A DNA stretch of 64,000 nucleotides, taken from contig JADQBT010000019.1 of NCBI GenBank assembly GCA_016278485.1, positions 1 to 64,000 of the forward strand, read 5' to 3'. Below the pieces are notes generated by a model that worked only from the letters and a program-made list of their open reading frames with translations, did not search any database and had not been told where the DNA came from. Shown here piece by piece: positions 1 through 64,000 of the stretch. The stretch is from Halanaerobiales bacterium. Lineage in GTDB: Bacteria > Bacillota > Halanaerobiia > Halanaerobiales > Halanaerobiaceae. The position numbers and the translations under genes were made by a program. Numbering within the stretch: position 1 is the first letter of the stretch; the number at the start of each line of letters is the position of its first letter.

Positions 1-47
1 GACTGTTAATCACTTTGTCGCAAGTTCGAGTCTTGCTCGGGGAGCCA
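1..47 (+). tRNA. tRNA-Asn (GTT), 3' part only
   Basis: Only the anticodon loop onward lies in the window. The anticodon loop CTGTTAA carries GTT (positions 4-6 within the first bases). The T arm GCAAG-TTCGAGT-CTTGC occupies 20-36, followed by the 3' acceptor strand TCGGGGA (37-43), discriminator G44 and an encoded CCA (45-47). The 5' half is outside the window, so the acceptor pairing cannot be checked. Confidence 0.88.
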
Positions 48-90
48 TTTTTATTTTACAGAAGTGAATAAAATATGTTAAAATATAAAC

Positions 91-115
91 AGATCGGATT
101 TTTCCGATCTTTTTT
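91..115 (+). terminator. Intrinsic terminator after tRNA-Asn
   Basis: A perfect 7-bp stem AGATCGG (91-97) / CCGATCT (104-110) encloses a 6-nt loop and is followed directly by a run of five T. It should end the tRNA transcript before the next gene. Confidence 0.88.
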
Positions 116-207
116 GTATTTTATGTCGGATTTTATAATATGATAGTTTTTAACATATTATTAATTAGAATAAATGAAATAATAAATTTAGATATGAGGT
201 GAGATTC

Positions 208-1260
208 TTGTTTAAAGATATAATAGTAATAATAGTACTTATGCTAGTAATATTTTTTCCTTCTTTAACTCATTCGCAAGAAATTATTCAAACACAGCAA
301 AATATTAAAGGAATTTATGTCACTGGTTGGGTGGCCGGACTCGAGGAACGAATGAATAAACTAATTGATCTTGCCAATAAATCAGTTATAAATGCAATGG
401 TAATTGATGTCAAAGATAGTAGAGGACATCTTAGTTACCCATCTCGAGTATATTTAGCAAATAAAATAAGAGCAAATGAAAATAAAATTTTCGATATTAA
501 GAATCTTTTAATTAAACTTGATAAGAATAATATATATACAATAGCAAGAATTGTTGTCTTTAAAGATGGTTTGCTTGCAAGTCAAAGACCAGATCTTTCT
601 ATGAAACTTTGGTCAAAGCAAAGTAAAATTATTAATAGAAGTAATAATTGGGTTGATCCGGCTAAAGAAGAGGTAGTTCAATATAATATAGAGCTTGCCA
701 AAGAAGCCTTTATGCTTGGCTTTGATGAAGTTCAATTTGATTACATAAGATTTCCTGCACTTGCAAATCAGCCGATTCAAGTAATTGTGACAGGTTTAGA
801 GAATAAAGATAAAGTAATAGTAAACTTTTTAAAAAAGGCAAAATATGAATTAAAAAATTATGGTCCTTTTTCGATTGATGTTTTTGGATTAACTACTTCA
901 GTTGAAGATGATCTAGGTATAGGACAAAATCTATTAAATTTATCAAAAAATGTTAATATAATTTCACCAATGATTTATCCATCCCATTATGCAAATGGTA
1001 GTTTTGGTATTGCGCTACCTGAAAATGAACCTTATAAGACAATTTTTAAAAGCATGAGTCAAGCCCAAAGAAAATTCTATAAATCACCTAATGTAAGATT
1101 GAGGCCGTGGTTACAAGATTTTAGTGTCAAGGTACCTTACGAGGAAGCACATGTTTTAGCACAAATACAAGCTTTACAGGAACTAGGCATAGATGACTGG
1201 TTACTTTGGAATCCAGCATCACGCTACACCTGGAAGGTGCTTGAGGAAATGAATGATTGA
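208..1260 (+). CDS. Putative exported glycoside hydrolase (DUF4015 family)
   Basis: Predicted protein of 350 aa resembling the DUF4015 'putative glycosyl hydrolase' family, TIM-barrel proteins related to YngK-type hydrolases. The opening block GIYVTGWVAG followed by a segment containing VIDVKDSRG, the later FDEVQFDYIRFP stretch and DVFGLTTS are typical of that family. The N-terminus has a lysine, a hydrophobic segment of about 18 residues and then SLTHSQE, which reads as a signal peptide or membrane anchor, so it probably acts outside the membrane. I chose TTG at 208 because GAGGTG (196-201) lies 6 nt upstream; GTG at 199 would overlap that site. The gene stands alone between the tRNA terminator and the ctsR promoter region. 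Substrate is unknown; cell-wall or exopolysaccharide glycan is only a guess. Confidence 0.75.
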   Translation: MFKDIIVIIVLMLVIFFPSLTHSQEIIQTQQNIKGIYVTGWVAGLEERMNKLIDLANKSVINAMVIDVKDSRGHLSYPSRVYLANKIRANENKIFDIKNLLIKLDKNNIYTIARIVVFKDGLLASQRPDLSMKLWSKQSKIINRSNNWVDPAKEEVVQYNIELAKEAFMLGFDEVQFDYIRFPALANQPIQVIVTGLENKDKVIVNFLKKAKYELKNYGPFSIDVFGLTTSVEDDLGIGQNLLNLSKNVNIISPMIYPSHYANGSFGIALPENEPYKTIFKSMSQAQRKFYKSPNVRLRPWLQDFSVKVPYEEAHVLAQIQALQELGIDDWLLWNPASRYTWKVLEEMND

Positions 1261-1276
1261 GTATTTAGGACTCTGA

Positions 1277-1306
1277 TTGAATATAAGACTATTAATCTCC
1301 TATAAT
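1277..1306 (+). promoter_or_regulatory. Putative sigma-A promoter (distal) for ctsR operon
   Basis: TTGAAT at 1277-1282, an 18-bp spacer and a consensus TATAAT at 1301-1306. It lies about 95 bp upstream of the ctsR start and is a second candidate beside the CtsR-flanked promoter. Confidence 0.5.
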
Positions 1307-1330
1307 GCCAAAATTTATCGTTAAGCTGAC

Positions 1331-1360
1331 TTGAAATTTATATTAAAAGGAATATTATAT
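1331..1360 (+). promoter_or_regulatory. Putative proximal ctsR operon promoter
   Basis: TTGAAA at 1331-1336 followed by TATTAT (1353-1358, 16-bp spacer) or TTATAT (1355-1360, 18-bp spacer). The CtsR box starts 8 bp after this -10 region, as expected for a promoter repressed by CtsR. Confidence 0.5.
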
Positions 1361-1367
1361 ATTTAAA

Positions 1368-1384
1368 GGTCAAAAAAAGTCAAA
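1368..1384 (+). promoter_or_regulatory. CtsR operator
   Basis: Tandem heptads GGTCAAA (1368-1374) and AGTCAAA (1378-1384) separated by AAA match the CtsR direct-repeat consensus GGTCAAANANAGGTCAAA with one mismatch. It sits between the proximal -10 and the ribosome site of ctsR, so the repressor probably controls its own operon and releases it on heat or protein stress. Confidence 0.85.
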
Positions 1385-1400
1385 GACAGGGGAGAAATTT

Positions 1401-1868
1401 ATGTCTAGTTTATCTGATGAAATTGAAAAGTATCTCCAACAAAAATTAAATGATTTTCAGGGAAAGATTAAAATAAAGCGTAATCAACTTGCTCAAAATT
1501 TTGATTGTGCTCCATCACAAATTAATTATGTATTGGATACACGATTTACAATAGAGAAAGGCTATGTAGTAGAAAGCCAACGTGGTGGAGGTGGCTTTAT
1601 AAGAGTCATTAGAGTAAAAATTAATTCTGAGAAAGAGTTTTTCCAAAATGTTTTAAGTAATTTGGATAATACTATTTCTCAACGTAAAGCCCAGGCCATT
1701 ATTAGTAGATTATATGAGAATAAATTAATTTCTCAAAGAGAATGCTTTATGATGAAGGTGGCTGTGCAAAGAAGCAATTTAGGAGTTGATTCCTCCCATC
1801 GTGATTTTATAAGGGCTAATATCTTAAGTAGTATGTTAGAAGTTATTTTTAAATTAGAGGGGGATTAA
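1401..1868 (+). CDS. ctsR: Transcriptional repressor of class III stress genes CtsR
   Basis: CtsR is the dimeric repressor of clp and related stress genes in Gram-positive bacteria. The 155-aa length is usual. The N-terminal winged helix-turn-helix includes the glycine-rich wing RGGGGFIRV (about residues 61-69), which is the heat-sensing DNA-binding loop in this family, and the C-terminal half is the helical dimer/McsB-sensing domain. The start ATG follows GGGGAG. It is first in ctsR-mcsA-mcsB-clpC, one base from mcsA, and has a CtsR box just upstream, indicating autoregulation. Confidence 0.95.
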   Translation: MSSLSDEIEKYLQQKLNDFQGKIKIKRNQLAQNFDCAPSQINYVLDTRFTIEKGYVVESQRGGGGFIRVIRVKINSEKEFFQNVLSNLDNTISQRKAQAIISRLYENKLISQRECFMMKVAVQRSNLGVDSSHRDFIRANILSSMLEVIFKLEGD

Positions 1869-1869
1869 G

Positions 1870-2406
1870 ATGATTTGTGATAAGTGTGGAGAAAAGGAAG
1901 CTAATGTGCATTTAACAAAGATTGTAAATGGAGAGAAAAATGAAATATATCTTTGCGAAAATTGCGCTAGTCAGAGCAATGAGTTTAGTTTTGGTACTGA
2001 TCATAATTTTACTTTTCAAAACCTATTAGCTGGTATCCTTAGTCCGGCAATTAATAATGAAAGCTCCCAAAACAATTTATTAAATAATAAAGTTGTATGT
2101 AATAAATGTAATTCTTCTTACCAGGAATTTTCCCAGAAAGGTCTTTTTGGTTGTGCTGAGTGCTATGATATTTTTGAGAATAAACTAGAATCATTAATGA
2201 AGAGAATACATGGAAATACGGAACATTCAGGAAAGGTGCCCCAAAGAAGAGGGGGAAGGTTAAAATTGAAAAGGAAAATTAATGATTTACGTGATCAGAT
2301 GCAGGAAGCTATTGCTATGGAAAATTTTGAAAAAGCAGCAATTTTAAGGGATCAGATTCATGAGATTGATTCTGAAATGGAAGGTGAAGTTAATGGAGAA
2401 CATTGA
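1870..2406 (+). CDS. mcsA: Protein-arginine kinase activator McsA
   Basis: McsA is the zinc-binding partner that activates the McsB arginine kinase and helps deliver CtsR and other substrates to ClpC. The 178-aa protein has four CxxC pairs (CDKC, CENC, CNKC, CAEC), which fits two zinc sites, and ends with a UVR-type helical motif (around NFEKAAILRDQI) like the one in UvrB and ClpC. It follows ctsR by one base and overlaps the start of mcsB by 14 bp, pointing to translational coupling. Confidence 0.94.
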   Translation: MICDKCGEKEANVHLTKIVNGEKNEIYLCENCASQSNEFSFGTDHNFTFQNLLAGILSPAINNESSQNNLLNNKVVCNKCNSSYQEFSQKGLFGCAECYDIFENKLESLMKRIHGNTEHSGKVPQRRGGRLKLKRKINDLRDQMQEAIAMENFEKAAILRDQIHEIDSEMEGEVNGEH

Positions 2407-3424
2407 TTATTCAAGTCATCTATTTTCTGAAGCAGGTCCCGAAAAAGATGTTATTATTAGCAGCCGAATTCGCTTGGCTAGAAATATAGAGGATATTTCT
2501 TTTCCTAATAAAGCTAAGGATTCTGAGCGGAAAGAAATTGTAGAGATGACAAAGCAAGTTATTGCAGACCAAGAAAAATATCAATTTAATTTACTAGATC
2601 TTTATGAAATATCAGATATAGACCGAGAGATTTTGTTGGAGAAACATTTAATTAGTAGAGATCATGCTAAGCGGAGAGTAGGAAAAGCTCTTTTTTTAAA
2701 TAATAAACAAGATATTAGTATCATGGTTAATGAAGAAGATCATTTTCGGATTCAGGTATTATCTCCAGGTATGGACCTTGATAAGTTATGGAAAAAAGCA
2801 AATGAAATAGATGATTTGCTGGAAGAGAACCTGGATTTCGCATTTTCAGAGAAGTGGGGTTATTTAACTGCTTGTCCCACAAATGTTGGTACAGGTTTGC
2901 GTGCTTCGATAATGTGTCATCTTCCTGCTTTAAATTTGACGAATCGAATCGATAAGGTTATGGGTGCAATTTCACAGCTAGGTCTGGCGGTTAGAGGTAT
3001 GTATGGAGAAGGAAGTAATCCAGCTGGAAATATCTATCAAATTTCTAACCAGATTACACTTGGTCATAGTGAAGAAGATATAATTGATAATTTGAAAAGT
3101 GTTAATCAGCAAATTGTTGAACAGGAAAGAAAAGCAAGACAGATAATGTTAAATAATGAAATAGATAATCTGAAAGATGCCATTAAAAGATCTTTTGGAG
3201 TGCTCAAATACGCATATACTATCTCAAGTAAAGAAGCTTTACAGTTATTATCAGATGTAAAGTTAGGTATAGATCTGGGTATTATTAATGATTTAAGTGC
3301 AGACCTAATTAGTGAATTACTAATTCTGATCCGCCCGGCCCATCTGAAAATAAGTGAAGGAAGAGATTTAACTAATAAAGAATTAAATATTAAACGAGCT
3401 GAAATGATTCAGGAAAAAATATAA
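2393..3424 (+). CDS. mcsB: Protein arginine kinase McsB
   Basis: McsB phosphorylates arginine residues, marking proteins for ClpCP degradation and inactivating CtsR. It is a 343-aa phosphagen-kinase-fold protein. Visible signatures are SSRIRLARN near the N-terminus and CPTNVGTGLRAS, whose cysteine (about residue 161) is the conserved catalytic-loop cysteine. The ATG at 2393 was chosen because GGAAGGTG lies just upstream; the longer reading from 2360 would extend deep into mcsA. The C-terminal region contains the RDxxN-like phospho-arginine pocket area expected for the family. It lies between its activator gene and clpC. Confidence 0.95.
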   Translation: MENIDYSSHLFSEAGPEKDVIISSRIRLARNIEDISFPNKAKDSERKEIVEMTKQVIADQEKYQFNLLDLYEISDIDREILLEKHLISRDHAKRRVGKALFLNNKQDISIMVNEEDHFRIQVLSPGMDLDKLWKKANEIDDLLEENLDFAFSEKWGYLTACPTNVGTGLRASIMCHLPALNLTNRIDKVMGAISQLGLAVRGMYGEGSNPAGNIYQISNQITLGHSEEDIIDNLKSVNQQIVEQERKARQIMLNNEIDNLKDAIKRSFGVLKYAYTISSKEALQLLSDVKLGIDLGIINDLSADLISELLILIRPAHLKISEGRDLTNKELNIKRAEMIQEKI

Positions 3425-3443
3425 ATATGGAGGTTGAGAAATA

Positions 3444-5867
3444 ATGTTTCAGAAATTTACTGAAAGAGCGAGAAGAGTGTTAAGCTTAGCTGAAAAAGAA
3501 GCACTAGCTTTAAATCATAATTATGTAGGAACAGAACACATTTTATTTGGCCTTGTAAAAGAAGGAAAAGGTATTGCAGCACGAGTATTGGCAAATAACG
3601 AAATTGATGAAGAAAAAGTAAATAAATTAGTTATGGAAATGATCGGCAAAGGAAAGACAAAAGTTACAGGTTCTGTAGGTTTGACACCTAGAAGTAAGAA
3701 AGTATTGAATCTGGCAATGGATGAAGCAAGAAAGATGGGCCATAATTATATAGGAACAGAACACATATTATTAGGCTTGATTAGAGAAGGAGAAGGTGTT
3801 GCTGTTAGAATATTAATGGAATTAAGAGGAGATCTATCGGGCGTTAAAAAGAATGTAATAAAGATGCTTGGTGGTTCCGATAATATAAAAAAACAAGCAA
3901 CGCAAAGAGGTGCCAATAAGACATCAAACCTTGATGAATATAGTAGAGACCTAACTGTCATGGCAAAAGAGGGAAAACTTGACCCTGTTATTGGTAGAGA
4001 TAAGGAAATTGAAAGAGTAATTCAGGTTCTGAGTAGAAGAACTAAGAACAATCCCGTTTTAATTGGTGAACCAGGTGTAGGTAAAACTGCTATTATTGAA
4101 GGCCTTGCCGAAAGAATTATTGAAGAAAATGTGCCAGAGGTATTACTAAATAAGCGGGTAGTATCGCTAGATTTAAGTTCAATTGTTGCTGGTTCTAAAT
4201 ATCGTGGAGAATTTGAAAAAAGATTAAAAGCTGTTATGGATGAAATTATTAATAGTGGTGATATTATTTTGTTTATTGATGAACTTCATACTTTAGTTGG
4301 CGCAGGGGCTGCTGAAGGTGCTATTGATGCAGCAAATATTTTAAAACCGGCTTTGGCTAGAGGAGAATTACAGGCTATTGGAGCAACGACATTAGATGAA
4401 TATAGAAAATACATTGAAAAAGATGCCGCTCTTGAAAGACGGTTCCAATCAATATTAATTGAAGAAAATACACCAGAACAGTCCATAGCTATTATGAAGG
4501 GTCTGCGTGATCCTTATGAAGCACATCATAAAGTGAAAATAACGGATGAAGCAATTAAAGCTGCAGTTACTTTATCACATAGGTATATATCAGATCGTTT
4601 TCTACCAGATAAAGCTATTGATCTGATAGATGAAGCTGCCTCGCGAGTAAGATTGCGAAATACAACCCGTCCACCTGAATTTAAAAAATTAAGTAATAAA
4701 CTAGAAGAAATCGAAAAAGAAAAGGAGTCTGCCATAAAGAATCAGGAGTTTGAAAAGGCAGCTAAGTTGAGGGATAAAGAAAAGGAGTTTAAGAAAGAAC
4801 TTGCTGAAATCAAAGAAGAATGGCAGCAAGAAAAAGGCCGAAGTGAAGCAGTAGTTAAACCAGAAGATATTGCAGCCATTGTTTCAAGTTGGACTGGAAT
4901 TCCTGTCACTAAACTTGAAGAAGAAGAAACTTCTAAGCTATTGCGTCTAGAAGATGAGCTTCATGAAAGAGTTGTAGGCCAGGATGAAGCTATAAAAGCA
5001 GTCTCTGAAGCAGTAAGAAGAGCAAATGCTGGCTTAAAAGATCCCAAACGTCCAATTGGTTCCTTTATATTTCTTGGACCAACTGGAGTAGGTAAGACTG
5101 AGTTAGCTAGAACGCTGGCTGAATCCATGTTTGATAACGAAGATGCTATGATTCGCGTTGATATGTCAGAGTATATGGAAAAGCATTCTGTTTCTAGATT
5201 GGTAGGTTCACCTCCAGGGTATGTAGGCCATGATGAAGGAGGACAGCTAACAGAACCGGTTAGAAGAAGACCTTATTCTGTTGTGCTATTTGATGAAATC
5301 GAAAAAGCTCATCCAGATGTATTTAATGTTCTTTTGCAAATTCTTGAAGATGGTGTTTTAACAGATACACATGGTCGTAAAGTAGATTTTAAAAATACCA
5401 TTGTAATCATGACTTCAAATGTAGGTGCTGATTTTATTGAAAAACAATCAACCTTAGGTTTCAAAGCAACAGAGGATGAACACAAAGAATATGAAAATAT
5501 GAAAGATAAAGTAATGGGACAGCTGAGAAAAACATTTCGTCCCGAGTTTTTAAATAGATTAGATGAAATAATAGTTTTCCATGCACTCAACCAAGAGCAT
5601 ATTACACAGATTGTTGAATTAATGCTGGAAAATCTAAAGGATAGATTGGCAGAAAAAGAGATTGGCATAGAAATTTCAGAAGATGCAAAAATAAAATTAG
5701 CTAAAGATGGTTATGATGCTGAATTTGGGGCGCGTCCATTAAGAAGAACAATTCAGCGTCAAATAGAAAATCCTTTATCAATTAAGATTCTCGAAGGTGA
5801 AGTACAAGATGGAAATAAAGTAGTTGTAAAAGAAGAGGATGATGACTTAATTTTTGAAATAATCTAA
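3444..5867 (+). CDS. clpC: ATP-dependent Clp protease ATP-binding subunit ClpC
   Basis: ClpC is the AAA+ unfoldase that feeds ClpP; McsB-marked proteins and CtsR are substrates. The 807-aa protein shows two N-terminal Clp_N repeats (residues about 1-140, each with the NYVGTEHIL / NYIGTEHIL motif), AAA domain 1 with Walker A GEPGVGKT (about 209-216), a middle domain containing a UVR motif ([14 protein letters not shown]), AAA domain 2 with GPTGVGKT (about 545-552), and the C-terminal D2-small domain. Length and order are canonical. It closes the CtsR operon, 19 bp after mcsB; radA downstream has its own promoter. Confidence 0.97.
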
Positions 5868-5892
5868 GCTCTGTTGAAGGAAGGTTTGTTTC

Positions 5893-5921
5893 TTGTAAAA
5901 TGTTGTAAATAATGATATAAT
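5893..5921 (+). promoter_or_regulatory. Putative sigma-A promoter for radA-disA
   Basis: TTGTAA (5893-5898), 17-bp spacer, TATAAT (5916-5921) preceded by TGA, an extended -10. It lies 68 bp before the radA start and separates radA from the stress operon. Confidence 0.7.
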
Positions 5922-5989
5922 AAGATGAAATAATTTATACTTGAACTATCATTACTGCAAAAATATTTATACATTGGGAGCAATCCTTT

Positions 5990-7351
5990 ATGGCTAAAGA
6001 AAAAAAATATTTTATCTGTTCTGAGTGTGGCTTTGAATCAACCAACTGGATGGGACGTTGTACTAGTTGTGGAGCCTGGAATACACTTCAAGAAAAGATA
6101 GGGAAAAAAATTAAAAATACAAAAATAAAAAGGGAAGCGGCTACCCCTATGCCAATTACCAGGATAAATGTTGCAGAAAGACAGCGCTTGAAGACGGGTA
6201 ACAGTGAACTTGATCGCGTTCTTGGTGGTGGTATTGTGGCCGGTTCTCTTATTTTACTTGGAGGAGCACCTGGTATTGGGAAATCTACACTAATATTACA
6301 GGTGGCTTCTCTTTTCAGTACTAAATATGGTAAGAGTCTGTATCTTTCTGGTGAAGAATCTGCTGGGCAATTAAAATTAAGGGCTGCAAGATTAAATTGT
6401 TTAAGTGATAATTTATATATTCTTGCCGAAACAGATTTTACTGCGTTTAATGACCATCTGGAGAATAATAGCGATTATGAACTAATTGTGGTTGATTCAA
6501 TTCAAACACTTTACATACCTGAATTAGATTCTGCCCCCGGGAATATTAGTCAAATCAAGGAGATTACTGGTCAGTTGGTGAGAATAGCAAAAACAACAGG
6601 AATTCCGATCATCTTAATTGGACATGTTACCAAAGAGGGAGACTTGGCGGGCCCGCGAGCATTAGAGCATTTGGTAGATACAGTTATTCAATTTGAGGGT
6701 GACCAACACCATATATATAGAATGTTAAGAGCAAGAAAAAATAGATTTGGACCAACTGATGAAGTAGGAGTATTTGAGATGATTGACTCCGGGATTAAAG
6801 AAGTTTCCAATCCTTCAAGCTTTTTTTTAGAAGAAAGACCAGAAAAAGTTTCCGGTTCCATTGTTGTCCCAATTCAGGAGGGGAGTAGAACAATTTTGGT
6901 CGAGGTTCAGGCTCTGGTAACAGATGCTGCTTATTCATCTCCCCAAAGGTTGACAACAGGTATTAATCGGCGGAGAGTTTCAATTTTGCTGGCAGTTTTA
7001 GAAAAACAACTTGGAGTTAACTTAAGAGACCATGATGTTAATTTAAATATTACAGGTGGAATACAAGCTGCTGAACCTGGTTTAGATCTGGGAATTATTA
7101 CTGCAGTATTATCAAGTTATCGTGATAAGGCATTAGATTCAAGCTTGGCTGTAGTTGGAGAAGTCGGCCTAGCCGGCGAAATTCGTGCAGTTAGTCGGAT
7201 TGATAAGAGAATAAAAGAAATAAAAAAACTTGGTTTTACAAAAGCGATTATTCCTACTGGTAATTTAAAAAATATTGAATTTGATCCTGATTTTAGAGTT
7301 GACGGTGTTGATACTATCAAGGAGTTTGTGGAAGTTATTTTTAGTCTTTAA
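5990..7351 (+). CDS. radA: DNA repair protein RadA
   Basis: RadA (Sms) is a RecA-like ATPase that drives branch migration of recombination intermediates. The 453-aa protein has an N-terminal four-cysteine zinc finger (Cys10, 13, 24, 27), a RecA-type core with Walker A GGAPGIGKST (about 90-99), the diagnostic KNRFG motif (about 250-254), and a C-terminal Lon-protease-like domain. It is followed at 33 bp by disA, the usual Firmicutes pairing; RadA is known in Bacillus to interact with and restrain DisA. Confidence 0.97.
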   Translation: MAKEKKYFICSECGFESTNWMGRCTSCGAWNTLQEKIGKKIKNTKIKREAATPMPITRINVAERQRLKTGNSELDRVLGGGIVAGSLILLGGAPGIGKSTLILQVASLFSTKYGKSLYLSGEESAGQLKLRAARLNCLSDNLYILAETDFTAFNDHLENNSDYELIVVDSIQTLYIPELDSAPGNISQIKEITGQLVRIAKTTGIPIILIGHVTKEGDLAGPRALEHLVDTVIQFEGDQHHIYRMLRARKNRFGPTDEVGVFEMIDSGIKEVSNPSSFFLEERPEKVSGSIVVPIQEGSRTILVEVQALVTDAAYSSPQRLTTGINRRRVSILLAVLEKQLGVNLRDHDVNLNITGGIQAAEPGLDLGIITAVLSSYRDKALDSSLAVVGEVGLAGEIRAVSRIDKRIKEIKKLGFTKAIIPTGNLKNIEFDPDFRVDGVDTIKEFVEVIFSL

Positions 7352-7384
7352 TAAAACTAAAGTGACTTGAAAAGAGGTGATGTT

Positions 7385-8467
7385 ATGGAAGGACAAGATA
7401 ATCAATTACTTGAAATTTTAAAGATCATTGCACCAGGTACAGATTTTCGAGAAGGTTTAGAGAATATTCTCAGGGCAAAGACTGGCGGATTAGTTGTAGT
7501 TGGAGATAGTGATGAAATTTTGAAGATTGTTAATGATGGCTTTAATATTGATGCAGAACTAACCCCAGCTAGAGTCTATGAACTAGCAAAAATGGATGGA
7601 GCAATTGTTATAGATGGTGATGCTAAAAAAATATTATGTGCTAATGCACAATTAATACCAGACCCCTCAGTCCCATCAACAGAAACCGGTACTAGGCACC
7701 GAACAGCTGAAAGAGTTGCCAAACAGACAGGGGAATTAGTTATTGCAATTTCCCAACGACGGGATATAATTACGATTTATAAAAGTGATTTTAAACATGT
7801 ATTAGAGGATATCAGAGTTGTACTGGCAAAAGCTAATCAGGCTATCCAAACATTAGAAAAATATCGTTCAGTCTTTGATCAAGCTTTAACTAATTTAAGT
7901 GCCTTAGAATTTGAAGATTTGGTCACTATTTCTGATGTAGTTACTGTAATACAAAGAACCGAAATGGTACTTAAAATTCAAAGTGAAATAGAAAAATACA
8001 TAAGTGAACTTGGCTCCGAAGGTAGATTAATAAAAATGCAATTAGAAGAATTAGTGACGAATGTTAAAGATGAAGGTGTATTATTAATAAAAGATTATGT
8101 AAATGTAGAAGAAGATGAAGAAAAGGAAAAAAATCCAGAAAAATTACTACAAGATTTAACTGATTGGTCTTCAGATGAAATTTTAACATTAAATACTATC
8201 AGTAAAGCACTTGGCTATAGTGGAAGTGTAAATACGCTTGAACTATCAATTTCGCCGAGAGGATATCGTATTTTAAGAAAAATTCCCCGTCTTCCGATGC
8301 CAGTTATTGAAAATCTCGTAGATCATTTTGGGGCTCTGCAAGGGATTATTAAAGCATCAACAGATGAGTTAGATGATGTTGATGGTATAGGTGAAGTGAG
8401 GGCTCAAGCGATTAAAGATGGCCTACGTAGATTACGTGATCAGGTATTACTTGACAGACATATATAA
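7385..8467 (+). CDS. disA: DNA integrity scanning diadenylate cyclase DisA
   Basis: DisA condenses two ATP to c-di-AMP and scans DNA for branched structures that shut it off. The 360-aa protein has the DAC domain with the DGA motif (about 69-72, [10 protein letters not shown]) and the RHR motif (about 104-106, TRHRTAER), a central helical spine, and a C-terminal helix-hairpin-helix domain ([18 protein letters not shown]). I chose ATG 7385, which has GAGGTG 5 nt upstream, over the in-frame TTG at 7367. This is one of two diadenylate cyclases in the window. Confidence 0.96.
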
Positions 8468-8483
8468 CTCAAAAATTGATAAA

Positions 8484-8512
8484 TTGACTTGCAATTATAC
8501 TAATGTTATAAT
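8484..8512 (+). promoter_or_regulatory. Putative sigma-A promoter for carD
   Basis: TTGACT (8484-8489), 17-bp spacer, TATAAT (8507-8512) with the extended TGT just before it. The -10 is 71 bp upstream of the carD start. Confidence 0.78.
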
Positions 8513-8583
8513 AATAATCTGGGGAATTATGCTTTAAAAAATTTAGGTATAGAGAAGAGCCATAAAATGAGGAGTTGGTTAAT

Positions 8584-9189
8584 GTGTTTAACTTGGGTGA
8601 TAAAATAGTCTATCCAAACCATGGTGCAGGTACTATAGTAAGTATTGAAACGAAAACTATTCTTGATGAAGAAAAGAAATACTATATTATGAAACTCCCT
8701 ATTGGTGAAATGAAAGTTATGATTCCGGTTGATAAGATTGATGAAATAGGGATTCGTAATGTAATTGACGAAGAAGAGGCGGATAACGTTTTTGAATTAC
8801 TTAAAGGTGATAAAAGTAAAATGTCGCAAAATTGGAATAGACGTTATCGTGCAAATCAAGAGAAGCTTAAAACAGGTGATATTTATGAAGTCGGAGAAGT
8901 AGTAAGAAATCTAACTATTCGAGATATTGAAAAAGGACTTTCAACTGGCGAAAAGAAAATGTTAAGTAATTCGCGCCAAATTTTAATTAGTGAATTGGTG
9001 CTTGCTAAAGATAAAGACGAAGAAGAAGTATCTGCTATGATAGACGAAATCTTTTTTGAAACTGAAGCTGAAGATGAAGTTATTAATGAAGATGGAACCG
9101 ATGATAATGCTAAAGCTGAGGATAAAGATCTAACTGAAGCTAATAATGAAACTGAGAATGAAGATGAAACTCAAGATAAAGCTAAATAG
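8584..9189 (+). CDS. CarD/CdnL-type RNA polymerase-binding regulator with acidic tail
   Basis: CarD-family proteins bind the RNA polymerase beta subunit through a Tudor-like domain and stabilise open complexes. The start MFNLGDKIVYPNHGAG is the classic family N-terminus, which is why I chose GTG 8584 (GAGGAG 9 nt upstream) rather than TTG 8575. Residues 1 to about 60 form the RNAP-interaction domain; about 65-155 form the helical domain, including WNRRYRANQEKLKTGD. The 201-aa protein is longer than the common 155-170 aa because of a low-complexity Glu/Asp-rich C-terminal tail starting near residue 150. In many clostridia a carD gene likewise sits between disA and yacL. Confidence 0.88.
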   Translation: MFNLGDKIVYPNHGAGTIVSIETKTILDEEKKYYIMKLPIGEMKVMIPVDKIDEIGIRNVIDEEEADNVFELLKGDKSKMSQNWNRRYRANQEKLKTGDIYEVGEVVRNLTIRDIEKGLSTGEKKMLSNSRQILISELVLAKDKDEEEVSAMIDEIFFETEAEDEVINEDGTDDNAKAEDKDLTEANNETENEDETQDKAK

Positions 9190-9255
9190 AAATTTTTTAT
9201 AGTTTTAGTATATTTAGGTAGAAATTGTTAATAATAAAAGGAAGGAGGTGTTACC

Positions 9256-10350
9256 GTGTTGAGAAAAATAATGAAAATTATTTTTGGTATTTTTGGAGGA
9301 ATTATAGGATACAATCTAGTATATGTCTCAGGTTTAGCTAGTGATTATAACTTTTCCTGGCAAAATATTGATAGTCTCTTTTTAACTAAACAGTTTCTTG
9401 GAATTATAATTGGTGGTCTTTTAGGTTATTTTTTGATATTTTTTATCATGGATAAACTGTTGGACTGGGTTTTAAATTTCGAGGCTAAATGGAAAGGTTT
9501 AACCTGGAAGAACGCAGCAATTGGTATTATAGGAATTATTATTGGTTTATTAGTCGGTGCAATTATAAATTTTGTCTTTTCCGTCTCCAAAATACCAAGA
9601 GTAGGTCTTCCATTACAGATTCTTATTCATCTTGTATTCACTTATATGGGTTTTGCATTTGCTATTAGTAGAGAAAAAGATATTAGCAAATTTATTTTTG
9701 ATCATAGCAAAGATGGTGATACAGGTTATAAAGAAGGTGTTACTCCAAATAAGATTTTGGATACCAGCGTGATTATTGATGGTCGAATAGCAGATATTTG
9801 TAAAACTAGTTTTGTTGAAGGTGTTTTAATTATTCCTGAGTTTGTATTAGAAGAATTAAGACATATTGCTGATTCTTCCGATGTATTAAAACGTAATCGA
9901 GGCAGAAGAGGTCTTGATATTTTAAGACAGATGCAAAACGATGAAAAGATTAATGTAGAAATTGTTGAAAAAGATTTTGAGGAGATTGTAGAAGTTGATA
10001 GTAAACTTGTGAAACTGGCCCAAATCATGGGGGCAAGGGTTGTTACAAATGACTATAATTTGAATAAAGTAGCTGAGCTGCAAGGGGTTTCAGTGCTTAA
10101 CATAAATGAACTGGCTAATGCAGTTAAGCCAGTTGTTTTACCAGGGGAAGAAATGAATGTTAAGGTTATTAAAGAAGGTAAGGAAGATGGTCAAGGTGTA
10201 GCATATTTAGATGATGGAACAATGATTGTAATTGACGATGGGATAAAATATATGGGAAATAGAATATCTGTATTAGTAACTAGTATTTTACAAACTGCAG
10301 CTGGAAGAATGATTTTTGCAAAACCGAAAGCAAAAGAAAATGCAATTTAA
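9256..10350 (+). CDS. yacL: PIN/TRAM domain integral membrane protein (YacL-like)
   Basis: Predicted membrane-bound nuclease-like protein of 364 aa. About four hydrophobic segments occupy residues 1-140. A PIN domain follows at about 165-285, opening with ILDTSVIIDGRIADI and closing with VVTNDYNLNKVA, which supplies the acidic cluster of a metal-dependent RNase. A TRAM domain ends the protein (about 290-350). The GTG start is preceded by a near-perfect AAGGAGGTG. YacL in this disA-ispD setting is conserved in Firmicutes; its RNA substrate is not established. Confidence 0.9.
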   Translation: MLRKIMKIIFGIFGGIIGYNLVYVSGLASDYNFSWQNIDSLFLTKQFLGIIIGGLLGYFLIFFIMDKLLDWVLNFEAKWKGLTWKNAAIGIIGIIIGLLVGAIINFVFSVSKIPRVGLPLQILIHLVFTYMGFAFAISREKDISKFIFDHSKDGDTGYKEGVTPNKILDTSVIIDGRIADICKTSFVEGVLIIPEFVLEELRHIADSSDVLKRNRGRRGLDILRQMQNDEKINVEIVEKDFEEIVEVDSKLVKLAQIMGARVVTNDYNLNKVAELQGVSVLNINELANAVKPVVLPGEEMNVKVIKEGKEDGQGVAYLDDGTMIVIDDGIKYMGNRISVLVTSILQTAAGRMIFAKPKAKENAI

Positions 10351-10361
10351 AGGAGTTTATT

Positions 10362-11057
10362 ATGAATTTGGGAGTTGTCATTCCTGCTGCTGGTGAAGGA
10401 AGTAGGATGGGTGAAAATTTAAATAAACAGTATTTAAAAATTGCAGGGAAGCCGGTGCTTTTACACACAGTGCTGGCTTTTAATGCAATAGAAGATATTA
10501 AACAGATGGTAATAGTAGTTAAAGAGGATGAATTAGAGTACTGTCGTAAGGCAGTCTTATCTAAACTAAAGGGGCTAACTTATCCAGTTGAACTTGTTAT
10601 AGGTGGCGCTACAAGGAAAGAGTCCGTCTATTCGGGTCTGTTAAATATGGATGAACAAGTTGAACATGTGATCATTCATGATGGAGCCAGACCACTGGTT
10701 TCCAAGCATTTAATAGAAAGAGTTATAGCGGCTTTAGAAGAGGATGATGCTGTTACCTGTGGAGTTAAAGTTAAAGATACGATTAAATTAGCTAAAGATA
10801 ACTATGTAGAGCAGACCTTGGCACGTGATAGCTTAGTAGCAGTTCAAACACCACAGGCTTTTAAATATGACCTTATTTTAAGGGCCCACCAGGCATATCA
10901 ACAAGAAGGAGCCTTGGATGATGCTTCATTGGTTGAGGAACTTGCAGATCAACCAGTCAGAATAGTGAGAGGAAATTATCATAATCTCAAATTGACGACA
11001 CCAGAAGATTTACCTTTTGCAGAATATATATTAAAGGAGTATGAAAATAATGTTTAG
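10362..11057 (+). CDS. ispD: 2-C-methyl-D-erythritol 4-phosphate cytidylyltransferase IspD
   Basis: Third enzyme of the MEP isoprenoid pathway: MEP + CTP gives CDP-methylerythritol. The 231-aa protein shows the nucleotide-binding N-terminus IPAAGEGSRMG with the downstream Lys in NKQYLKI, the central HDGARPLV motif and the VQTPQAF motif. The start ATG has AAAGGAG upstream. Its 3' end overlaps ispF by 8 bp, so the two pathway enzymes are translationally coupled. It makes the isoprenoid precursors for undecaprenyl carriers and quinones. Confidence 0.96.
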   Translation: MNLGVVIPAAGEGSRMGENLNKQYLKIAGKPVLLHTVLAFNAIEDIKQMVIVVKEDELEYCRKAVLSKLKGLTYPVELVIGGATRKESVYSGLLNMDEQVEHVIIHDGARPLVSKHLIERVIAALEEDDAVTCGVKVKDTIKLAKDNYVEQTLARDSLVAVQTPQAFKYDLILRAHQAYQQEGALDDASLVEELADQPVRIVRGNYHNLKLTTPEDLPFAEYILKEYENNV

Positions 11058-11568
11058 AGTTGGTATTGGCTATGATATTCACCCGTTTACTGAAAGTAAT
11101 GAGCTAATTCTTGGTGGAGTCAAGATAAATTATAAATATGGATTACAAGGTCATTCTGATGCAGATGTATTATTACATGCTTTAATGGATGCAATTTTAG
11201 GAGCTCTGGCCAAAGGTGATATTGGCAGTCATTTTCCTGATGATGATCCGTGCTATAAAAATATAGCAAGTATTTTATTATTAAAAGAAGTAGTAAAGAT
11301 GGTTTCGGCTTCAAATTACTGTATGAATAATGTTGACTTGATAGTGATATGTGAAAAGCCAAAGTTAGCGGTTTACCGGCAAGAAATAGTTAACCGTTTA
11401 TCTGAAATACTTAATCTAGAAAAAACAAAAATAAATTTTAAAGCAACTACACATGAAAAATTAGGAACTTTAGGCCGTGGTGAAGGTATTGCAGCCCAGG
11501 CGGTAGTTAGTTTAATTAATAATAAACTAGTAAATGATAGTATTATAAAGAAGGGAGAAGATAAGTAA
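11050..11568 (+). CDS. ispF: 2-C-methyl-D-erythritol 2,4-cyclodiphosphate synthase IspF
   Basis: Fifth MEP-pathway enzyme, forming the cyclic diphosphate from CDP-ME 2-phosphate. The 172-aa protein begins RVGIGYDIHPF, with the zinc-binding Asp-x-His, and continues with GHSDADVLLHALMDA and GDIGSHFPD, all family signatures; ATTHEKLGTLGRGEGI near the end is also typical. ATG 11050 is preferred to ATG 11041 because the AAAGGAG at 11033-11039 is 10 nt away rather than 1 nt. It overlaps ispD upstream, and its stop shares one base with the next start. Confidence 0.95.
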   Translation: MFRVGIGYDIHPFTESNELILGGVKINYKYGLQGHSDADVLLHALMDAILGALAKGDIGSHFPDDDPCYKNIASILLLKEVVKMVSASNYCMNNVDLIVICEKPKLAVYRQEIVNRLSEILNLEKTKINFKATTHEKLGTLGRGEGIAAQAVVSLINNKLVNDSIIKKGEDK

Positions 11569-12359
11569 TGTTAGTAAGAAAAATTATGACTAAAAAACCA
11601 ATTACAATTAATAAAGAAGCAACGGTTCTTGAAGCTGAAAAAGTCCTTTCGTTAAATAAGATTGGCCGATTAATTGTTGAAGAAGATGGAAAAGTTATAG
11701 GTGTACTCACAGATGGGGATTTAATGGTGGAAAAAGATGTAAATTCACCAATAGAAAAATTTATGTCTAAAAATAATATTATATCTATTAAGGAAACTGC
11801 AACAGTGCAAGAAGCAGCAAAAGTATTATCAGAGCATCAAATTGGAGGGTTACCTGTTTATTCTGATAAAGGCGTTTTAACAGGTATTGTTACCGCGGAA
11901 GATATTGTCTATGGCTATTTAAAAGATGAAGAAGAAGAAATTGCTATGGAGAAAAAGACAATTACTCCAGAAAGTTCTGCTATCTATTTAGCAATGACTC
12001 GGAGTAGGGAATACGAAACATACTGGTTGAGAAAAATAGAAGGTTATGGTTATAAAGGTGCGATTACCCAAACAGGTGCTAGTGCTGAGAAGTTACCAAT
12101 AAAATTAAGAGAGAGCACTACTGTGGCGGCTATTGCAAGAGGTGTAATCTCTGAAAATTCTAGAGAAAAAATGGCTATATCTAATGCAGTAAAAGATGCA
12201 TATAGTCAGTTAGCTCTCATTAATCCAGGTCTTGGTGGAGGTTTTAAGATTGCTGTTGTGCGGGGAGAAGATCATATTTCCGCCGCGATTTTTGGTCGTT
12301 TTGGACATGCGCTTGTAGATGGTCCGGAACAATTGACAGTTGGAACTAGTGTAATATAA
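11568..12359 (+). CDS. Two-CBS-domain protein with a HutP-like C-terminal domain
   Basis: A 263-aa protein in two parts. Residues 1 to about 125 are a CBS pair, each half starting with the typical I/V-M-x-K pattern (VRKIMTKKPITI; IEKFMSKNNIISI) and carrying G-x-L-T/I-V-T-x-D ends (GVLTDGDL, GIVTAEDI); such pairs commonly sense adenine nucleotides. Residues about 135-263 resemble the HutP family: LAMTRSREYE, the AAIARGVI helix and the GGGFKIAVVRGEDHISAAIF strand run align by eye with clostridial HutP-like proteins. Bacillus HutP is a histidine/Mg-dependent RNA antiterminator, but its histidine metal ligands are not evident here. The gene is coupled to ispF (one-base overlap) and precedes gltX. 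An RNA-binding role is inference only. Confidence 0.7.
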   Translation: MLVRKIMTKKPITINKEATVLEAEKVLSLNKIGRLIVEEDGKVIGVLTDGDLMVEKDVNSPIEKFMSKNNIISIKETATVQEAAKVLSEHQIGGLPVYSDKGVLTGIVTAEDIVYGYLKDEEEEIAMEKKTITPESSAIYLAMTRSREYETYWLRKIEGYGYKGAITQTGASAEKLPIKLRESTTVAAIARGVISENSREKMAISNAVKDAYSQLALINPGLGGGFKIAVVRGEDHISAAIFGRFGHALVDGPEQLTVGTSVI

Positions 12360-12399
12360 TAAATTATAATAGATATTGTTTAGAGGAGGAAAATATTTT

Positions 12400-13875
12400 A
12401 TGAATAAGATACGATTACGTTTCCCCCCCAGTCCAACGGGGAAAATACATATTGGAAATATGAGGACAGCACTTTTTAACTGGTTAGTTGCCAGACAAAA
12501 AGATGGTGAATTAGTGCTGAGAATTGAGGACACTGATTTAGCTCGTTCTACTAAAGAATTTGAAGAAATAATACTAAAAGAAATGGATTGGTTAGATCTT
12601 GCTGCAGACGAAGGGGTTGGAATTGGTGGAAATAATGGCCCTTATCGTCAATCTGAAAGGATTGATCTTTACCAAAAATATGCTAATAAACTGATTGAAG
12701 AAGATAAAGCTTATTATTGTTATTGCTCAGAAGAGGAACTTGACCAGATGCGGGAAGAAGCTGTATCAAATGACCAGATGCCTCGTTATAATGGTCGATG
12801 TCGAAATCTAACTGAGGAAGAAGAAGAAAAATTAAAGGCAGAAGGTCGCAAACCTGTGATTAGATTTAAAATGCCAGAGATAGAAAAAGAGATCATTGTT
12901 AAAGATCTTATTAGGGGCAATGTGAAATTTAGTAGTGCAGTTTTAGATGATTTCATTATTTTTAAATCTGACGGCATGCCTACTTATAATTTTGCAGTTG
13001 TAATTGATGATGCTTTGATGAAGATAAGCCATGTTATTCGGGGTGAAGATCATCTGTCAAATACACCAAAGCAGATTTTACTTTATGATGCACTTGGTTT
13101 TGCATTACCTATTTTTGCTCATTTACCATTAATACTTGATGAAAACAGAGCAAAACTCAAAAAAAGAGGTGAAGACTCTGTTTATGTAGGTGAATTTAGA
13201 GAAAAAGGTTATCTGCCAGAAGCCTTATTCAACTTTATGGCTTTGCTAGGATGGTCTCCAGGTGATGAGCAAGAGATAATGTCTCAAGCAGAAATTTTGG
13301 AAAAGTTTTCTATAGAAAGTGTTAATAAAAGTGGTGCTGTTTTCGATAGAGAAAAATTAAATTGGATGAATGGAAAGTATATTCGTGAGAGCAAACTTGA
13401 TAGAATTGTTAAATTGGCCATACCTTATTTAAAAGCCAGTAATTTAATCACTGACAATGATCTAGAAAGTAACAGAGAGTGGATTGAAAGAGTAATAGAT
13501 GAAACTAGAACAGGGGTGGATTATTTATCACAGCTCCCTGCAGAAGCTGAACTCTTCTTTACAGATGTTAATTTTGATGATCCCCAAGCAGTTGCAAAGG
13601 AATTTACAGGAGAAGATGTAAAGTTGGTCTTTGATTCTTTAAAAGAAAAAACAAAAGCTGTTGATAATTTAACGCCAGAAGCAGTTAATAGAATATTTAA
13701 AGAGATGAAAAAAGAACTTCCAGTTGGAGCCAGAACAATTTACCACCCGGTAAGATTGGCTATTACTGGAAAGAGTTCAGGTCCAGAAATGACAAGTGTA
13801 ATCTCAATTTTTGGAGCTGACGAAATTGCCAGTCGTTTAGATAATGCTTTAAAACTAGCTGATGCTAAGTTATAG
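12400..13875 (+). CDS. gltX: Glutamyl-tRNA synthetase
   Basis: Class I synthetase charging tRNA-Glu, and in many Firmicutes also tRNA-Gln for later amidation. The 491-aa protein has the HIGH-type motif in PSPTGKIHIGN and the Rossmann core, an insertion with C-x-C (YCYCSEEE) and a later lone Cys (GRCR) typical of GltX, and the second signature as KLKKRGE where KLSKR is usual, a Ser-to-Lys change in the KMSKS loop. ATG 12400 has AGAGGAGG 10 nt upstream; the longer reading starting at 12376 lacks a ribosome site. It follows the CBS-HutP gene and precedes cysS, without the cysE often found between them. Confidence 0.95.
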   Translation: MNKIRLRFPPSPTGKIHIGNMRTALFNWLVARQKDGELVLRIEDTDLARSTKEFEEIILKEMDWLDLAADEGVGIGGNNGPYRQSERIDLYQKYANKLIEEDKAYYCYCSEEELDQMREEAVSNDQMPRYNGRCRNLTEEEEEKLKAEGRKPVIRFKMPEIEKEIIVKDLIRGNVKFSSAVLDDFIIFKSDGMPTYNFAVVIDDALMKISHVIRGEDHLSNTPKQILLYDALGFALPIFAHLPLILDENRAKLKKRGEDSVYVGEFREKGYLPEALFNFMALLGWSPGDEQEIMSQAEILEKFSIESVNKSGAVFDREKLNWMNGKYIRESKLDRIVKLAIPYLKASNLITDNDLESNREWIERVIDETRTGVDYLSQLPAEAELFFTDVNFDDPQAVAKEFTGEDVKLVFDSLKEKTKAVDNLTPEAVNRIFKEMKKELPVGARTIYHPVRLAITGKSSGPEMTSVISIFGADEIASRLDNALKLADAKL

Positions 13876-13885
13876 AATATCTGAG

Positions 13886-13932
13886 AGTCTTCGCCTGACG
13901 ATTAAGTTATCTATGTTGGGAGAAGACTTTTT
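13886..13932 (+). terminator. Possible intrinsic terminator or attenuator between gltX and cysS
   Basis: AGTCTTC (13886-13892) pairs with GAAGACT (13922-13928) and is followed by a short T run, but the loop of 29 nt is long, so termination may be partial. No promoter is evident between it and cysS. Confidence 0.4.
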
Positions 13933-13967
13933 AAATATTATTTTTAAATTGAAGGGAGTGTAATGAA

Positions 13968-15422
13968 TTGATTAGATTGTATAATACAATGACCCGAGAA
14001 AAAGAAGAGTTCATTCCTGTTGAGCCAAATAAGGTAAAAATGTATGTTTGTGGTCTTACTGTACAGAATTACTCCCATGTAGGGCATATTAGAAGTGCTG
14101 TCAATTATGATGTAATAAGAAAGTACTTAGAATATAAAGGTTATCAAGTAGAGTATATATCAAATTTTACTGATATTAATGAAAAAATTGTAGCTAGAGC
14201 AGAAGAAGAAAATATGACTCCAACTGAACTTGCTCAAAAATACGAGGCTGCCTTTTTGGATGATATTGCGGCAATGAATATTAGGCCAGCAGACCAATAT
14301 CTGCGAGTAAGTGAAAATATTGAAGATATTATTGAAATGGTAAAAGTTCTTATTGATAAAGAATATGCTTATGTAGCTGAGGGTAATGTATATTTTAGTG
14401 TAGAAAGTTTTGCCGATTATGGTAAACTATCTGGTAGAAATATTGAGGATATGCAGGCAGGTGCAAGGGTTGATATCTTAGAAGATAAAAAACATCCAAT
14501 GGATTTTGCCCTCTGGAAAAAGGTAAATAATGAAGAATTTAGTTGGGATAGCCCCTGGGGTAAAGGTTGGCCAGGTTGGCATATAGAATGTTCTGCTATG
14601 GCTATGAAACGATTAGGAACTACTTTTGATATTCATGGAGGGGGCACAGACCTAATTTTTCCTCACCATGAAAACGAAATAGCGCAGTCTGAAGCTTATA
14701 GCGGAGAGGTTTTTGCTAAATATTGGTTACATAACGGTACAGTTAATCTTTCGGGAGAAAAGATGTCCAAATCACAAGGCAATTTTTTTACAACTAGAGA
14801 AGTGTTAAAGAAATTTCCTGCGGAGGTTATTAGATTTTTCCTACTAACCAGACATTATAGAAGCCCAATTGATTTTAGTATTCCTCAGTTAAAAGAAGCG
14901 ACAGTGAGTTTAGAGCGGTTGATTAAGACTGCTGACCAGATGGAAAGTTTATTAGCTGACAATCCAGAAGATAAACAAAATAATTTGGCTACAACTGACG
15001 TATTTATCGCTATGCTGAAGGAGAAGAGAAAAAGTTTTGAGGAAGCAATGGATGATGATTTTAATACAGCAAAAGCGATTGGTATTTTGCATGAACTTGC
15101 TGGAGAAATAAATAAATTTATTAACCAACAATCATTTAAACTTAACGAAAACAAGTACTTTCTGTTAACAGAAGCAAATAAATTATACCGTAAATTAGCT
15201 AATGTGTTAGGTCTGAAGTTAGAACTTAAAGATGGGACTAAAAATTACTCATCTGTATTCGCAGATCTTATGGAATTAGTATTAGAACTTCGCCAGGAAG
15301 CAAGAGAAGAAAAAGAATGGGAAAAAGCCGATTTAATAAGAGATAGATTAGATGAAGTTGGCATAGAAGTAAAAGATACTCCAAGAGGGACAGAATGGAA
15401 TTTAAAGAAGAGGGATGAATAA
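13968..15422 (+). CDS. cysS: Cysteinyl-tRNA synthetase
   Basis: Class I synthetase that charges tRNA-Cys. The 484-aa protein has the zinc/active-site cysteine in YVCGLTVQN, the HIGH-like SHVGHIR, zinc ligands in HIECSAM and the FPHHENE motif, and a perfect KMSKSQGN. The C-terminal segment WEKADLIRDRLDEVGIEVKDTPRGTEW is the usual anticodon-binding end. TTG 13968 is used: MIRLYNTMTREKEEF matches family starts, GGGAG lies 9 nt upstream, and the nearby ATG at 13964 reads straight into a stop. Confidence 0.96.
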   Translation: MIRLYNTMTREKEEFIPVEPNKVKMYVCGLTVQNYSHVGHIRSAVNYDVIRKYLEYKGYQVEYISNFTDINEKIVARAEEENMTPTELAQKYEAAFLDDIAAMNIRPADQYLRVSENIEDIIEMVKVLIDKEYAYVAEGNVYFSVESFADYGKLSGRNIEDMQAGARVDILEDKKHPMDFALWKKVNNEEFSWDSPWGKGWPGWHIECSAMAMKRLGTTFDIHGGGTDLIFPHHENEIAQSEAYSGEVFAKYWLHNGTVNLSGEKMSKSQGNFFTTREVLKKFPAEVIRFFLLTRHYRSPIDFSIPQLKEATVSLERLIKTADQMESLLADNPEDKQNNLATTDVFIAMLKEKRKSFEEAMDDDFNTAKAIGILHELAGEINKFINQQSFKLNENKYFLLTEANKLYRKLANVLGLKLELKDGTKNYSSVFADLMELVLELRQEAREEKEWEKADLIRDRLDEVGIEVKDTPRGTEWNLKKRDE

Positions 15423-15424
15423 TA

Positions 15425-16117
15425 ATGGAGATTAGACCAACTGCTGAATTAATTGATTATACACCTGACCCTATAAAAAATGTTGCTATTGCTGCAAGAC
15501 TTTGTTATTCAAAAGATGGAGCAAGAGATTTAGAGAAGAAGATGTCGCGTCAAGATATGGAAAAGTTGGTAAAAAAAGTTGTTGAGCTTGGACATCATTC
15601 CACACTTGAACACACATATTTTTATTTCCATATTGAGTGTAGTCGCGTTACAAGTCATCAACTAGTAAGACAAAGAATCGGTACTTCTTACAGTCAACGT
15701 TCACAAAGATATGTTGAGGAAGATAATTTTTCTTATATAACACCACCTTCCATTATGGCTAAACCTGCTTTGCAAAAGAAATATAAAGAGTGGATGCAAA
15801 AAGGGCAAGAATTTTACCAGGAATTACTAAATAATAATATACCAGCAGAAGATGCAAGATTTGTTTTACCAACTGTTAAAACAAATTTAGTGGTATCATT
15901 TAATGCCAGATCTCTTTATCACTTTTTTTCTTTGCGATGTTGTACCAGGGCACAATGGGAAATTCGCTCAATTGCTCGCCAGATGTTAAAACAGGTTAAA
16001 AAAATTGCGCCAGTTCTTTTTGAAAATGCTGGGGCTCCCTGTGAAGTATCTGGAGAATGCCCTGAAGGCAAATTATCCTGTGGCAAGGTTGTTAAATTGA
16101 AAAATGGGGGAAATTAA
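15425..16117 (+). CDS. thyX: FAD-dependent thymidylate synthase ThyX
   Basis: ThyX makes dTMP from dUMP using methylene-THF, NADPH and FAD. The 230-aa protein carries the substrate loop as RQRIGTSYSQRSQRY, a variant of the RHRxxSxxxxSxR signature with Gln for His and one extra residue, then YVEEDNF; LEHTYFYFHIECSR and SLRCCTRAQWEIR are further family blocks. It begins 2 bp after the cysS stop and precedes rlmB, an arrangement seen in other Firmicutes. The C-terminal CGKVVKLK tail with two CxxC-like cysteines is ordinary for clostridial ThyX as far as I recall. Confidence 0.93.
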   Translation: MEIRPTAELIDYTPDPIKNVAIAARLCYSKDGARDLEKKMSRQDMEKLVKKVVELGHHSTLEHTYFYFHIECSRVTSHQLVRQRIGTSYSQRSQRYVEEDNFSYITPPSIMAKPALQKKYKEWMQKGQEFYQELLNNNIPAEDARFVLPTVKTNLVVSFNARSLYHFFSLRCCTRAQWEIRSIARQMLKQVKKIAPVLFENAGAPCEVSGECPEGKLSCGKVVKLKNGGN

Positions 16118-16121
16118 TTAA

Positions 16122-16850
16122 ATGGCTAGAATAGAAGGACGCAATCCAGTTCTCGAGGCATTACGCGGTAAGCGAAGAATTCATAGAGTGATTTTACAGG
16201 AAGGTGTTTCTGGTGATATAATTGATGATATTAAAAATATGGCAAACGAAAAAGATATTTCCATAACAAGTGTTTTAGGAGATAAACTTGATGATTTATC
16301 TCGTTCACATGCTCATCAGGGAGTAATGGCTGAAGCAGATGATCTCAAACTTAGTTCTCCAGAGAAGATGGTTGAACTAGCAAAAAGCCGAGGAGAAAAG
16401 TCTTTAATTATTGTACTTGACCAAATTCAGGATCCTCATAATTTTGGAGCGATTATCCGGACAGCTTTTGCTGCAGGTGCACATGGTTTGATTTTTCAAG
16501 AAAGAAGGGCAGTTGGCATTACCCCAGTGGTACTGAAAGCTTCTGCTGGTGCAGCTGAACATCTACCACTTGCTCAAGTGACAAATATTAATTATACAAT
16601 TAAAGATTTAAAAGAAGCTGGACTCTGGATAGCTGGTGCAGATCTTTCAGCAGAACAAGACCACTTTGCGGCTGATTTGAAGGGTGCCCTTGGCTTAGTT
16701 ATTGGGAATGAAGGTAGTGGATTGAGGAGATTGGTAAAGGAAAATTGTGACTTTTTGCTAAAAATCCCAATGGAAGGAAAACTAGGATCTTTGAATGCTT
16801 CTGTCGCTGCTGGTGTTATTATCTATGAAGCAATCAGGCAGCGAGGCTGA
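16122..16850 (+). CDS. rlmB: 23S rRNA (guanosine-2'-O-)-methyltransferase RlmB-type (TrmH/SpoU family)
   Basis: SPOUT-fold methyltransferase of 242 aa. The N-terminal substrate-binding domain starts EGRNPVLEALRG, and the SpoU domain shows the three family motifs: LDQIQDPHNFGAIIRTA, LVIGNEGSGLR and IPMEGKLGSLNASVAAG, the last forming part of the trefoil knot that binds SAM. The likely target is a 2'-O-methyl guanosine in 23S rRNA, though the exact site is not provable from sequence. It lies 4 bp after thyX and just before the sigH promoter; mrnC and yacP, present nearby in Bacillus, are absent. Confidence 0.9.
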   Translation: MARIEGRNPVLEALRGKRRIHRVILQEGVSGDIIDDIKNMANEKDISITSVLGDKLDDLSRSHAHQGVMAEADDLKLSSPEKMVELAKSRGEKSLIIVLDQIQDPHNFGAIIRTAFAAGAHGLIFQERRAVGITPVVLKASAGAAEHLPLAQVTNINYTIKDLKEAGLWIAGADLSAEQDHFAADLKGALGLVIGNEGSGLRRLVKENCDFLLKIPMEGKLGSLNASVAAGVIIYEAIRQRG

Positions 16851-16859
16851 AGATATTGC

Positions 16860-16888
16860 TTGACTATGCATTCTTAAACAAGTATAAT
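16860..16888 (+). promoter_or_regulatory. Sigma-A promoter for sigH
   Basis: TTGACT (16860-16865), exact 17-bp spacer, consensus TATAAT (16883-16888), 26 bp before the sigH start. The -35 begins right after the rlmB stop. Confidence 0.85.
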
Positions 16889-16914
16889 ATTAGTGTATAA
16901 GGGAGGGGTTCTGG

Positions 16915-17574
16915 TTGAAGGGTAATGCTCAAGAGCTTAATTTTGATAATATGGGATTTGATGATTATAAAAATATGGGCGACGATGAGTTGATTGAGCT
17001 AGTTCACCAGGGTGATATTGTAGCTCAAGAGACTTTAATTAAACGCTATAAGAACTTTGTACTTGCTAAATCACGATCTTATTTCCTTGTAGGAGCAGAT
17101 CGAGAAGATATTGTTCAAGAAGGAATGATTGGTTTATATAAAGCTGTTAGAGATTATAAAATAGAACGCCTTGCTTCATTTAGGGCTTTTGCTGAACTCT
17201 GTATAACTAGACAGATTATAACAGCAATTAAAGCTGCTACCCGCCAGAAACATCAACCATTAAACACTTATGTTTCTTTGAATAAACCAATATATGATGA
17301 AGAATCAGATCGTACATTGCTAGATGTACTCAAAGGCGGTAAACTATCTAATCCAGAAGCGCTTTTCATAAGTAACGAGACTTATGATTTAATTGAAGGC
17401 GAAATAACCAGTATGCTAAGTGATCTTGAATTTGATGTTTTACAGGAATATTTGGAAGGTAAATCATATCAAAATATAGCTGAAACTTTGGACAAGCATG
17501 TTAAATCTGTAGATAATGCGCTCCAACGGGTAAAAAGAAAATTAGAAGTATTTTTAGAGAAACATAATATTTAG
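16915..17574 (+). CDS. sigH: RNA polymerase sigma factor SigH-type (Spo0H-like)
   Basis: Sigma-70 family factor of 219 aa, best matching Firmicutes SigH by sequence and position. Region 2 includes RYKNFVLAKSRSYFLVGADREDIVQEGMIGLYKAV in pieces: the AREDIVQEG-type core-binding helix and the FRAFAELCITRQIITAIKAA -10-recognition/melting segment. Region 4 is the C-terminal helix-turn-helix around LEGKSYQNIAETLDKHVKSVDNAL. The TTG start has GGGAGGGG 6 nt upstream. In Bacillus sigH also lies just before rpmG-secE-nusG; here a tuf gene intervenes. The role could be transition-phase, competence or sporulation control. Confidence 0.9.
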   Translation: MKGNAQELNFDNMGFDDYKNMGDDELIELVHQGDIVAQETLIKRYKNFVLAKSRSYFLVGADREDIVQEGMIGLYKAVRDYKIERLASFRAFAELCITRQIITAIKAATRQKHQPLNTYVSLNKPIYDEESDRTLLDVLKGGKLSNPEALFISNETYDLIEGEITSMLSDLEFDVLQEYLEGKSYQNIAETLDKHVKSVDNALQRVKRKLEVFLEKHNI

Positions 17575-17598
17575 TTACTTCTATTTTAAATATATTTA

Positions 17599-17651
17599 CT
17601 ACTGTCTCTAAGTTAGACAGTAGACCGGCCTGCAGCCTACAGGCCTTTTTT
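17599..17651 (+). terminator. Tandem hairpins with T run after sigH
   Basis: A 9-bp hairpin CTACTGTCT (17599-17607) / AGACAGTAG (17615-17623) is followed at 3 nt by a second, GC-rich one, GGCCTG (17627-17632) / CAGGCC (17640-17645), and a T6 tract. The second hairpin is a convincing intrinsic terminator for sigH; the first may assist it or form an alternative fold. Confidence 0.82.
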
Positions 17652-17652
17652 A

Positions 17653-17671
17653 TAGGAGCTCTATGCTCCTA
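17653..17671 (+). promoter_or_regulatory. Hairpin in the tuf copy 1 leader
   Basis: TAGGAGC (17653-17659) pairs perfectly with GCTCCTA (17665-17671) around a 5-nt loop, 39 nt before the tuf start and just after the sigH terminator. It lacks a T run, so it is a structured leader or RNA-end stabiliser rather than a terminator. Function is unknown. Confidence 0.4.
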
Positions 17672-17698
17672 AATTTACATAATTGAGGGAAATAAGGG

Positions 17699-18903
17699 GG
17701 AAAAGAAAAATGGCTAAAAAGAAATTTGAAAGAACAAAACCGCATGTTAACATAGGAACGATTGGACACGTTGACCATGGTAAAACTACTTTAACAGCGG
17801 CAATTACAACAGTATTAGCAAACTATGGTGGGGCAGAAGTAATGGCATTTGATGCAATTGATAATGCTCCCGAGGAAAAAGAGAGAGGAATTACGATAGC
17901 AACCTCTCACGTAGAATATGAAACAGAAAATCGTCATTATGCACATGTTGACTGTCCAGGACATGCTGACTATGTAAAGAATATGATTACAGGTGCAGCA
18001 CAGATGGATGGAGCGATTTTGGTAGTATCTGCAGCAGATGGACCAATGCCACAGACTAGAGAGCATATTATACTTGCAAATCAAGTAGGCGTGCCATCAA
18101 TGGTAGTATTTTTAAATAAAGCAGATATGGTAGATGACGAAGAGTTAATCGAATTAGTAGAAATGGAAGTAAGAGAATTATTAAGTGAATATGATTTCCC
18201 TGGAGACGATATTCCAGTAATCGTAGGATCAGCTTTAAAAGCATTAGAAAATGGAGACCCAGAAGGTGAATGGGGAAGTAAGATTATAGAATTGATGGAA
18301 GAAGTAGATAGTTACATTCCAGAGCCAGTAAGAGATACAGATAAACCATTTTTGATGCCAGTAGAAGATGTATTTTCAATTACAGGACGTGGAACAGTAG
18401 CAACAGGTCGTGTAGAAAGAGGTACATTACATCCTCAAGATGAGGTAGAAGTAGTAGGAATAAAAGATACAGAATCAACAGTAGTAACAGGAGTAGAGAT
18501 GTTCCGTAAGTTGTTAGACGAAGCAGTAGCGGGAGATAACATAGGAGCATTATTAAGAGGTGTAAAAAGAGAAGACATCGAGAGAGGTCAAGTACTGGCA
18601 AAGCCAGGAAGTATTACACCACATACAAGGTTTGAAGCAGAAGTATATGTATTAAGTAAAGATGAGGGTGGAAGACACACACCATTTTTTGATGGATATC
18701 GTCCCCAGTTTTACTTCCGGACAACAGATGTAACAGGATCAATTAAGTTACCAGAGGGAGTAGAAATGATAATGCCGGGAGATAACATTGAAATGGTGGG
18801 AGAATTAATCACTCCAATTGCGATGGAAGAAGGATTGCGTTTTGCGATTCGTGAAGGTGGCCATACTGTAGGTGCCGGTGTTGTTACTAAGATTATCGAG
18901 TAA
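17699..18903 (+). repeat. Duplicated tuf segment, copy 1
   Basis: These 1,205 bp read the same base for base as 32739-33943. Identity starts two bases before the aaaagaaaaatggc start region and ends exactly at the TAA; flanks differ on both sides. This pattern fits ongoing gene conversion between the two tuf genes. Confidence 0.95.
17710..18903 (+). CDS. tuf: Elongation factor Tu (copy 1)
   Basis: EF-Tu delivers aminoacyl-tRNA to the ribosome as a GTP complex. The 397-aa protein has G1 GHVDHGKT, the switch [10 protein letters not shown]3 DCPGH, G4 NKAD, then the two beta-barrel domains ending in [13 protein letters not shown] 17710 gives the standard [20 protein letters not shown] start; the open frame continues upstream to 17683 but with no family match. 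Every one of the 24 valine codons between about residues 140 and 360 is GTA and nearly all threonines are ACA, unlike neighbouring ribosomal genes. No clear promoter was found between the sigH terminator and this gene. Confidence 0.97.
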
Positions 18904-18916
18904 TCACTAAAAAAAA

Positions 18917-18945
18917 TTGACAAACTATTGATAATATGTTAAATT
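18917..18945 (+). promoter_or_regulatory. Putative sigma-A promoter for rpmG-secE-nusG
   Basis: TTGACA (18917-18922), 17-bp spacer, TAAATT (18940-18945), starting 14 bp after the tuf stop and leaving a leader of about 100 nt before rpmG. Confidence 0.65.
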
Positions 18946-19045
18946 AGTAAAGGTTATACTCTTAAAAGAAATATATATTGTTTTGGTGAATAGACTTTTT
19001 TTAAATTCAAAAGTTAGTTGCACGATTGAGGGGGGTGGCATTACG

Positions 19046-19195
19046 ATGAGAGACATTATTACACTGGAATGTACTGAGTGCAAGAATCGTAATTATACAA
19101 CGAAAAAGAATAAGAAGAATACCAAGGATCGAATAGAACTTAAAAAGTACTGTAAATTTTGTAGAGAGCATACTCTCCATCGTGAAACCAAGTAA
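19046..19195 (+). CDS. rpmG: 50S ribosomal protein L33
   Basis: A 49-aa large-subunit protein near the E site. The zinc-ribbon form is encoded: CTEC near the N-terminus and CKFC near the end, with the typical [17 protein letters not shown] start and HTLHRETK finish. ATG 19046 follows AGGGGGGTGG; the frame upstream to 18983 has no family similarity. It heads the rpmG-secE-nusG-rplK-rplA set. Confidence 0.95.
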
Positions 19196-19237
19196 GGTTA
19201 TTTTCTGAACATCTAAGATTAAGGAAGTGGTGTTTGT

Positions 19238-19438
19238 ATGGCAGAGACCAGTTTTTTTGGTAAAATTGTTAAGTTTTTTCGTCAAGTAAAAGGTGAATTG
19301 AAGAAGGTAAACTGGCCTAATCGAGAAGAACTAACTTCCAATACTCTGGTAGTTTTAGTTACAGTTATAGTTTTAATTGCATTTATTGGTATTATCGATT
19401 TTGTTTTGGCCAACATTTTAACTCCATTTATTTTGTAA
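19238..19438 (+). CDS. secE: Preprotein translocase subunit SecE
   Basis: A 66-aa single-span subunit of the SecYEG channel. The amphipathic helix with VKGELKKVNWPNREEL, the family signature, is followed by one transmembrane helix (about residues 35-60, LVVLVTVIVLIAFIGIIDF). Length fits the short Gram-positive form. It pairs with SecY encoded at 42930. Confidence 0.95.
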   Translation: MAETSFFGKIVKFFRQVKGELKKVNWPNREELTSNTLVVLVTVIVLIAFIGIIDFVLANILTPFIL

Positions 19439-19440
19439 CT

Positions 19441-19481
19441 GAGGAGGTGGGGGTCCTACAAAAGTAGGGTCCTTTATTATG
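19441..19481 (+). promoter_or_regulatory. Hairpin-bridged ribosome binding site of nusG
   Basis: The only strong Shine-Dalgarno, GAGGAGGTG (19441-19449), lies about 30 nt before the only plausible in-frame start, ATG 19479. Between them, 19450-19459 and 19464-19473 pair as a 10-bp stem (three G-U pairs, core CCTAC/GTAGG) with an AAAA loop. Folding removes about 24 nt and leaves roughly 6 nt between the Shine-Dalgarno and ATG, near the optimum. The stem is visible in the sequence; the bridging role is inferred. Confidence 0.6.
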
Positions 19482-20009
19482 AGTGAAGAAAGCAAATGGT
19501 ATGTTGTTCACACATATTCTGGACACGAGAGAAAGGTCAAGGCCAATCTGGAAAAGCGAATAGCTAGTACTGGAATGGAAGAAAGGATCTTTCGTATTCT
19601 GGTGCCAACAGAAGAAAAATTGGAGAAGAAGAAGGGCAAAGAAAAAGTAGTCGAGAAAAAAATATTTCCCGGTTATGTTCTTGTTGAAATGAACATGAGT
19701 GATGACTCTTGGTATGTAGTTAGAAATACGCCAGGAGTGACTGGCTTTGTTAGTAGCGGAACAAAACCTCTTCCCTTGATGCCTGAAGAAATTGATCATA
19801 TTTTACAAGGGATGGGTACAAAGAAACCTGAAGTTGAAGTTGATTTCGCTGAAGGAGATAAAGTCATCGTCCAAGATGGTCCTTTTGAAGATTTTGTTGG
19901 TATAGTTAAAGAGGTACATCCACACCAGGGTAAAGTTAAAGTACTTGTCTCGATGTTCGGAAGAGAAACTCCGGTTGAACTGGAGTTTTCACAAATAGAA
20001 GAGGCTTAG
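19479..20009 (+). CDS. nusG: Transcription termination/antitermination protein NusG
   Basis: NusG binds the RNA polymerase clamp and couples transcription to translation or Rho. The 176-aa protein has the NGN domain ([19 protein letters not shown] at the start, [19 protein letters not shown]) and a C-terminal KOW domain ([19 protein letters not shown]). The family N-terminus fixes the start at ATG 19479 even though the Shine-Dalgarno is distant; see the hairpin-bridged site just upstream. Confidence 0.97.
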
Positions 20010-20058
20010 ATTTGCTAAATTAATAAAAAAGATTATTTTATTGAAAGGGGTGTTAGAT

Positions 20059-20481
20059 ATGGCTAAAAAGGTAATGGGACAAATCAAACTACAGATTCCT
20101 GGAGGACAGGCAAATCCGGCTCCACCGGTAGGTCCTGCTCTTGGTCAGCATGGTGTAAATATTATGGAATTCTGTAAGGCTTTTAATGCCAAAACAAAAG
20201 ACCAGCAGGGCACCCTGATTCCTGTAGAAATCACTGTTTATCAAGATAGATCTTTTGATTTTATTACAAAAACTCCACCTGCAGCAGTATTGCTGAAGCA
20301 GGCGGCAGGGATCGAGACAGCTTCTGGCGAACCAAATGTAGATAAAGTCGCAACTGTTAGCAAAGAAGATGTTAGGAAAATTGCTGAAACTAAAATGCCT
20401 GATTTAAATGCAGGTAGTATTGAAGCTGCGATGAGTATGGTTGAAGGTACTGCTAGAAGCATGGGTATTCTCGTTAAGTAG
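20059..20481 (+). CDS. rplK: 50S ribosomal protein L11
   Basis: L11 forms the GTPase-associated centre with 23S rRNA and L10-L7/L12. The 140-aa protein begins [22 protein letters not shown] in family fashion and retains the proline-rich N-domain and the rRNA-binding C-domain (ending AARSMGI-like ARSMGILVK). ATG 20059 has AAAGGGGTG upstream. It is followed by a 72-nt gap holding a structured RNA, then rplA, the classical L11-L1 pair. Confidence 0.96.
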
Positions 20482-20506
20482 TTAAAGTTTATTGTTTTGT
20501 TTTCGA

Positions 20507-20536
20507 TGTGGGAGGATTTTTTCCGCGTGAACCACA
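20507..20536 (+). promoter_or_regulatory. Candidate L1-binding RNA hairpin between rplK and rplA
   Basis: An outer 5-bp helix TGTGG (20507-20511) / CCACA (20532-20536) and an inner 3-bp helix GGA (20514-20516) / TCC (20522-20524) are separated by an asymmetric internal loop with GCGTGAA on the 3' side. Two short helices around such a loop resemble the L1 target in helix 77 of 23S rRNA. It ends 17 nt before the rplA start, in the right place for L1 autoregulation. This is an inference from shape. Confidence 0.5.
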
Positions 20537-20553
20537 AATAGGAGGAGAATTAT

Positions 20554-21258
20554 ATGTCTAAGGATAGTAAAAGATTTGCTGAAGTTAAAAAGAAAGTTGA
20601 GTCTGAAAAATTGTATAGCCCAGCAGAGGCACTTTCGCTTGTTAAAGAAGTAGCTAATGCTAATTTTGATGAAACAGTTGAAATTGCGGCTAAATTAGGT
20701 GTTAATCCTAAGCACGCTGATCAGAATGTCCGTGGTACTGTTGTTTTACCGGAAGGTACTGGACAAGAAATTAAATTAGTTGTTTTTGCTAAGGGAGAAA
20801 AAGCCAAAGAGGCCGAAGATGCTGGCGCCGATGTTGTAGGCGGAGAAGAATTAGCAGAAAAAATTGCAGGTGGATGGTTAGATTTTGATCTTGCTGTTGC
20901 TACACCAGATATGATGAGTGTAGTTGGTAGATTGGGCCGTGTACTTGGTCCAAAAGGTCTAATGCCTAATCCGAAAGCTGGTACAGTAACATTTGAGTTG
21001 GAAAAAGCTGTTAAAGAATTTAAGGCAGGTAAGATAGAATATCGGGTAGAAAAGGCGGGTATTGTCCATTTGCCAATCGGTAAAGTATCTTTTTCAGAGG
21101 ATGCATTATTAAATAATTATAAAACGATTATTGAAACCCTTTTGCGTGAGCGTCCAGCAGCTGCTAAAGGTCGATATTTTAGATCAATTACGATTTCATC
21201 GACTATGGGCCCAGGCATCAAAGTTAACCCAGCTACTTCAATTTCAATAGTTGAATAG
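20554..21258 (+). CDS. rplA: 50S ribosomal protein L1
   Basis: L1 forms the mobile L1 stalk at the E site and in many bacteria represses its own operon by binding mRNA. The 234-aa protein shows the two-domain L1 fold with [17 protein letters not shown], the family hallmark, and ends with [16 protein letters not shown] 20554 has AGGAGGAG upstream. It closes the L11-L1 unit; a new promoter follows directly. Confidence 0.97.
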
Positions 21259-21265
21259 ATTGTGC

Positions 21266-21295
21266 TTGACTTATTAGGACAAAACATGTTATTCT
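21266..21295 (+). promoter_or_regulatory. Putative sigma-A promoter for rplJ-rplL
   Basis: TTGACT (21266-21271), then TATTCT (21290-21295) with an 18-bp spacer or TTATTC with 17. It places the transcript start just before the L10 leader. Confidence 0.6.
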
Positions 21296-21321
21296 AATTG
21301 AGGATAAAATTTAATAGAGAT

Positions 21322-21420
21322 AACCAAAGACAGTAGGAGCTCTTTTAGCTTAAATTTCCTGCCGAGGTGACTTTTTAATAAAAAGCAAACTATACCTCCT
21401 GCCTGTCTACGGGAGGTTTT
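21322..21420 (+). promoter_or_regulatory. L10 leader (ribosomal protein autoregulatory attenuator)
   Basis: The segment CCTGCCGAGGTGA and its surroundings match the known L10-leader RNA in front of rplJ. AGACAGTAGGAG (21328-21339) can pair with 21396-21408 with one bulge. That fold uses up the 5' arm of a downstream intrinsic terminator, ACCTCC (21394-21399) / GGAGGT (21412-21417) followed by T5. The two folds exclude each other, so binding of L10(L12)4 probably decides between read-through and termination. Confidence 0.88.
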
Positions 21421-21422
21421 TC
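21394..21422 (+). terminator. Attenuator terminator of the L10 leader
   Basis: ACCTCC (21394-21399) pairs with GGAGGT (21412-21417), extended by a T-G pair, and runs into TTTTT. It competes with the long-range helix described for the leader. Confidence 0.82.
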
Positions 21423-21466
21423 TATTTTATAAAAAATTAATCGCATCCGTATCAGGGGGTGAAAAG

Positions 21467-21982
21467 ATGGCAAGACCGGAAAAGGAAGCGCTTGTTCAGG
21501 AACTTACTGTAAAATTCACTGATTCGAAATCTATTGTAATTGCAAATTACTTGGGATTAAATGTTGCTGACATGACAGAATTGCGAAAGCAATTAAGAGA
21601 AGCTGGTGTTGAGTTTAAAGTTGTTAAAAATACTCTAGCTAGCCTTGCGGCAGATAATGTTGAAATGGATTTTATGAAAGATTATTTTAATGGTCCAACA
21701 GCAATAGCTTTTGGCGTTGAAGATGCTGTTTCTCCAGCAAAGGTTCTGGTTGATTTTGCCGAAGAACATGAAGTGTTGGAAATCAAGGGTGGTGCCCTTG
21801 ATGGAACTCAAATTAATGTTGAAAAAGTAAAATCATTAGCTAAGATTCCACCAAAAGAACAATTACTGGCTCAAGTATTTGCTGGTATGAAAGCACCTAT
21901 TACTGGGCTCGTTAATGTTTTACAGGGTAATACGCGTGGTTTAGTACAGGTACTTAATCAAATTAAAGAACAAAAAGCATAA
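21467..21982 (+). CDS. rplJ: 50S ribosomal protein L10
   Basis: L10 anchors L7/L12 dimers to the ribosome stalk and autoregulates its operon through the leader upstream. The 171-aa protein shows the usual N-terminal rRNA-binding domain ([29 protein letters not shown]) and a C-terminal helix for L12 binding ([10 protein letters not shown]). ATG 21467 has AGGGGGTG upstream. Confidence 0.97.
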
Positions 21983-22003
21983 AAATTAGAGGAGGATTAT
22001 ACA

Positions 22004-22372
22004 ATGAATAAAGAAGAATTAATTAAAGCAATTGAAGAAATGAGTGTATTGGAACTATCTGAACTGGTTGAGGAATTAGAGGAAAAGTTTGGTGTTAGTG
22101 CTGCCGCTCCTGTAGCTATGGCTGCTGCTCCAGGTGCTGGTGCTGCTGCTCAGGAAGAAAAAACTGAATTTGATGTATTTCTTGCTGAAATTGGCGGTAA
22201 AAAGATTAAAGTTATCAAAGCAGTTCGTGAACTTACAGGTCTTGGCCTGAAAGAAGCGAAAGCTGTAGTAGATGACGCACCACAGAATGTAAAAGAAGGT
22301 TTAAGTAAAGAAGAAGCAGAAGAAATGAAAGAAAAACTTGAAGAAGCTGGCGCAACAGTGGAACTCAAGTAA
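22004..22372 (+). CDS. rplL: 50S ribosomal protein L7/L12
   Basis: The stalk protein that recruits translational GTPases. The 122-aa protein has the N-terminal dimerisation region, an Ala/Gly/Pro-rich hinge (about residues 33-52) and the C-terminal domain with [23 protein letters not shown] in pieces, all canonical. It follows rplJ by 21 bp and is separated from rpoB by a terminator and a new promoter. Confidence 0.97.
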
Positions 22373-22404
22373 TATATTTTAACGAATTTAATAAGTATTG
22401 CTGG

Positions 22405-22449
22405 ACTGGCTCTTTCCATATTTAAATTACTGGATTGAGCCAGTTTTTA
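22405..22449 (+). terminator. Intrinsic terminator after rplL
   Basis: ACTGGCTC (22405-22412) pairs with GAGCCAGT (22437-22444), with a possible inner TCC/GGA helix in the 24-nt loop, and is followed by TTTTTA. It would limit read-through from rplJL into rpoB. Confidence 0.75.
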
Positions 22450-22477
22450 TTTTCTCACACCATTTTTATATTTTTTC

Positions 22478-22506
22478 TTGACAAGCTAATTGACTTGTGT
22501 TAATAT
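22478..22506 (+). promoter_or_regulatory. Sigma-A promoter for rpoB-rpoC
   Basis: Consensus TTGACA (22478-22483), 17-bp spacer, TATAAT-like TAATAT (22501-22506). It implies an untranslated leader of about 120 nt before rpoB. Confidence 0.85.
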
Positions 22507-22513
22507 TAGTAGA

Positions 22514-22622
22514 TGTCTATAAGATAAAGACAATTAAATTAAAATGGGATAGTTCTCGTTGTTTTTGTGTCAATGGCTAGCTTAATAAGCCATTTTACAA
22601 TTTTAAATATAGAAATATTTCT
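22514..22622 (+). promoter_or_regulatory. Structured rpoB leader
   Basis: Three inverted repeats lie in the leader: TGTCT/AGACA (22514-22532), AATGGCT (22572-22578) / AGCCATT (22588-22594) followed by TT, and the 12-bp palindrome AGAAATATTTCT (22611-22622) abutting the ribosome site. They could give partial attenuation or RNA stability; no known leader family was recognised. Confidence 0.35.
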
Positions 22623-22634
22623 GGGGGTGCAAAG

Positions 22635-25600
22635 ATGTCAACGGTAAGGGAAAGATATAGTTTCAGTAGAATTGATGATGCTATTGAGTTACCTGACCTG
22701 ATCTATACGCAGTTGAACTCTTACCAGTGGTTTCTGGAAGAAGGTTTAAAAGAAGTTTTTGATGAAATTTCACCTATTGAAGATTTCTCGGAAAACCTAG
22801 TGCTAGAATTTGTTGATTATTATTTAGAAGAACCTGATTACACTGTAGAAGAGTGTCGTGATCGAGATGATACATATTCTGCTTCCTTGCAGGTGAAAGT
22901 AAGACTAATCAATAAAGAGACTGGTGAAGTAAAGGAACAGGAAGTTTTCATGGGAGATTTCCCACTGATGACCGATAAGGGTACCTTTATTATTAATGGA
23001 GCTGAAAGAGTTGTTGTAAATCAACTTGTTCGTTCGTCCGGTGTATATTTTGATGATGAAAGAACCAAAGATGGTAGGCGGTTAATTTCGGGTAGTATTA
23101 TACCTAATCGCGGGGCTTGGATTGAATTTGAATATGATAAGAAAAGAATTGTTTCTGTCCGTGTTGACAGAACTAGAAAGATGCCTTCAACTGTTCTTTT
23201 TAGAGCAATTGGGTTTGGTAGTGATGCACAGTTAATAGATTTGCTAGGTGATCATGAAGTTATTCATGATACTATAGAGCGTGATAATACTGATTCTCAG
23301 GATGAAGCCTTGATTGAATTATATAAAAGGTTGCGTCCAGGAGAACCACCAACTGTAGATAGTGCAACAAATTTATTGAATTCATTGTTTTTTGATCATA
23401 AGCGCTATGATATGGCTGCTGTTGGTCGTTATAAGTTAAACAAAAAATTAGAAATTGATGTTGATCCTGATAAGAAGCATCTTGATAAAAAGGATATTAT
23501 TGAAACAGTTAGATATATGGTCAAATTAATAGATCGTGATCCAGAAGCATATATTGATGATATTGATCATCTTGGAAATAGAAGATTAAAAACTGTGGGT
23601 GAATTATTACAAAACCAATTTAGAATTGGTCTTTCCCGTATGGAGAGAGTAGTAAGAGAAAGAATGACTATTCAGGATATTGATGTAGTGACACCACAGG
23701 CGTTAATTAATACTAGGCCTGTTGTTGCTTCTATTCAAGAATTTTTTGGTAGTAGTCAACTTTCACAATTTATGGATCAAACAAATCCACTTTCAGAATT
23801 AACGCATAAGAGAAGGCTTAGTGCACTTGGACCGGGTGGTTTGAGTCGTGAGAGAGCTGGTTTTGATGTGCGTGATGTTCACCATTCTCATTATGGTCGG
23901 ATATGTCCTATTGAAACACCAGAAGGTCCAAATATTGGGCTGATAGGTTCGATGGGTACCTTTGCTAAAACAAATGAATTTGGTTTTCTAATAACACCAT
24001 ATCGTAAAGTTGTTGATGGTAAAGTGACAGATGAGATAGAATATTTAACTGCAGATGAAGAGGATAAATATATAGTTGCACAGGCAAATGCGCCTTATGA
24101 TGAAGATAGAAACTTCATTAATAAGTTAGTTGTTTCAAGAAGGCGTAGTGATATTTTAGAGATAGAACCAGAAAAAATAGATTATATGGATATTTCAACA
24201 AAACAGTTAGTTGGGGTATCAGCAGCAATGATTCCTTTCTTAGAAAATGATGATGCTAACCGTGCCCTAATGGGTGCTAATATGCAACGTCAAGCAGTAC
24301 CACTACTTAATGCGGATGCGCCAATTATAGCAACTGGTATTGAACATAAAGCAGCTAAGGATTCAGGAGTTGTTGTTGTTGCTGAAAAAGGCGGTACGGT
24401 AACAAGGGTTACTGGAGAAAATATTGTTATCAGAAATAATGAAGGTCAATTGGATAGTTATAAATTGATGAAATTTAAACGTTCAAACCAGGGAAGTTGC
24501 ATGAACCAGCGTCCAATAGTTAAAGAAGGTCAAGTAATTGAAGATGGTGATATCATTGCTGATGGACCTTCAACAGATCAAGGTGAAATGGGTCTGGGTC
24601 GTAATACAGTGATTGCATTTATGCCTTGGGAAGGTTATAACTATGAGGATGCTATTTTAATAAGTGAACGATTGGTTAAAGAGGATGCATTTACTTCTGT
24701 ACATATTGAGGAACATGAGGCAGAAGCTAGAGATACGAAATTAGGACCGGAGGAAATAACCCGTGATATTCCTAATGCTGGTGAAAGTGCCTTAAAAAAC
24801 CTAGATGATAGAGGTATAATTCGCGTGGGAGCAGAGGTTAAAGAAGGCGATATCTTAGTTGGTAAAGTTACACCAAAAGGTGAAACTGAATTATCTGCTG
24901 AAGAAAGATTGCTGCGAGCAATCTTTGGTGAGAAAGCCCGTGAAGTGCGAGATACCTCTTTAAAAGTACCACATGGAGAAGAGGGTATAGTTCTTGATGT
25001 AAAAGTCTTTTCCCGTGAACAAGGTGATGAACTTAAGCCAGGTGTTAACCAATTAGTGAGAGTTTATATAGCCTCTAAGAAGAAGATTTCTGTTGGAGAT
25101 AAAATGGCAGGCCGCCATGGTAATAAAGGTGTTATTTCTAGAATTTTACCTGAAGAAGATATGCCTTTTATGCCAAATGGTGAACCAGTTGAGATTGTTC
25201 TTAATCCGCTAGGAGTGCCGTCCCGTATGAACATCGGACAGGTACTAGAGACACATTTAGGGATGGCTGGGCGCTTATTAGGACTGCATATAGAGACTCC
25301 TGTCTTTAATGGAGCTGTTGAAGAAGATGTAGAAGATATGCTGGAAAAAGCTGGTTGGGCAAGAGACGGTAAAACAGTTCTTTATGATGGTAGAACAGGA
25401 GAGGCGTTTGATTCTCGAGTGACAGTCGGTGTAATGTATATCTTGAAACTACATCACTTAGTTGATGATAAGCTTCATGCGCGTTCAACTGGACCATATT
25501 CCTTAGTTACTCAGCAGCCACTGGGCGGTAAAGCTCAATTTGGTGGTCAGCGTTTTGGTGAGATGGAAGTATGGGCTCTTGAAGCATATGGTGCAGCTTA

Positions 25601-25886
25601 TACATTACAAGAAATGTTAACCGTTAAATCTGATGATGTTGTGGGAAGAGTAAAAACATATGAATCTATCGTTAAAGGTGAAAATGTACCTGAGCCAGGT
25701 ATTCCAGAATCATTTAAAGTATTAATTAAAGAGATGCAGAGCCTTGGCCTGGATGCTAAAATTTTCACTGAAGATGAAGAAGAATTACAAGTAGCAGAAA
25801 ATGAAGATGAAATGGCTGAAACAGCTAAAAAGTTAGGACTTGATTCAGATTTAAAGTTAAGTAAATCTGATGATGATGATGAATAA
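22635..25886 (+). CDS. rpoB: DNA-directed RNA polymerase subunit beta
   Basis: Catalytic subunit of RNA polymerase. The 1083-aa protein is shorter than the 1150-1200 aa common in Bacillus but close to clostridial relatives. The rifampicin region reads [18 protein letters not shown], followed by [12 protein letters not shown], which is the sensitive-type sequence. [13 protein letters not shown] and the C-terminal [27 protein letters not shown] contact block are present. The last about 35 residues are very acidic. ATG 22635 has GGGGGTG upstream; rpoC follows at 32 bp. Confidence 0.98.
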
Positions 25887-25918
25887 GCCAATTATCTATA
25901 TAGAAAGGGGAGAGTCCC

Positions 25919-28900
25919 TTGTTAAATGTAAATAATTTCGATTCAATGAGGATCGGAGTTGCTTCTCCAGAACAGATACGTGACTGGTCACGGGGTGAAG
26001 TAAAAAAACCAGAAACAATTAACTACAGAACTCTCAAACCAGAAAAAGACGGTTTGTTCTGTGAAAAGATTTTTGGACCTACTAAAGACTATGAATGTCA
26101 TTGTGGTAAATACAAAAGAGTACGTTATAAAGGCGTTGTTTGTGATCGTTGTGGTGTTGAAGTAACTCGGTCCAAGGTTAGACGAGAAAGAATGGGACAT
26201 ATTGAGCTTGCAGCATCTTGTACTCATATTTGGTTTTTCAAAGGTATTCCAAGTCGTCTGGGATTAATAATGGATATGTCTCCCCGGGCATTGGAAAAAG
26301 TAATTTATTTTGTTCAATATATTGTGATTGATCCAGGTGACACTCCATTAAGCGAAAAACAATTATTGCCAGAAAGTGAATATCGGGAAGCTCGTAGCAA
26401 GTATGGTAATAGTTTTAAAGCTGGGATGGGTGCTGAGGCAATTAAAGATCTACTCGGTAGAATTGATGTTGCTGGTGAAGTTTCAGATCTCAAAAAAGAG
26501 GTAAAAGAAGCAACTGGTCAACGTAGAAAAAGAGCAGTTAGAAGACTAGAGGTTATGGATGGACTGCGTAATTCAAATTTGTCTCCTCAGAATCTTGTCT
26601 TAGAAGTTATACCGGTTATTCCACCTGATTTAAGACCTATGGTTCAATTAGATGATGGTCGGTTTGCAACTTCTGATTTAAATGATTTATATAGAAGAGT
26701 AATTAATAGGAATAATCGTCTTAAAAGACTACTTGATCTGGGAGCCCCAGAGATAATTATAAGAAATGAAAAAAGGATGCTGCAAGAAGCAGTTGATGCT
26801 TTGATTGATAATGGTCGTAGGGGACGTCCTGTAACAGGTGCTGGGAATAGACCGCTAAAATCTTTAAGTGATATGCTTAAAGGTAAACAAGGTCGATTCC
26901 GTCAAAACTTACTTGGAAAGCGTGTTGATTATTCTGGAAGATCAGTAATTGTTGTTGGACCAGATCTGAAGATGCACCAATGTGGTTTACCAAAGAAAAT
27001 GGCACTTGAATTATTTAAACCATTTGTAATGAAAGGCCTTGTTGAAAAAGGTTTTGCTCATAATATTAAAAATGCTAAGCGCATGGTAGAAAGAGTGGAT
27101 ACGGAAGTATGGGAGATATTAGAAGAAGCAATTGAAGATCACCCTGTTCTTTTAAACCGTGCACCAACCTTGCATCGTCTTGGTATTCAGGCGTTTGAGC
27201 CAATATTGGTTGAGGGTAAAGCTATCAAATTACATCCACTTGTTTGTACTGCATATAATGCAGACTTTGATGGTGATCAGATGGCTGTTCACGTTCCGTT
27301 GTCAGCTGAAGCCCAAACTGAAGCAAGATTATTAATGCTTTCAACTACAAACTTGCTTGCACCTTCAGATGGAGCTCCAATTACTATTCCAACTCAGGAT
27401 ATGGTACTTGGTATATTCTATTTGACCACTATTAAAAAGGATAAACAAGGTGAAGGCAAGATATTTGCTAGTTCAGATGAAGCAATTAAGGCATATGATA
27501 CTGGGAAAACTAATCTGCAAGCCAAAGTTAAGATCAGGCATAATGGAGAATTGATTGAAACATCTATTGGCCGAATGATCTTCAATGAAGCGCTTCCAGA
27601 AGAAATTCCTTATATTAATAAAAGAATCGATAAAAGTACATTAGGAGATATTATTGCTGAACTATGTGAGGTTACTGGTAATGATAAAACTTCTAAAACA
27701 CTAGATAATATAAAATCATTGGGTTATGATTATGCAACAAGGTCAGGCATAACAATTGCTGTAACTGATGCAGCGATTCCACCAGAAAAAGGAGAAATTG
27801 TCAATAATGCTGAAAATCAAGTTCATCAAATTGAACAGCATTATCGTCGTGGTGCTATCACGGAAAATGAAAGATATCAAAAAGTTGTTGATATCTGGAA
27901 TCAGACGAAAGATAAAGTGACAGATGCGTTATTGTCTAATCTTGATATAGATAATAACATTTATACAATGGCTGTTTCTGGAGCTCGTGGTAATACTTCT
28001 CAGATTTCACAACTTGCTGGTATGCGTGGTCTAATGGCTGATCCTTCTGGTAGAATTATTGATGTACCGATTAGATCTAGTTTCCGGGAAGGGTTAGATG
28101 TTCTTGAGTATTTCCTTTCAACTCACGGTGCTCGTAAAGGACTTGCTGATACAGCTTTAAGAACTGCTGATTCAGGTTATTTAACAAGAAGACTGGTTGA
28201 TGTATCACAGGATGTAATTGTGCGTGAGGATGATTGTGGAACTGAAAGAGGTATTTTTGTTGAAGCAATTGGTGGCAGAGGAGATAATGCTGTAGAGCCA
28301 TTAGCAGAAAGATGTATTGGCCGTGTAGCTGCTGAAGATATAATTCATCCTGAAACTGAGGAAGTTCTTGTTGAAAGAAATGTATTAATAACTAGAAATT
28401 TAATGAAGAAAATTAGTGCTACAGATATTGAGAAAGTCATGATTAGGTCAGTTTTAACTTGTGAATCTAAACATGGTGTCTGTCGAAAGTGTTATGGTCG
28501 TAACCTGGCAACTAATGATCTGGTAGATATTGGAGATGCGATTGGTATTATTGCAGCTCAATCTATAGGAGAGCCGGGAACACAGTTGACAATGCGTACT
28601 TTCCATACAGGTGGTGTGGCTGGTGATGATATCACACAGGGTCTTCCCCGTGTTGAAGAATTATTTGAAGGTCGTACACCAAAAGGCCAGGCCATTATGA
28701 CAGAAAGAAACGGTACTGCTACCATTGTTGAAAAGAAAAACTCCAAACGAGTTGTTGTTGAAGACGAGGATGGTAAAAAGAAAACATATAAAATCCCTTA
28801 TGGCTCAAAAATGATTATTAAAGATGGAGATCATGTCACTTCTGGTGATAAGTTAACTGAAGGTCCACTTGATCCAAATGTTCTTGTTCGAGTTAGAGGT

Positions 28901-29407
28901 GAAAAAGCGGTCCAGAATTATCTCTTAAAAGAAGTGCAAAATGTTTACCGGTCTCAAGGTGTTGAGATAAATGATAAACATATTGAAGTGATCGTGAGAC
29001 AGATGATGAAGAAGGTGAAAATTGTCAATCCAGGCGATACTGATTTCTTACCAGGTAGTCTAGTCAATAGACATGAACTGCGAGTAGCTAACAATGCAAT
29101 GGCTAAAGCAGGCAAGGAACCTGCTACTTTTGATTCAGAGTTGCTTGGTATTACTAAAGCATCTCTTGCAACTGATAGTTTCTTATCTGCAGCATCATTC
29201 CAAGAAACTACCAGAGTATTGACAGAAGCTTCATTAGAAGGAAAAGTTGATCCATTGATGGGATTAAAAGAAAATGTTATTATTGGTCAGCTAATTCCAG
29301 CAGGTACAGGTATGAAATATTACCGTGATCTTGAAATCCTAGATGAAAACGGTGTTCCTGTTGATGCATTAGCGCCAGAATTATATGATAATGATGAAAA
29401 CAAATAA
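25919..29407 (+). CDS. rpoC: DNA-directed RNA polymerase subunit beta'
   Basis: Catalytic partner of RpoB. The 1162-aa protein shows the N-terminal zinc site ([19 protein letters not shown]), the active-site [12 protein letters not shown] with its three Mg-binding aspartates, the second zinc cluster (CGTERG, then [13 protein letters not shown]) and the trigger-loop region ([16 protein letters not shown]). TTG 25919 gives [18 protein letters not shown], the standard family start, with AAAGGGGAGAG upstream. A promoter follows directly for the str operon. Confidence 0.98.
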
Positions 29408-29411
29408 ATAG

Positions 29412-29440
29412 TTGACATCATTAATTAAAGGTGTTAAAAT
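29412..29440 (+). promoter_or_regulatory. Sigma-A promoter for the str operon
   Basis: TTGACA (29412-29417), 17-bp spacer, TAAAAT (29435-29440), 4 bp after the rpoC stop. A short inverted repeat, AGTTAA/TTAACT with 2-bp centre, follows at about 29456-29469 in the initial transcribed region. Confidence 0.82.
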
Positions 29441-29489
29441 ACGTAAGTGTGTGTTAGTTAAACTTAACTTCACATATTGGAGGTAAGTA

Positions 29490-29771
29490 ATGAAACTAGC
29501 AGAACAAGATGATCCTGCAATTATTGTAGGAACTAAACAAACTCTTAAAGCAATTAATAACAACCAGGTCATAAAAGTTTTTGTGGCTAATGATATAGAC
29601 CAGCAGATCAAAAAAGAACTGCTGGACGCAGTCAAAAAACATGAAATATTACTGGAAATGGTTGATAGCAAATTAAAACTAGGCAGAGAATGCGGAATTG
29701 ATGTTTCCGCTGCTTCTGCTGCGTTGCTAAAAAAACTGGAAGGAGGTGGGACTGCATATGCCGACAATTAA
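29490..29771 (+). CDS. L7Ae-family ribosomal protein (YbxF-like)
   Basis: A 93-aa protein of the L7Ae/L30e/S12e fold, which binds kink-turn RNA. Features are [10 protein letters not shown] at the N-terminus, the KVFVANDID strand and the [17 protein letters not shown] segment typical of the family. In Bacillus the same gene (ybxF, also rplGB) sits directly before rpsL and binds K-turns; ribosome association is condition dependent there. Its end overlaps the start of rpsL by 14 bp, so the two are likely coupled. Confidence 0.9.
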
Positions 29772-30129
29772 TCAATTGATCCGTAAAGGTCGCAAGAAGG
29801 TCAAGAAAAAGACTTCTGCTCCTGCTCTGGAAGGTTCTCCACAGAAAAGAGGAGTGTGTACCAGAGTTTATACTGCTACTCCAAAAAAACCTAACTCTGC
29901 CCTGAGAAAGGTGGCCCGTGTGCGTTTAACTAATGGTAAAGAGGTTACTGCGTATATTCCGGGAATTGGACATAATTTACAGGAACACTCTGTTGTTCTT
30001 GTTAGAGGCGGAAGAGTAAAAGATTTACCAGGTGTTAGATATCATATTGTAAGAGGATCTCTCGATACAGCTGGTGTTGATGACCGGAGACAGGGAAGAT
30101 CAAAATATGGTGTAAAAAAACCTAAGTAA
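29758..30129 (+). CDS. rpsL: 30S ribosomal protein S12
   Basis: Decoding-centre protein of 123 aa. The start [14 protein letters not shown] and motifs [17 protein letters not shown] and [18 protein letters not shown] are invariant family blocks; the lysines that give streptomycin resistance when changed are wild-type (TPKKPNS and RVKDLPG). ATG 29758 has GGAGGTG upstream inside the preceding gene. Confidence 0.98.
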
Positions 30130-30142
30130 AGGAGGGATTTGT

Positions 30143-30610
30143 GTGCGTAAGAATAAAGCTGAACAGCGCGATGTGCTGCCAGATCCAGTCTATGATGATA
30201 TTCTAATTACAAGGATCATCAATAAAATTATGTTAGATGGTAAAAAAGGACTGGCGGAAAATATTTTTTATGGTGCTCTTGACATTATTGGTGAAGAGAC
30301 CGGAGAAGATTCAATTGATGTAGTAAATGAAGCATTGAAGAACATCATGCCTGTTCTGGAAGTTAAGTCCCGCCGTGTTGGTGGTTCTAACTATCAGGTG
30401 CCGGTTGAAGTTGATGAAAGGCGTAAAATTAGCCTCAGTTTACGTTGGTTAATTACGGCAGCACGAGGACGTGGTGAGCGTACCATGAAAGAACGTGTTG
30501 CAAAAGAAATTATCGATGCTTATAATAATACAGGTGGGGCAGTAAGAAAGAAAGAAGAAATTCATCGTATGGCCGAAGCTAATAGAGCGTTTGCTCACTA
30601 TAGATGGTAA
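30143..30610 (+). CDS. rpsG: 30S ribosomal protein S7
   Basis: Primary 16S rRNA-binding protein of the small-subunit head. The 155-aa protein has the standard motifs [34 protein letters not shown] and [18 protein letters not shown] 30143 follows AAAGGAGGG. It lies 13 bp after rpsL and before fusA in the classical str order. Confidence 0.98.
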
Positions 30611-30651
30611 AGCGATACGTGATATATAATTTTTAATAAGGGGGGAGAATA

Positions 30652-32721
30652 GTGGCCCGACAATTTCCACTAAAAAGAACGCGTAACATAGGAATAATGG
30701 CACATATTGATGCTGGTAAAACAACTACTACTGAACGTATTTTATATTATACAGGTAGAGTTCATAAAATGGGTGAAACACACGACGGAGCATCTGTTAT
30801 GGACTGGATGGAGCAAGAACAGGAACGGGGCATAACTATCACCTCAGCTGCCACAACCTGTCAATGGAATGACCACCGTATTAATATTATAGATACGCCT
30901 GGACACGTGGACTTTACAGTAGAGGTAGAAAGATCGCTTCGTGTTCTAGATGGTTCAATCGCTCTTTTCTGTTCTGTTGGTGGTGTAGAACCACAATCAG
31001 AAACAGTCTGGAGACAGGCAGATAAGTATCAAGTGCCAAGGATTGCATTTGTCAATAAGATGGACAGAATGGGTGCTGATTTCTATCGTGTTGTTGAGAT
31101 GATGAAAGAAAGATTGGGCGCCAATGCTGTTCCAATACAGCTGCCTATCGGTAAAGAAGATGATTTTCAAGGTGTTATTGATTTAGTTGAAATGAATGCT
31201 ATTGTTTATGAAGATGATTTAGGTGTTAACTTTGAAAGAGTTGAAATTCCTGAAGATATGCTTGAAATAGCAAATAAATACAGAGATAAGTTAATGGAAT
31301 CTCTCGCTGAATCTAATGAAGAATTAATGATAATGTATCTTGAAGATGAAGAGATTTCTACAGATTTTGTTAAAGACGTATTAAGAGAAGCTACACTTAA
31401 TGTTGATTTGATACCTGTATTGTGTGGTTCCGCCTTTAAAAATAAAGGTGTACAGATGTTATTGGATTCAATTATAGAATATCTACCATCACCTGTTGAT
31501 GTGCCATCTGTAACAGGTATTAACCCTGATACTGAAGAAGAAGAAGTAAGAAAAGCTGATGATGATGAGCCTTTCTCTGCACTGGCTTTTAAAATTATGG
31601 CTGATCCTTATGTTGGAAAACTTGCTTTCTTTAGAGCATATTCAGGTATGTTAGAAGCGGGTTCATATATTTACAATTCGACTAATGGAAAGAGAGAAAG
31701 AGTTGGTCGTATTCTGCAAATGCATGCCAACCGCCGTGAAGAAAGAGACGCGGTATATGCTGGCGATTTAGCTGCTGCAGTAGGTTTAAAAAACACAAGT
31801 ACTGGAGACACACTTTGCGAAGAGGATCATCCAATCGTATTGGAGTCAATGGAATTTCCAGAACCAGTTATTGATGTTGCAATTGAACCGAAGAGTAAAG
31901 CTGATCAAGATAAACTTGGTGAGGCTTTACAACGTCTGGCAGAAGAGGATCCAACTTTCCGCGTGCGAACTGATGAAGAAACCGGACAAACAATTATTGC
32001 TGGTATGGGTGAACTACACTTAGAAGTAATTGTTGATAGACTTTTACGTGAGTTTAAAGTAGATGCCAATATTGGTAAACCAAAAGTTGCTTACAGAGAA
32101 ACTATTAGCAAGAAAGTGACAGATGTCGAAGGTAAGTTTATTCGTCAGTCTGGTGGACGTGGCCAATATGGTCATGTGGTAATTGACCTGGAACCTCAAA
32201 AAGAAGGCGGAGGTTTCGAATTTGAAAATAAGGTTGTTGGTGGTTCAATACCTAAAGAATATATTTCTTCTGTTGAAGATGGGATAGTTGAATCAATGGA
32301 GAATGGGATTATGGCCGGTTTCCCTGTAGTTGATATTAAAGTTACATTGCAAGATGGTAGCTATCATGATGTTGACTCTTCAGAAATGGCTTTTAAAATA
32401 GCTGGCTCTATCGGTTTTAAAGAGGCTTCTAAAAGAGCTAATCCAGTGATTCTTGAACCAGTTATGAAGGTTGAGGTTGTTGTGCCTGAAGAATATATGG
32501 GAGATGTCATTGGTGATTTAAACGGTCGTCGTGGTCGAGTTGAAGGAATGGAGCCACGTGCAACTGCCCAGGTAATAAAGTCTTTTGTACCTTTATCTGA
32601 GATGTTTGGTTATGCTACGGATCTACGTTCTAAAACTCAAGGGCGTGCAACTTATACAATGCAGTTCTCTCATTATGAAAGAGCACCCAAAAGTATAGCT
32701 AAAGAAATTATAGGTGAATAA
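30652..32721 (+). CDS. fusA: Elongation factor G
   Basis: Translocase GTPase of 689 aa. G domain motifs [15 protein letters not shown], the RGITITSAA switch, DTPGHVDFT and NKMDRMGAD are present, as is the later GRGQYGHV loop of domain IV. GTG 30652 follows GGGGGGAG. Codon use (frequent GTT, GGT, CGT) contrasts with the adjacent tuf. Confidence 0.98.
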
Positions 32722-32738
32722 ATAAAGATTATTAAGGA

Positions 32739-33943
32739 GGAAAAGAAAAATGGCTAAAAAGAAATTTGAAAGAACAAAACCGCATGTTAACATAGGAACG
32801 ATTGGACACGTTGACCATGGTAAAACTACTTTAACAGCGGCAATTACAACAGTATTAGCAAACTATGGTGGGGCAGAAGTAATGGCATTTGATGCAATTG
32901 ATAATGCTCCCGAGGAAAAAGAGAGAGGAATTACGATAGCAACCTCTCACGTAGAATATGAAACAGAAAATCGTCATTATGCACATGTTGACTGTCCAGG
33001 ACATGCTGACTATGTAAAGAATATGATTACAGGTGCAGCACAGATGGATGGAGCGATTTTGGTAGTATCTGCAGCAGATGGACCAATGCCACAGACTAGA
33101 GAGCATATTATACTTGCAAATCAAGTAGGCGTGCCATCAATGGTAGTATTTTTAAATAAAGCAGATATGGTAGATGACGAAGAGTTAATCGAATTAGTAG
33201 AAATGGAAGTAAGAGAATTATTAAGTGAATATGATTTCCCTGGAGACGATATTCCAGTAATCGTAGGATCAGCTTTAAAAGCATTAGAAAATGGAGACCC
33301 AGAAGGTGAATGGGGAAGTAAGATTATAGAATTGATGGAAGAAGTAGATAGTTACATTCCAGAGCCAGTAAGAGATACAGATAAACCATTTTTGATGCCA
33401 GTAGAAGATGTATTTTCAATTACAGGACGTGGAACAGTAGCAACAGGTCGTGTAGAAAGAGGTACATTACATCCTCAAGATGAGGTAGAAGTAGTAGGAA
33501 TAAAAGATACAGAATCAACAGTAGTAACAGGAGTAGAGATGTTCCGTAAGTTGTTAGACGAAGCAGTAGCGGGAGATAACATAGGAGCATTATTAAGAGG
33601 TGTAAAAAGAGAAGACATCGAGAGAGGTCAAGTACTGGCAAAGCCAGGAAGTATTACACCACATACAAGGTTTGAAGCAGAAGTATATGTATTAAGTAAA
33701 GATGAGGGTGGAAGACACACACCATTTTTTGATGGATATCGTCCCCAGTTTTACTTCCGGACAACAGATGTAACAGGATCAATTAAGTTACCAGAGGGAG
33801 TAGAAATGATAATGCCGGGAGATAACATTGAAATGGTGGGAGAATTAATCACTCCAATTGCGATGGAAGAAGGATTGCGTTTTGCGATTCGTGAAGGTGG
33901 CCATACTGTAGGTGCCGGTGTTGTTACTAAGATTATCGAGTAA
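32739..33943 (+). repeat. Duplicated tuf segment, copy 2
   Basis: Identical to 17699-18903 over 1,205 bp; the identity ends exactly after the TAA, where the flanks become different (GGCATA here, TCACTA in the other copy). Confidence 0.95.
32750..33943 (+). CDS. tuf: Elongation factor Tu (copy 2)
   Basis: Second EF-Tu gene, in its ancestral place after fusA in the str operon, 28 bp downstream with TAAGGAGG as ribosome site. The 397-aa product and the DNA are identical to copy 1. It should be expressed from the str promoter, whereas copy 1 has no obvious promoter of its own. A strong terminator follows. Confidence 0.98.
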
Positions 33944-33958
33944 GGCATAACAAAAAGA

Positions 33959-33984
33959 AGAGGAGTTTCTTCTCCTCTCTTTTT
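33959..33984 (+). terminator. Intrinsic terminator after tuf copy 2
   Basis: AGAGGAG (33959-33965) pairs with CTCCTCT (33972-33978) around TTTCTT, then CTTTTT. It separates the str operon from the S10 operon, but I could not identify a convincing promoter in the 50 bp before rpsJ, so some read-through is probable. Confidence 0.85.
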
Positions 33985-34036
33985 CTGTGCTACTCTGTTG
34001 AAAGTCGCAATTTGCAATGATGAAGGAGGTAAGACA

Positions 34037-34348
34037 ATGGCTAAACATGAAAAGATCAGAATCCGCCTGAAGGCATATGAACATGAGCTTCTTGATCAGT
34101 CAGCACAAAAAATTGTAGCTACTGCAGAAAGAACTGGCGCTAATGTTTCAGGCCCGGTTCCACTGCCAACTGAAAAGGAAATATATACTGTTTTGCGTTC
34201 ACCACATGTTCATAAGGACGCTCGCGAACAATTTGAAATGCGGACTCATAAGCGGTTGATCGATATTCTTGATCCTACATCGAAAACAGTTGATTCGCTG
34301 ATGAGACTTGACCTGCCCGCAGGTGTGAATATAGAAATTAAATTATAG
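34037..34348 (+). CDS. rpsJ: 30S ribosomal protein S10
   Basis: A 103-aa protein of the small-subunit head, also NusE in antitermination. It shows [20 protein letters not shown] and the [24 protein letters not shown] block in family order. ATG 34037 has GAAGGAGG upstream; the open frame extends to 33998 without similarity. It is the first gene of the S10 operon. Confidence 0.97.
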
Positions 34349-34369
34349 TGACAGGAGGTGTTTTTGGCT

Positions 34370-34990
34370 ATGCCAAAAGGAATTATCGGAAAAAAACTGG
34401 GAATGACTCAGTATTTTAAAGATGATGGTAAGGTTGTACCTGTGACTGTAGTTGAGGCTGGACCATGTGTGGTAGCCCAAGTCAAAACTACTGAAAAAGA
34501 TGGTTATGATGCAATCCAACTAGGTTTTGGTAAAACAAAAGCTAGTAAAATGAACAAACCACTTAAGGGACATTTTGCCAGTAAAAATATAGAAAAGAAA
34601 AGATATTTGCGTGAATTTAGAAATTATTCACTTGATGTAAGTGAAGGTGATGAGGTAACAGTTGCTGATTTTTCAGATGGAGAAACAGTTAATGTTACTG
34701 GTATTTCCAAAGGTAAAGGATTCGCAGGTAGTGTTAAGCGCTGGAACCAGAGTACAGGACCTAATACTCATGGATCACATTTTCACCGTTCACCCGGTTC
34801 CGTGGGAGCGGTTGATGCTCGTAGAGTATTTAAAGGACATAAGATGCCAGGTAGAATGGGACATGATCAAGTAACAGTTCAAAATCTTGAAATCGTTAAG
34901 GTTGATGCAGAGAGAAGCTTGTTGCTGATTAAAGGTTCATTGCCTGGACCTAATAAAACAATTCTTGAGATTAAAACTGTTGATAGATAA
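34370..34990 (+). CDS. rplC: 50S ribosomal protein L3
   Basis: Early-assembly large-subunit protein of 206 aa, starting MPKGIIGKKLGMTQYF. The loop that reaches the peptidyl transferase centre is visible (KGKGFAGSVKRWN, then GSHFHRSPGSVGA). AGGAGG at 34353-34358 is 11 nt from ATG 34370 and 5 nt from an in-frame TTG at 34364, so the start could be two codons earlier. Confidence 0.95.
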   Translation: MPKGIIGKKLGMTQYFKDDGKVVPVTVVEAGPCVVAQVKTTEKDGYDAIQLGFGKTKASKMNKPLKGHFASKNIEKKRYLREFRNYSLDVSEGDEVTVADFSDGETVNVTGISKGKGFAGSVKRWNQSTGPNTHGSHFHRSPGSVGAVDARRVFKGHKMPGRMGHDQVTVQNLEIVKVDAERSLLLIKGSLPGPNKTILEIKTVDR

Positions 34991-35019
34991 AGAAAACGTA
35001 GAGAAAGGAGGATTCACAG

Positions 35020-35649
35020 ATGCCACAGGTAGCTAAATTAAATATATCTGGTAAAGAATTGGGTAATATGGAACTAAATGAAGCAATATTTGCAGAAAAA
35101 ATCAATGAACACGTTGTTCATCAAGTTGTTAACGCCCAACTTGCTGCCAGAAGAAGCGGTACAGCTTCAACTAAAACAAGAGGCAAGGTAAGAGGCGGTG
35201 GACGCAAACCATGGAGACAAAAAGGTACAGGACGAGCTCGTCATGGTAGTATTCGTTCTCCACTATGGGTAGGTGGTGGTATTACTTTTGGGCCATCCCC
35301 ACGAAATTACGATAAAAAATTAACTAAAAAAATGAGAAAATTAGCTGTTAGATCAGTTTTAACTGATAAAGTAAATAATGAAGAACTATTAATTTTAGAT
35401 TCCTTGAAACTAGATCAGCCATCTACTAAAAGTATTACTAGTATGTTAAAAGATTTAGGCTTAAAGGATAAGAAGGTTCTTATTATTCTTCCAGAAAAAA
35501 ATGAAAATATTTATCTTTCAGCCCGCAATATTCAGGGTGTAAAAACTCTATTAGTTAATTCTTTAAACGCCTATGATCTTCTAGATAATGAAATGGTTAT
35601 TGTCCTGGAAGATGCTGTGAACAAAATTGAGGAGGTGCTAGCTCAATGA
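35020..35649 (+). CDS. rplD: 50S ribosomal protein L4
   Basis: Exit-tunnel protein of 209 aa. The tunnel loop is intact: [25 protein letters not shown] in pieces, then [10 protein letters not shown]4 represses the S10 operon in E. coli; no comparable leader was seen here. ATG 35020 has GAAAGGAGG upstream and the 3' end overlaps rplW by 4 bp (ATGA). Confidence 0.97.
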
Positions 35650-35936
35650 AGGATGCAAGAGATATTATAGTTGCACCTGTCATCTCCGAAAAAAGCATGA
35701 ATTTAATGGAAACAACCAACACTTATACTTTTAAAGTTGCTAAGAAAGCAAACAAAGTTGAGATTAGAAATGCGGTTGAGGAGATATTTAAAGTTAAAGT
35801 AGAAAAGGTAAATACAATGAATATGAGAGGGAAGAAGAGAAGACTCGGTGTTCATCAAGGTAAAAGACCTGATTGGAAAAAAGCTATGGTTAAGCTAGCT
35901 AAAGGTGATGAAATCGAGATTTTTGAAGGCCTCTAA
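35646..35936 (+). CDS. rplW: 50S ribosomal protein L23
   Basis: A 96-aa protein at the exit of the peptide tunnel, docking site for SRP and trigger factor. Typical segments are [25 protein letters not shown] and [16 protein letters not shown]. It overlaps rplD by four bases. Confidence 0.96.
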
Positions 35937-35971
35937 TTTGATAATAAATAAAAGTAAAAGGAGGGAGAAAG

Positions 35972-36805
35972 ATGGCGATCAAAAAATTTAAACCAACCAC
36001 ACCTTCCAGAAGATATATGACGGTTTCTTCTTTTGATGAAATTACTAAAAGGGCCCCAGAAAAAAGTCTTTTGGCACCTTTGAAAAAATCTGGTGGAAGA
36101 AATGCTAATGGTAGGATTACCACACGTCATCGTGGTGGTGGTCACAAGAGACGCTATCGCATTATTGATTTTAAACGTAATAAAGATGAAATTCCAGCAA
36201 AAGTAGTCAGTGTTGAGTATGACCCAAATCGTTCGGCTAGGATTGCTCTTCTCCAATATGTAGATGGAGAAAAAAGATATATATTAGCTCCAAACAAGGT
36301 TCAAGTTGGAGATATTATTGAAACTGGTTCTAATGCAGATATTACTTCAGGGAATGCTCTTAAATTAAAGGATATTCCAGTAGGTACAATCGTGCATAAT
36401 ATAGAAATGCAGCCTGGAAAAGGTGGTCAAATTGCACGTTCTGCTGGAACTATGGCACAATTACTTGCAAAAGAGGGTAAGTTTGTTCACATTAAAATGC
36501 CTTCTGGAGAAGTTCGTTTAATTCTTGATGAATGTAAAGCTACTATTGGTCAGGTCGGTAATATTGATCATGAAAACTTGACTATTGGTAAAGCTGGTCG
36601 TACTCGCTGGAAAGGTCGTAGACCACATGTACGTGGAGTTGTAATGAATCCTCATGATCATCCACATGGTGGTGGAGAAGGTAAGTCACCAGCTGGTAGA
36701 CATCCTGTAACACCATGGGGTAAACCTACCATGGGTAAAAAGACACGGAAATCTAAACGTTCTGATAAATATATTGTCCGTTCAAGGCATGCTAAGAAAC
36801 GGTAA
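35972..36805 (+). CDS. rplB: 50S ribosomal protein L2
   Basis: Peptidyl transferase-centre protein of 277 aa. [21 protein letters not shown] and the C-terminal [20 protein letters not shown], including the conserved His near the active site, are present. ATG 35972 has AAAGGAGGG upstream. Confidence 0.98.
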
Positions 36806-36827
36806 ATGGTAGAAAGGAGGATTAATC

Positions 36828-37112
36828 GTGGGTAGATCTGTTAAAAAAGGCCCCTTTATTTCCAAAAAGTTAATTGATAGAATTAGAGAATTAAATGAAA
36901 GTGGTAAAAAACAGGTTATCAAAACTTGGTCAAGAAGTTCTACTATCTTTCCGGAGATGGTTGGTCATACAGTAGCTGTACATGATGGTCGTAAACATGT
37001 ACCAGTATATATATCTGAAGAGATGGTTGGTCATAAACTAGGTGAATTTGCCCCAACACGTAAGTTCCGGGGACATGGCCGTCATACTGAACGCTCTACG
37101 GCATTGAAATAA
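36828..37112 (+). CDS. rpsS: 30S ribosomal protein S19
   Basis: A 94-aa head protein: [15 protein letters not shown] at the start and [17 protein letters not shown] near the end are invariant. GTG 36828 follows AAAGGAGG, 22 bp after rplB. Confidence 0.98.
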
Positions 37113-37140
37113 TTAACTTCGTAATAAAGGGGGGTTTAAT

Positions 37141-37482
37141 ATGGAAGCCAAAGCAGTTGCAAAATATATTCGCACTTCTCCACGGAAAGCAAGAATAGTT
37201 ATAGATTTAATTCGTGGTAAAGATGTGGGTGATGCTGTAGCAATTTTAAAAAATACACCTAATAAATCAGCAAAGCTTATTGAAAAGGTGTTAAATTCAG
37301 CTATTGCGAATGCTGAAAATAATCATGATATGTTTGTAGATGAACTTGTAGTTTCACGTGCTTTTATTGATGAAGGACCAACAATGAAAAGATGGCGTGC
37401 TAGAGCTATGGGTCAAGCAAGTCCAATAAATAAAAGAACAAGCCATATTACTATTATTTTAAGCGAGAAAAGGGAGGGATAA
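37141..37482 (+). CDS. rplV: 50S ribosomal protein L22
   Basis: A 113-aa protein lining the exit tunnel. It shows [17 protein letters not shown] and the hairpin-loop end [24 protein letters not shown] 37141 follows AAAGGGGGG; rpsC starts 4 bp after the stop. Confidence 0.97.
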
Positions 37483-37485
37483 AAC

Positions 37486-38127
37486 TTGGGTCAGAAGATT
37501 AATCCACATGGTCTGCGTGTAGGTGTAATCAAAGATTGGGATGCCAAATGGTATGCCGATAAAAGAGATTATGCTGGACTTCTAAAAGAAGACAGGGAGA
37601 TCAGAAATCATGTAAAGGAAAAGATGTTTGATGCCGGTATTTCTCGTGTAATTATTGAAAGAGCTGCAAATAGATTAAAATTAGATGTTCACACTGCCCG
37701 CCCTGGTATGGTAATTGGTCGTGGTGGATCAGTGGTAGAAGCTCTACGCAATGATTTAGAGAATTTAACCGGTAAGTCTGTTCAGATAAATGTCGTTGAA
37801 GTTGACAATCCAGAGATGAATGCTCAACTTGTTGCCGAAAATATTGCTGCACAGTTATTGAGAAGAGTCTCATTTCGCCGTGCTATGAAACAGTCATTGA
37901 ATAGGGCGATGAGAATGGGTGCAGAAGGTTTTAAGGTTCAGAGCAGTGGCCGTCTTGGTGGCGCTGAAATGGCAAGAAGAGAAGGTTATAGTGAAGGTAG
38001 TGTTCCACTGCATACGCTTCGAGCTAATATTGATTATGGTTTTGCAGAAGCAAATACCACTTATGGAAAAATTGGTGTTAAAGTCTGGATCAATAAAGGA
38101 GAAGTACTACCTGAAATAGATCAATAA
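37486..38127 (+). CDS. rpsC: 30S ribosomal protein S3
   Basis: A 213-aa protein at the mRNA entry channel, with a KH domain ([14 protein letters not shown]) and the C-terminal domain with [26 protein letters not shown] 37486 gives [13 protein letters not shown], the standard start; GAGGG lies about 10 nt upstream inside rplV. Confidence 0.97.
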
Positions 38128-38156
38128 TATAAATCCAGCAGAAAGGAGGCTCTTTG

Positions 38157-38591
38157 ATGTTAGTACCTAAAAGAGTAAAACATCGTAAACAACAAAGAGG
38201 TAGAATGAGAGGTAAGGCCGTTCGGGGTACAGAGATTACATTTGGTGAATATGGATTACAAGCTTTGGAACCGGGCTGGATTACAAATAGACAGATTGAG
38301 GCTGCTCGTGTCGCTTTAACAAGATATATTAAACGTGGTGGTAAAGTCTGGATTAAAATTTTTCCTGATAAACCAATTACTGCTAAGCCTGCTGAAACGC
38401 GTATGGGTAGTGGTAAAGGTGCACCAGAAAAATGGGTTGCTGTAGTTAAGCCAGGTAGAATCATGTTTGAATTAGCTGGTGTTGACCCGGAAATTGCCAG
38501 TGAAGCAATGCGTCTGGCATCTCATAAGCTGCCGATTAAAACAAAATTTGTAACAAGAGAAGGAATGGATGGTGAAGCCGATGAGAGCTGA
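38157..38591 (+). CDS. rplP: 50S ribosomal protein L16
   Basis: A 144-aa protein near the A-site t[24 protein letters not shown] is the family start, so ATG 38157 is used instead of the in-frame TTG three bases upstream; AAAGGAGG is 9 nt before. [18 protein letters not shown] is also typical. The last 11 bp overlap rpmC. Confidence 0.97.
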
Positions 38592-38784
38592 TGAACTGAG
38601 AAATTTGACAGATGTTGAACTTGAGCAAAAGGCTCGTGAATTTAAAGAAGAACTTTTTAATCTCCGTTTCCAGCATGCTACCGCTCAGTTGGATAATCCA
38701 ATGAGAATTAAAGAGGTAAAAAGAATAATTGCCCGAATTAAAACAGTTAGACGTCAACGGGAGCTCGGTATCGAACCGGCATAA
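38581..38784 (+). CDS. rpmC: 50S ribosomal protein L29
   Basis: A 67-aa, two-helix protein at the tunnel exit. [21 protein letters not shown] and [20 protein letters not shown] are typical. ATG 38581 lies within the end of rplP (GGATGGTGAAG upstream serves as ribosome site), so its translation is probably coupled. Confidence 0.95.
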
Positions 38785-38812
38785 CTGGCAATTGTTGAAA
38801 GGAGGTCCCAAT

Positions 38813-39067
38813 ATGGAAAGAAATAATAGAAGTGTTCGCACTGGCGTTGTAGTCAGTGATAAAATGGATAAAACAATCGTTGTAGCTGTTGAACGCAGAA
38901 CACAACATCCAATGTATAAACGTGTTGTTAAAAAAACAAAGAAGTTCACAGCTCATGATGAAGAAAACAGATGCAATGAAGGCGATAAAGTTACAATCAT
39001 GGAGACTCGCCCTCTAAGTAAAAATAAAAGATGGCGTTTAATAGAAATATTAGAAAAAGCAAAATAA
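38813..39067 (+). CDS. rpsQ: 30S ribosomal protein S17
   Basis: An 84-aa OB-fold small-subunit protein with the signature [18 protein letters not shown] and [22 protein letters not shown] 38813 has AAAGGAGG 7 nt upstream; the frame runs on upstream to 38729 without similarity. Confidence 0.97.
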
Positions 39068-39094
39068 GCTCTGACAGGAAAGGAGGGCCTTGCA

Positions 39095-39463
39095 ATGATT
39101 CAGTCTGAAAGTCGTTTAAAAGTTGCTGACAACTCAGGTGCCCGTGAAATACTTTGTGTGAAAGTGCTTGGCGGTACACGTAAGAAATATGCAAAAATTG
39201 GTGATGAAATTATTGTTACTGTTAAAGAAGCAATACCAGACGGAGTAGTTAAAAAAGGTGAAGTCGCACGGGCTGTTGTTGTAAGAACAAAAAAGCCTCT
39301 CAAGCGCGATGATGGAACTTTCATTAAATTTGATGAAAATGCAGCAGTTATAATAGATGATTTAAAAAATCCTAAAGGCACACGTATTTTTGGTCCGGTT
39401 ACACGTGAGCTTAGGAATAAGAACTTTATGAAGATTATCTCCCTTGCACCGGAGGTATTATAA
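39095..39463 (+). CDS. rplN: 50S ribosomal protein L14
   Basis: A 122-aa intersubunit-bridge protein, with [19 protein letters not shown] and the C-terminal [33 protein letters not shown] precedes ATG 39095. Confidence 0.98.
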
Positions 39464-39477
39464 AGGAGGGAAATTGA

Positions 39478-39792
39478 GTGAGAATCAAAAAAGGCGATAC
39501 TGTAGAAGTTATCTCTGGTAAAGACCGGAGTAAACGGGGTGAAGTGTTAAAAGTTGACCCCAAAAAGGATAGAGTAATTATTGAAGGTGTAAATATTGTA
39601 CACCGTCATACTCGTCCTACACAAGATATGCCACAGGGTGGCATCATTGAAAATGAAGCACCTATTCATATTTCCAACGTACAACTTGTTTGTCCACGTT
39701 GTGATGAAAAAACTCGTATTGGTGCGGAAATACTAGATGATGGAACTAAAGTAAGACAATGTAAGAAATGTAATGAGGTAGTTGATAAATAA
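39478..39792 (+). CDS. rplX: 50S ribosomal protein L24
   Basis: A 104-aa assembly-initiator protein with an N-terminal KOW motif (KKGDTVEVISGKDRSKRGEV). CPRCDEKTRIGAEI...CKKC near the end gives a four-cysteine zinc-ribbon-like form. GTG 39478 follows AAAGGAGGG. Confidence 0.96.
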   Translation: MRIKKGDTVEVISGKDRSKRGEVLKVDPKKDRVIIEGVNIVHRHTRPTQDMPQGGIIENEAPIHISNVQLVCPRCDEKTRIGAEILDDGTKVRQCKKCNEVVDK

Positions 39793-39817
39793 ATAATTTC
39801 CGGAAGGAGGTTAAGGG

Positions 39818-40357
39818 ATGTCAGTATTAGCTGAAAAATTTAAAGAAGATATACTTCCACAATTAGTTGAGAAGTTTAACTATAATAATGTAATGGAAGC
39901 TCCCAGACTAGAAAAAGTTGTAGTTAATGTTGGTTTAGGTGATGCGAAAGAAGATTCAAAATTACTAGATACAGTAGTTAATGAATTATCAATCATTACA
40001 GGTCAGCAGCCAACTATTACAAGAGCTAAAAAATCAATTGCTAACTTTAAGATTCGTGAAGGTATGCCAATTGGTGTAAAAGTGACTCTTCGGGGAGACA
40101 TAATGAATGAGTTTTTATATAAATTAATTAATATTACATTACCTCGTATTCGTGACTTTCGTGGGGTTTCACCTAAGTCATTTGATGGACGTGGTAATTA
40201 TAGTCTTGGCATTAAGGAACACACTGTATTTCCTGAAATAAATATTGATAATGTTGATAAAGTCCATGGTCTAGAAATTACCGTGGTAACATCCGCTGAA
40301 ACTGATGAAGAAGCTTTTGCATTGCTCAGTGAGATGGGAATGCCGTTTCGTAAATAA
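39818..40357 (+). CDS. rplE: 50S ribosomal protein L5
   Basis: A 179-aa central-protuberance protein that binds 5S rRNA and P-site t[41 protein letters not shown] and [18 protein letters not shown] are family blocks. GGAAGGAGG precedes ATG 39818. Confidence 0.98.
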
Positions 40358-40385
40358 TGACCTATAAAATAAGGGGGGTTTTAGT

Positions 40386-40571
40386 TTGGCACGTAAAGCG
40401 TTAGTTGAGAAAGCCAATAAGGAACCTAAATATTCTACACGCAAGGTTAATCGCTGCAGTCGTTGTGGCAGATCTCATGCTTATATGAGAAAGTTTGATC
40501 TCTGTAGAATTTGTTTCCGTGAACTTGCTCATAAGGGCGAGATTCCCGGTGTTAAAAAAGCTAGTTGGTAA
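40386..40571 (+). CDS. rpsN: 30S ribosomal protein S14, zinc-binding type
   Basis: The short, 61-aa zinc form with CSRCG and CRICF pairs. TTG 40386 gives [30 protein letters not shown] lies 7-8 nt upstream. Only this S14 form is in the window; whether a zinc-independent paralogue exists elsewhere is unknown. Confidence 0.97.
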
Positions 40572-40592
40572 ATAAGGAAGGAGGTTCTTAGA

Positions 40593-40991
40593 GTGAATAT
40601 AACTGATCCGATTGCTGATATGTTAACCCGTATCCGTAATGCGAATAGTGTCGGGAAAAACACCGTTGATATTCCCGCTTCAAATATAAAGGTAAATCTT
40701 GGTGAGGTACTGAAAGAAGAAGGATTTATTAACGATATTAAAATGGTTGAGAAAAAGCCACAAAATATGATTCGAATTTATTTAAAATATGGTGATAATG
40801 ACCAGAAAGTTATCACTGGCTTAAAAAGAATCAGTAAGCCTGGCTTAAGAGTATATGTTGGTAAAGAAGAAATTCCTCGTGTACTTGGTGGTTTGGGTAT
40901 TGCTGTTCTCTCAACTTCACATGGAGTTTTAACTGATAAGAAAGCAAGAAAAGCAGGTGTGGGTGGAGAAGTCCTCTGCTATATTTGGTAA
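40593..40991 (+). CDS. rpsH: 30S ribosomal protein S8
   Basis: A 132-aa 16S rRNA-binding protein, starting [18 protein letters not shown] with the C-terminal [22 protein letters not shown]8 is the spc-operon repressor in E. coli. GTG 40593 follows GAAGGAGG. Confidence 0.97.
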
Positions 40992-41037
40992 TAGATAATT
41001 TGAAGTTCGGCAGAAAAGAAATGTGGAGGTGAAATAG

Positions 41038-41571
41038 ATGTCACGTATTGGTAAACAACCAGTTGATATCCCAGAAAAAGTCGATGTAAGCATCGATGAG
41101 TCTCAGATAACTGTTAAAGGACCTAAAGGTGAATTAATTAAAGAGTTTAACTCAGCTGTAAAGGTGAGACTTGAAGATGATCAGATTATTGTTGAACGTG
41201 CATCTGATGATAGAATTGATAGATCACTACATGGATTGGTTCGTAGTTTGATTGAAAGTATGGTAGTAGGTGTAACCGACGGATTTGAGAAAAGACTAGA
41301 AATGGTTGGTGTTGGTTATAGTGCTAAAGTTAAAGGTTCAGCTCTTGAAATAGAAGCCGGATATTCTCATCCTGTTATTATTGAAGCTGAAGATGATATT
41401 GAGTTTGAGGTTGAAAAGAATACTAATATTATTGTAAGAGGTATTGATAAACAACAGGTAGGCGATATGGCTGCTCGTATTAGAGAAATAAGAAAACCTG
41501 AACCTTATAAAGGTAAAGGAATTAAATATGCAGGAGAGCATATTAGACGTAAAGTCGGTAAAACTGGCTAA
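41038..41571 (+). CDS. rplF: 50S ribosomal protein L6
   Basis: A 177-aa protein near the sarcin-ricin loop, with two repeated domains. MSRIGKQPVDIPEKV and the C-terminal RIREIRKPEPYKGKGIKYAGE are canonical. GGAGGTG precedes ATG 41038. Confidence 0.98.
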   Translation: MSRIGKQPVDIPEKVDVSIDESQITVKGPKGELIKEFNSAVKVRLEDDQIIVERASDDRIDRSLHGLVRSLIESMVVGVTDGFEKRLEMVGVGYSAKVKGSALEIEAGYSHPVIIEAEDDIEFEVEKNTNIIVRGIDKQQVGDMAARIREIRKPEPYKGKGIKYAGEHIRRKVGKTG

Positions 41572-41590
41572 GAGAGGGGAGTGACAGAGA

Positions 41591-41947
41591 ATGGGAAAAC
41601 GTGAAGCAAGAATAAAACGTCATCAGAGATTAAGAAATAAAATAATCGGTACACCAGGGAAACCACGCATGAATGTTTCTCGCAGTTTAAAAAATATTTA
41701 TGTACAGATTATCGATGATCTCTCCGGCCAGACCTTGGTTTCTGCATCTACCCTGGATTTAGCTGTTCGGGATTCAATTGAAAATGGTAGTAATAAAGAT
41801 GCAGCTCAATTAGTCGGAGAGGTTGTTGCAGACCGTGCTCTGGAAAAAGGCATTGAGGCTGTTGTATTTGATAGAGGTGGCTTTAAATATCATGGTCGTA
41901 TTAAAGCTCTTGCAGATGCTGCCCGCGAAAAAGGGCTTAAGTTTTAA
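41591..41947 (+). CDS. rplR: 50S ribosomal protein L18
   Basis: A 118-aa 5S rRNA-binding protein: [20 protein letters not shown], a shortened N-terminal form with [27 protein letters not shown] at the end in pieces. AGAGGGGAGTG precedes ATG 41591, 20 bp after rplF. Confidence 0.97.
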
Positions 41948-41964
41948 ATAAAGGAGGGAAATTA

Positions 41965-42465
41965 ATGAGCTATATCAATCCAGATAAACTGAACCTGGAA
42001 GAACGCGTAGTTAATATTAACCGTGTTTCAAAGGTTGTAAAAGGTGGCCGTAATTTTAGCTTTAGTGCTCTCGTAGTTGTGGGAGATGGTGAAGGCCATG
42101 TTGGTGCTGGAATTGGCAAAGCCAATGAAGTACCTGAATCAATTAGAAAGGGTATTGATGCGGCTAAAAAAGCATTAATTAAAGTGCCAATTGTGGAAAC
42201 AACTATTCCACACGAAATTCTTGGAGAATTTGGTGCTGGTAGTGTATTGATGAAACCAGCAGCTCCAGGTACTGGTGTTATTGCTGGTGGTCCAGTTCGT
42301 GCAGTAATTGAACTTTCTGGTATTAGTGACATTCTTACAAAATCTTTAGGAACCTCTAATCCGATAAATATGATTAATGCTACTATGGAAGGGTTAAAGC
42401 GTTTGAAACGTGTAGAAGAAGTTGCTAAATTACGTGGTAAGAGTGTTGAAGAATTACTAGGTTAA
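41965..42465 (+). CDS. rpsE: 30S ribosomal protein S5
   Basis: A 166-aa protein acting in decoding accuracy. [40 protein letters not shown] and the C-terminal [10 protein letters not shown] are typical. AAAGGAGGG precedes ATG 41965. rplO follows at once with no rpmD between them. Confidence 0.97.
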
Positions 42466-42484
42466 ATTATGGGAGGTGTATAGT

Positions 42485-42928
42485 ATGAAGTTGGATGACC
42501 TTAAACCTGCTGCTGGATTTAAAAAGAAACGTAAACGTGTTGGTAGAGGTACCGGTTCTGGTCGTGGTTATACTTCTGGTAGAGGTGCTAATGGACAGAA
42601 CGCACGGTCGGGTGGTAAAGTAAGACCTACTTTTGAAGGCGGTCAAACACCACTTTTCAGACGTTTTCCAAAGCGGGGTTTTAATAATAAATTTAAAAAA
42701 GTGTTTAATGAGGTTAATATTTATCAATTGACTAAATTTGCCAAAGGAGAAGAAGTTACTCCTGAAGTACTGCTTGAAAAAGGAATTATTGATAGTGTTG
42801 CAAAAAATGGTGTCAAAATTCTTGGCCAGGGTGAAATAGAAAATTCAATAACAGTTAAGGCAAATGCTTTTACTGCTTCTGCAAAAGATAAGATTGAAAA
42901 AGCCGGCGGGAAGGCTGAGGTGATTTAA
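42485..42928 (+). CDS. rplO: 50S ribosomal protein L15
   Basis: A 147-aa large-subunit protein with the Gly/Arg-rich N-terminal extension ([21 protein letters not shown]) and [17 protein letters not shown] 42485 ([11 protein letters not shown]) has GGGAGGTG 7 nt upstream and is preferred to the earlier in-frame codon at 42476. secY starts one base after its stop. Confidence 0.97.
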
Positions 42929-42929
42929 T

Positions 42930-44198
42930 TTGTTAAAGGCTCTCAGTAATGTTTTTAAAATTAAAGAATTAAGAAATAAGGTTCTTTTTGTGTTGGCGAT
43001 GATGGCTGTTTACCGTTTGGGAGCCCATATTCCTGTACCTGGAGTAGATGTACAAATAATTAGGGAAAGACTTTTTCAAGGTGGAGTAGGAGGAGTGTTT
43101 GATTTCCTCGATCTCTTTGCTGGTGGTGCTCTACGTAATTTTACTATTTTTGCTATGAGTATTACTCCCTATATTACTGCTTCAATCATACTTAACCTTC
43201 TGACAGTAGTTGTTCCTAAATTGGAAGAACTGTCAAAACAGGGTCAAGAAGGTCGTAAGAAGATTGCACAGTACACACGTTATGGAACAATAGTGCTTGC
43301 TGTGATTCAGGGATTTGGTATTACAATGTTTATTCAAAGATTTGGTGCTATTGAAAATCCTGGTTTTTTTGATCTCTTCGTAATTATAGTTAGTCTGACA
43401 GCTGGAACTGCATTCTTGATGTGGTTAGGAGAGCAAATAACAGATAAAGGTATTGGAAACGGTATTTCAATTATTATTTTCACTTCGATATTGTCCCGTT
43501 TTCCTAGTGACCTTTACAATACAGCCAAATTATTTCGCGCAGGAACAATTTCTGTTTTAAATCTCTTGATTTTTGCAGTATTGGCAGTTATCATTATTGC
43601 AGGAATTATTTTTGTGCAACAGGGTGAAAGAAGAATACCTGTTCAGTATTCAAAAAGAATTGTTGGTAGAAGAGTCTATGGTGGACGAAGTACTCATATT
43701 CCAATGAAGGTAAATCAGGCTGGAGTTATTCCAGTAATTTTTGCCTCATCAGTGCTTATGTTTCCAGGCGTTATTGCACAGGTATTGCCTTATGATTGGG
43801 CACAAGGTGTTTCCCGATTATTAAGTCCTGGTTCAAGCTTGTATTTAGTTCTATATGGAATAATGATTTTATTCTTCACCTATTTCTATACAGCAATAAC
43901 TTTTAATCCAGAAGAAGTTGCAGATAACATGAAAAAATATGGTGGATTTATTCCAGGGATTAGACCTGGTAAATCAACTGTGAAATATTTGGATAAAGTT
44001 TTGACAAGAGTGACACTTGCAGGGGCAATCTTTTTAACAATAGTTGCATTGCTGCCCTTTGTATTGAAACCATTAACAGGTGTATCAATTAGTTTTGGTG
44101 GTACTTCTTTAATCATCATGACTGGTGTGGCCTTACAGACAATGCAGCAGATTGAATCCCATCTCCTCATGAGACATTATGAAGGTTTCATGAAGTAA
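42930..44198 (+). CDS. secY: Preprotein translocase subunit SecY
   Basis: Main channel subunit of the Sec translocon, 422 aa with ten predicted transmembrane helices. The plug/pore region shows GGALRNFTIFAMSITPYITASI, and the cytoplasmic loop QQGERRIPVQYSKRIVGRR and NPEEVADNMKKYGGFIPGIRPG are invariant. TTG 42930 follows GAGGTG of rplO. Partner SecE is at 19238. Confidence 0.98.
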   Translation: MLKALSNVFKIKELRNKVLFVLAMMAVYRLGAHIPVPGVDVQIIRERLFQGGVGGVFDFLDLFAGGALRNFTIFAMSITPYITASIILNLLTVVVPKLEELSKQGQEGRKKIAQYTRYGTIVLAVIQGFGITMFIQRFGAIENPGFFDLFVIIVSLTAGTAFLMWLGEQITDKGIGNGISIIIFTSILSRFPSDLYNTAKLFRAGTISVLNLLIFAVLAVIIIAGIIFVQQGERRIPVQYSKRIVGRRVYGGRSTHIPMKVNQAGVIPVIFASSVLMFPGVIAQVLPYDWAQGVSRLLSPGSSLYLVLYGIMILFFTYFYTAITFNPEEVADNMKKYGGFIPGIRPGKSTVKYLDKVLTRVTLAGAIFLTIVALLPFVLKPLTGVSISFGGTSLIIMTGVALQTMQQIESHLLMRHYEGFMK

Positions 44199-44215
44199 TA
44201 AGGAGGTTTAAGCTG

Positions 44216-44872
44216 ATGAATCTTGTGCTGCTGGGACTTCCCGGTGCGGGTAAAGGGACCCAGGCTAAAAAAGTTGCAGATAAATATTTGCTGCCACACA
44301 TTGCAACCGGAGATATCTTTCGCAAAGAAATACGAGATGAAACACAACTTGGAAAAATTGCTAAAGAATACATTGATTCTGGTAAATTAGTTCCAGATGA
44401 AATCACAATCAACATTGTAAAAAAGAGATTGCAACAAGATGACTGTCAGCATGGTTTTATAATGGATGGTTTTCCACGAACACTTCATCAGGCTCAAGTA
44501 TTAAATAAGATGCTTTCTAGTTTAGGTAGGGAGTTAGATCTGGCTATTTATCTAGACGTAGAGGAAGAATTAGTAATTCGTCGTATTACAGGAAGAAGAG
44601 TTTGCGAAGATTGTGGAGCCGCCTATCATGTAGAATTTAATCCACCTAAAGTTGCAGGAGTTTGTGATAGGTGTGGTGGTCACTTAACACATCGTTCTGA
44701 TGATCAAGAAGATACAGTAAGAAAGAGAATTGAAATAAATAAAGATAAAATAGATAAAATTTCAAGTTATTATCAGAAAAATGGTGTTTTGGAAGTTGTG
44801 CATAGTGTTGGTGGAATTAAGCAGGTATTTAAACGAATTACGGAAATTATAGAGGAGCGTCGCGTTAAATGA
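44216..44872 (+). CDS. adk: Adenylate kinase
   Basis: Interconverts ATP + AMP and 2 ADP. The 218-aa long-lid form has P-loop GLPGAGKGTQAKK, FIMDGFPRT and a zinc-binding LID with CEDCG and CDRCG. It follows secY by 17 bp and overlaps map by 4 bp, the usual spc-operon order. Confidence 0.97.
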   Translation: MNLVLLGLPGAGKGTQAKKVADKYLLPHIATGDIFRKEIRDETQLGKIAKEYIDSGKLVPDEITINIVKKRLQQDDCQHGFIMDGFPRTLHQAQVLNKMLSSLGRELDLAIYLDVEEELVIRRITGRRVCEDCGAAYHVEFNPPKVAGVCDRCGGHLTHRSDDQEDTVRKRIEINKDKIDKISSYYQKNGVLEVVHSVGGIKQVFKRITEIIEERRVK

Positions 44873-45618
44873 TTATTTTAAAATCCAGGCGTGAAATTGA
44901 TATTATGCGTAAGGCAAACCTGATAGTTGCAAATACTCATGCATATTTGGCGGAAAAAATTGCACCAGGTATTTCCACTTATGAGCTTGATCGTCTGGCA
45001 GATGAGTATATAAGAGAACAAGGCGCTATACCTTCATTTAAAGGATATCGGGGTTTTCCTGCTTCAGTATGTATTTCTATTAATAATGAAGTCGTACACG
45101 GAATACCAGATCAGAGTAGAATTTTAAATGATGGTGATATTGTTAGTTTAGATATAGGTACACTTTTTGAGGGCTTTAATGGAGATGCTGCTCGTACAGT
45201 TGCTGTTGGGGAAATTAGTTATGAAGCAGAAAAATTGCTTACAGTAACTGAAACTTCTTTACTAAAAGGTCTTGAAAAAGCAATCATTGGCAATAGATTA
45301 TTTGATATTTCTCATGCGATACAAAAGTATGTTGAAGCAAATGAATTTTCTGTTGTTCGTGATTATGTGGGGCATGGTATTGGTAGAAAAATGCATGAAG
45401 ACCCACAGATACCTAACTTTGGCCCAGCAGGTAGAGGACCCATATTAAAAGAGGGTATGACACTTGCAATAGAGCCAATGGTAAATACAGGAACTCATAA
45501 AGTTAAGGTTCTTGATGATGGTTGGACAGTGATTACAAGTGATGGGAGCTTATCTGCTCATTTTGAACATTCAATAGCTATTACTGATCAGGGTCCAGAA
45601 ATTTTAAGTAGGCCTTAA
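44869..45618 (+). CDS. map: Methionine aminopeptidase type I
   Basis: Removes the initiator Met cotranslationally. The 249-aa pita-bread enzyme has the five metal ligands in SLDIGTLFEGFNGDAART (two Asp), VGHGIGRKMHEDPQIPNFG (His), LAIEPMV (Glu) and HFEHSIAIT (Glu). ATG 44869 overlaps the adk stop (ATGA). Confidence 0.97.
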   Translation: MIILKSRREIDIMRKANLIVANTHAYLAEKIAPGISTYELDRLADEYIREQGAIPSFKGYRGFPASVCISINNEVVHGIPDQSRILNDGDIVSLDIGTLFEGFNGDAARTVAVGEISYEAEKLLTVTETSLLKGLEKAIIGNRLFDISHAIQKYVEANEFSVVRDYVGHGIGRKMHEDPQIPNFGPAGRGPILKEGMTLAIEPMVNTGTHKVKVLDDGWTVITSDGSLSAHFEHSIAITDQGPEILSRP

Positions 45619-45624
45619 CTTTTA

Positions 45625-45654
45625 TTGCAGACCCACATTATTTTATGGTATAAT
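45625..45654 (+). promoter_or_regulatory. Putative extended -10 promoter after map
   Basis: TTGCAG (45625-45630), 18-bp spacer, TATAAT (45649-45654) preceded by TGG (extended -10). It would start transcription for the KOW gene, infA, rpmJ and the alpha operon. A small ATCTTT/AAAGAT hairpin lies in the leader at about 45684-45698. Confidence 0.7.
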
Positions 45655-45715
45655 AAACGTTGAGTTTGCAAAAAAAATAATTTATCTTTTAAAAAGATGA
45701 AAGAGTGATAAAATC

Positions 45716-45997
45716 ATGTATGGTGATTATAGTCCTGGTGAAATAGTAGTTTCAACTGCTGGAAGAGATAAAGGCAAATATTATATTGTGACTAAAGTTA
45801 AGTCAGATTATTTATTGCTAGCAGACGGAGCAAAAAAAAGACTTGACAATCCAAAACGAAAAAATTTAAAACATGTCAAGTCAACAGGTACTGTAATTGA
45901 TGAACTTTCGATTTGGTTAAAAGAAAAAAAACGCTTAAAAAACGAAGATGTGCAGGTAGCTATTAGAGAGTACATCAACAAAGAGGAGGCTAATTAG
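45716..45997 (+). CDS. KOW-domain RNA-binding protein
   Basis: A 93-aa protein with a KOW/L14e-like motif ([18 protein letters not shown], then [24 protein letters not shown]) and a basic C-terminus. Small KOW proteins in this place, between map and infA, are common in Firmicutes and presumed to bind ribosomal RNA; no specific function is established. infA begins 4 bp after its stop. Confidence 0.85.
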
Positions 45998-46001
45998 TTT
46001 T

Positions 46002-46223
46002 ATGGCTAAAGAAGATCCTATTGAAGTCCAGGGCACTGTGGTAGAACCCCTTCCCAATGCAATGTTCCGAGTGGAACTGGAAAATGGACATAAAGTCCTG
46101 GCTCATGTTTCAGGTAAAATGAGAATGAATTTTATAAGAATTTTACCTGGTGACAGAGTAACTGTTGAGCTTTCTCCCTATGATTTAAGCCGGGGTAGAA
46201 TCACTTATCGGCATAAAGCGTAA
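46002..46223 (+). CDS. infA: Translation initiation factor IF-1
   Basis: A 73-aa OB-fold protein that occupies the A site during initiation. [34 protein letters not shown] in pieces and RITYRHKA at the end are typical. GAGGAGG lies about 10 nt upstream. Confidence 0.97.
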
Positions 46224-46254
46224 TGCGAAATAATATTACAAGGGGTGATTGTAA

Positions 46255-46368
<114 letters not shown>

Positions 46369-46389
46369 TTACATTCTGGAGGTGAAATA

Positions 46390-46758
46390 ATGGCAAGAAT
46401 TGAAGGTGTTGATCTTCCTAGAAATAAAAGGGTAGAGATTGGCTTAACTTATATTTATGGTATTGGCCGTTCAACTTCACAGGATATTTTGCAAGCTACA
46501 GGTATAGATTCTAACACTAGAGTCAAGGATCTTACTGAAGCTGAGATTTCTGGTTTGAGAAGTGAAATTGATAAATATGTAGTTGAGGGTGAATTGCGTC
46601 GCGAAAGAAGAGCTGATATTAAGAGATTAATGGATATTGGTTGTTATAGAGGTCTCCGCCATCGTAGAGGGTTACCAGTGCGCGGACAAAGAACTCGTAC
46701 AAATGCTCGAACAAGAAAAGGTCCAAAAAGAACTGTTGGCATCAGAAAAGCAAAATAG
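46390..46758 (+). CDS. rpsM: 30S ribosomal protein S13
   Basis: A 122-aa head protein that contacts tRNA and the L5 bridge. [26 protein letters not shown] and [24 protein letters not shown] are invariant. GGAGGTG precedes ATG 46390. Confidence 0.98.
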
Positions 46759-46781
46759 CCAGTTAGTTAGGAGGGAAATTG

Positions 46782-47180
46782 ATGGCTAAATCCAAAAAGA
46801 AAAAAGTTAGAAGAAAGAGAAAAATAAAACGTAATATTGAAAAAGGGCAAGCACATATCAAGTCTACTTTCAATAATACCATTATTAGTATAACAGATAG
46901 TGAGGGCAAGGTTGTTGCTTGGTCAAGTGCTGGTAAAGTTGGTTATCAGGGTTCACGTAAAAGCACACCATTTGCTGCACAGATCGCTGCTGAGGATGCA
47001 GCTAATGAAGCAAAAGATATGGGTCTTAAAGATATTGAAATCTTTGTTAAAGGTCCTGGGTCAGGTAGAGAATCTGCTATTCGTTCACTTCAGTCTGCAG
47101 GATTAAATGTTACTTTAATTAAAGATATTACTCCAATTCCTCATAATGGATGTCGTCCACCAAAAAGAAGACGTGTTTAA
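46782..47180 (+). CDS. rpsK: 30S ribosomal protein S11
   Basis: A 132-aa platform protein: a very basic N-terminus ([22 protein letters not shown]), [13 protein letters not shown] and the C-terminal [18 protein letters not shown] 46782 is preferred over the TTG three bases before it; AGGAGGG lies 8 nt upstream. Confidence 0.98.
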
Positions 47181-47223
47181 ATTTACCAGTTATAGAGCAA
47201 ATTATTAATGTGGAGGTGTAACA

Positions 47224-47850
47224 ATGGCAAGATATACTGGTTCAGTTTGTAAATTATGCAGACGTGAAGGAGAAAAATTATATTTAAAAGGTTCACGTTG
47301 CTATAGTGAGAAATGTTCATTTGATCGTAGACCTTATGCTCCTGGAGAACACGGACAGGGACGTCACAAAGTCTCTGAATATGGGCTACAGTTGCGAGAA
47401 AAACAAAAGGTTAGAAGAATTTATGGTCTTATGGAAAAACAATATAGAAATTATTTTGAAGAAGCGGAAAATATTCCTGGGGTTACAGGTGAAAACTTCC
47501 TGCAATTATTGGAGAGAAGATTGGACAATGTTGTTTATCGTTTAGGTTATGCTACATCTAGAAGTGAAGCAAGACAATTTGTATTGCACGGCCATATTTA
47601 TGTGAACGGTCGTAGAGTTAATATTGCATCTTATCAAGTTGATGTAGATGATGTTATTAGTGTTAAGGAAGCAAGCAAAAAGTCAAAGCGTTTCAAAGAA
47701 GTCTTAGAATATAATGCTGATCTAGCACCCAAAGAATGGTTGAGTGTGGATATGGAGAAAGCTGAGGGCAAAGTTTTAGCACTACCTACTAGAGAAGATA
47801 TTGACTATCCAGTTGAAGAACACCTGATTGTTGAGTATTACTCACGTTAA
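47224..47850 (+). CDS. rpsD: 30S ribosomal protein S4
   Basis: Primary 16S rRNA-binding protein of 208 aa. This is the zinc form: CKLCRREG plus two further cysteines ([11 protein letters not shown]). The S4 RNA-binding domain ([25 protein letters not shown] in pieces) is central. It keeps its alpha-operon position before rpoA, unlike Bacillus, where rpsD is elsewhere. Confidence 0.97.
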
Positions 47851-47904
47851 TTGTATTACCCTCAGGTTAGAAAAAGTCTTTAATTAAGGAGGGTACTAAA
47901 AAAT

Positions 47905-48849
47905 ATGATAGAAATAGAAAAACCCCGAGTTGAGAGACTTGCAAGTACAGATAATTATGGTAAATATGAAATATCTCCTTTGGAGAGAGGATACGGCACA
48001 ACACTTGGTAATGCTTTAAGACGTATATTATTGTCTTCATTACCTGGTGCTGCAATAACCTCGGTGAAGATTGAAGGTGTCAAACACGAATTTTCTGCCA
48101 TACCTGGAGTAGTAGAAGATGTTACTGATATCATCTTAAATCTTAAGGCAGTTGTCTTAAAATATAATGATGAAAATAGTACAACAATAAACTTAGATGT
48201 TGAAGGCAAAGGTGAAGTTACAGCTGGTGATTTTGTGACTTCAGGTGATGTTGAAATAGTTAATAAAGATCACCATATTGCTACTCTGGCAGCTGATGGT
48301 AAGATTATGTTAGAAGCAACAGTGGAAAAAGGTAGAGGATATGTTACTGCAGAGGAAAACAAAGAACGTTTTGATAAAATTATTGGTTTGATTCCAATTG
48401 ATTCTTCCTTTAGCCCAATTAATAGAGCTAACTTCCAGGTTGAAAATACACGTGTTGGTCAGGTAACTGATTATGATAGATTGGTGCTTGAAGTTGATAC
48501 TAATGGTAGCGTTCATTCTGATGACGCTATTAGTTTAGCAGCCAAAATTATGGTTGAACATCTTGAGTTGTTTATTAATCTTACAGATGAAATTGAAGAT
48601 GTTGAAATAATGGTTGAAGTCGAAGAAGAAGAGACTGATAAGATTTTAGATACAACAATAGAAGAACTAGAACTATCAGTTCGTTCATCTAATTGCTTAA
48701 AAAGAGCGGGTATTAATACTGTAGATGAGCTAGTAAGTAAGACTGAAGATGATCTTATGAAGGTTAGAAATCTTGGTAAAAAATCTTTACAGGAAATCAG
48801 AGACAAATTAGTTGAACTAGATCTAGAACTGAAACAACCTGAAGTGTAA
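47905..48849 (+). CDS. rpoA: DNA-directed RNA polymerase subunit alpha
   Basis: A 314-aa subunit. The N-terminal dimerisation domain has [24 protein letters not shown]; the C-terminal domain (about 245-305) has [20 protein letters not shown] and [11 protein letters not shown], the UP-element and activator contact surface. AAGGAGGG precedes ATG 47905. Confidence 0.98.
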
Positions 48850-48864
48850 AGGAGGGAATTTCAG

Positions 48865-49206
48865 ATGGCGAAACGTAAATTACAAAAGTCTAGTACTCAT
48901 CGTCAAGCTATGTTGAGTAATATGACTGTTTCATTATTCCGTCATGGTAGAATTGAGACAACTCTACCTAAAGCAAAAGAATTAAGATCATATGCCGAAA
49001 AGATAATTACTAAGGCTAAAACTAATGATCTAAATACTAGACGGTTAATTATGAAAAAAGTACAAGATAAAGAAATTATAAAAAAACTATTTGATGAGAT
49101 TGCTCCTAAATATATTGAACGTCCAGGTGGGTATACGAGAATTTTAAAAATGTATCCACGCCGAGGAGATGCTGCAGAAATGGCTATTATTGAACTAGTT
49201 GAATAA
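48865..49206 (+). CDS. rplQ: 50S ribosomal protein L17
   Basis: A 113-aa tunnel-exit protein: [28 protein letters not shown] and the C-terminal [26 protein letters not shown] precedes ATG 48865. It ends the alpha operon; the ECF genes follow within 21 bp and are likely co-transcribed. Confidence 0.97.
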
Positions 49207-49226
49207 AAGTGATTGTGGGTGTTAAT

Positions 49227-50045
49227 ATGAGCCTGATAGAAGTAAATGGAGTAGAATATAACTATAATGATGATCAAAATGAGCCGGCTTTGAGTAATGT
49301 TGATCTGTCTATTGAAGCCGGTGATTTTGTTACTATAATAGGATCAAATGGTTCTGGAAAGTCTACATTAGCTAAATTGTTAAATGTACTTTTATTACCA
49401 ACAGACGGTAAAATTATTGTGGATGGACTTGATACAAGAATTGAGGATAACACTTGGCAAATTAGACAAAGGGTTGGCATGGTATTTCAGAATCCAGATA
49501 ACCAGTTAGTGGCATCTATTGTTGAAGATGATGTTGCATTTGGTCCTGAAAATTTGGGTATACCTAATCTGGAAATTAGGGCACGTGTAGATAAGGCTCT
49601 AGAAATGGTTGGGATGGCTGGTTTTCAAAAATATGCTCCTCATAAGTTATCAGGTGGACAAAAGCAGCGGGTGGCTATAGCAGGCATTATTGCAATGGAA
49701 CCAAAATGTTTAGTGCTTGATGAACCAACTGCTATGTTAGATCCCCAGGGTAGGAAAGAAGTTCTGGAGACTATTAAATTTTTAAATGAAGAAAAAGGAA
49801 TTACAATTGTTAATATAACTCATTTTATGGAAGAAGTGACTTCTGCAGATAAAGTATTTGTTATGCACCAGGGTAAAATAATTGATGCGGGAAAACCGGT
49901 TGATATTTTTAAAAATATCGATAAACTTAAGGAAATTAATTTAGATGTACCAGTTGCCGTAGAAATAGCTGCCTATTTAAGACGTAAAAATATTGAGCTA
50001 CCTGATATCCTGACAATTGATGAGTTGGTGAATTCTTTATGTTGA
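49227..50045 (+). CDS. ecfA1: ECF transporter ATP-binding protein EcfA1
   Basis: One of two ATPases of the shared energising module of group II energy-coupling factor (vitamin) transporters. The 272-aa protein shows Walker A GSNGSGKST, Q-loop VFQNPDNQL, signature LSGGQKQR and Walker B VLDEPTAMLD. ATG 49227 (MSLIEVNGVEY) is preferred to GTG 49209. No substrate-binding S component is nearby. It overlaps ecfA2 by 7 bp. Confidence 0.94.
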   Translation: MSLIEVNGVEYNYNDDQNEPALSNVDLSIEAGDFVTIIGSNGSGKSTLAKLLNVLLLPTDGKIIVDGLDTRIEDNTWQIRQRVGMVFQNPDNQLVASIVEDDVAFGPENLGIPNLEIRARVDKALEMVGMAGFQKYAPHKLSGGQKQRVAIAGIIAMEPKCLVLDEPTAMLDPQGRKEVLETIKFLNEEKGITIVNITHFMEEVTSADKVFVMHQGKIIDAGKPVDIFKNIDKLKEINLDVPVAVEIAAYLRRKNIELPDILTIDELVNSLC

Positions 50046-50896
50046 TAGAATTAAAAAATGTTACTCACGTTTATCAAGATGAGAATAATGTTACAGCTTT
50101 AAATGATATCAATTTAGATATAGAACATGGTGAATTTATTGGCTTGGTTGGCCACACAGGTTCGGGTAAATCAACTCTTGTTCAGTTACTTAACGGCTTA
50201 ATTAAACCAACGCAAGGCAAGGTTATCGTTAAAGATACTGTTTTAACTGGAAAAAAGGTGAATTTAAAAGATATCAGGCGTAGTGTTGGTCTGGTTTTTC
50301 AATATCCTGAACATCAATTATTTGAAGAAACAATTTATGCTGATATTGCTTTTGGGCCTAAGAACTTAGGTTTAGATAAAGATGAAATTGAAGTTAGAGT
50401 AAAGGAAGCCCTAAATCTAGTAAACCTTGATTATGAAAAATTTAAAGATCGTTCTCCGTTTAATTTGAGTGGAGGGCAACAAAGAAAGATTGCGCTTGCT
50501 GGTGTGCTTGCTTTAAAGCCTGATGTTTTAATTTTAGATGAACCATCTGCTGGTCTTGATCCACAGGCCAGAGATCAGCTTGCTGATCTCTTAAGAATTT
50601 TGCATCAAGAGAAAAATATGACTATCATCTTAATATCTCATCGTATGGAAGAAATAGCTTATCTTGCTACCCGAGTAATTGTAATGCATCAAGGTGAAGT
50701 TGTTTTAGATGGGACTCCGGCTGAAGTATTTAGTCATGAAAAGCAGTTACACAAATTAGCACTGGATCTTCCCCAGATTACCGAAATTTTACATCAATTA
50801 AGAGCTAAGGGTTATGCATTAAATACGGATATTTTTTCTATACAAGCAGCAGCTGATGAAATATTAAATGCCCTGAGGAGTAAGAAAAAATGTTAA
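50039..50896 (+). CDS. ecfA2: ECF transporter ATP-binding protein EcfA2
   Basis: Second ATPase of the ECF module, 285 aa, with Walker A GHTGSGKST, FQYPEHQLFEETIYADIAFG (the EcfA2-type Q-loop region), LSGGQQRK and LILDEPSAGLD. The start lies inside ecfA1 and the end overlaps ecfT by 7 bp, so all three subunits are translationally coupled. Confidence 0.94.
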   Translation: MLIELKNVTHVYQDENNVTALNDINLDIEHGEFIGLVGHTGSGKSTLVQLLNGLIKPTQGKVIVKDTVLTGKKVNLKDIRRSVGLVFQYPEHQLFEETIYADIAFGPKNLGLDKDEIEVRVKEALNLVNLDYEKFKDRSPFNLSGGQQRKIALAGVLALKPDVLILDEPSAGLDPQARDQLADLLRILHQEKNMTIILISHRMEEIAYLATRVIVMHQGEVVLDGTPAEVFSHEKQLHKLALDLPQITEILHQLRAKGYALNTDIFSIQAAADEILNALRSKKKC

Positions 50897-51681
50897 AAGA
50901 TATAACGATTGGACAATATATACCCAGAAATTCAATAATTCATCGTCTTGATGCCAGAATGAAAATAATTATTACAACATTAATGATTATTTCACTTTTT
51001 TTAATAGAAGGTTTTACTGGTTTTGGGATTTTCTTTTTGTTTTTAATTATTATGATTTTCATGTCAAAATTGCCCGTGAAAAAAGTTCTTAAAGGTCTTA
51101 AGCCGATTCTGTTTTTAATAATGTTAACTTTGGTTATTCATATTTTTTTAACCAAGGGGGGAGAGGTACTCTGGTCCTGGAAATTTATTTCTATTGAAAG
51201 TGAAGGAGTTTTTACAGGCTTTTTCATGGTAAGTAGAATCCTTTTATTAATTTTATTTACATCAACATTGACATTAACTACTTCACCACTACAACTGACC
51301 GATGGAATTGAATATATTTTGACTCCATTAAAGAGGTTTGGTGTGCCGGCTAGTGAATTATCTATGATGATGACGATAGCTTTAAGATTTATTCCAACTT
51401 TATTGGAAGAAGCTGATAAAATTATGAAAGCACAGATGGCAAGAGGGGCTGATTTTGAAAGTGGTAATATCATTCAAAGAGCAAAAAATCTAATTCCACT
51501 CTTGGTTCCACTTTTTATTAGTGCTTTTCGGCGTGCTGATGATCTTGCTTTAGCAATGGAGTCTAGATGTTATCGAGGTGGAGAAGGAAGAACGCGTCTG
51601 CATGAGTTGCGTTATCATTATCGTGATTTTTTTGCTCTGGGTACATCTTTAATTATTGGTATTATAGTTAGTTACTTTTAG
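50890..51681 (+). CDS. ecfT: ECF transporter transmembrane protein EcfT
   Basis: The scaffold subunit linking the ATPases to exchangeable S components. The 263-aa protein has several hydrophobic helices and the coupling motifs MARGADFE and ESRCYRGGEGRTRL, the Ala-Arg-Gly-type signatures of EcfT. It overlaps ecfA2 and is followed by truA at 17 bp, the usual Firmicutes order. Confidence 0.93.
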   Translation: MLKDITIGQYIPRNSIIHRLDARMKIIITTLMIISLFLIEGFTGFGIFFLFLIIMIFMSKLPVKKVLKGLKPILFLIMLTLVIHIFLTKGGEVLWSWKFISIESEGVFTGFFMVSRILLLILFTSTLTLTTSPLQLTDGIEYILTPLKRFGVPASELSMMMTIALRFIPTLLEEADKIMKAQMARGADFESGNIIQRAKNLIPLLVPLFISAFRRADDLALAMESRCYRGGEGRTRLHELRYHYRDFFALGTSLIIGIIVSYF

Positions 51682-51698
51682 AAGAGGTATTTATAACT

Positions 51699-52442
51699 AT
51701 GAGAAATATAAAAATTACACTTGAATATGATGGTACTGATTATAGTGGGTGGCAGATTCAGAAAAACACACCCCATACTATTCAACAGGTTGTAGAAGAA
51801 GCCCTCAGCAAATTAAATAAGAAAAAAGTACAAATAACTGGAGCTGGAAGAACAGATGCAGGTGTTCATGCCTTGGGTCAGGTGGCTAATTTCTTATTGG
51901 ATATTCCAATTCCAATCGCTAAAATTCCAATTGCCTTAAATACAGAACTGCCAGCAGATATAATCTGTAAAAAGGCGGAAGAGGTGCCAGTGAATTTTCA
52001 TTCTCGTCATCATACCAGAGCTAAAACTTATCGATATCGTATTTTGAATGATAATTTTAATTCTGTCTTTAAAAGGAATTTTGTATATAAAGTTCATAAA
52101 AATTTAGATATAGAACTAATGAAAAAAGCGGCCAAAATGATTATTGGCAAACATGATTTTGCTGCATTTGTAGCTGCTGGTAGTTCAGTAACTTCAACAG
52201 TAAGAGAAATATACAAGCTTGCTATCTATAAAGTTGATGATAATGAGATTTGGATTGATGTTACCGGAGATGGTTTTTTATATAATATGGTACGAATTAT
52301 TGCTGGAACTTTAATAGAGGCTGGTAAGGGCAAAAGAACAGCTAATAATATAAAAACCACTATTGAAAATAAGAATAGGAAATTTGCCGGAATAACGGCA
52401 CCAGCACAAGGATTAACTTTGTTAGAAGTCTTTTATAAATAA
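51699..52442 (+). CDS. truA: tRNA pseudouridine(38-40) synthase TruA
   Basis: Converts U38-40 in the anticodon arm to pseudouridine. The 247-aa protein has the catalytic Asp in GAGRTDAGVHALGQV, YDGTDYSGWQIQ at the N-terminus and GDGFLYNMVRIIAGTL near the end. AGAGGTAT upstream is a modest ribosome site. A promoter for rplM follows. Confidence 0.95.
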   Translation: MRNIKITLEYDGTDYSGWQIQKNTPHTIQQVVEEALSKLNKKKVQITGAGRTDAGVHALGQVANFLLDIPIPIAKIPIALNTELPADIICKKAEEVPVNFHSRHHTRAKTYRYRILNDNFNSVFKRNFVYKVHKNLDIELMKKAAKMIIGKHDFAAFVAAGSSVTSTVREIYKLAIYKVDDNEIWIDVTGDGFLYNMVRIIAGTLIEAGKGKRTANNIKTTIENKNRKFAGITAPAQGLTLLEVFYK

Positions 52443-52459
52443 AATAAAAATGTTTTCTC

Positions 52460-52488
52460 TTGACAAAGTGAGTTTAGTATAATAAAAT
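52460..52488 (+). promoter_or_regulatory. Putative sigma-A promoter for rplM-rpsI
   Basis: TTGACA (52460-52465), 17-bp spacer, TAAAAT (52483-52488). The leader of about 75 nt contains the palindrome GAATATATTC (52526-52535); an L13-type regulatory leader is possible but was not recognised. Confidence 0.7.
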
Positions 52489-52568
52489 TACAATGAATTA
52501 TTCTGTCAACAAAAGCCCCGTTATAGAATATATTCAAGAAATTATTAGTTTTATAAGGAGGGATATGG

Positions 52569-52997
52569 ATGACAACATATATGGCAAAACCGGGAGAAAT
52601 TGAGCGTAAATGGTATGTAGTAGATGCTGAAGATAAAACACTCGGCCGACTATCTACAGAAATTGCTAAAATATTACGTGGAAAAAACAAAGCAATTTAT
52701 ACTCCCCATGTTGATACTGGAGATTTTGTAGTTGTTGTAAATGCTGAAAAAGTTAAATTGACAGGTAATAAATGGGATCAGAAAAAATATTACCGCCATT
52801 CTAACTATCCAGGTGGTATTAAAGAAACGACTTACAGTGATTTGCGTGAGAAGAACCCTGAATTTATTATAGAAAAGGCTGTCAAGGGTATGCTTCCTCA
52901 TAATATACTTGGTCGACAAATGTTCAAAAAATTAAAAGTGTATGCAGGAGCAAACCATCCTCATCAGGCACAACAACCGGAAACACTTGAACTGTAA
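52569..52997 (+). CDS. rplM: 50S ribosomal protein L13
   Basis: A 142-aa early-assembly protein: [42 protein letters not shown] and the C-terminal [25 protein letters not shown] precedes ATG 52569. rpsI follows at 22 bp. Confidence 0.97.
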
Positions 52998-53019
52998 TCA
53001 AGAAAGGAGGAATGCTTAG

Positions 53020-53415
53020 ATGGCTGCTGAAGTACAGTACTGGGGAACTGGTAGAAGAAAAACTTCTACTGCAAGAGTAAGACTAGTCCCTGGGAACGGA
53101 AATTTAATTATTAATGATAAAGATATTAAAGTTTATTTTCATAGAGAGTCACTTATTAAAGATATTAAATCACCAATGGAGTTAACTAAAACATTAAGTA
53201 CATTTGATGTATTGGTTAATGTTCAGGGTGGCGGTCTTTCTGGTCAAGCAGGTGCAGTAAGACATGGAATAGCCCGTGCATTGCTTGAAGTAGATAAAGA
53301 TTTTAGAAAACCACTTAAAAAAGCTGGTTATCTGACTAGAGATCCACGTATGACAGAAAGAAAGAAATATGGTCTTAAGAAAGCGCGTAAAGCACCACAG
53401 TTTTCCAAAAGATAA
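53020..53415 (+). CDS. rpsI: 30S ribosomal protein S9
   Basis: A 131-aa protein whose tail reaches the P-site t[39 protein letters not shown] and the C-terminal [17 protein letters not shown], ending in the conserved Lys-Arg, are intact. AAAGGAGG precedes ATG 53020; a strong terminator follows. Confidence 0.98.
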
Positions 53416-53430
53416 TACTCTTAACTACCA

Positions 53431-53459
53431 ACAGAGGGAAGTAATTCTCTCTGTTTTTT
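53431..53459 (+). terminator. Intrinsic terminator after rpsI
   Basis: A 10-bp stem (53431-53440 with 53445-53454, one G-U pair) capped by a GTAA tetraloop is followed by T-rich TTTTTC. It ends the ribosomal cluster. Confidence 0.9.
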
Positions 53460-53539
53460 CTATTTAGGGAGGAAATTTCATATTTTTGAGTAAATAATTA
53501 ATAGGATATAAATAATAAAATTTTACTGGAGGTGTTTTG

Positions 53540-54364
53540 ATGAGTGTTTTAAAAGCGGGTTTATTACCACATCCCCCGCTTGTAATACCTGAAATTGGCA
53601 AAGATGAGGTTTTGAAAGTACAATCTACTATTAATGCATTAAATGAATTTGCGAAAGAGTTGAGTCAGGAGGAACCTGATCTATTAATTAGTATTAGTCC
53701 ACATGGTCCTGTTTTCAGAGATGCTGTCAATATTATTGATAAGGCAGAACTTCATGGCAGCTTTTCAGAATTTGGCCATCCAGAGATTGAGTTTACTGAG
53801 AAAACAGACCAAAACTTTATCAGTCATTTGGTTGATAATGCCAATACGGCTGGAATTAGGATGATTGCTTTAAGTGATAAAGAGTTGAATAATATTAACC
53901 ATGGTCATGAGTTAGACCATGGAGTTTTGGTTCCTTTATATTATTTAAGAAAGGCAGGTATAGATGCATCATTAGTTCCTCTCACAATGGGGTTGCTCGA
54001 TTATGATCGATTATATAAGCTCGGGGAAATTATAGCTAATACAGCTGAGCAACTAGATAAAAAAATTGTTGTAATAGCAAGTGGTGATCTCTCTCATCGA
54101 TTAAAACCAGGAGCACCAGCAGGGTTTAATCCTCACGGCCAGGAATTTGACGACAAAATTATTGATTTACTCCAGAAAAAGAAGTTTACAGAATTATTAA
54201 CTCTTGATAAGAATTTAATTGAAAAAGCTGGTGAATGTGGTTTAAGACCTTTAATAATTATGATTGGAACATTTTCAGACAAAGAAGTCGATGTTGACGT
54301 AAAATCTTATGAAGGACCTTTTGGGGTAGGTTATGGTATTGTAAGTATTAAAATAAAATCATAA
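53540..54364 (+). CDS. LigB-like class III extradiol dioxygenase-family protein (AmmeMemoRadiSam cluster)
   Basis: A 274-aa protein resembling the LigB/Memo superfamily. It starts KAGLLPHPPLVIPEIGKDE and has ISPHGPVFRD, HGHELDHGVLVPLYYL and ASGDLSHRL, where conserved histidines would form a metal site. In many clostridia an equivalent domain is fused to the N-terminus of an AMMECR1 protein; here it is a separate gene directly before AMMECR1. The reaction is unknown and ring cleavage should not be assumed. ATG 53540 is preferred over the TTG just before it; GGAGGTG lies 6 nt upstream. Confidence 0.8.
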   Translation: MSVLKAGLLPHPPLVIPEIGKDEVLKVQSTINALNEFAKELSQEEPDLLISISPHGPVFRDAVNIIDKAELHGSFSEFGHPEIEFTEKTDQNFISHLVDNANTAGIRMIALSDKELNNINHGHELDHGVLVPLYYLRKAGIDASLVPLTMGLLDYDRLYKLGEIIANTAEQLDKKIVVIASGDLSHRLKPGAPAGFNPHGQEFDDKIIDLLQKKKFTELLTLDKNLIEKAGECGLRPLIIMIGTFSDKEVDVDVKSYEGPFGVGYGIVSIKIKS

Positions 54365-54388
54365 ACCTTTAATAATGGAGGCATGAAA

Positions 54389-54916
54389 ATGGAAAATTTA
54401 GCTAGATATATTACTAATTTAGCCAGGAATGCAGTACAAGAATACGTTATCAATGGGAAAAAATGTGATATTCCTGCAGAATTACCTAAAAAAATGTATG
54501 AACGGGCTGGGGTCTTTGTTACTCTAAAAAAAGAAGGAAATCTGCGTGGTTGTATAGGTACTTTTCGGCCTGTGCAAAAAAATTTAGCAGAAGAAATAGT
54601 AAGTAATGCAATCAGTGCTGCTGACAGTGATCCCAGGTTTCCAGGTGTAGATGTTTCAGAATTAGATGAGATTGAAATTTCAGTTGATGTTCTATCAGAG
54701 CCAGAAAAAATTAAAAGTAGAAATGAACTTGATCCAAAAAAATATGGTATTCTGGTTAAAGGAGGACATCAGACTGGACTACTTTTACCTGATTTAGAGG
54801 GTGTAGATACTGTTGCTAAGCAGATAGAGATTGCGCGTAGAAAAGCAGGGATTCAAGGAGATAAATCTCTTGAAATTTTTAAATTTGTAGTTGAAAGGTA
54901 TCATGAAAATGGTTAA
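54389..54916 (+). CDS. amrA: AMMECR1 domain protein (AmmeMemoRadiSam system protein A)
   Basis: A 175-aa AMMECR1-family protein with the invariant core motif LRGCIGTF and YGILVKGGHQTGLLLPDLEGVDT, plus EEIVSNAISAADSDPRFP. The function of this widely conserved family is unknown. ATG 54389 has GGAGG 7 nt upstream and is preferred to ATG 54383. Its 3' end overlaps the radical SAM gene by 14 bp, so the two are coupled. Confidence 0.92.
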   Translation: MENLARYITNLARNAVQEYVINGKKCDIPAELPKKMYERAGVFVTLKKEGNLRGCIGTFRPVQKNLAEEIVSNAISAADSDPRFPGVDVSELDEIEISVDVLSEPEKIKSRNELDPKKYGILVKGGHQTGLLLPDLEGVDTVAKQIEIARRKAGIQGDKSLEIFKFVVERYHENG

Positions 54917-55889
54917 GGAAGCTCTATTTTATGAGCAGAAACAGGAAAAATTAGCTTGTTACCTCTGCCCACATCATTGTCAACTGAAATCAAAAGAAGT
55001 AGGTCTTTGTCAAGTCAGGGAAAATGTAGATGGTAGATTAATTAGTAATAATTATGGAAAAATAACTTCAATGGGACTTGACCCAATTGAAAAAAAACCA
55101 CTTTATCATTTTTATCCAGGCAGTGACATCCTGTCTGTAGGTAGTTTTGGTTGTAATTTTAGTTGTAGTTTTTGTCAGAATTATCAAATTAGCCAAGAGA
55201 AAGCTGCTACAAGAGAGTTATCATCTGATGAACTGATAGAAATAGCTAGCCAAAAAAACAGTATAGGGATAGCTTATACTTACTCTGAACCTCTTGTCTG
55301 GTATGAATATGTGTTAGAAACAGCGCAGAAGGCTTCAGCGGCTGGATTAAAAAATGTTTTAATTAGTAATGGATATATTGAAATAAAGCCTCTTAAAAAG
55401 CTGTTACCGCATCTTGATGCTGCAAATATTGATTTAAAGTCAGGGAAAAATGATTTTTATAGGGATTATTGCCGGGGAAATATTGATCCGGTAAAAAGGA
55501 CGATAAGAATCATGGCTGAAAAGATTCATCTTGAGGTTACTAACTTAATAATTACAGAAGCAAATGATGATCTGCTAAATTTGGAAGAGATGTTTATCTT
55601 TTTAGCTGATATTAATCCTGCCATTCCACTTCATTTAAGTAGATATCATCCAGCATATAAATTAAATAACCCAGCTACAGATCCAGTTTTAATGAAAAAA
55701 GCGCGCAATAAGGCTTTAGCATATCTAGAATATGTTTATTTAGGTAATCTAATTGGAAAAGGTTATGCAGATACAACCTGTCCTGCTTGTGGTGAATTAT
55801 TAATAGAGAGGACAGGCTATCATATCAATAAACAGATTTCAACAAATAAGTGTCCGACATGTAATAAAAAGATTTATGGAAGATATTAA
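54903..55889 (+). CDS. amrS: AmmeMemoRadiSam system radical SAM enzyme
   Basis: A 328-aa radical SAM protein related to pyruvate formate-lyase activating enzymes. The iron-sulfur motif is CNFSCSFC (C-x3-C-x2-C). Extra cysteines flank the core: an N-terminal CYLCPHHCQL region and a C-terminal rubredoxin-like CPACG...CPTCNKK pair, as usual in this family. The substrate is not known; the tight link to AMMECR1 and the LigB-like gene suggests one pathway. ATG 54903 follows AAAGG at 4 nt; ATG 54909 is an alternative. Confidence 0.92.
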   Translation: MKMVKEALFYEQKQEKLACYLCPHHCQLKSKEVGLCQVRENVDGRLISNNYGKITSMGLDPIEKKPLYHFYPGSDILSVGSFGCNFSCSFCQNYQISQEKAATRELSSDELIEIASQKNSIGIAYTYSEPLVWYEYVLETAQKASAAGLKNVLISNGYIEIKPLKKLLPHLDAANIDLKSGKNDFYRDYCRGNIDPVKRTIRIMAEKIHLEVTNLIITEANDDLLNLEEMFIFLADINPAIPLHLSRYHPAYKLNNPATDPVLMKKARNKALAYLEYVYLGNLIGKGYADTTCPACGELLIERTGYHINKQISTNKCPTCNKKIYGRY

Positions 55890-55896
55890 GTATAAA

Positions 55897-55925
55897 TTAA
55901 GCTGACACAATTTGTGTTGGCTTAA
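55897..55925. terminator. Possible bidirectional terminator between convergent genes
   Basis: TTAAGC (55897-55902) pairs with GCTTAA (55920-55925), extended inward by two G-U pairs and ACACA/TGTGT to give a stem of about 13 bp. It lies between the ends of the radical SAM gene and the minus-strand membrane gene, whose stop codon is inside the stem. T tracts are weak on both sides. Confidence 0.5.
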
Positions 55926-56668
55926 AATTTTAAATAGTTAAAGCCGGTAATAAAGGTAATGAAAGCAGTATAATAACTGGCAGAAAATAGAACAGGATAG
56001 ATTAGTTTTTCATTATTCCATCTAAACATTAAAATGGAAATTGTGATATATATGATATTAATTAAAATATGTTCTGGCGTAAATTCAAGTAGTAAAAAAG
56101 AAAAAAATAAGGCTGAAAACATGATTGAAATAGGGGTTATTAATTTTTGAGCAAAGATTGGATAAATTACTTTATTTACAAGAAATTGTTCGCTAAAACC
56201 AATTAAAATGGCACCTACAAAAATTATTAGAGCGGGGAAAATACTGGCTCCTAGTCTTTCGATGTTCGATATAGTTATTAAAGGATTAAATAAAGTAGAA
56301 TTTATCTGGCTATTAAGAGAGAAAGGAAGATTAATTAAAAAAATAATTCCCCCGAACAACAAAAGCATAACTGAAAAATTTTTCTTTAAAGCATTGAAAA
56401 GATGTTTTTTCCCTTCCCAAAATCCAATTTCCGAAAGTTCTGCATCATAAATGGATACAAAATAAAAATATGTTAAGGCTAGAAATGTAAAACGACCAGA
56501 AATAACAAAAAAGTAATGTAAGAAACCAGAAACTATGGAAAGATCAATTAAATCTTTGCTGGTAAATAATTCAACATTGATAGCAATTATATACCAGAGC
56601 GCAAATATAATAATTACATCTTTATAATTAATATTTTTATTAGCAATAATAATGGTTGGTTTTTTCAT
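55922..56668 (-). CDS. Multi-spanning membrane protein, CPBP-like without catalytic residues
   Basis: A 248-aa, very hydrophobic protein with about seven membrane segments. The C-terminal half resembles the CPBP (CAAX/Abi) intramembrane protease layout: GFSEQFLVNKVIYP falls where EExxxRG is expected, and LFFSFLLLEF and PVLFSASYYTAF fall where the two histidine motifs would be. The Glu-Glu, Arg and both His positions are not kept, so proteolysis is unlikely if this relationship is right. ATG at 56668 has GAGGTG 6 nt upstream; the ORF opens with GTG at 56677. It is the only convincing minus-strand gene in the window. Function unknown; the family link is weak. Confidence 0.6.
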   Translation of the reverse strand: MKKPTIIIANKNINYKDVIIIFALWYIIAINVELFTSKDLIDLSIVSGFLHYFFVISGRFTFLALTYFYFVSIYDAELSEIGFWEGKKHLFNALKKNFSVMLLLFGGIIFLINLPFSLNSQINSTLFNPLITISNIERLGASIFPALIIFVGAILIGFSEQFLVNKVIYPIFAQKLITPISIMFSALFFSFLLLEFTPEHILINIIYITISILMFRWNNEKLIYPVLFSASYYTAFITFITGFNYLKF

Positions 56669-56802
56669 TATAAACACCTCTTAACTATAATTCGGTTTTT
56701 AGTGGCGAAATTCCTCCCTTTTAGCTAATTTTATAAAAAATATGTTGTTTAAAGAGGGTTAATGATCATTTTTGGAGAAATAATAATTAGAGGTGAATTA
56801 AA

Positions 56803-57579
56803 TTGACCTGGAAAATTATTACTAGTGTAGTCGATATTGTCATTATAACGGTAATTCTTTATTATTTATTACATATTATCTCAGGAACAAGAGCTGTACA
56901 ATTAATAAAGGGTTTAGTATTGATTTTTGTGGCCTCAGTAGCAAGTCAAATTCTTAGTCTGCATACAGTTAACTGGTTTTTGCAGAGTATTTTAACTATC
57001 GTACTTGTTGCTCTGCCAATAGTTTTTCAACCAGAACTGAGAAGAGCTTTGGAACAAATAGGCCGAGGTGGATTTTTAAAAGAACAATTATGGCAGAACT
57101 GGGGTCCGCGCGAGATTAATGAGGTAGTTGCTGCCGTGACCGCGATGGCTACAGAAAAAACTGGAGCTTTGATTGTCCTAACACGCAGTGTTGGTCTTAA
57201 AAACTATATTGAAACAGGTGTTAAGATGAATGCTAGGATTAGTAAACCTGTTTTATTAAATATATTTTATCATGGTGCCCCATTACATGATGGTGCAGTA
57301 ATTATTGAAGATGGTGAAATTGCAGCTGCTGGTTGTTTTTTAAGTCTTTCTACTAGAGCAGATTTAAATTCTAAACTGGGAACAAGACACCGTGCTGCAA
57401 TAGGTGTTTCTGAAGAATCTGATGCACTGGCAATAGTAGTTTCAGAAGAAACTGGCGTTATTTCGCTTGCCAAATCAGGTGAATTAAGCAGATATCTAGA
57501 TGAAGCAGAATTAAGAGAAATATTATTTAATAATTTTGATGTAAATAAAGAAAAATCTTTTATCAGGAGGAATAGCTGA
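56803..57579 (+). CDS. cdaA: Diadenylate cyclase CdaA
   Basis: Membrane-bound c-di-AMP synthase of 258 aa. Three transmembrane helices (about residues 5-80) precede the DAC domain, which keeps the DGA motif (LHDGAVII, about 161-166) and RHR motif (GTRHRAAIGVSEESDA, about 191-206). TTG 56803 follows AGAGGTG. It begins the conserved cdaA-cdaR-glmM-glmS set and overlaps cdaR by 1 bp. Confidence 0.96.
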   Translation: MTWKIITSVVDIVIITVILYYLLHIISGTRAVQLIKGLVLIFVASVASQILSLHTVNWFLQSILTIVLVALPIVFQPELRRALEQIGRGGFLKEQLWQNWGPREINEVVAAVTAMATEKTGALIVLTRSVGLKNYIETGVKMNARISKPVLLNIFYHGAPLHDGAVIIEDGEIAAAGCFLSLSTRADLNSKLGTRHRAAIGVSEESDALAIVVSEETGVISLAKSGELSRYLDEAELREILFNNFDVNKEKSFIRRNS

Positions 57580-57968
57580 TGCTGTCCCTGCAAGAGAGAC
57601 ATAAAAAATTGCTATTGGCTTTATTTATCGCTATTTTACTCTGGGCATATGTAACTAATCAGACAGAAGAATTTTTTAGTTATGCAGAAAGTCGTACAGA
57701 ATCTTTTTTGCTAGATATTGAAGTAATTAATTTAGCTGAAAATTTAAATGTTACGGAAATGTCTCGTCAAAAAGCTGTTGTTAGGCTTGATTATGTTTTT
57801 TTCTTTAGAAATTTAAAAAAGGAAGAAATTGAAGTATATGTTAATTTGCAAGATGCTGCCAGTGGTGATAATATAAGGATGGTTAAGGTTAATTTACCGA
57901 CAGGAGTGACACTCAGAGGTATTGATCCTAGCTATGTAACATTAACAATTGAGGAAGTAGATAAATAA
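57579..57968 (+). CDS. cdaR: Minimal CdaR-like protein (single YbbR domain)
   Basis: CdaR binds and tunes CdaA. This version is only 129 aa: one N-terminal transmembrane helix (about 10-27, LLLALFIAILLWAYVTN, where the WAYVTN motif is typical) and one YbbR-like beta domain (about 35-128, ending GVTLRGIDPSYVTLTIEEV). Bacillus CdaR is several times longer, with repeated YbbR domains. No frameshift or extra YbbR sequence follows; glmM starts 24 bp later. Confidence 0.88.
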   Translation: MLSLQERHKKLLLALFIAILLWAYVTNQTEEFFSYAESRTESFLLDIEVINLAENLNVTEMSRQKAVVRLDYVFFFRNLKKEEIEVYVNLQDAASGDNIRMVKVNLPTGVTLRGIDPSYVTLTIEEVDK

Positions 57969-57991
57969 ACTTATTATTGAGGTGAAGTTTT

Positions 57992-59341
57992 TTGCATAAA
58001 TTATTTGGAACTGATGGTGTAAGAGGAGTTGCTAATCGTGAATTAACAGGTGAATTAGCATATAAGCTTGGTAGAGCTGGCGGTTATTTTTTAACAAAAG
58101 ACTATATTGGTGCGAATAAACCGGTATTGGTTATTGGTAAAGATACAAGATTGTCTGGTGATATGCTTGAAGCAGCTTTGATTGCCGGACTTACTTCAGT
58201 AGGTGTAGATGTAATTAGATTAGGGGTTATTCCTACTCCAGGTGTTTGTTACCTAACCCGCGAAAGAGAAGTTGAGGGTGGAATCATGATTTCGGCTTCC
58301 CATAATCCGATTGCAGATAATGGGATTAAATTTTTTAACCGGGATGGTATCAAACTAACTGATCAAGAAGAAATAGAAATTGAGTCTTTAGTTTTTGGCA
58401 AAGATAAACAGTTGCCTTTACCTACTCATGCGGATATTGGACTTGTGGATGAAGCTTACGATTGGGTTAATGCTTATATTGATTATCTAACCAAAGCGGT
58501 TAATTTAGATTTAAAAGGTCTAAAAATAGTTGTAGATTGTGCAAATGGTGCTGCCTATAAAGTTGCTCCAGCTGTTTTAAAAAAATTAGGTGTGGATGTT
58601 GTTGTCATCAATGATCATCCTGATGGCGAAAAAATTAATGTAAATTGTGGTTCAACTGCTCCTGATTTATTACAGAAGAAAGTCATCTCAACTGGTGCAG
58701 ATCTAGGTATTGCTCATGATGGGGATGCTGACCGTGTTATACTTGTGGATGAAAATGGTGAAATAGTAGAAGGTGATAATATTATGGCAATTGCTGCAAT
58801 TGATATGTTAAAGCGTAGTAAATTACCAAATAATACACTGGTTACAACAAAATATAGTAATTTAGGTCTGCGAGAAGCTTTAAATAAATTTGCTGGTCGA
58901 GTTGTGATTACTAAAAATGGTGATCGTTATGTATTAGCTGAGATGCTCGAAAATGGTTATTTGCTTGGTGGTGAAAAATCAGGTCATATTATTTTCAAAC
59001 AGTATAATACTACTGGTGATGGTGTATTAACAGCTATTAAACTATTAGAAATTATGCAAAGGGAAAATAAAAAGATGAGCAAGCTTAAAAGTGTGATGAC
59101 CTACTGGCCACAAATATTAAAGAATGTGCGGGTAAGTAGAAAAGAAGAATGGCAGGATAATGAGGCAATAAAAGAAGTGATCAAATTAGCAAGTGAGGAG
59201 ATTGGACCGACTGGCAGAGTATTTGTAAGAGCTTCCGGGACTGAACCACTTATTCGAGTAATGCTTGAAGGCAAAGATGAACAATTACTGAATAAATGGG
59301 AGGATAAAATTGCAACATTGATTAAAGAAGAACTTAATTAA
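57992..59341 (+). CDS. glmM: Phosphoglucosamine mutase GlmM
   Basis: Converts GlcN-6-P to GlcN-1-P for UDP-GlcNAc synthesis. The 449-aa protein starts [15 protein letters not shown], has the phosphoserine loop [16 protein letters not shown], the metal loop [14 protein letters not shown] and the phosphate loop [13 protein letters not shown]. In other Firmicutes GlmM is inhibited by direct contact with CdaA. TTG 57992 follows GAGGTGAAG. Confidence 0.97.
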
Positions 59342-59352
59342 TTAGATCTTTT

Positions 59353-59363
59353 AAAGGAGGTGA
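59353..59363 (+). promoter_or_regulatory. Orphan Shine-Dalgarno upstream of the glmS ribozyme
   Basis: AAAGGAGGTGAG (about 59353-59364) is close to a perfect anti-16S match, yet no ATG, GTG or TTG follows at a working distance. The best reading frame uses ATT at 59369 and stops at 59416 after 15 codons, running across the ribozyme cleavage site. Its purpose is unknown. Confidence 0.45.
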
Positions 59364-59385
59364 GGCTAATTAAGAAGAAAATAAA

Positions 59386-59542
59386 GCGCCAGAGCTTGAA
59401 TGGATGCGGATATTAATTCAAGCCGACGAGGAAGAGGGTTATCGAATAATTCGGCGGATGCCCTCAGGTTAACTCAACAAACCTAAAAGCCTATATTAAA
59501 ATCGATAAGTGATTATCGTAATAAAAGTATGGGTAGTTGAGG
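59386..59542 (+). ncRNA. glmS ribozyme
   Basis: Self-cleaving riboswitch activated by GlcN6P. The conserved cleavage motif AGCGCCAGAGC puts cleavage before G59386. Helices that can be checked: GCTTGAAT (59394-59401) / ATTCAAGC (59416-59423), the core GACGAGG, GAGGG (59434-59438) / CCCTC (59461-59465), the AGGTT (59466-59470) / AACCT (59480-59484) pseudoknot, CTCAAC / GTTGAG (59473-59478, 59536-59541), CCTATA / TATGGG, and CGATAA-GTGA-TTATCG (59503-59518). The full P3-P4 domain is present. It lies 31 nt before glmS, so high GlcN6P should trigger mRNA cleavage and turnover. Confidence 0.96.
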
Positions 59543-59572
59543 AAAATAACTTAACTGGAGGAATGAATATAA

Positions 59573-61402
59573 ATGTGCGGAATAGTTGGATATGTTGGTA
59601 ACAAATCGGCTAAGCCAATCTTACTAGAGGGGTTAAAGAAACTCGAGTATCGAGGCTATGATTCTGCCGGGATTGCTCTGCAAGTAGATCAGGCTTTAGA
59701 TGTTATAAAAAAGCAGGGTAAACTTGAAAAATTAGAAAAAGCGCTGCATAATAATAAAGTAGAAAGTAAGATCGGTATTGGTCATACACGGTGGGCGACA
59801 CACGGGAAACCTACTGATGAAAACTCACATCCACATTATGATGCCGATTACAATTTTGCGGTTGTGCATAATGGGATTATTGAAAATTATCAATCAATAA
59901 AAGAAGAGTTATTGGCAGAAGGAAAGGTATTTACTTCTGAAACGGATACAGAAGTTATTGCCCACCTTGTTGATAAATATTATAAAGGAGATTTAAGTGA
60001 GGCGGTCAGTAGAACCGTTAAAAGACTTGAAGGTTCTTTTGCTATTGCAGTTATTTCAAAAAATGAAGAGGGAAGAATTGTTGCAGTAAGAAAAGATAGT
60101 CCATTAATTGTTGGATTAGGCCAGAATGAGAACTTTCTTGCTTCAGATATTCCAGCATTTTTAAATTATACAGATCAGTTTTATATACTTGAAGATGGAG
60201 AAATGGCTGACATTAGAAAAGAAGAAGTAAAAATTTATGATTATCTGACAGAAAAGTTAGTAGCTAAAGAGATATTTGAAGTTAATTGGGATGCGGAAAT
60301 GGCAGAAAAACAAGGATATCAGCATTTTATGTTAAAAGAAATTAAGGAACAACCTGAGTCTGTTAAAGAATTATTTAAGAATAAAATAAACGCTGAGGAA
60401 ATTGATTTAAGTCAGACTGGGATTGACCGCAGCCTTTTTACAGATACGCATAATATTCAGATTGTTGCCTGTGGAACCGCCTACCATTCAGGCTTAGTTG
60501 CTAAGTATTTATTTGAAGAATTAGTTGAAATACCTGTGCAGGTAGATGTTGCATCAGAATATAGGTATCGCAAACCTTTGCTTGATGAAAAAACATTGGT
60601 TATTGTTGTCAGTCAGTCAGGAGAAACCGCTGATACACTGGCTGCTTTACGGTTAGCTCAAGAAAAAGGTGCACGGGTGCTGGCATTTGTAAATGTTCAG
60701 GGAAGTAGTATTGCGCGTGAAGCAGACCATGTTATTTATCTTAAAGCAGGTCCCGAGATTGCTGTAGCTTCAACCAAAGCTTATACAAATATGGTCGCTG
60801 CTTTCTATTTAGTTTCTCTGCAAGCAGCAGTTTGGCTAAATAAAATTGATGAAAAGCGCAAACAAGCATATTTAAAAGATTTGATCAGATTACCTGAGTT
60901 AATTAGACAGGTTATTAGTAATGTTGAAACACAGATTAAATTAATTGCCAAAGAGTATATTTCCCATAAAAATATTTTCTTTATTGGACGTAATTTAGAT
61001 TATACGATTGCTCTTGAAGGGGCTCTTAAACTAAAAGAAATATCTTATCTTCATGCTGAAGCTTATCCGGCAGGGGAATTGAAACATGGAACTCTGGCCC
61101 TGGTTGATGAAGGGATTCCAGTAATAGCTGTAGCAACCAGAAAAGATCTTTTTGATAAAAGTTATAGCAATATTAAAGAGGTAAAATCAAGAGGAGCTGA
61201 AATTTTACTCATCACCTGGGAAGGTTATTTGCAGGAAAATGATACAGTTGATCATTTAGTTGAACTACCTGATATCAATGATCTTTTTGCTGGGTTATTG
61301 GCAATCATTCCTTTACAATTATTGTCCTATTATACTGCTTTATATTTAGATTGTGATATTGACCAACCACGAAATCTAGCTAAAAGTGTAACGGTAGAAT
61401 AA
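59573..61402 (+). CDS. glmS: Glutamine-fructose-6-phosphate aminotransferase (isomerising) GlmS
   Basis: Makes GlcN-6-P from fructose-6-P and glutamine, the first step to UDP-GlcNAc. The 609-aa protein has the catalytic Cys2 (MCGIVGYVGN), the glutaminase domain (about 1-235: GIGHTRWATHG, HNGIIENY) and two SIS domains (SQSGETADTLAAL; KLKEISYLHAEA), ending DQPRNLAKSVTVE. GGAGG lies about 9 nt upstream of ATG. Expression is controlled by the ribozyme immediately upstream. Confidence 0.98.
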   Translation: MCGIVGYVGNKSAKPILLEGLKKLEYRGYDSAGIALQVDQALDVIKKQGKLEKLEKALHNNKVESKIGIGHTRWATHGKPTDENSHPHYDADYNFAVVHNGIIENYQSIKEELLAEGKVFTSETDTEVIAHLVDKYYKGDLSEAVSRTVKRLEGSFAIAVISKNEEGRIVAVRKDSPLIVGLGQNENFLASDIPAFLNYTDQFYILEDGEMADIRKEEVKIYDYLTEKLVAKEIFEVNWDAEMAEKQGYQHFMLKEIKEQPESVKELFKNKINAEEIDLSQTGIDRSLFTDTHNIQIVACGTAYHSGLVAKYLFEELVEIPVQVDVASEYRYRKPLLDEKTLVIVVSQSGETADTLAALRLAQEKGARVLAFVNVQGSSIAREADHVIYLKAGPEIAVASTKAYTNMVAAFYLVSLQAAVWLNKIDEKRKQAYLKDLIRLPELIRQVISNVETQIKLIAKEYISHKNIFFIGRNLDYTIALEGALKLKEISYLHAEAYPAGELKHGTLALVDEGIPVIAVATRKDLFDKSYSNIKEVKSRGAEILLITWEGYLQENDTVDHLVELPDINDLFAGLLAIIPLQLLSYYTALYLDCDIDQPRNLAKSVTVE

Positions 61403-61455
61403 TAGACTCATAACTTTTCTTAATCTTGGAATACTAAATTCAAGGAGGGAGAGTT

Positions 61456-61704
61456 ATGGAAATATTTAAGGATTGGCAAAAATGGAAAAAGACTTTATCA
61501 GGTGCAGTTAATGTTAGTGAAAAATCTGGAATGAAAGATAACACGATTGTAAATCTTGGCGAAAAAGTCGGTGACTTTTTGGAAAATAATGTTGAGCCAG
61601 CAAATCCGCAACAGAAAGTACTAAGAGATTTATGGCAATCTGGTGATGAAAAAGAGCAGAAAGCACTTGCTAGTATGATAGTCAAAATGGTAGATGATCA
61701 ATAA
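61456..61704 (+). CDS. DUF3243 family protein
   Basis: An 82-aa soluble protein resembling the DUF3243 (YmfJ) family: FKDWQKWKKTL at the start, a central LGEKVGDFLENNVEPANP and the C-terminal LRDLWQSGDEKEQKALASMIVKMVD in pieces. Function is unknown. GGAGGGAG lies 6-7 nt before the ATG. It is a single gene between glmS and a strong terminator. Confidence 0.8.
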   Translation: MEIFKDWQKWKKTLSGAVNVSEKSGMKDNTIVNLGEKVGDFLENNVEPANPQQKVLRDLWQSGDEKEQKALASMIVKMVDDQ

Positions 61705-61711
61705 TAGTAGG

Positions 61712-61738
61712 CGGGCCGCACGGCCCGTTTATTTTTTT
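61712..61738 (+). terminator. Intrinsic terminator after the DUF3243 gene
   Basis: CGGGCC (61712-61717) pairs with GGCCCG (61722-61727) around GCAC, followed by TTTATTTTTTT. A GC-rich stem in AT-rich surroundings. Confidence 0.92.
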
Positions 61739-61765
61739 GCATTTATAGTAGTAATTTATTATAAT
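61737..61765 (+). promoter_or_regulatory. Putative promoter for acpS-nnrED-dcd
   Basis: TTGCAT (61737-61742), 17-bp spacer, TATAAT (61760-61765), 35 bp before acpS. Confidence 0.65.
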
Positions 61766-61799
61766 TAAGTAATAGCTGATACTTAAAGGAAGGATAATT

Positions 61800-62177
61800 A
61801 TGATAATTGGTACCGGAATAGATATTGTTGAAGTTGGCAGAATTGCTGATAGTATAGATAATTTTGGTGATAAATTTTTAAATAGGGTTTATACAACTCT
61901 TGAGAAAAAGTATTGTGAGTCCAGAAAAGAAAAAATTACATCTTTGGCAGGCAGATTTGCTGCTAAAGAAGCAGTATTAAAAATGTTAGGTACAGGACTT
62001 AGTAATAATAGCTGGCAAGATATTGAAATTAAAAATGATTTACAAGGAAAACCAGAAGTTTTCTTATCTGGTCAAGCATTATCTCACTGTGAGAAGATTG
62101 GCATCAAAAAGGTGCATTTAACTATTTCTCATGAAAAAAATTATGCTGTTGCTCAGGCAATTGGAGAAGGGGATTAA
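61800..62177 (+). CDS. acpS: Holo-[acyl-carrier-protein] synthase AcpS
   Basis: Transfers phosphopantetheine from CoA to acyl carrier protein. The 125-aa protein has GTGIDIVEVGRI with the Mg-binding Asp and the RFAAKEAVLKMLGTG motif with the catalytic Glu, then HLTISHEKNYAVAQAI. GGAAGG precedes ATG 61800. The nnr gene follows at 3 bp. Confidence 0.96.
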   Translation: MIIGTGIDIVEVGRIADSIDNFGDKFLNRVYTTLEKKYCESRKEKITSLAGRFAAKEAVLKMLGTGLSNNSWQDIEIKNDLQGKPEVFLSGQALSHCEKIGIKKVHLTISHEKNYAVAQAIGEGD

Positions 62178-62180
62178 AAA

Positions 62181-63740
62181 ATGATTGTTTTAAGTCCAGA
62201 AGAAATGACAGATCTTGATCAGAGAACAATCAGGGCTGGTTATCCAGAAATTTTGTTGATGGAAGCAGCTGGTCAGGGAGTTGCAGCATTGGCGAGCGAT
62301 TTTTTGCAAGAGAATAATCAGAGTAAAGCGAAAACCATCATGATATTTGTTGGTAAAGGGAATAATGGTGGAGATGGACTAGTGGCAGCACGTTGGTTAA
62401 AACAGTGGGGCTATCAAGTGAAAATTATTCTTTGTTCCTCTTCGAATAGTCTCCAGGGAATTAATAAAAAAAATTATGATTTATGTAAGCTGAACAATCT
62501 GCAAATTTTAACACTTTCTGATTTTTTAGCTAAGCAGGAAGTCATCTGTAATAATAGTTGCCTAATTATAGATAGTATTTTTGGTACTGGTTTAAAAGGG
62601 AAGGTTAAAAATGATTATGAAACTGTTATTAATTTAATCAATAGCATTCCACTTCCAGTGTTAGCTGTAGATATTCCTTCTGGGATTGATGGTAAAACTG
62701 GGAAAGTCTTAGGTTGTGCTGTGAAAGCTGATCTGACTGCCACAATGTCATTTTTAAAATCTGGTTTATTGTTATATCCAGGACGTAGTTATAGTGGTAG
62801 ATTAAATGTAATTGAGATCGGGATACCGGCTCGAATTTTAAATAAGTCGGAGCCTGAATATGACCTTTTTAGCCTAGATATTCAGGAGGCTGCAAATTTA
62901 CTTCCTTTACGTGAAAGCAATAGTCATAAAGGCAGTTATGGTAAATTACTGATTGCCGGAGGTTCAACAGGTATGGGAGGGGCGCCATTATTAAGTGCAA
63001 AAGCTGCCTTGAAAACAGGAGCAGGTGTTGTTTATACCGCTCTACCGGCCAGTATTGAAAAGGATTTGACTGGGCATTTTCTTGAAACGGTTACCTACCC
63101 ACTGGCAGATGAAAATGGTTTTTTTGCACAAAAAGCAGGAGAACAACTACTTGAAAGAAGCGAAAAAATGGCTGGGTTAGTTTTAGGCCCTGGTCTTGGT
63201 CAAAAGCAAAGTACGGCAGAATTTTTGTCTATAATATTAAAAAATTTTCATAAACCTCTTTTAATAGATGCTGATGGCTTAAATTTAATTGCGAGAAATA
63301 GTTTATTTTCACTTTTAAATACAAATATGATTATTACACCACATCCAGGTGAATTCGCTCGATTAACAGGCTATAGTATTGAGGAAATTGAACAAAATCG
63401 GCTTGCAACTGCTAGTGAGTTTGCTTTTCAAAATCAAATTACAGTTGTTTTAAAAGGAGCAGCTACTGTTATTGCCTTTCCAGATGGAAAAAGTTATATT
63501 AATCAGACTGGAAATGCAGGTATGGCGACTGCAGGCAGTGGCGATGTCTTGAGTGGTATGATTGGAAGTCTTATTGTACAGGGACTAGCAATTGATGAAG
63601 CGGCACTATTGGGAGTCTATCTACACGGCCTGGCAGGGGATTTAGCTGCAGCAGACTGTACTCAATATTGTCTAACAGCAAACGATATAATAAAATATTT
63701 ACCTAGAGCTTTTAAAAAAATAATTCAAACAGAAAGTTAG
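62181..63740 (+). CDS. nnrDE: Bifunctional NAD(P)HX epimerase / ADP-dependent NAD(P)HX dehydratase
   Basis: Repairs hydrated NADH/NADPH. The 519-aa fusion has an N-terminal YjeF_N epimerase domain (about 1-215) with GKGNNGGDGLVAARWL and VDIPSGIDGKTG, and a C-terminal ribokinase-like dehydratase domain (about 225-515) with KGSYGKLLIAGGS, GLVLGPGLG, TPHPGEFARL and GNAGMATAGSGDVLSG. The acpS-nnr pairing is common in Firmicutes. ATG 62181 follows GAAGGGGA. Confidence 0.94.
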   Translation: MIVLSPEEMTDLDQRTIRAGYPEILLMEAAGQGVAALASDFLQENNQSKAKTIMIFVGKGNNGGDGLVAARWLKQWGYQVKIILCSSSNSLQGINKKNYDLCKLNNLQILTLSDFLAKQEVICNNSCLIIDSIFGTGLKGKVKNDYETVINLINSIPLPVLAVDIPSGIDGKTGKVLGCAVKADLTATMSFLKSGLLLYPGRSYSGRLNVIEIGIPARILNKSEPEYDLFSLDIQEAANLLPLRESNSHKGSYGKLLIAGGSTGMGGAPLLSAKAALKTGAGVVYTALPASIEKDLTGHFLETVTYPLADENGFFAQKAGEQLLERSEKMAGLVLGPGLGQKQSTAEFLSIILKNFHKPLLIDADGLNLIARNSLFSLLNTNMIITPHPGEFARLTGYSIEEIEQNRLATASEFAFQNQITVVLKGAATVIAFPDGKSYINQTGNAGMATAGSGDVLSGMIGSLIVQGLAIDEAALLGVYLHGLAGDLAAADCTQYCLTANDIIKYLPRAFKKIIQTES

Positions 63741-63751
63741 GAGTAAAAAAT

Positions 63752-64000
63752 ATGATTCTTTCAGATAAAACTATTAAAAAAATGTTAAGTAATAATGAGT
63801 TAGTAATAGAACCACTTGCTGATATTCAGATCCAGCCAGCCTCTGTAGATATGAGGTTAGGAGAGGATTTTTTAAAAATTGATGAAAATTATTTAACATC
63901 AATGTCACTAACTGATGAAATTAAGTATCAGGAATTTCAAGGTGAAGAGATTGTAATTCCGCCACATTCGTTTTTGCTGGCAACAACTAAAGAATATATT
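63752..64000 (+). CDS. dcd: dCTP deaminase, N-terminal part (runs off the window)
   Basis: The first 83 codons of a dCTP deaminase/dUTPase-fold protein: MILSDKTIKKMLSNNELVIEP and IQIQPASVDMRLGEDFL, the conserved N-terminal substrate-binding block, then IPPHSFLLATTKEYI. It would supply dUMP precursor for ThyX at 15425. GTTAGGAG lies 8 nt before the ATG. The 3' end is outside the window, so whether it is the mono- or bifunctional form is unknown. Confidence 0.92.
   Translation, partial: MILSDKTIKKMLSNNELVIEPLADIQIQPASVDMRLGEDFLKIDENYLTSMSLTDEIKYQEFQGEEIVIPPHSFLLATTKEYI

Follow-up and report, generated by a model that had tools for sequence, protein, structure and literature searches.

A conserved protein combining a CBS pair with a HutP-family domain, encoded next to ispF in Halanaerobiales

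The window, i.e., the whole 64,000-nucleotide stretch of DNA analyzed here (all coordinates refer to it, and the genome it belongs to is called the window genome), carries on its forward strand an open reading frame for a protein of 263 amino acids composed of two CBS repeats and a HutP domain (11568..12359, +; both Pfam families scoring over cut-off, with orthologues in the same locus). This CBS-HutP gene begins with an ATG, comprises 263 codons and overlaps by one base, within the sequence TAATG, the stop codon of its upstream neighbor ispF (11041..11568, +), which was assigned from its open reading frame and sequence. Farther upstream lie ispD (10362..11057, +), recognized from its open reading frame and the conserved locus, and the diadenylate cyclase gene disA (7367..8467, +), for which a survey of DAC domains was used as well. 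The gene order is the same in all readable loci, namely radA-disA-carD-PIN/TRAM-ispD-ispF-CBS-HutP, followed by gltX and cysS or by other genes. At the 3' end of the CBS-HutP gene we found a perfect sigma-70 consensus, TTGACA-16-TATAAT (12333..12360, +; 12/12 positions matching, 0.03 such sites expected per window). Several relatives have a similar promoter-like site at an identical offset; in some others, a terminator-like hairpin follows the gene. Judging from its sequence, this site probably serves gltX as its own promoter, and the coupling to gltX is thus weak. The preliminary description had considered the gene coupled to ispF and upstream of gltX; only the upstream side, with ispD and ispF, proves solid.

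The N-terminal half of the protein matches the Pfam CBS family (PF00571, E 1.4e-26) in two stretches. The first repeat covers residues 3-53 (11574..11726, +) and carries the motif G-V-L-T-D-G-D at residues 45-51, the second covers approximately residues 61-115 (11748..11912, +) and carries G-I-V-T-A-E-D at 106-112. Both are instances of the nucleotide motif G-h-h-[S/T]-x-x-D, of which the glycine and the aspartate (G45 and D51, G106 and D112) are invariant in 44/44 sequences, while the serine or threonine is found in 38/44 sequences in repeat 1 and in 44/44 in repeat 2 (position 109). Outside this motif the CBS pair drifts, down to 32% identity in distant relatives. Since the motif is conserved in both repeats, an adenosine-type nucleotide is a plausible ligand of the pair, as far as sequence can tell. 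By sequence and fold matches, the closest CBS-pair sensors are MJ0100, AcuB, the Bateman domain of IMPDH and DarB/CbpB, which share with our protein the CBS pair and the motif in both repeats, but differ from it in the output domain, which is HutP-like here. A helix predicted in the structural model (residues 110-131) connects the second repeat to this domain.

According to a review (PMC7430163), HutP forms a hexamer, and L-histidine and Mg activate it for binding to NAG repeats. A resemblance of the C-terminal region to this protein had been noticed by eye in the preliminary description, which proposed a profile search against PF09021, a structural comparison with HutP and a genome survey of the architecture as checks. 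The profile search returned a highly significant match to PF09021 over residues 137-259 (11976..12344, +; 110.5 bits versus a cut-off of 25, E 8.8e-32). The full-length model (pLDDT 86.5) retrieved CBS-containing structures in all of the 50 fold matches listed, and residues 130-263 were therefore modelled alone (134 residues, pLDDT 90.7, pTM 0.84), from an alignment that included a few stand-alone HutP-like sequences. This domain model superimposes on six HutP entries with Z scores of 15.1-16.9 over 124-129 residues (best with 1vea), versus 7.6 for the best other fold, and its four best Foldseek matches are all HutP (E 7e-8 to 3e-6). A profile built from the CBS-HutP subfamily found no HutP among PDB sequences, so that the link to HutP rests on Pfam, on the fold, and on a mixed profile of CBS-HutP and stand-alone HutP-like groups, which reaches the crystallized HutP with E values of 3e-8 to 4e-6. 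With a Pfam score of 110.5 bits and fold Z scores of 15-17, chance or misalignment can be rejected as the source of the match. On the basis of profile and predicted fold, the C-terminal half is a HutP-family domain with the HutP fold, and the proposed fusion of a CBS pair to a HutP-like domain is thus confirmed.

The domain resembles HutP of Bacillus subtilis and Geobacillus (PDB 1vea, 1wmq, 1wpv, 4ok9) in its Pfam family and over its whole fold, yet it is only 21-26% identical to them, is fused to a CBS pair, shows no linkage to hut genes, and has lost the characteristic binding site. When 23 subfamily sequences are aligned to HutP of B. subtilis, the positions of His73, His77 and His138, which we take to be the ligands of Mg and L-histidine, are occupied by I/M/L/S, by N (21/23) and by Q, respectively; none of the 23 sequences retains a histidine at any of the three. 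The segment with R98 and T99 of HutP aligns to a gap in the subfamily, and T56 aligns to V/A; Thr56 and the Thr99 region are presumably RNA-contact residues of HutP. As the R98/T99 loop is missing, we do not expect the domain to share the RNA specificity of HutP. Moreover, no hutH was found in the window genome, nor in 23/40 relatives searched, and the conserved neighbors are disA, carD, PIN/TRAM, ispD and ispF, with no hut genes among them. A genuine histidine- and Mg-dependent HutP antiterminator that merely carries an additional CBS pair, as family membership by itself would suggest, thus seems highly improbable given the absence of the three metal-coordinating histidines, the lack of hutH in the window genome and the nature of the conserved neighbors. 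We rejected a histidine-responsive HutP for this gene; the domain belongs to the HutP family but does not appear to have kept HutP's response. This agrees with the earlier suggestions that the His-x3-His pattern is not evident and that the protein does not respond to histidine, and extends them to the third ligand, H138.

The genome survey showed that the architecture recurs in dozens of genomes at one and the same locus, and hence is not a product of chance. A profile search of whole genomes found the CBS-HutP subfamily in 36/398 sampled genomes of the phylum, where it is sharply bounded: all matches score at least 198 bits, and their open frames are at least 256 aa long, except for one match of 114 aa, probably truncated at the end of its contig. 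Within the window's order nearly every genome carries it, as do most genomes of the class and scattered Bacillota MAGs; relatives with a name are Halanaerobium, Orenia, Natroniella, Halonatronum and Halanaerobacter. In several distant MAGs it constitutes the only match to the HutP family. Any match to HutP was found in 264/398 of the sampled genomes. Genomes with CBS-HutP often also encode stand-alone HutP-like proteins of two groups, A (∼140 aa) and B (∼160 aa). They belong to the same Pfam family, but lack a CBS pair, are 23-29% identical to CBS-HutP, have other gene neighbors and form separate branches. One gene of group A (L044 4974-5402, G000:C37), from Halanaerobiales, immediately precedes an ABC_sub_bind transporter operon, and one of group B (L045 4882-5364, G000:C9) adjoins BtuR/CobO and the cobalamin genes cobS/cobU. 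In a phylogenetic tree, the HutP groups stand apart on long branches, with group B nearest to the crystallized HutP, and CBS-HutP forms a single, weakly supported group (58/73). These very long branches, together with the failure of the subfamily profile to reach crystallized HutP, suggest that the function may have changed.

The HutP domain is strongly conserved. Its identity to the window's protein is 90, 78 and 74% in near, middle and distant relatives, respectively, although the compared loci had been retrieved with two peptide patterns of this very domain, which may bias its identity upward; the whole-genome profile search, independent of these patterns, recovered the same tight family. 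The corresponding values are 78, 71 and 59% for DisA, 78, 72 and 58% for CarD, 70, 57 and 45% for GltX, and 60, 47 and 32% for the CBS pair, and no neighbor included in the comparison reaches the HutP domain, not even SigH (86% in near relatives). Being more conserved than DisA, CarD and the neighboring tRNA synthetase, the domain seems to do something exacting. Its invariant polar residues are R145, S146, R147, E150, K179, R181, E182, H247, D251 and E254, many of them special to the CBS-HutP subfamily. These residues could mark the site of a protein partner or a ligand, in a protein whose HutP-fold domain would have no RNA-binding role and would either act allosterically on a partner under control of the CBS pair, or itself bind a ligand or catalyze a reaction. 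We regard such a reading, the chief rival of the one we favor, as quite possible, if on the doubtful side. Besides the subfamily-specific residues, it is favored by the loss of the HutP ligand residues and of the R98/T99 loop, by the constant placement next to genes of metabolism and translation, and by the precedent of the CBS protein DarB, which two studies (PMC7900238, PMC8822347) describe as acting on protein partners such as Rel. Yet the fold belongs to an RNA-binding family, and the domain model has no match to an enzyme fold above background. IspF or DisA as obligate partners are difficult to reconcile with the loci in which CBS-HutP is kept and one of them is missing, i.e., two loci without ispF (L098, L099) and a MAG clade that lacks disA between radA and carD (L103, L106-L108, L110-L112). 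A strict dependence on either protein is unsupported.

The reading we favor, to which we would give an even chance, is that of a nucleotide-gated regulator with a HutP fold that acts on RNA in trans. In this scheme, the N-terminal CBS pair would bind an adenosine-type nucleotide, as its conserved motif suggests, and binding would alter the assembly or the surface of the C-terminal domain. The latter probably oligomerizes, by analogy to HutP, and would control expression in trans through its action on a nucleic acid, of which RNA is the likeliest. RNA binding, the oligomer, the class of ligand and the direction of regulation are the parts of this proposal that we infer. The adenylate-responsive RNA regulator suggested in the preliminary description is partly supported, with RNA binding, antitermination and an adenylate ligand as its putative elements. 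A cis-acting RNA target beside the gene was rejected, as the gap between ispF and CBS-HutP in relatives measures only -44 to +75 bases and Rfam has no family match there. A scan of the window for HutP-type repeats (TAG-N4-TAG-N4-TAG), which is no test of binding, gave one match versus 0.71 expected, i.e., chance level. Elsewhere in the window, Rfam recognizes a glmS ribozyme and an L10 ribosomal protein leader (59374-59544 and 21306-21431). Against the RNA-regulator reading we count that no RNA target was found and no leader structure flanks the gene, that HutP's R98/T99 loop is missing, that the function may have changed across the long branches of the tree, and that some relatives have the operon intact but no CBS-HutP. 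The latter are five loci (L121-L125, four of family f10 plus G047) with a complete disA-ispDF-gltX operon; the four f10 genomes are devoid of any HutP match.

Since most genomes have disA a few genes ahead of CBS-HutP, c-di-AMP is among the candidate ligands, beside AMP, ADP and ATP. In a special case of the favored reading, CBS-HutP would be a c-di-AMP receptor that links the output of DisA to control at the RNA level via its HutP domain. This version, attractive because of disA but in our view rather unlikely, draws on the presence of disA in the same cluster in most loci, on a diadenylate cyclase in 17/18 CBS-HutP genomes checked, and on DarB and CbpB, established c-di-AMP receptors with CBS pairs (PMC7900238, PMC8549634). 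However, the radA-disA-ispDF-gltX neighborhood persists without CBS-HutP, which makes proximity a weak argument, and the CBS pairs of solved structure that score best are not known as receptors for c-di-AMP. The clade of MAGs that has lost DisA has kept CBS-HutP, with another DAC protein remaining: 6/7 of its members have one such protein, of ∼302 aa.

To our knowledge, what is known of HutP is essentially limited to one histidine-responsive antiterminator. In the open-access literature, we found no paper with both HutP and a CBS domain, and none with phrases such as "HutP family" or "HutP-like"; subscription papers lie mostly outside this search, and public domain databases may list the architecture. 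The fixed operon and the clean losses provide natural material for a direct test of function. If the favored reading is true, a conserved subfamily that has swapped histidine sensing for a fused nucleotide sensor would extend the HutP fold to another signal. More speculatively, the CBS pair might allow a nucleotide second messenger, c-di-AMP from the neighboring DisA being one possibility, to switch an RNA-binding oligomer of HutP fold and new specificity; in that case, CBS-HutP would be an RNA regulator that is based on a protein, responds to a nucleotide and contains an RNA-binding domain of unusual conservation.
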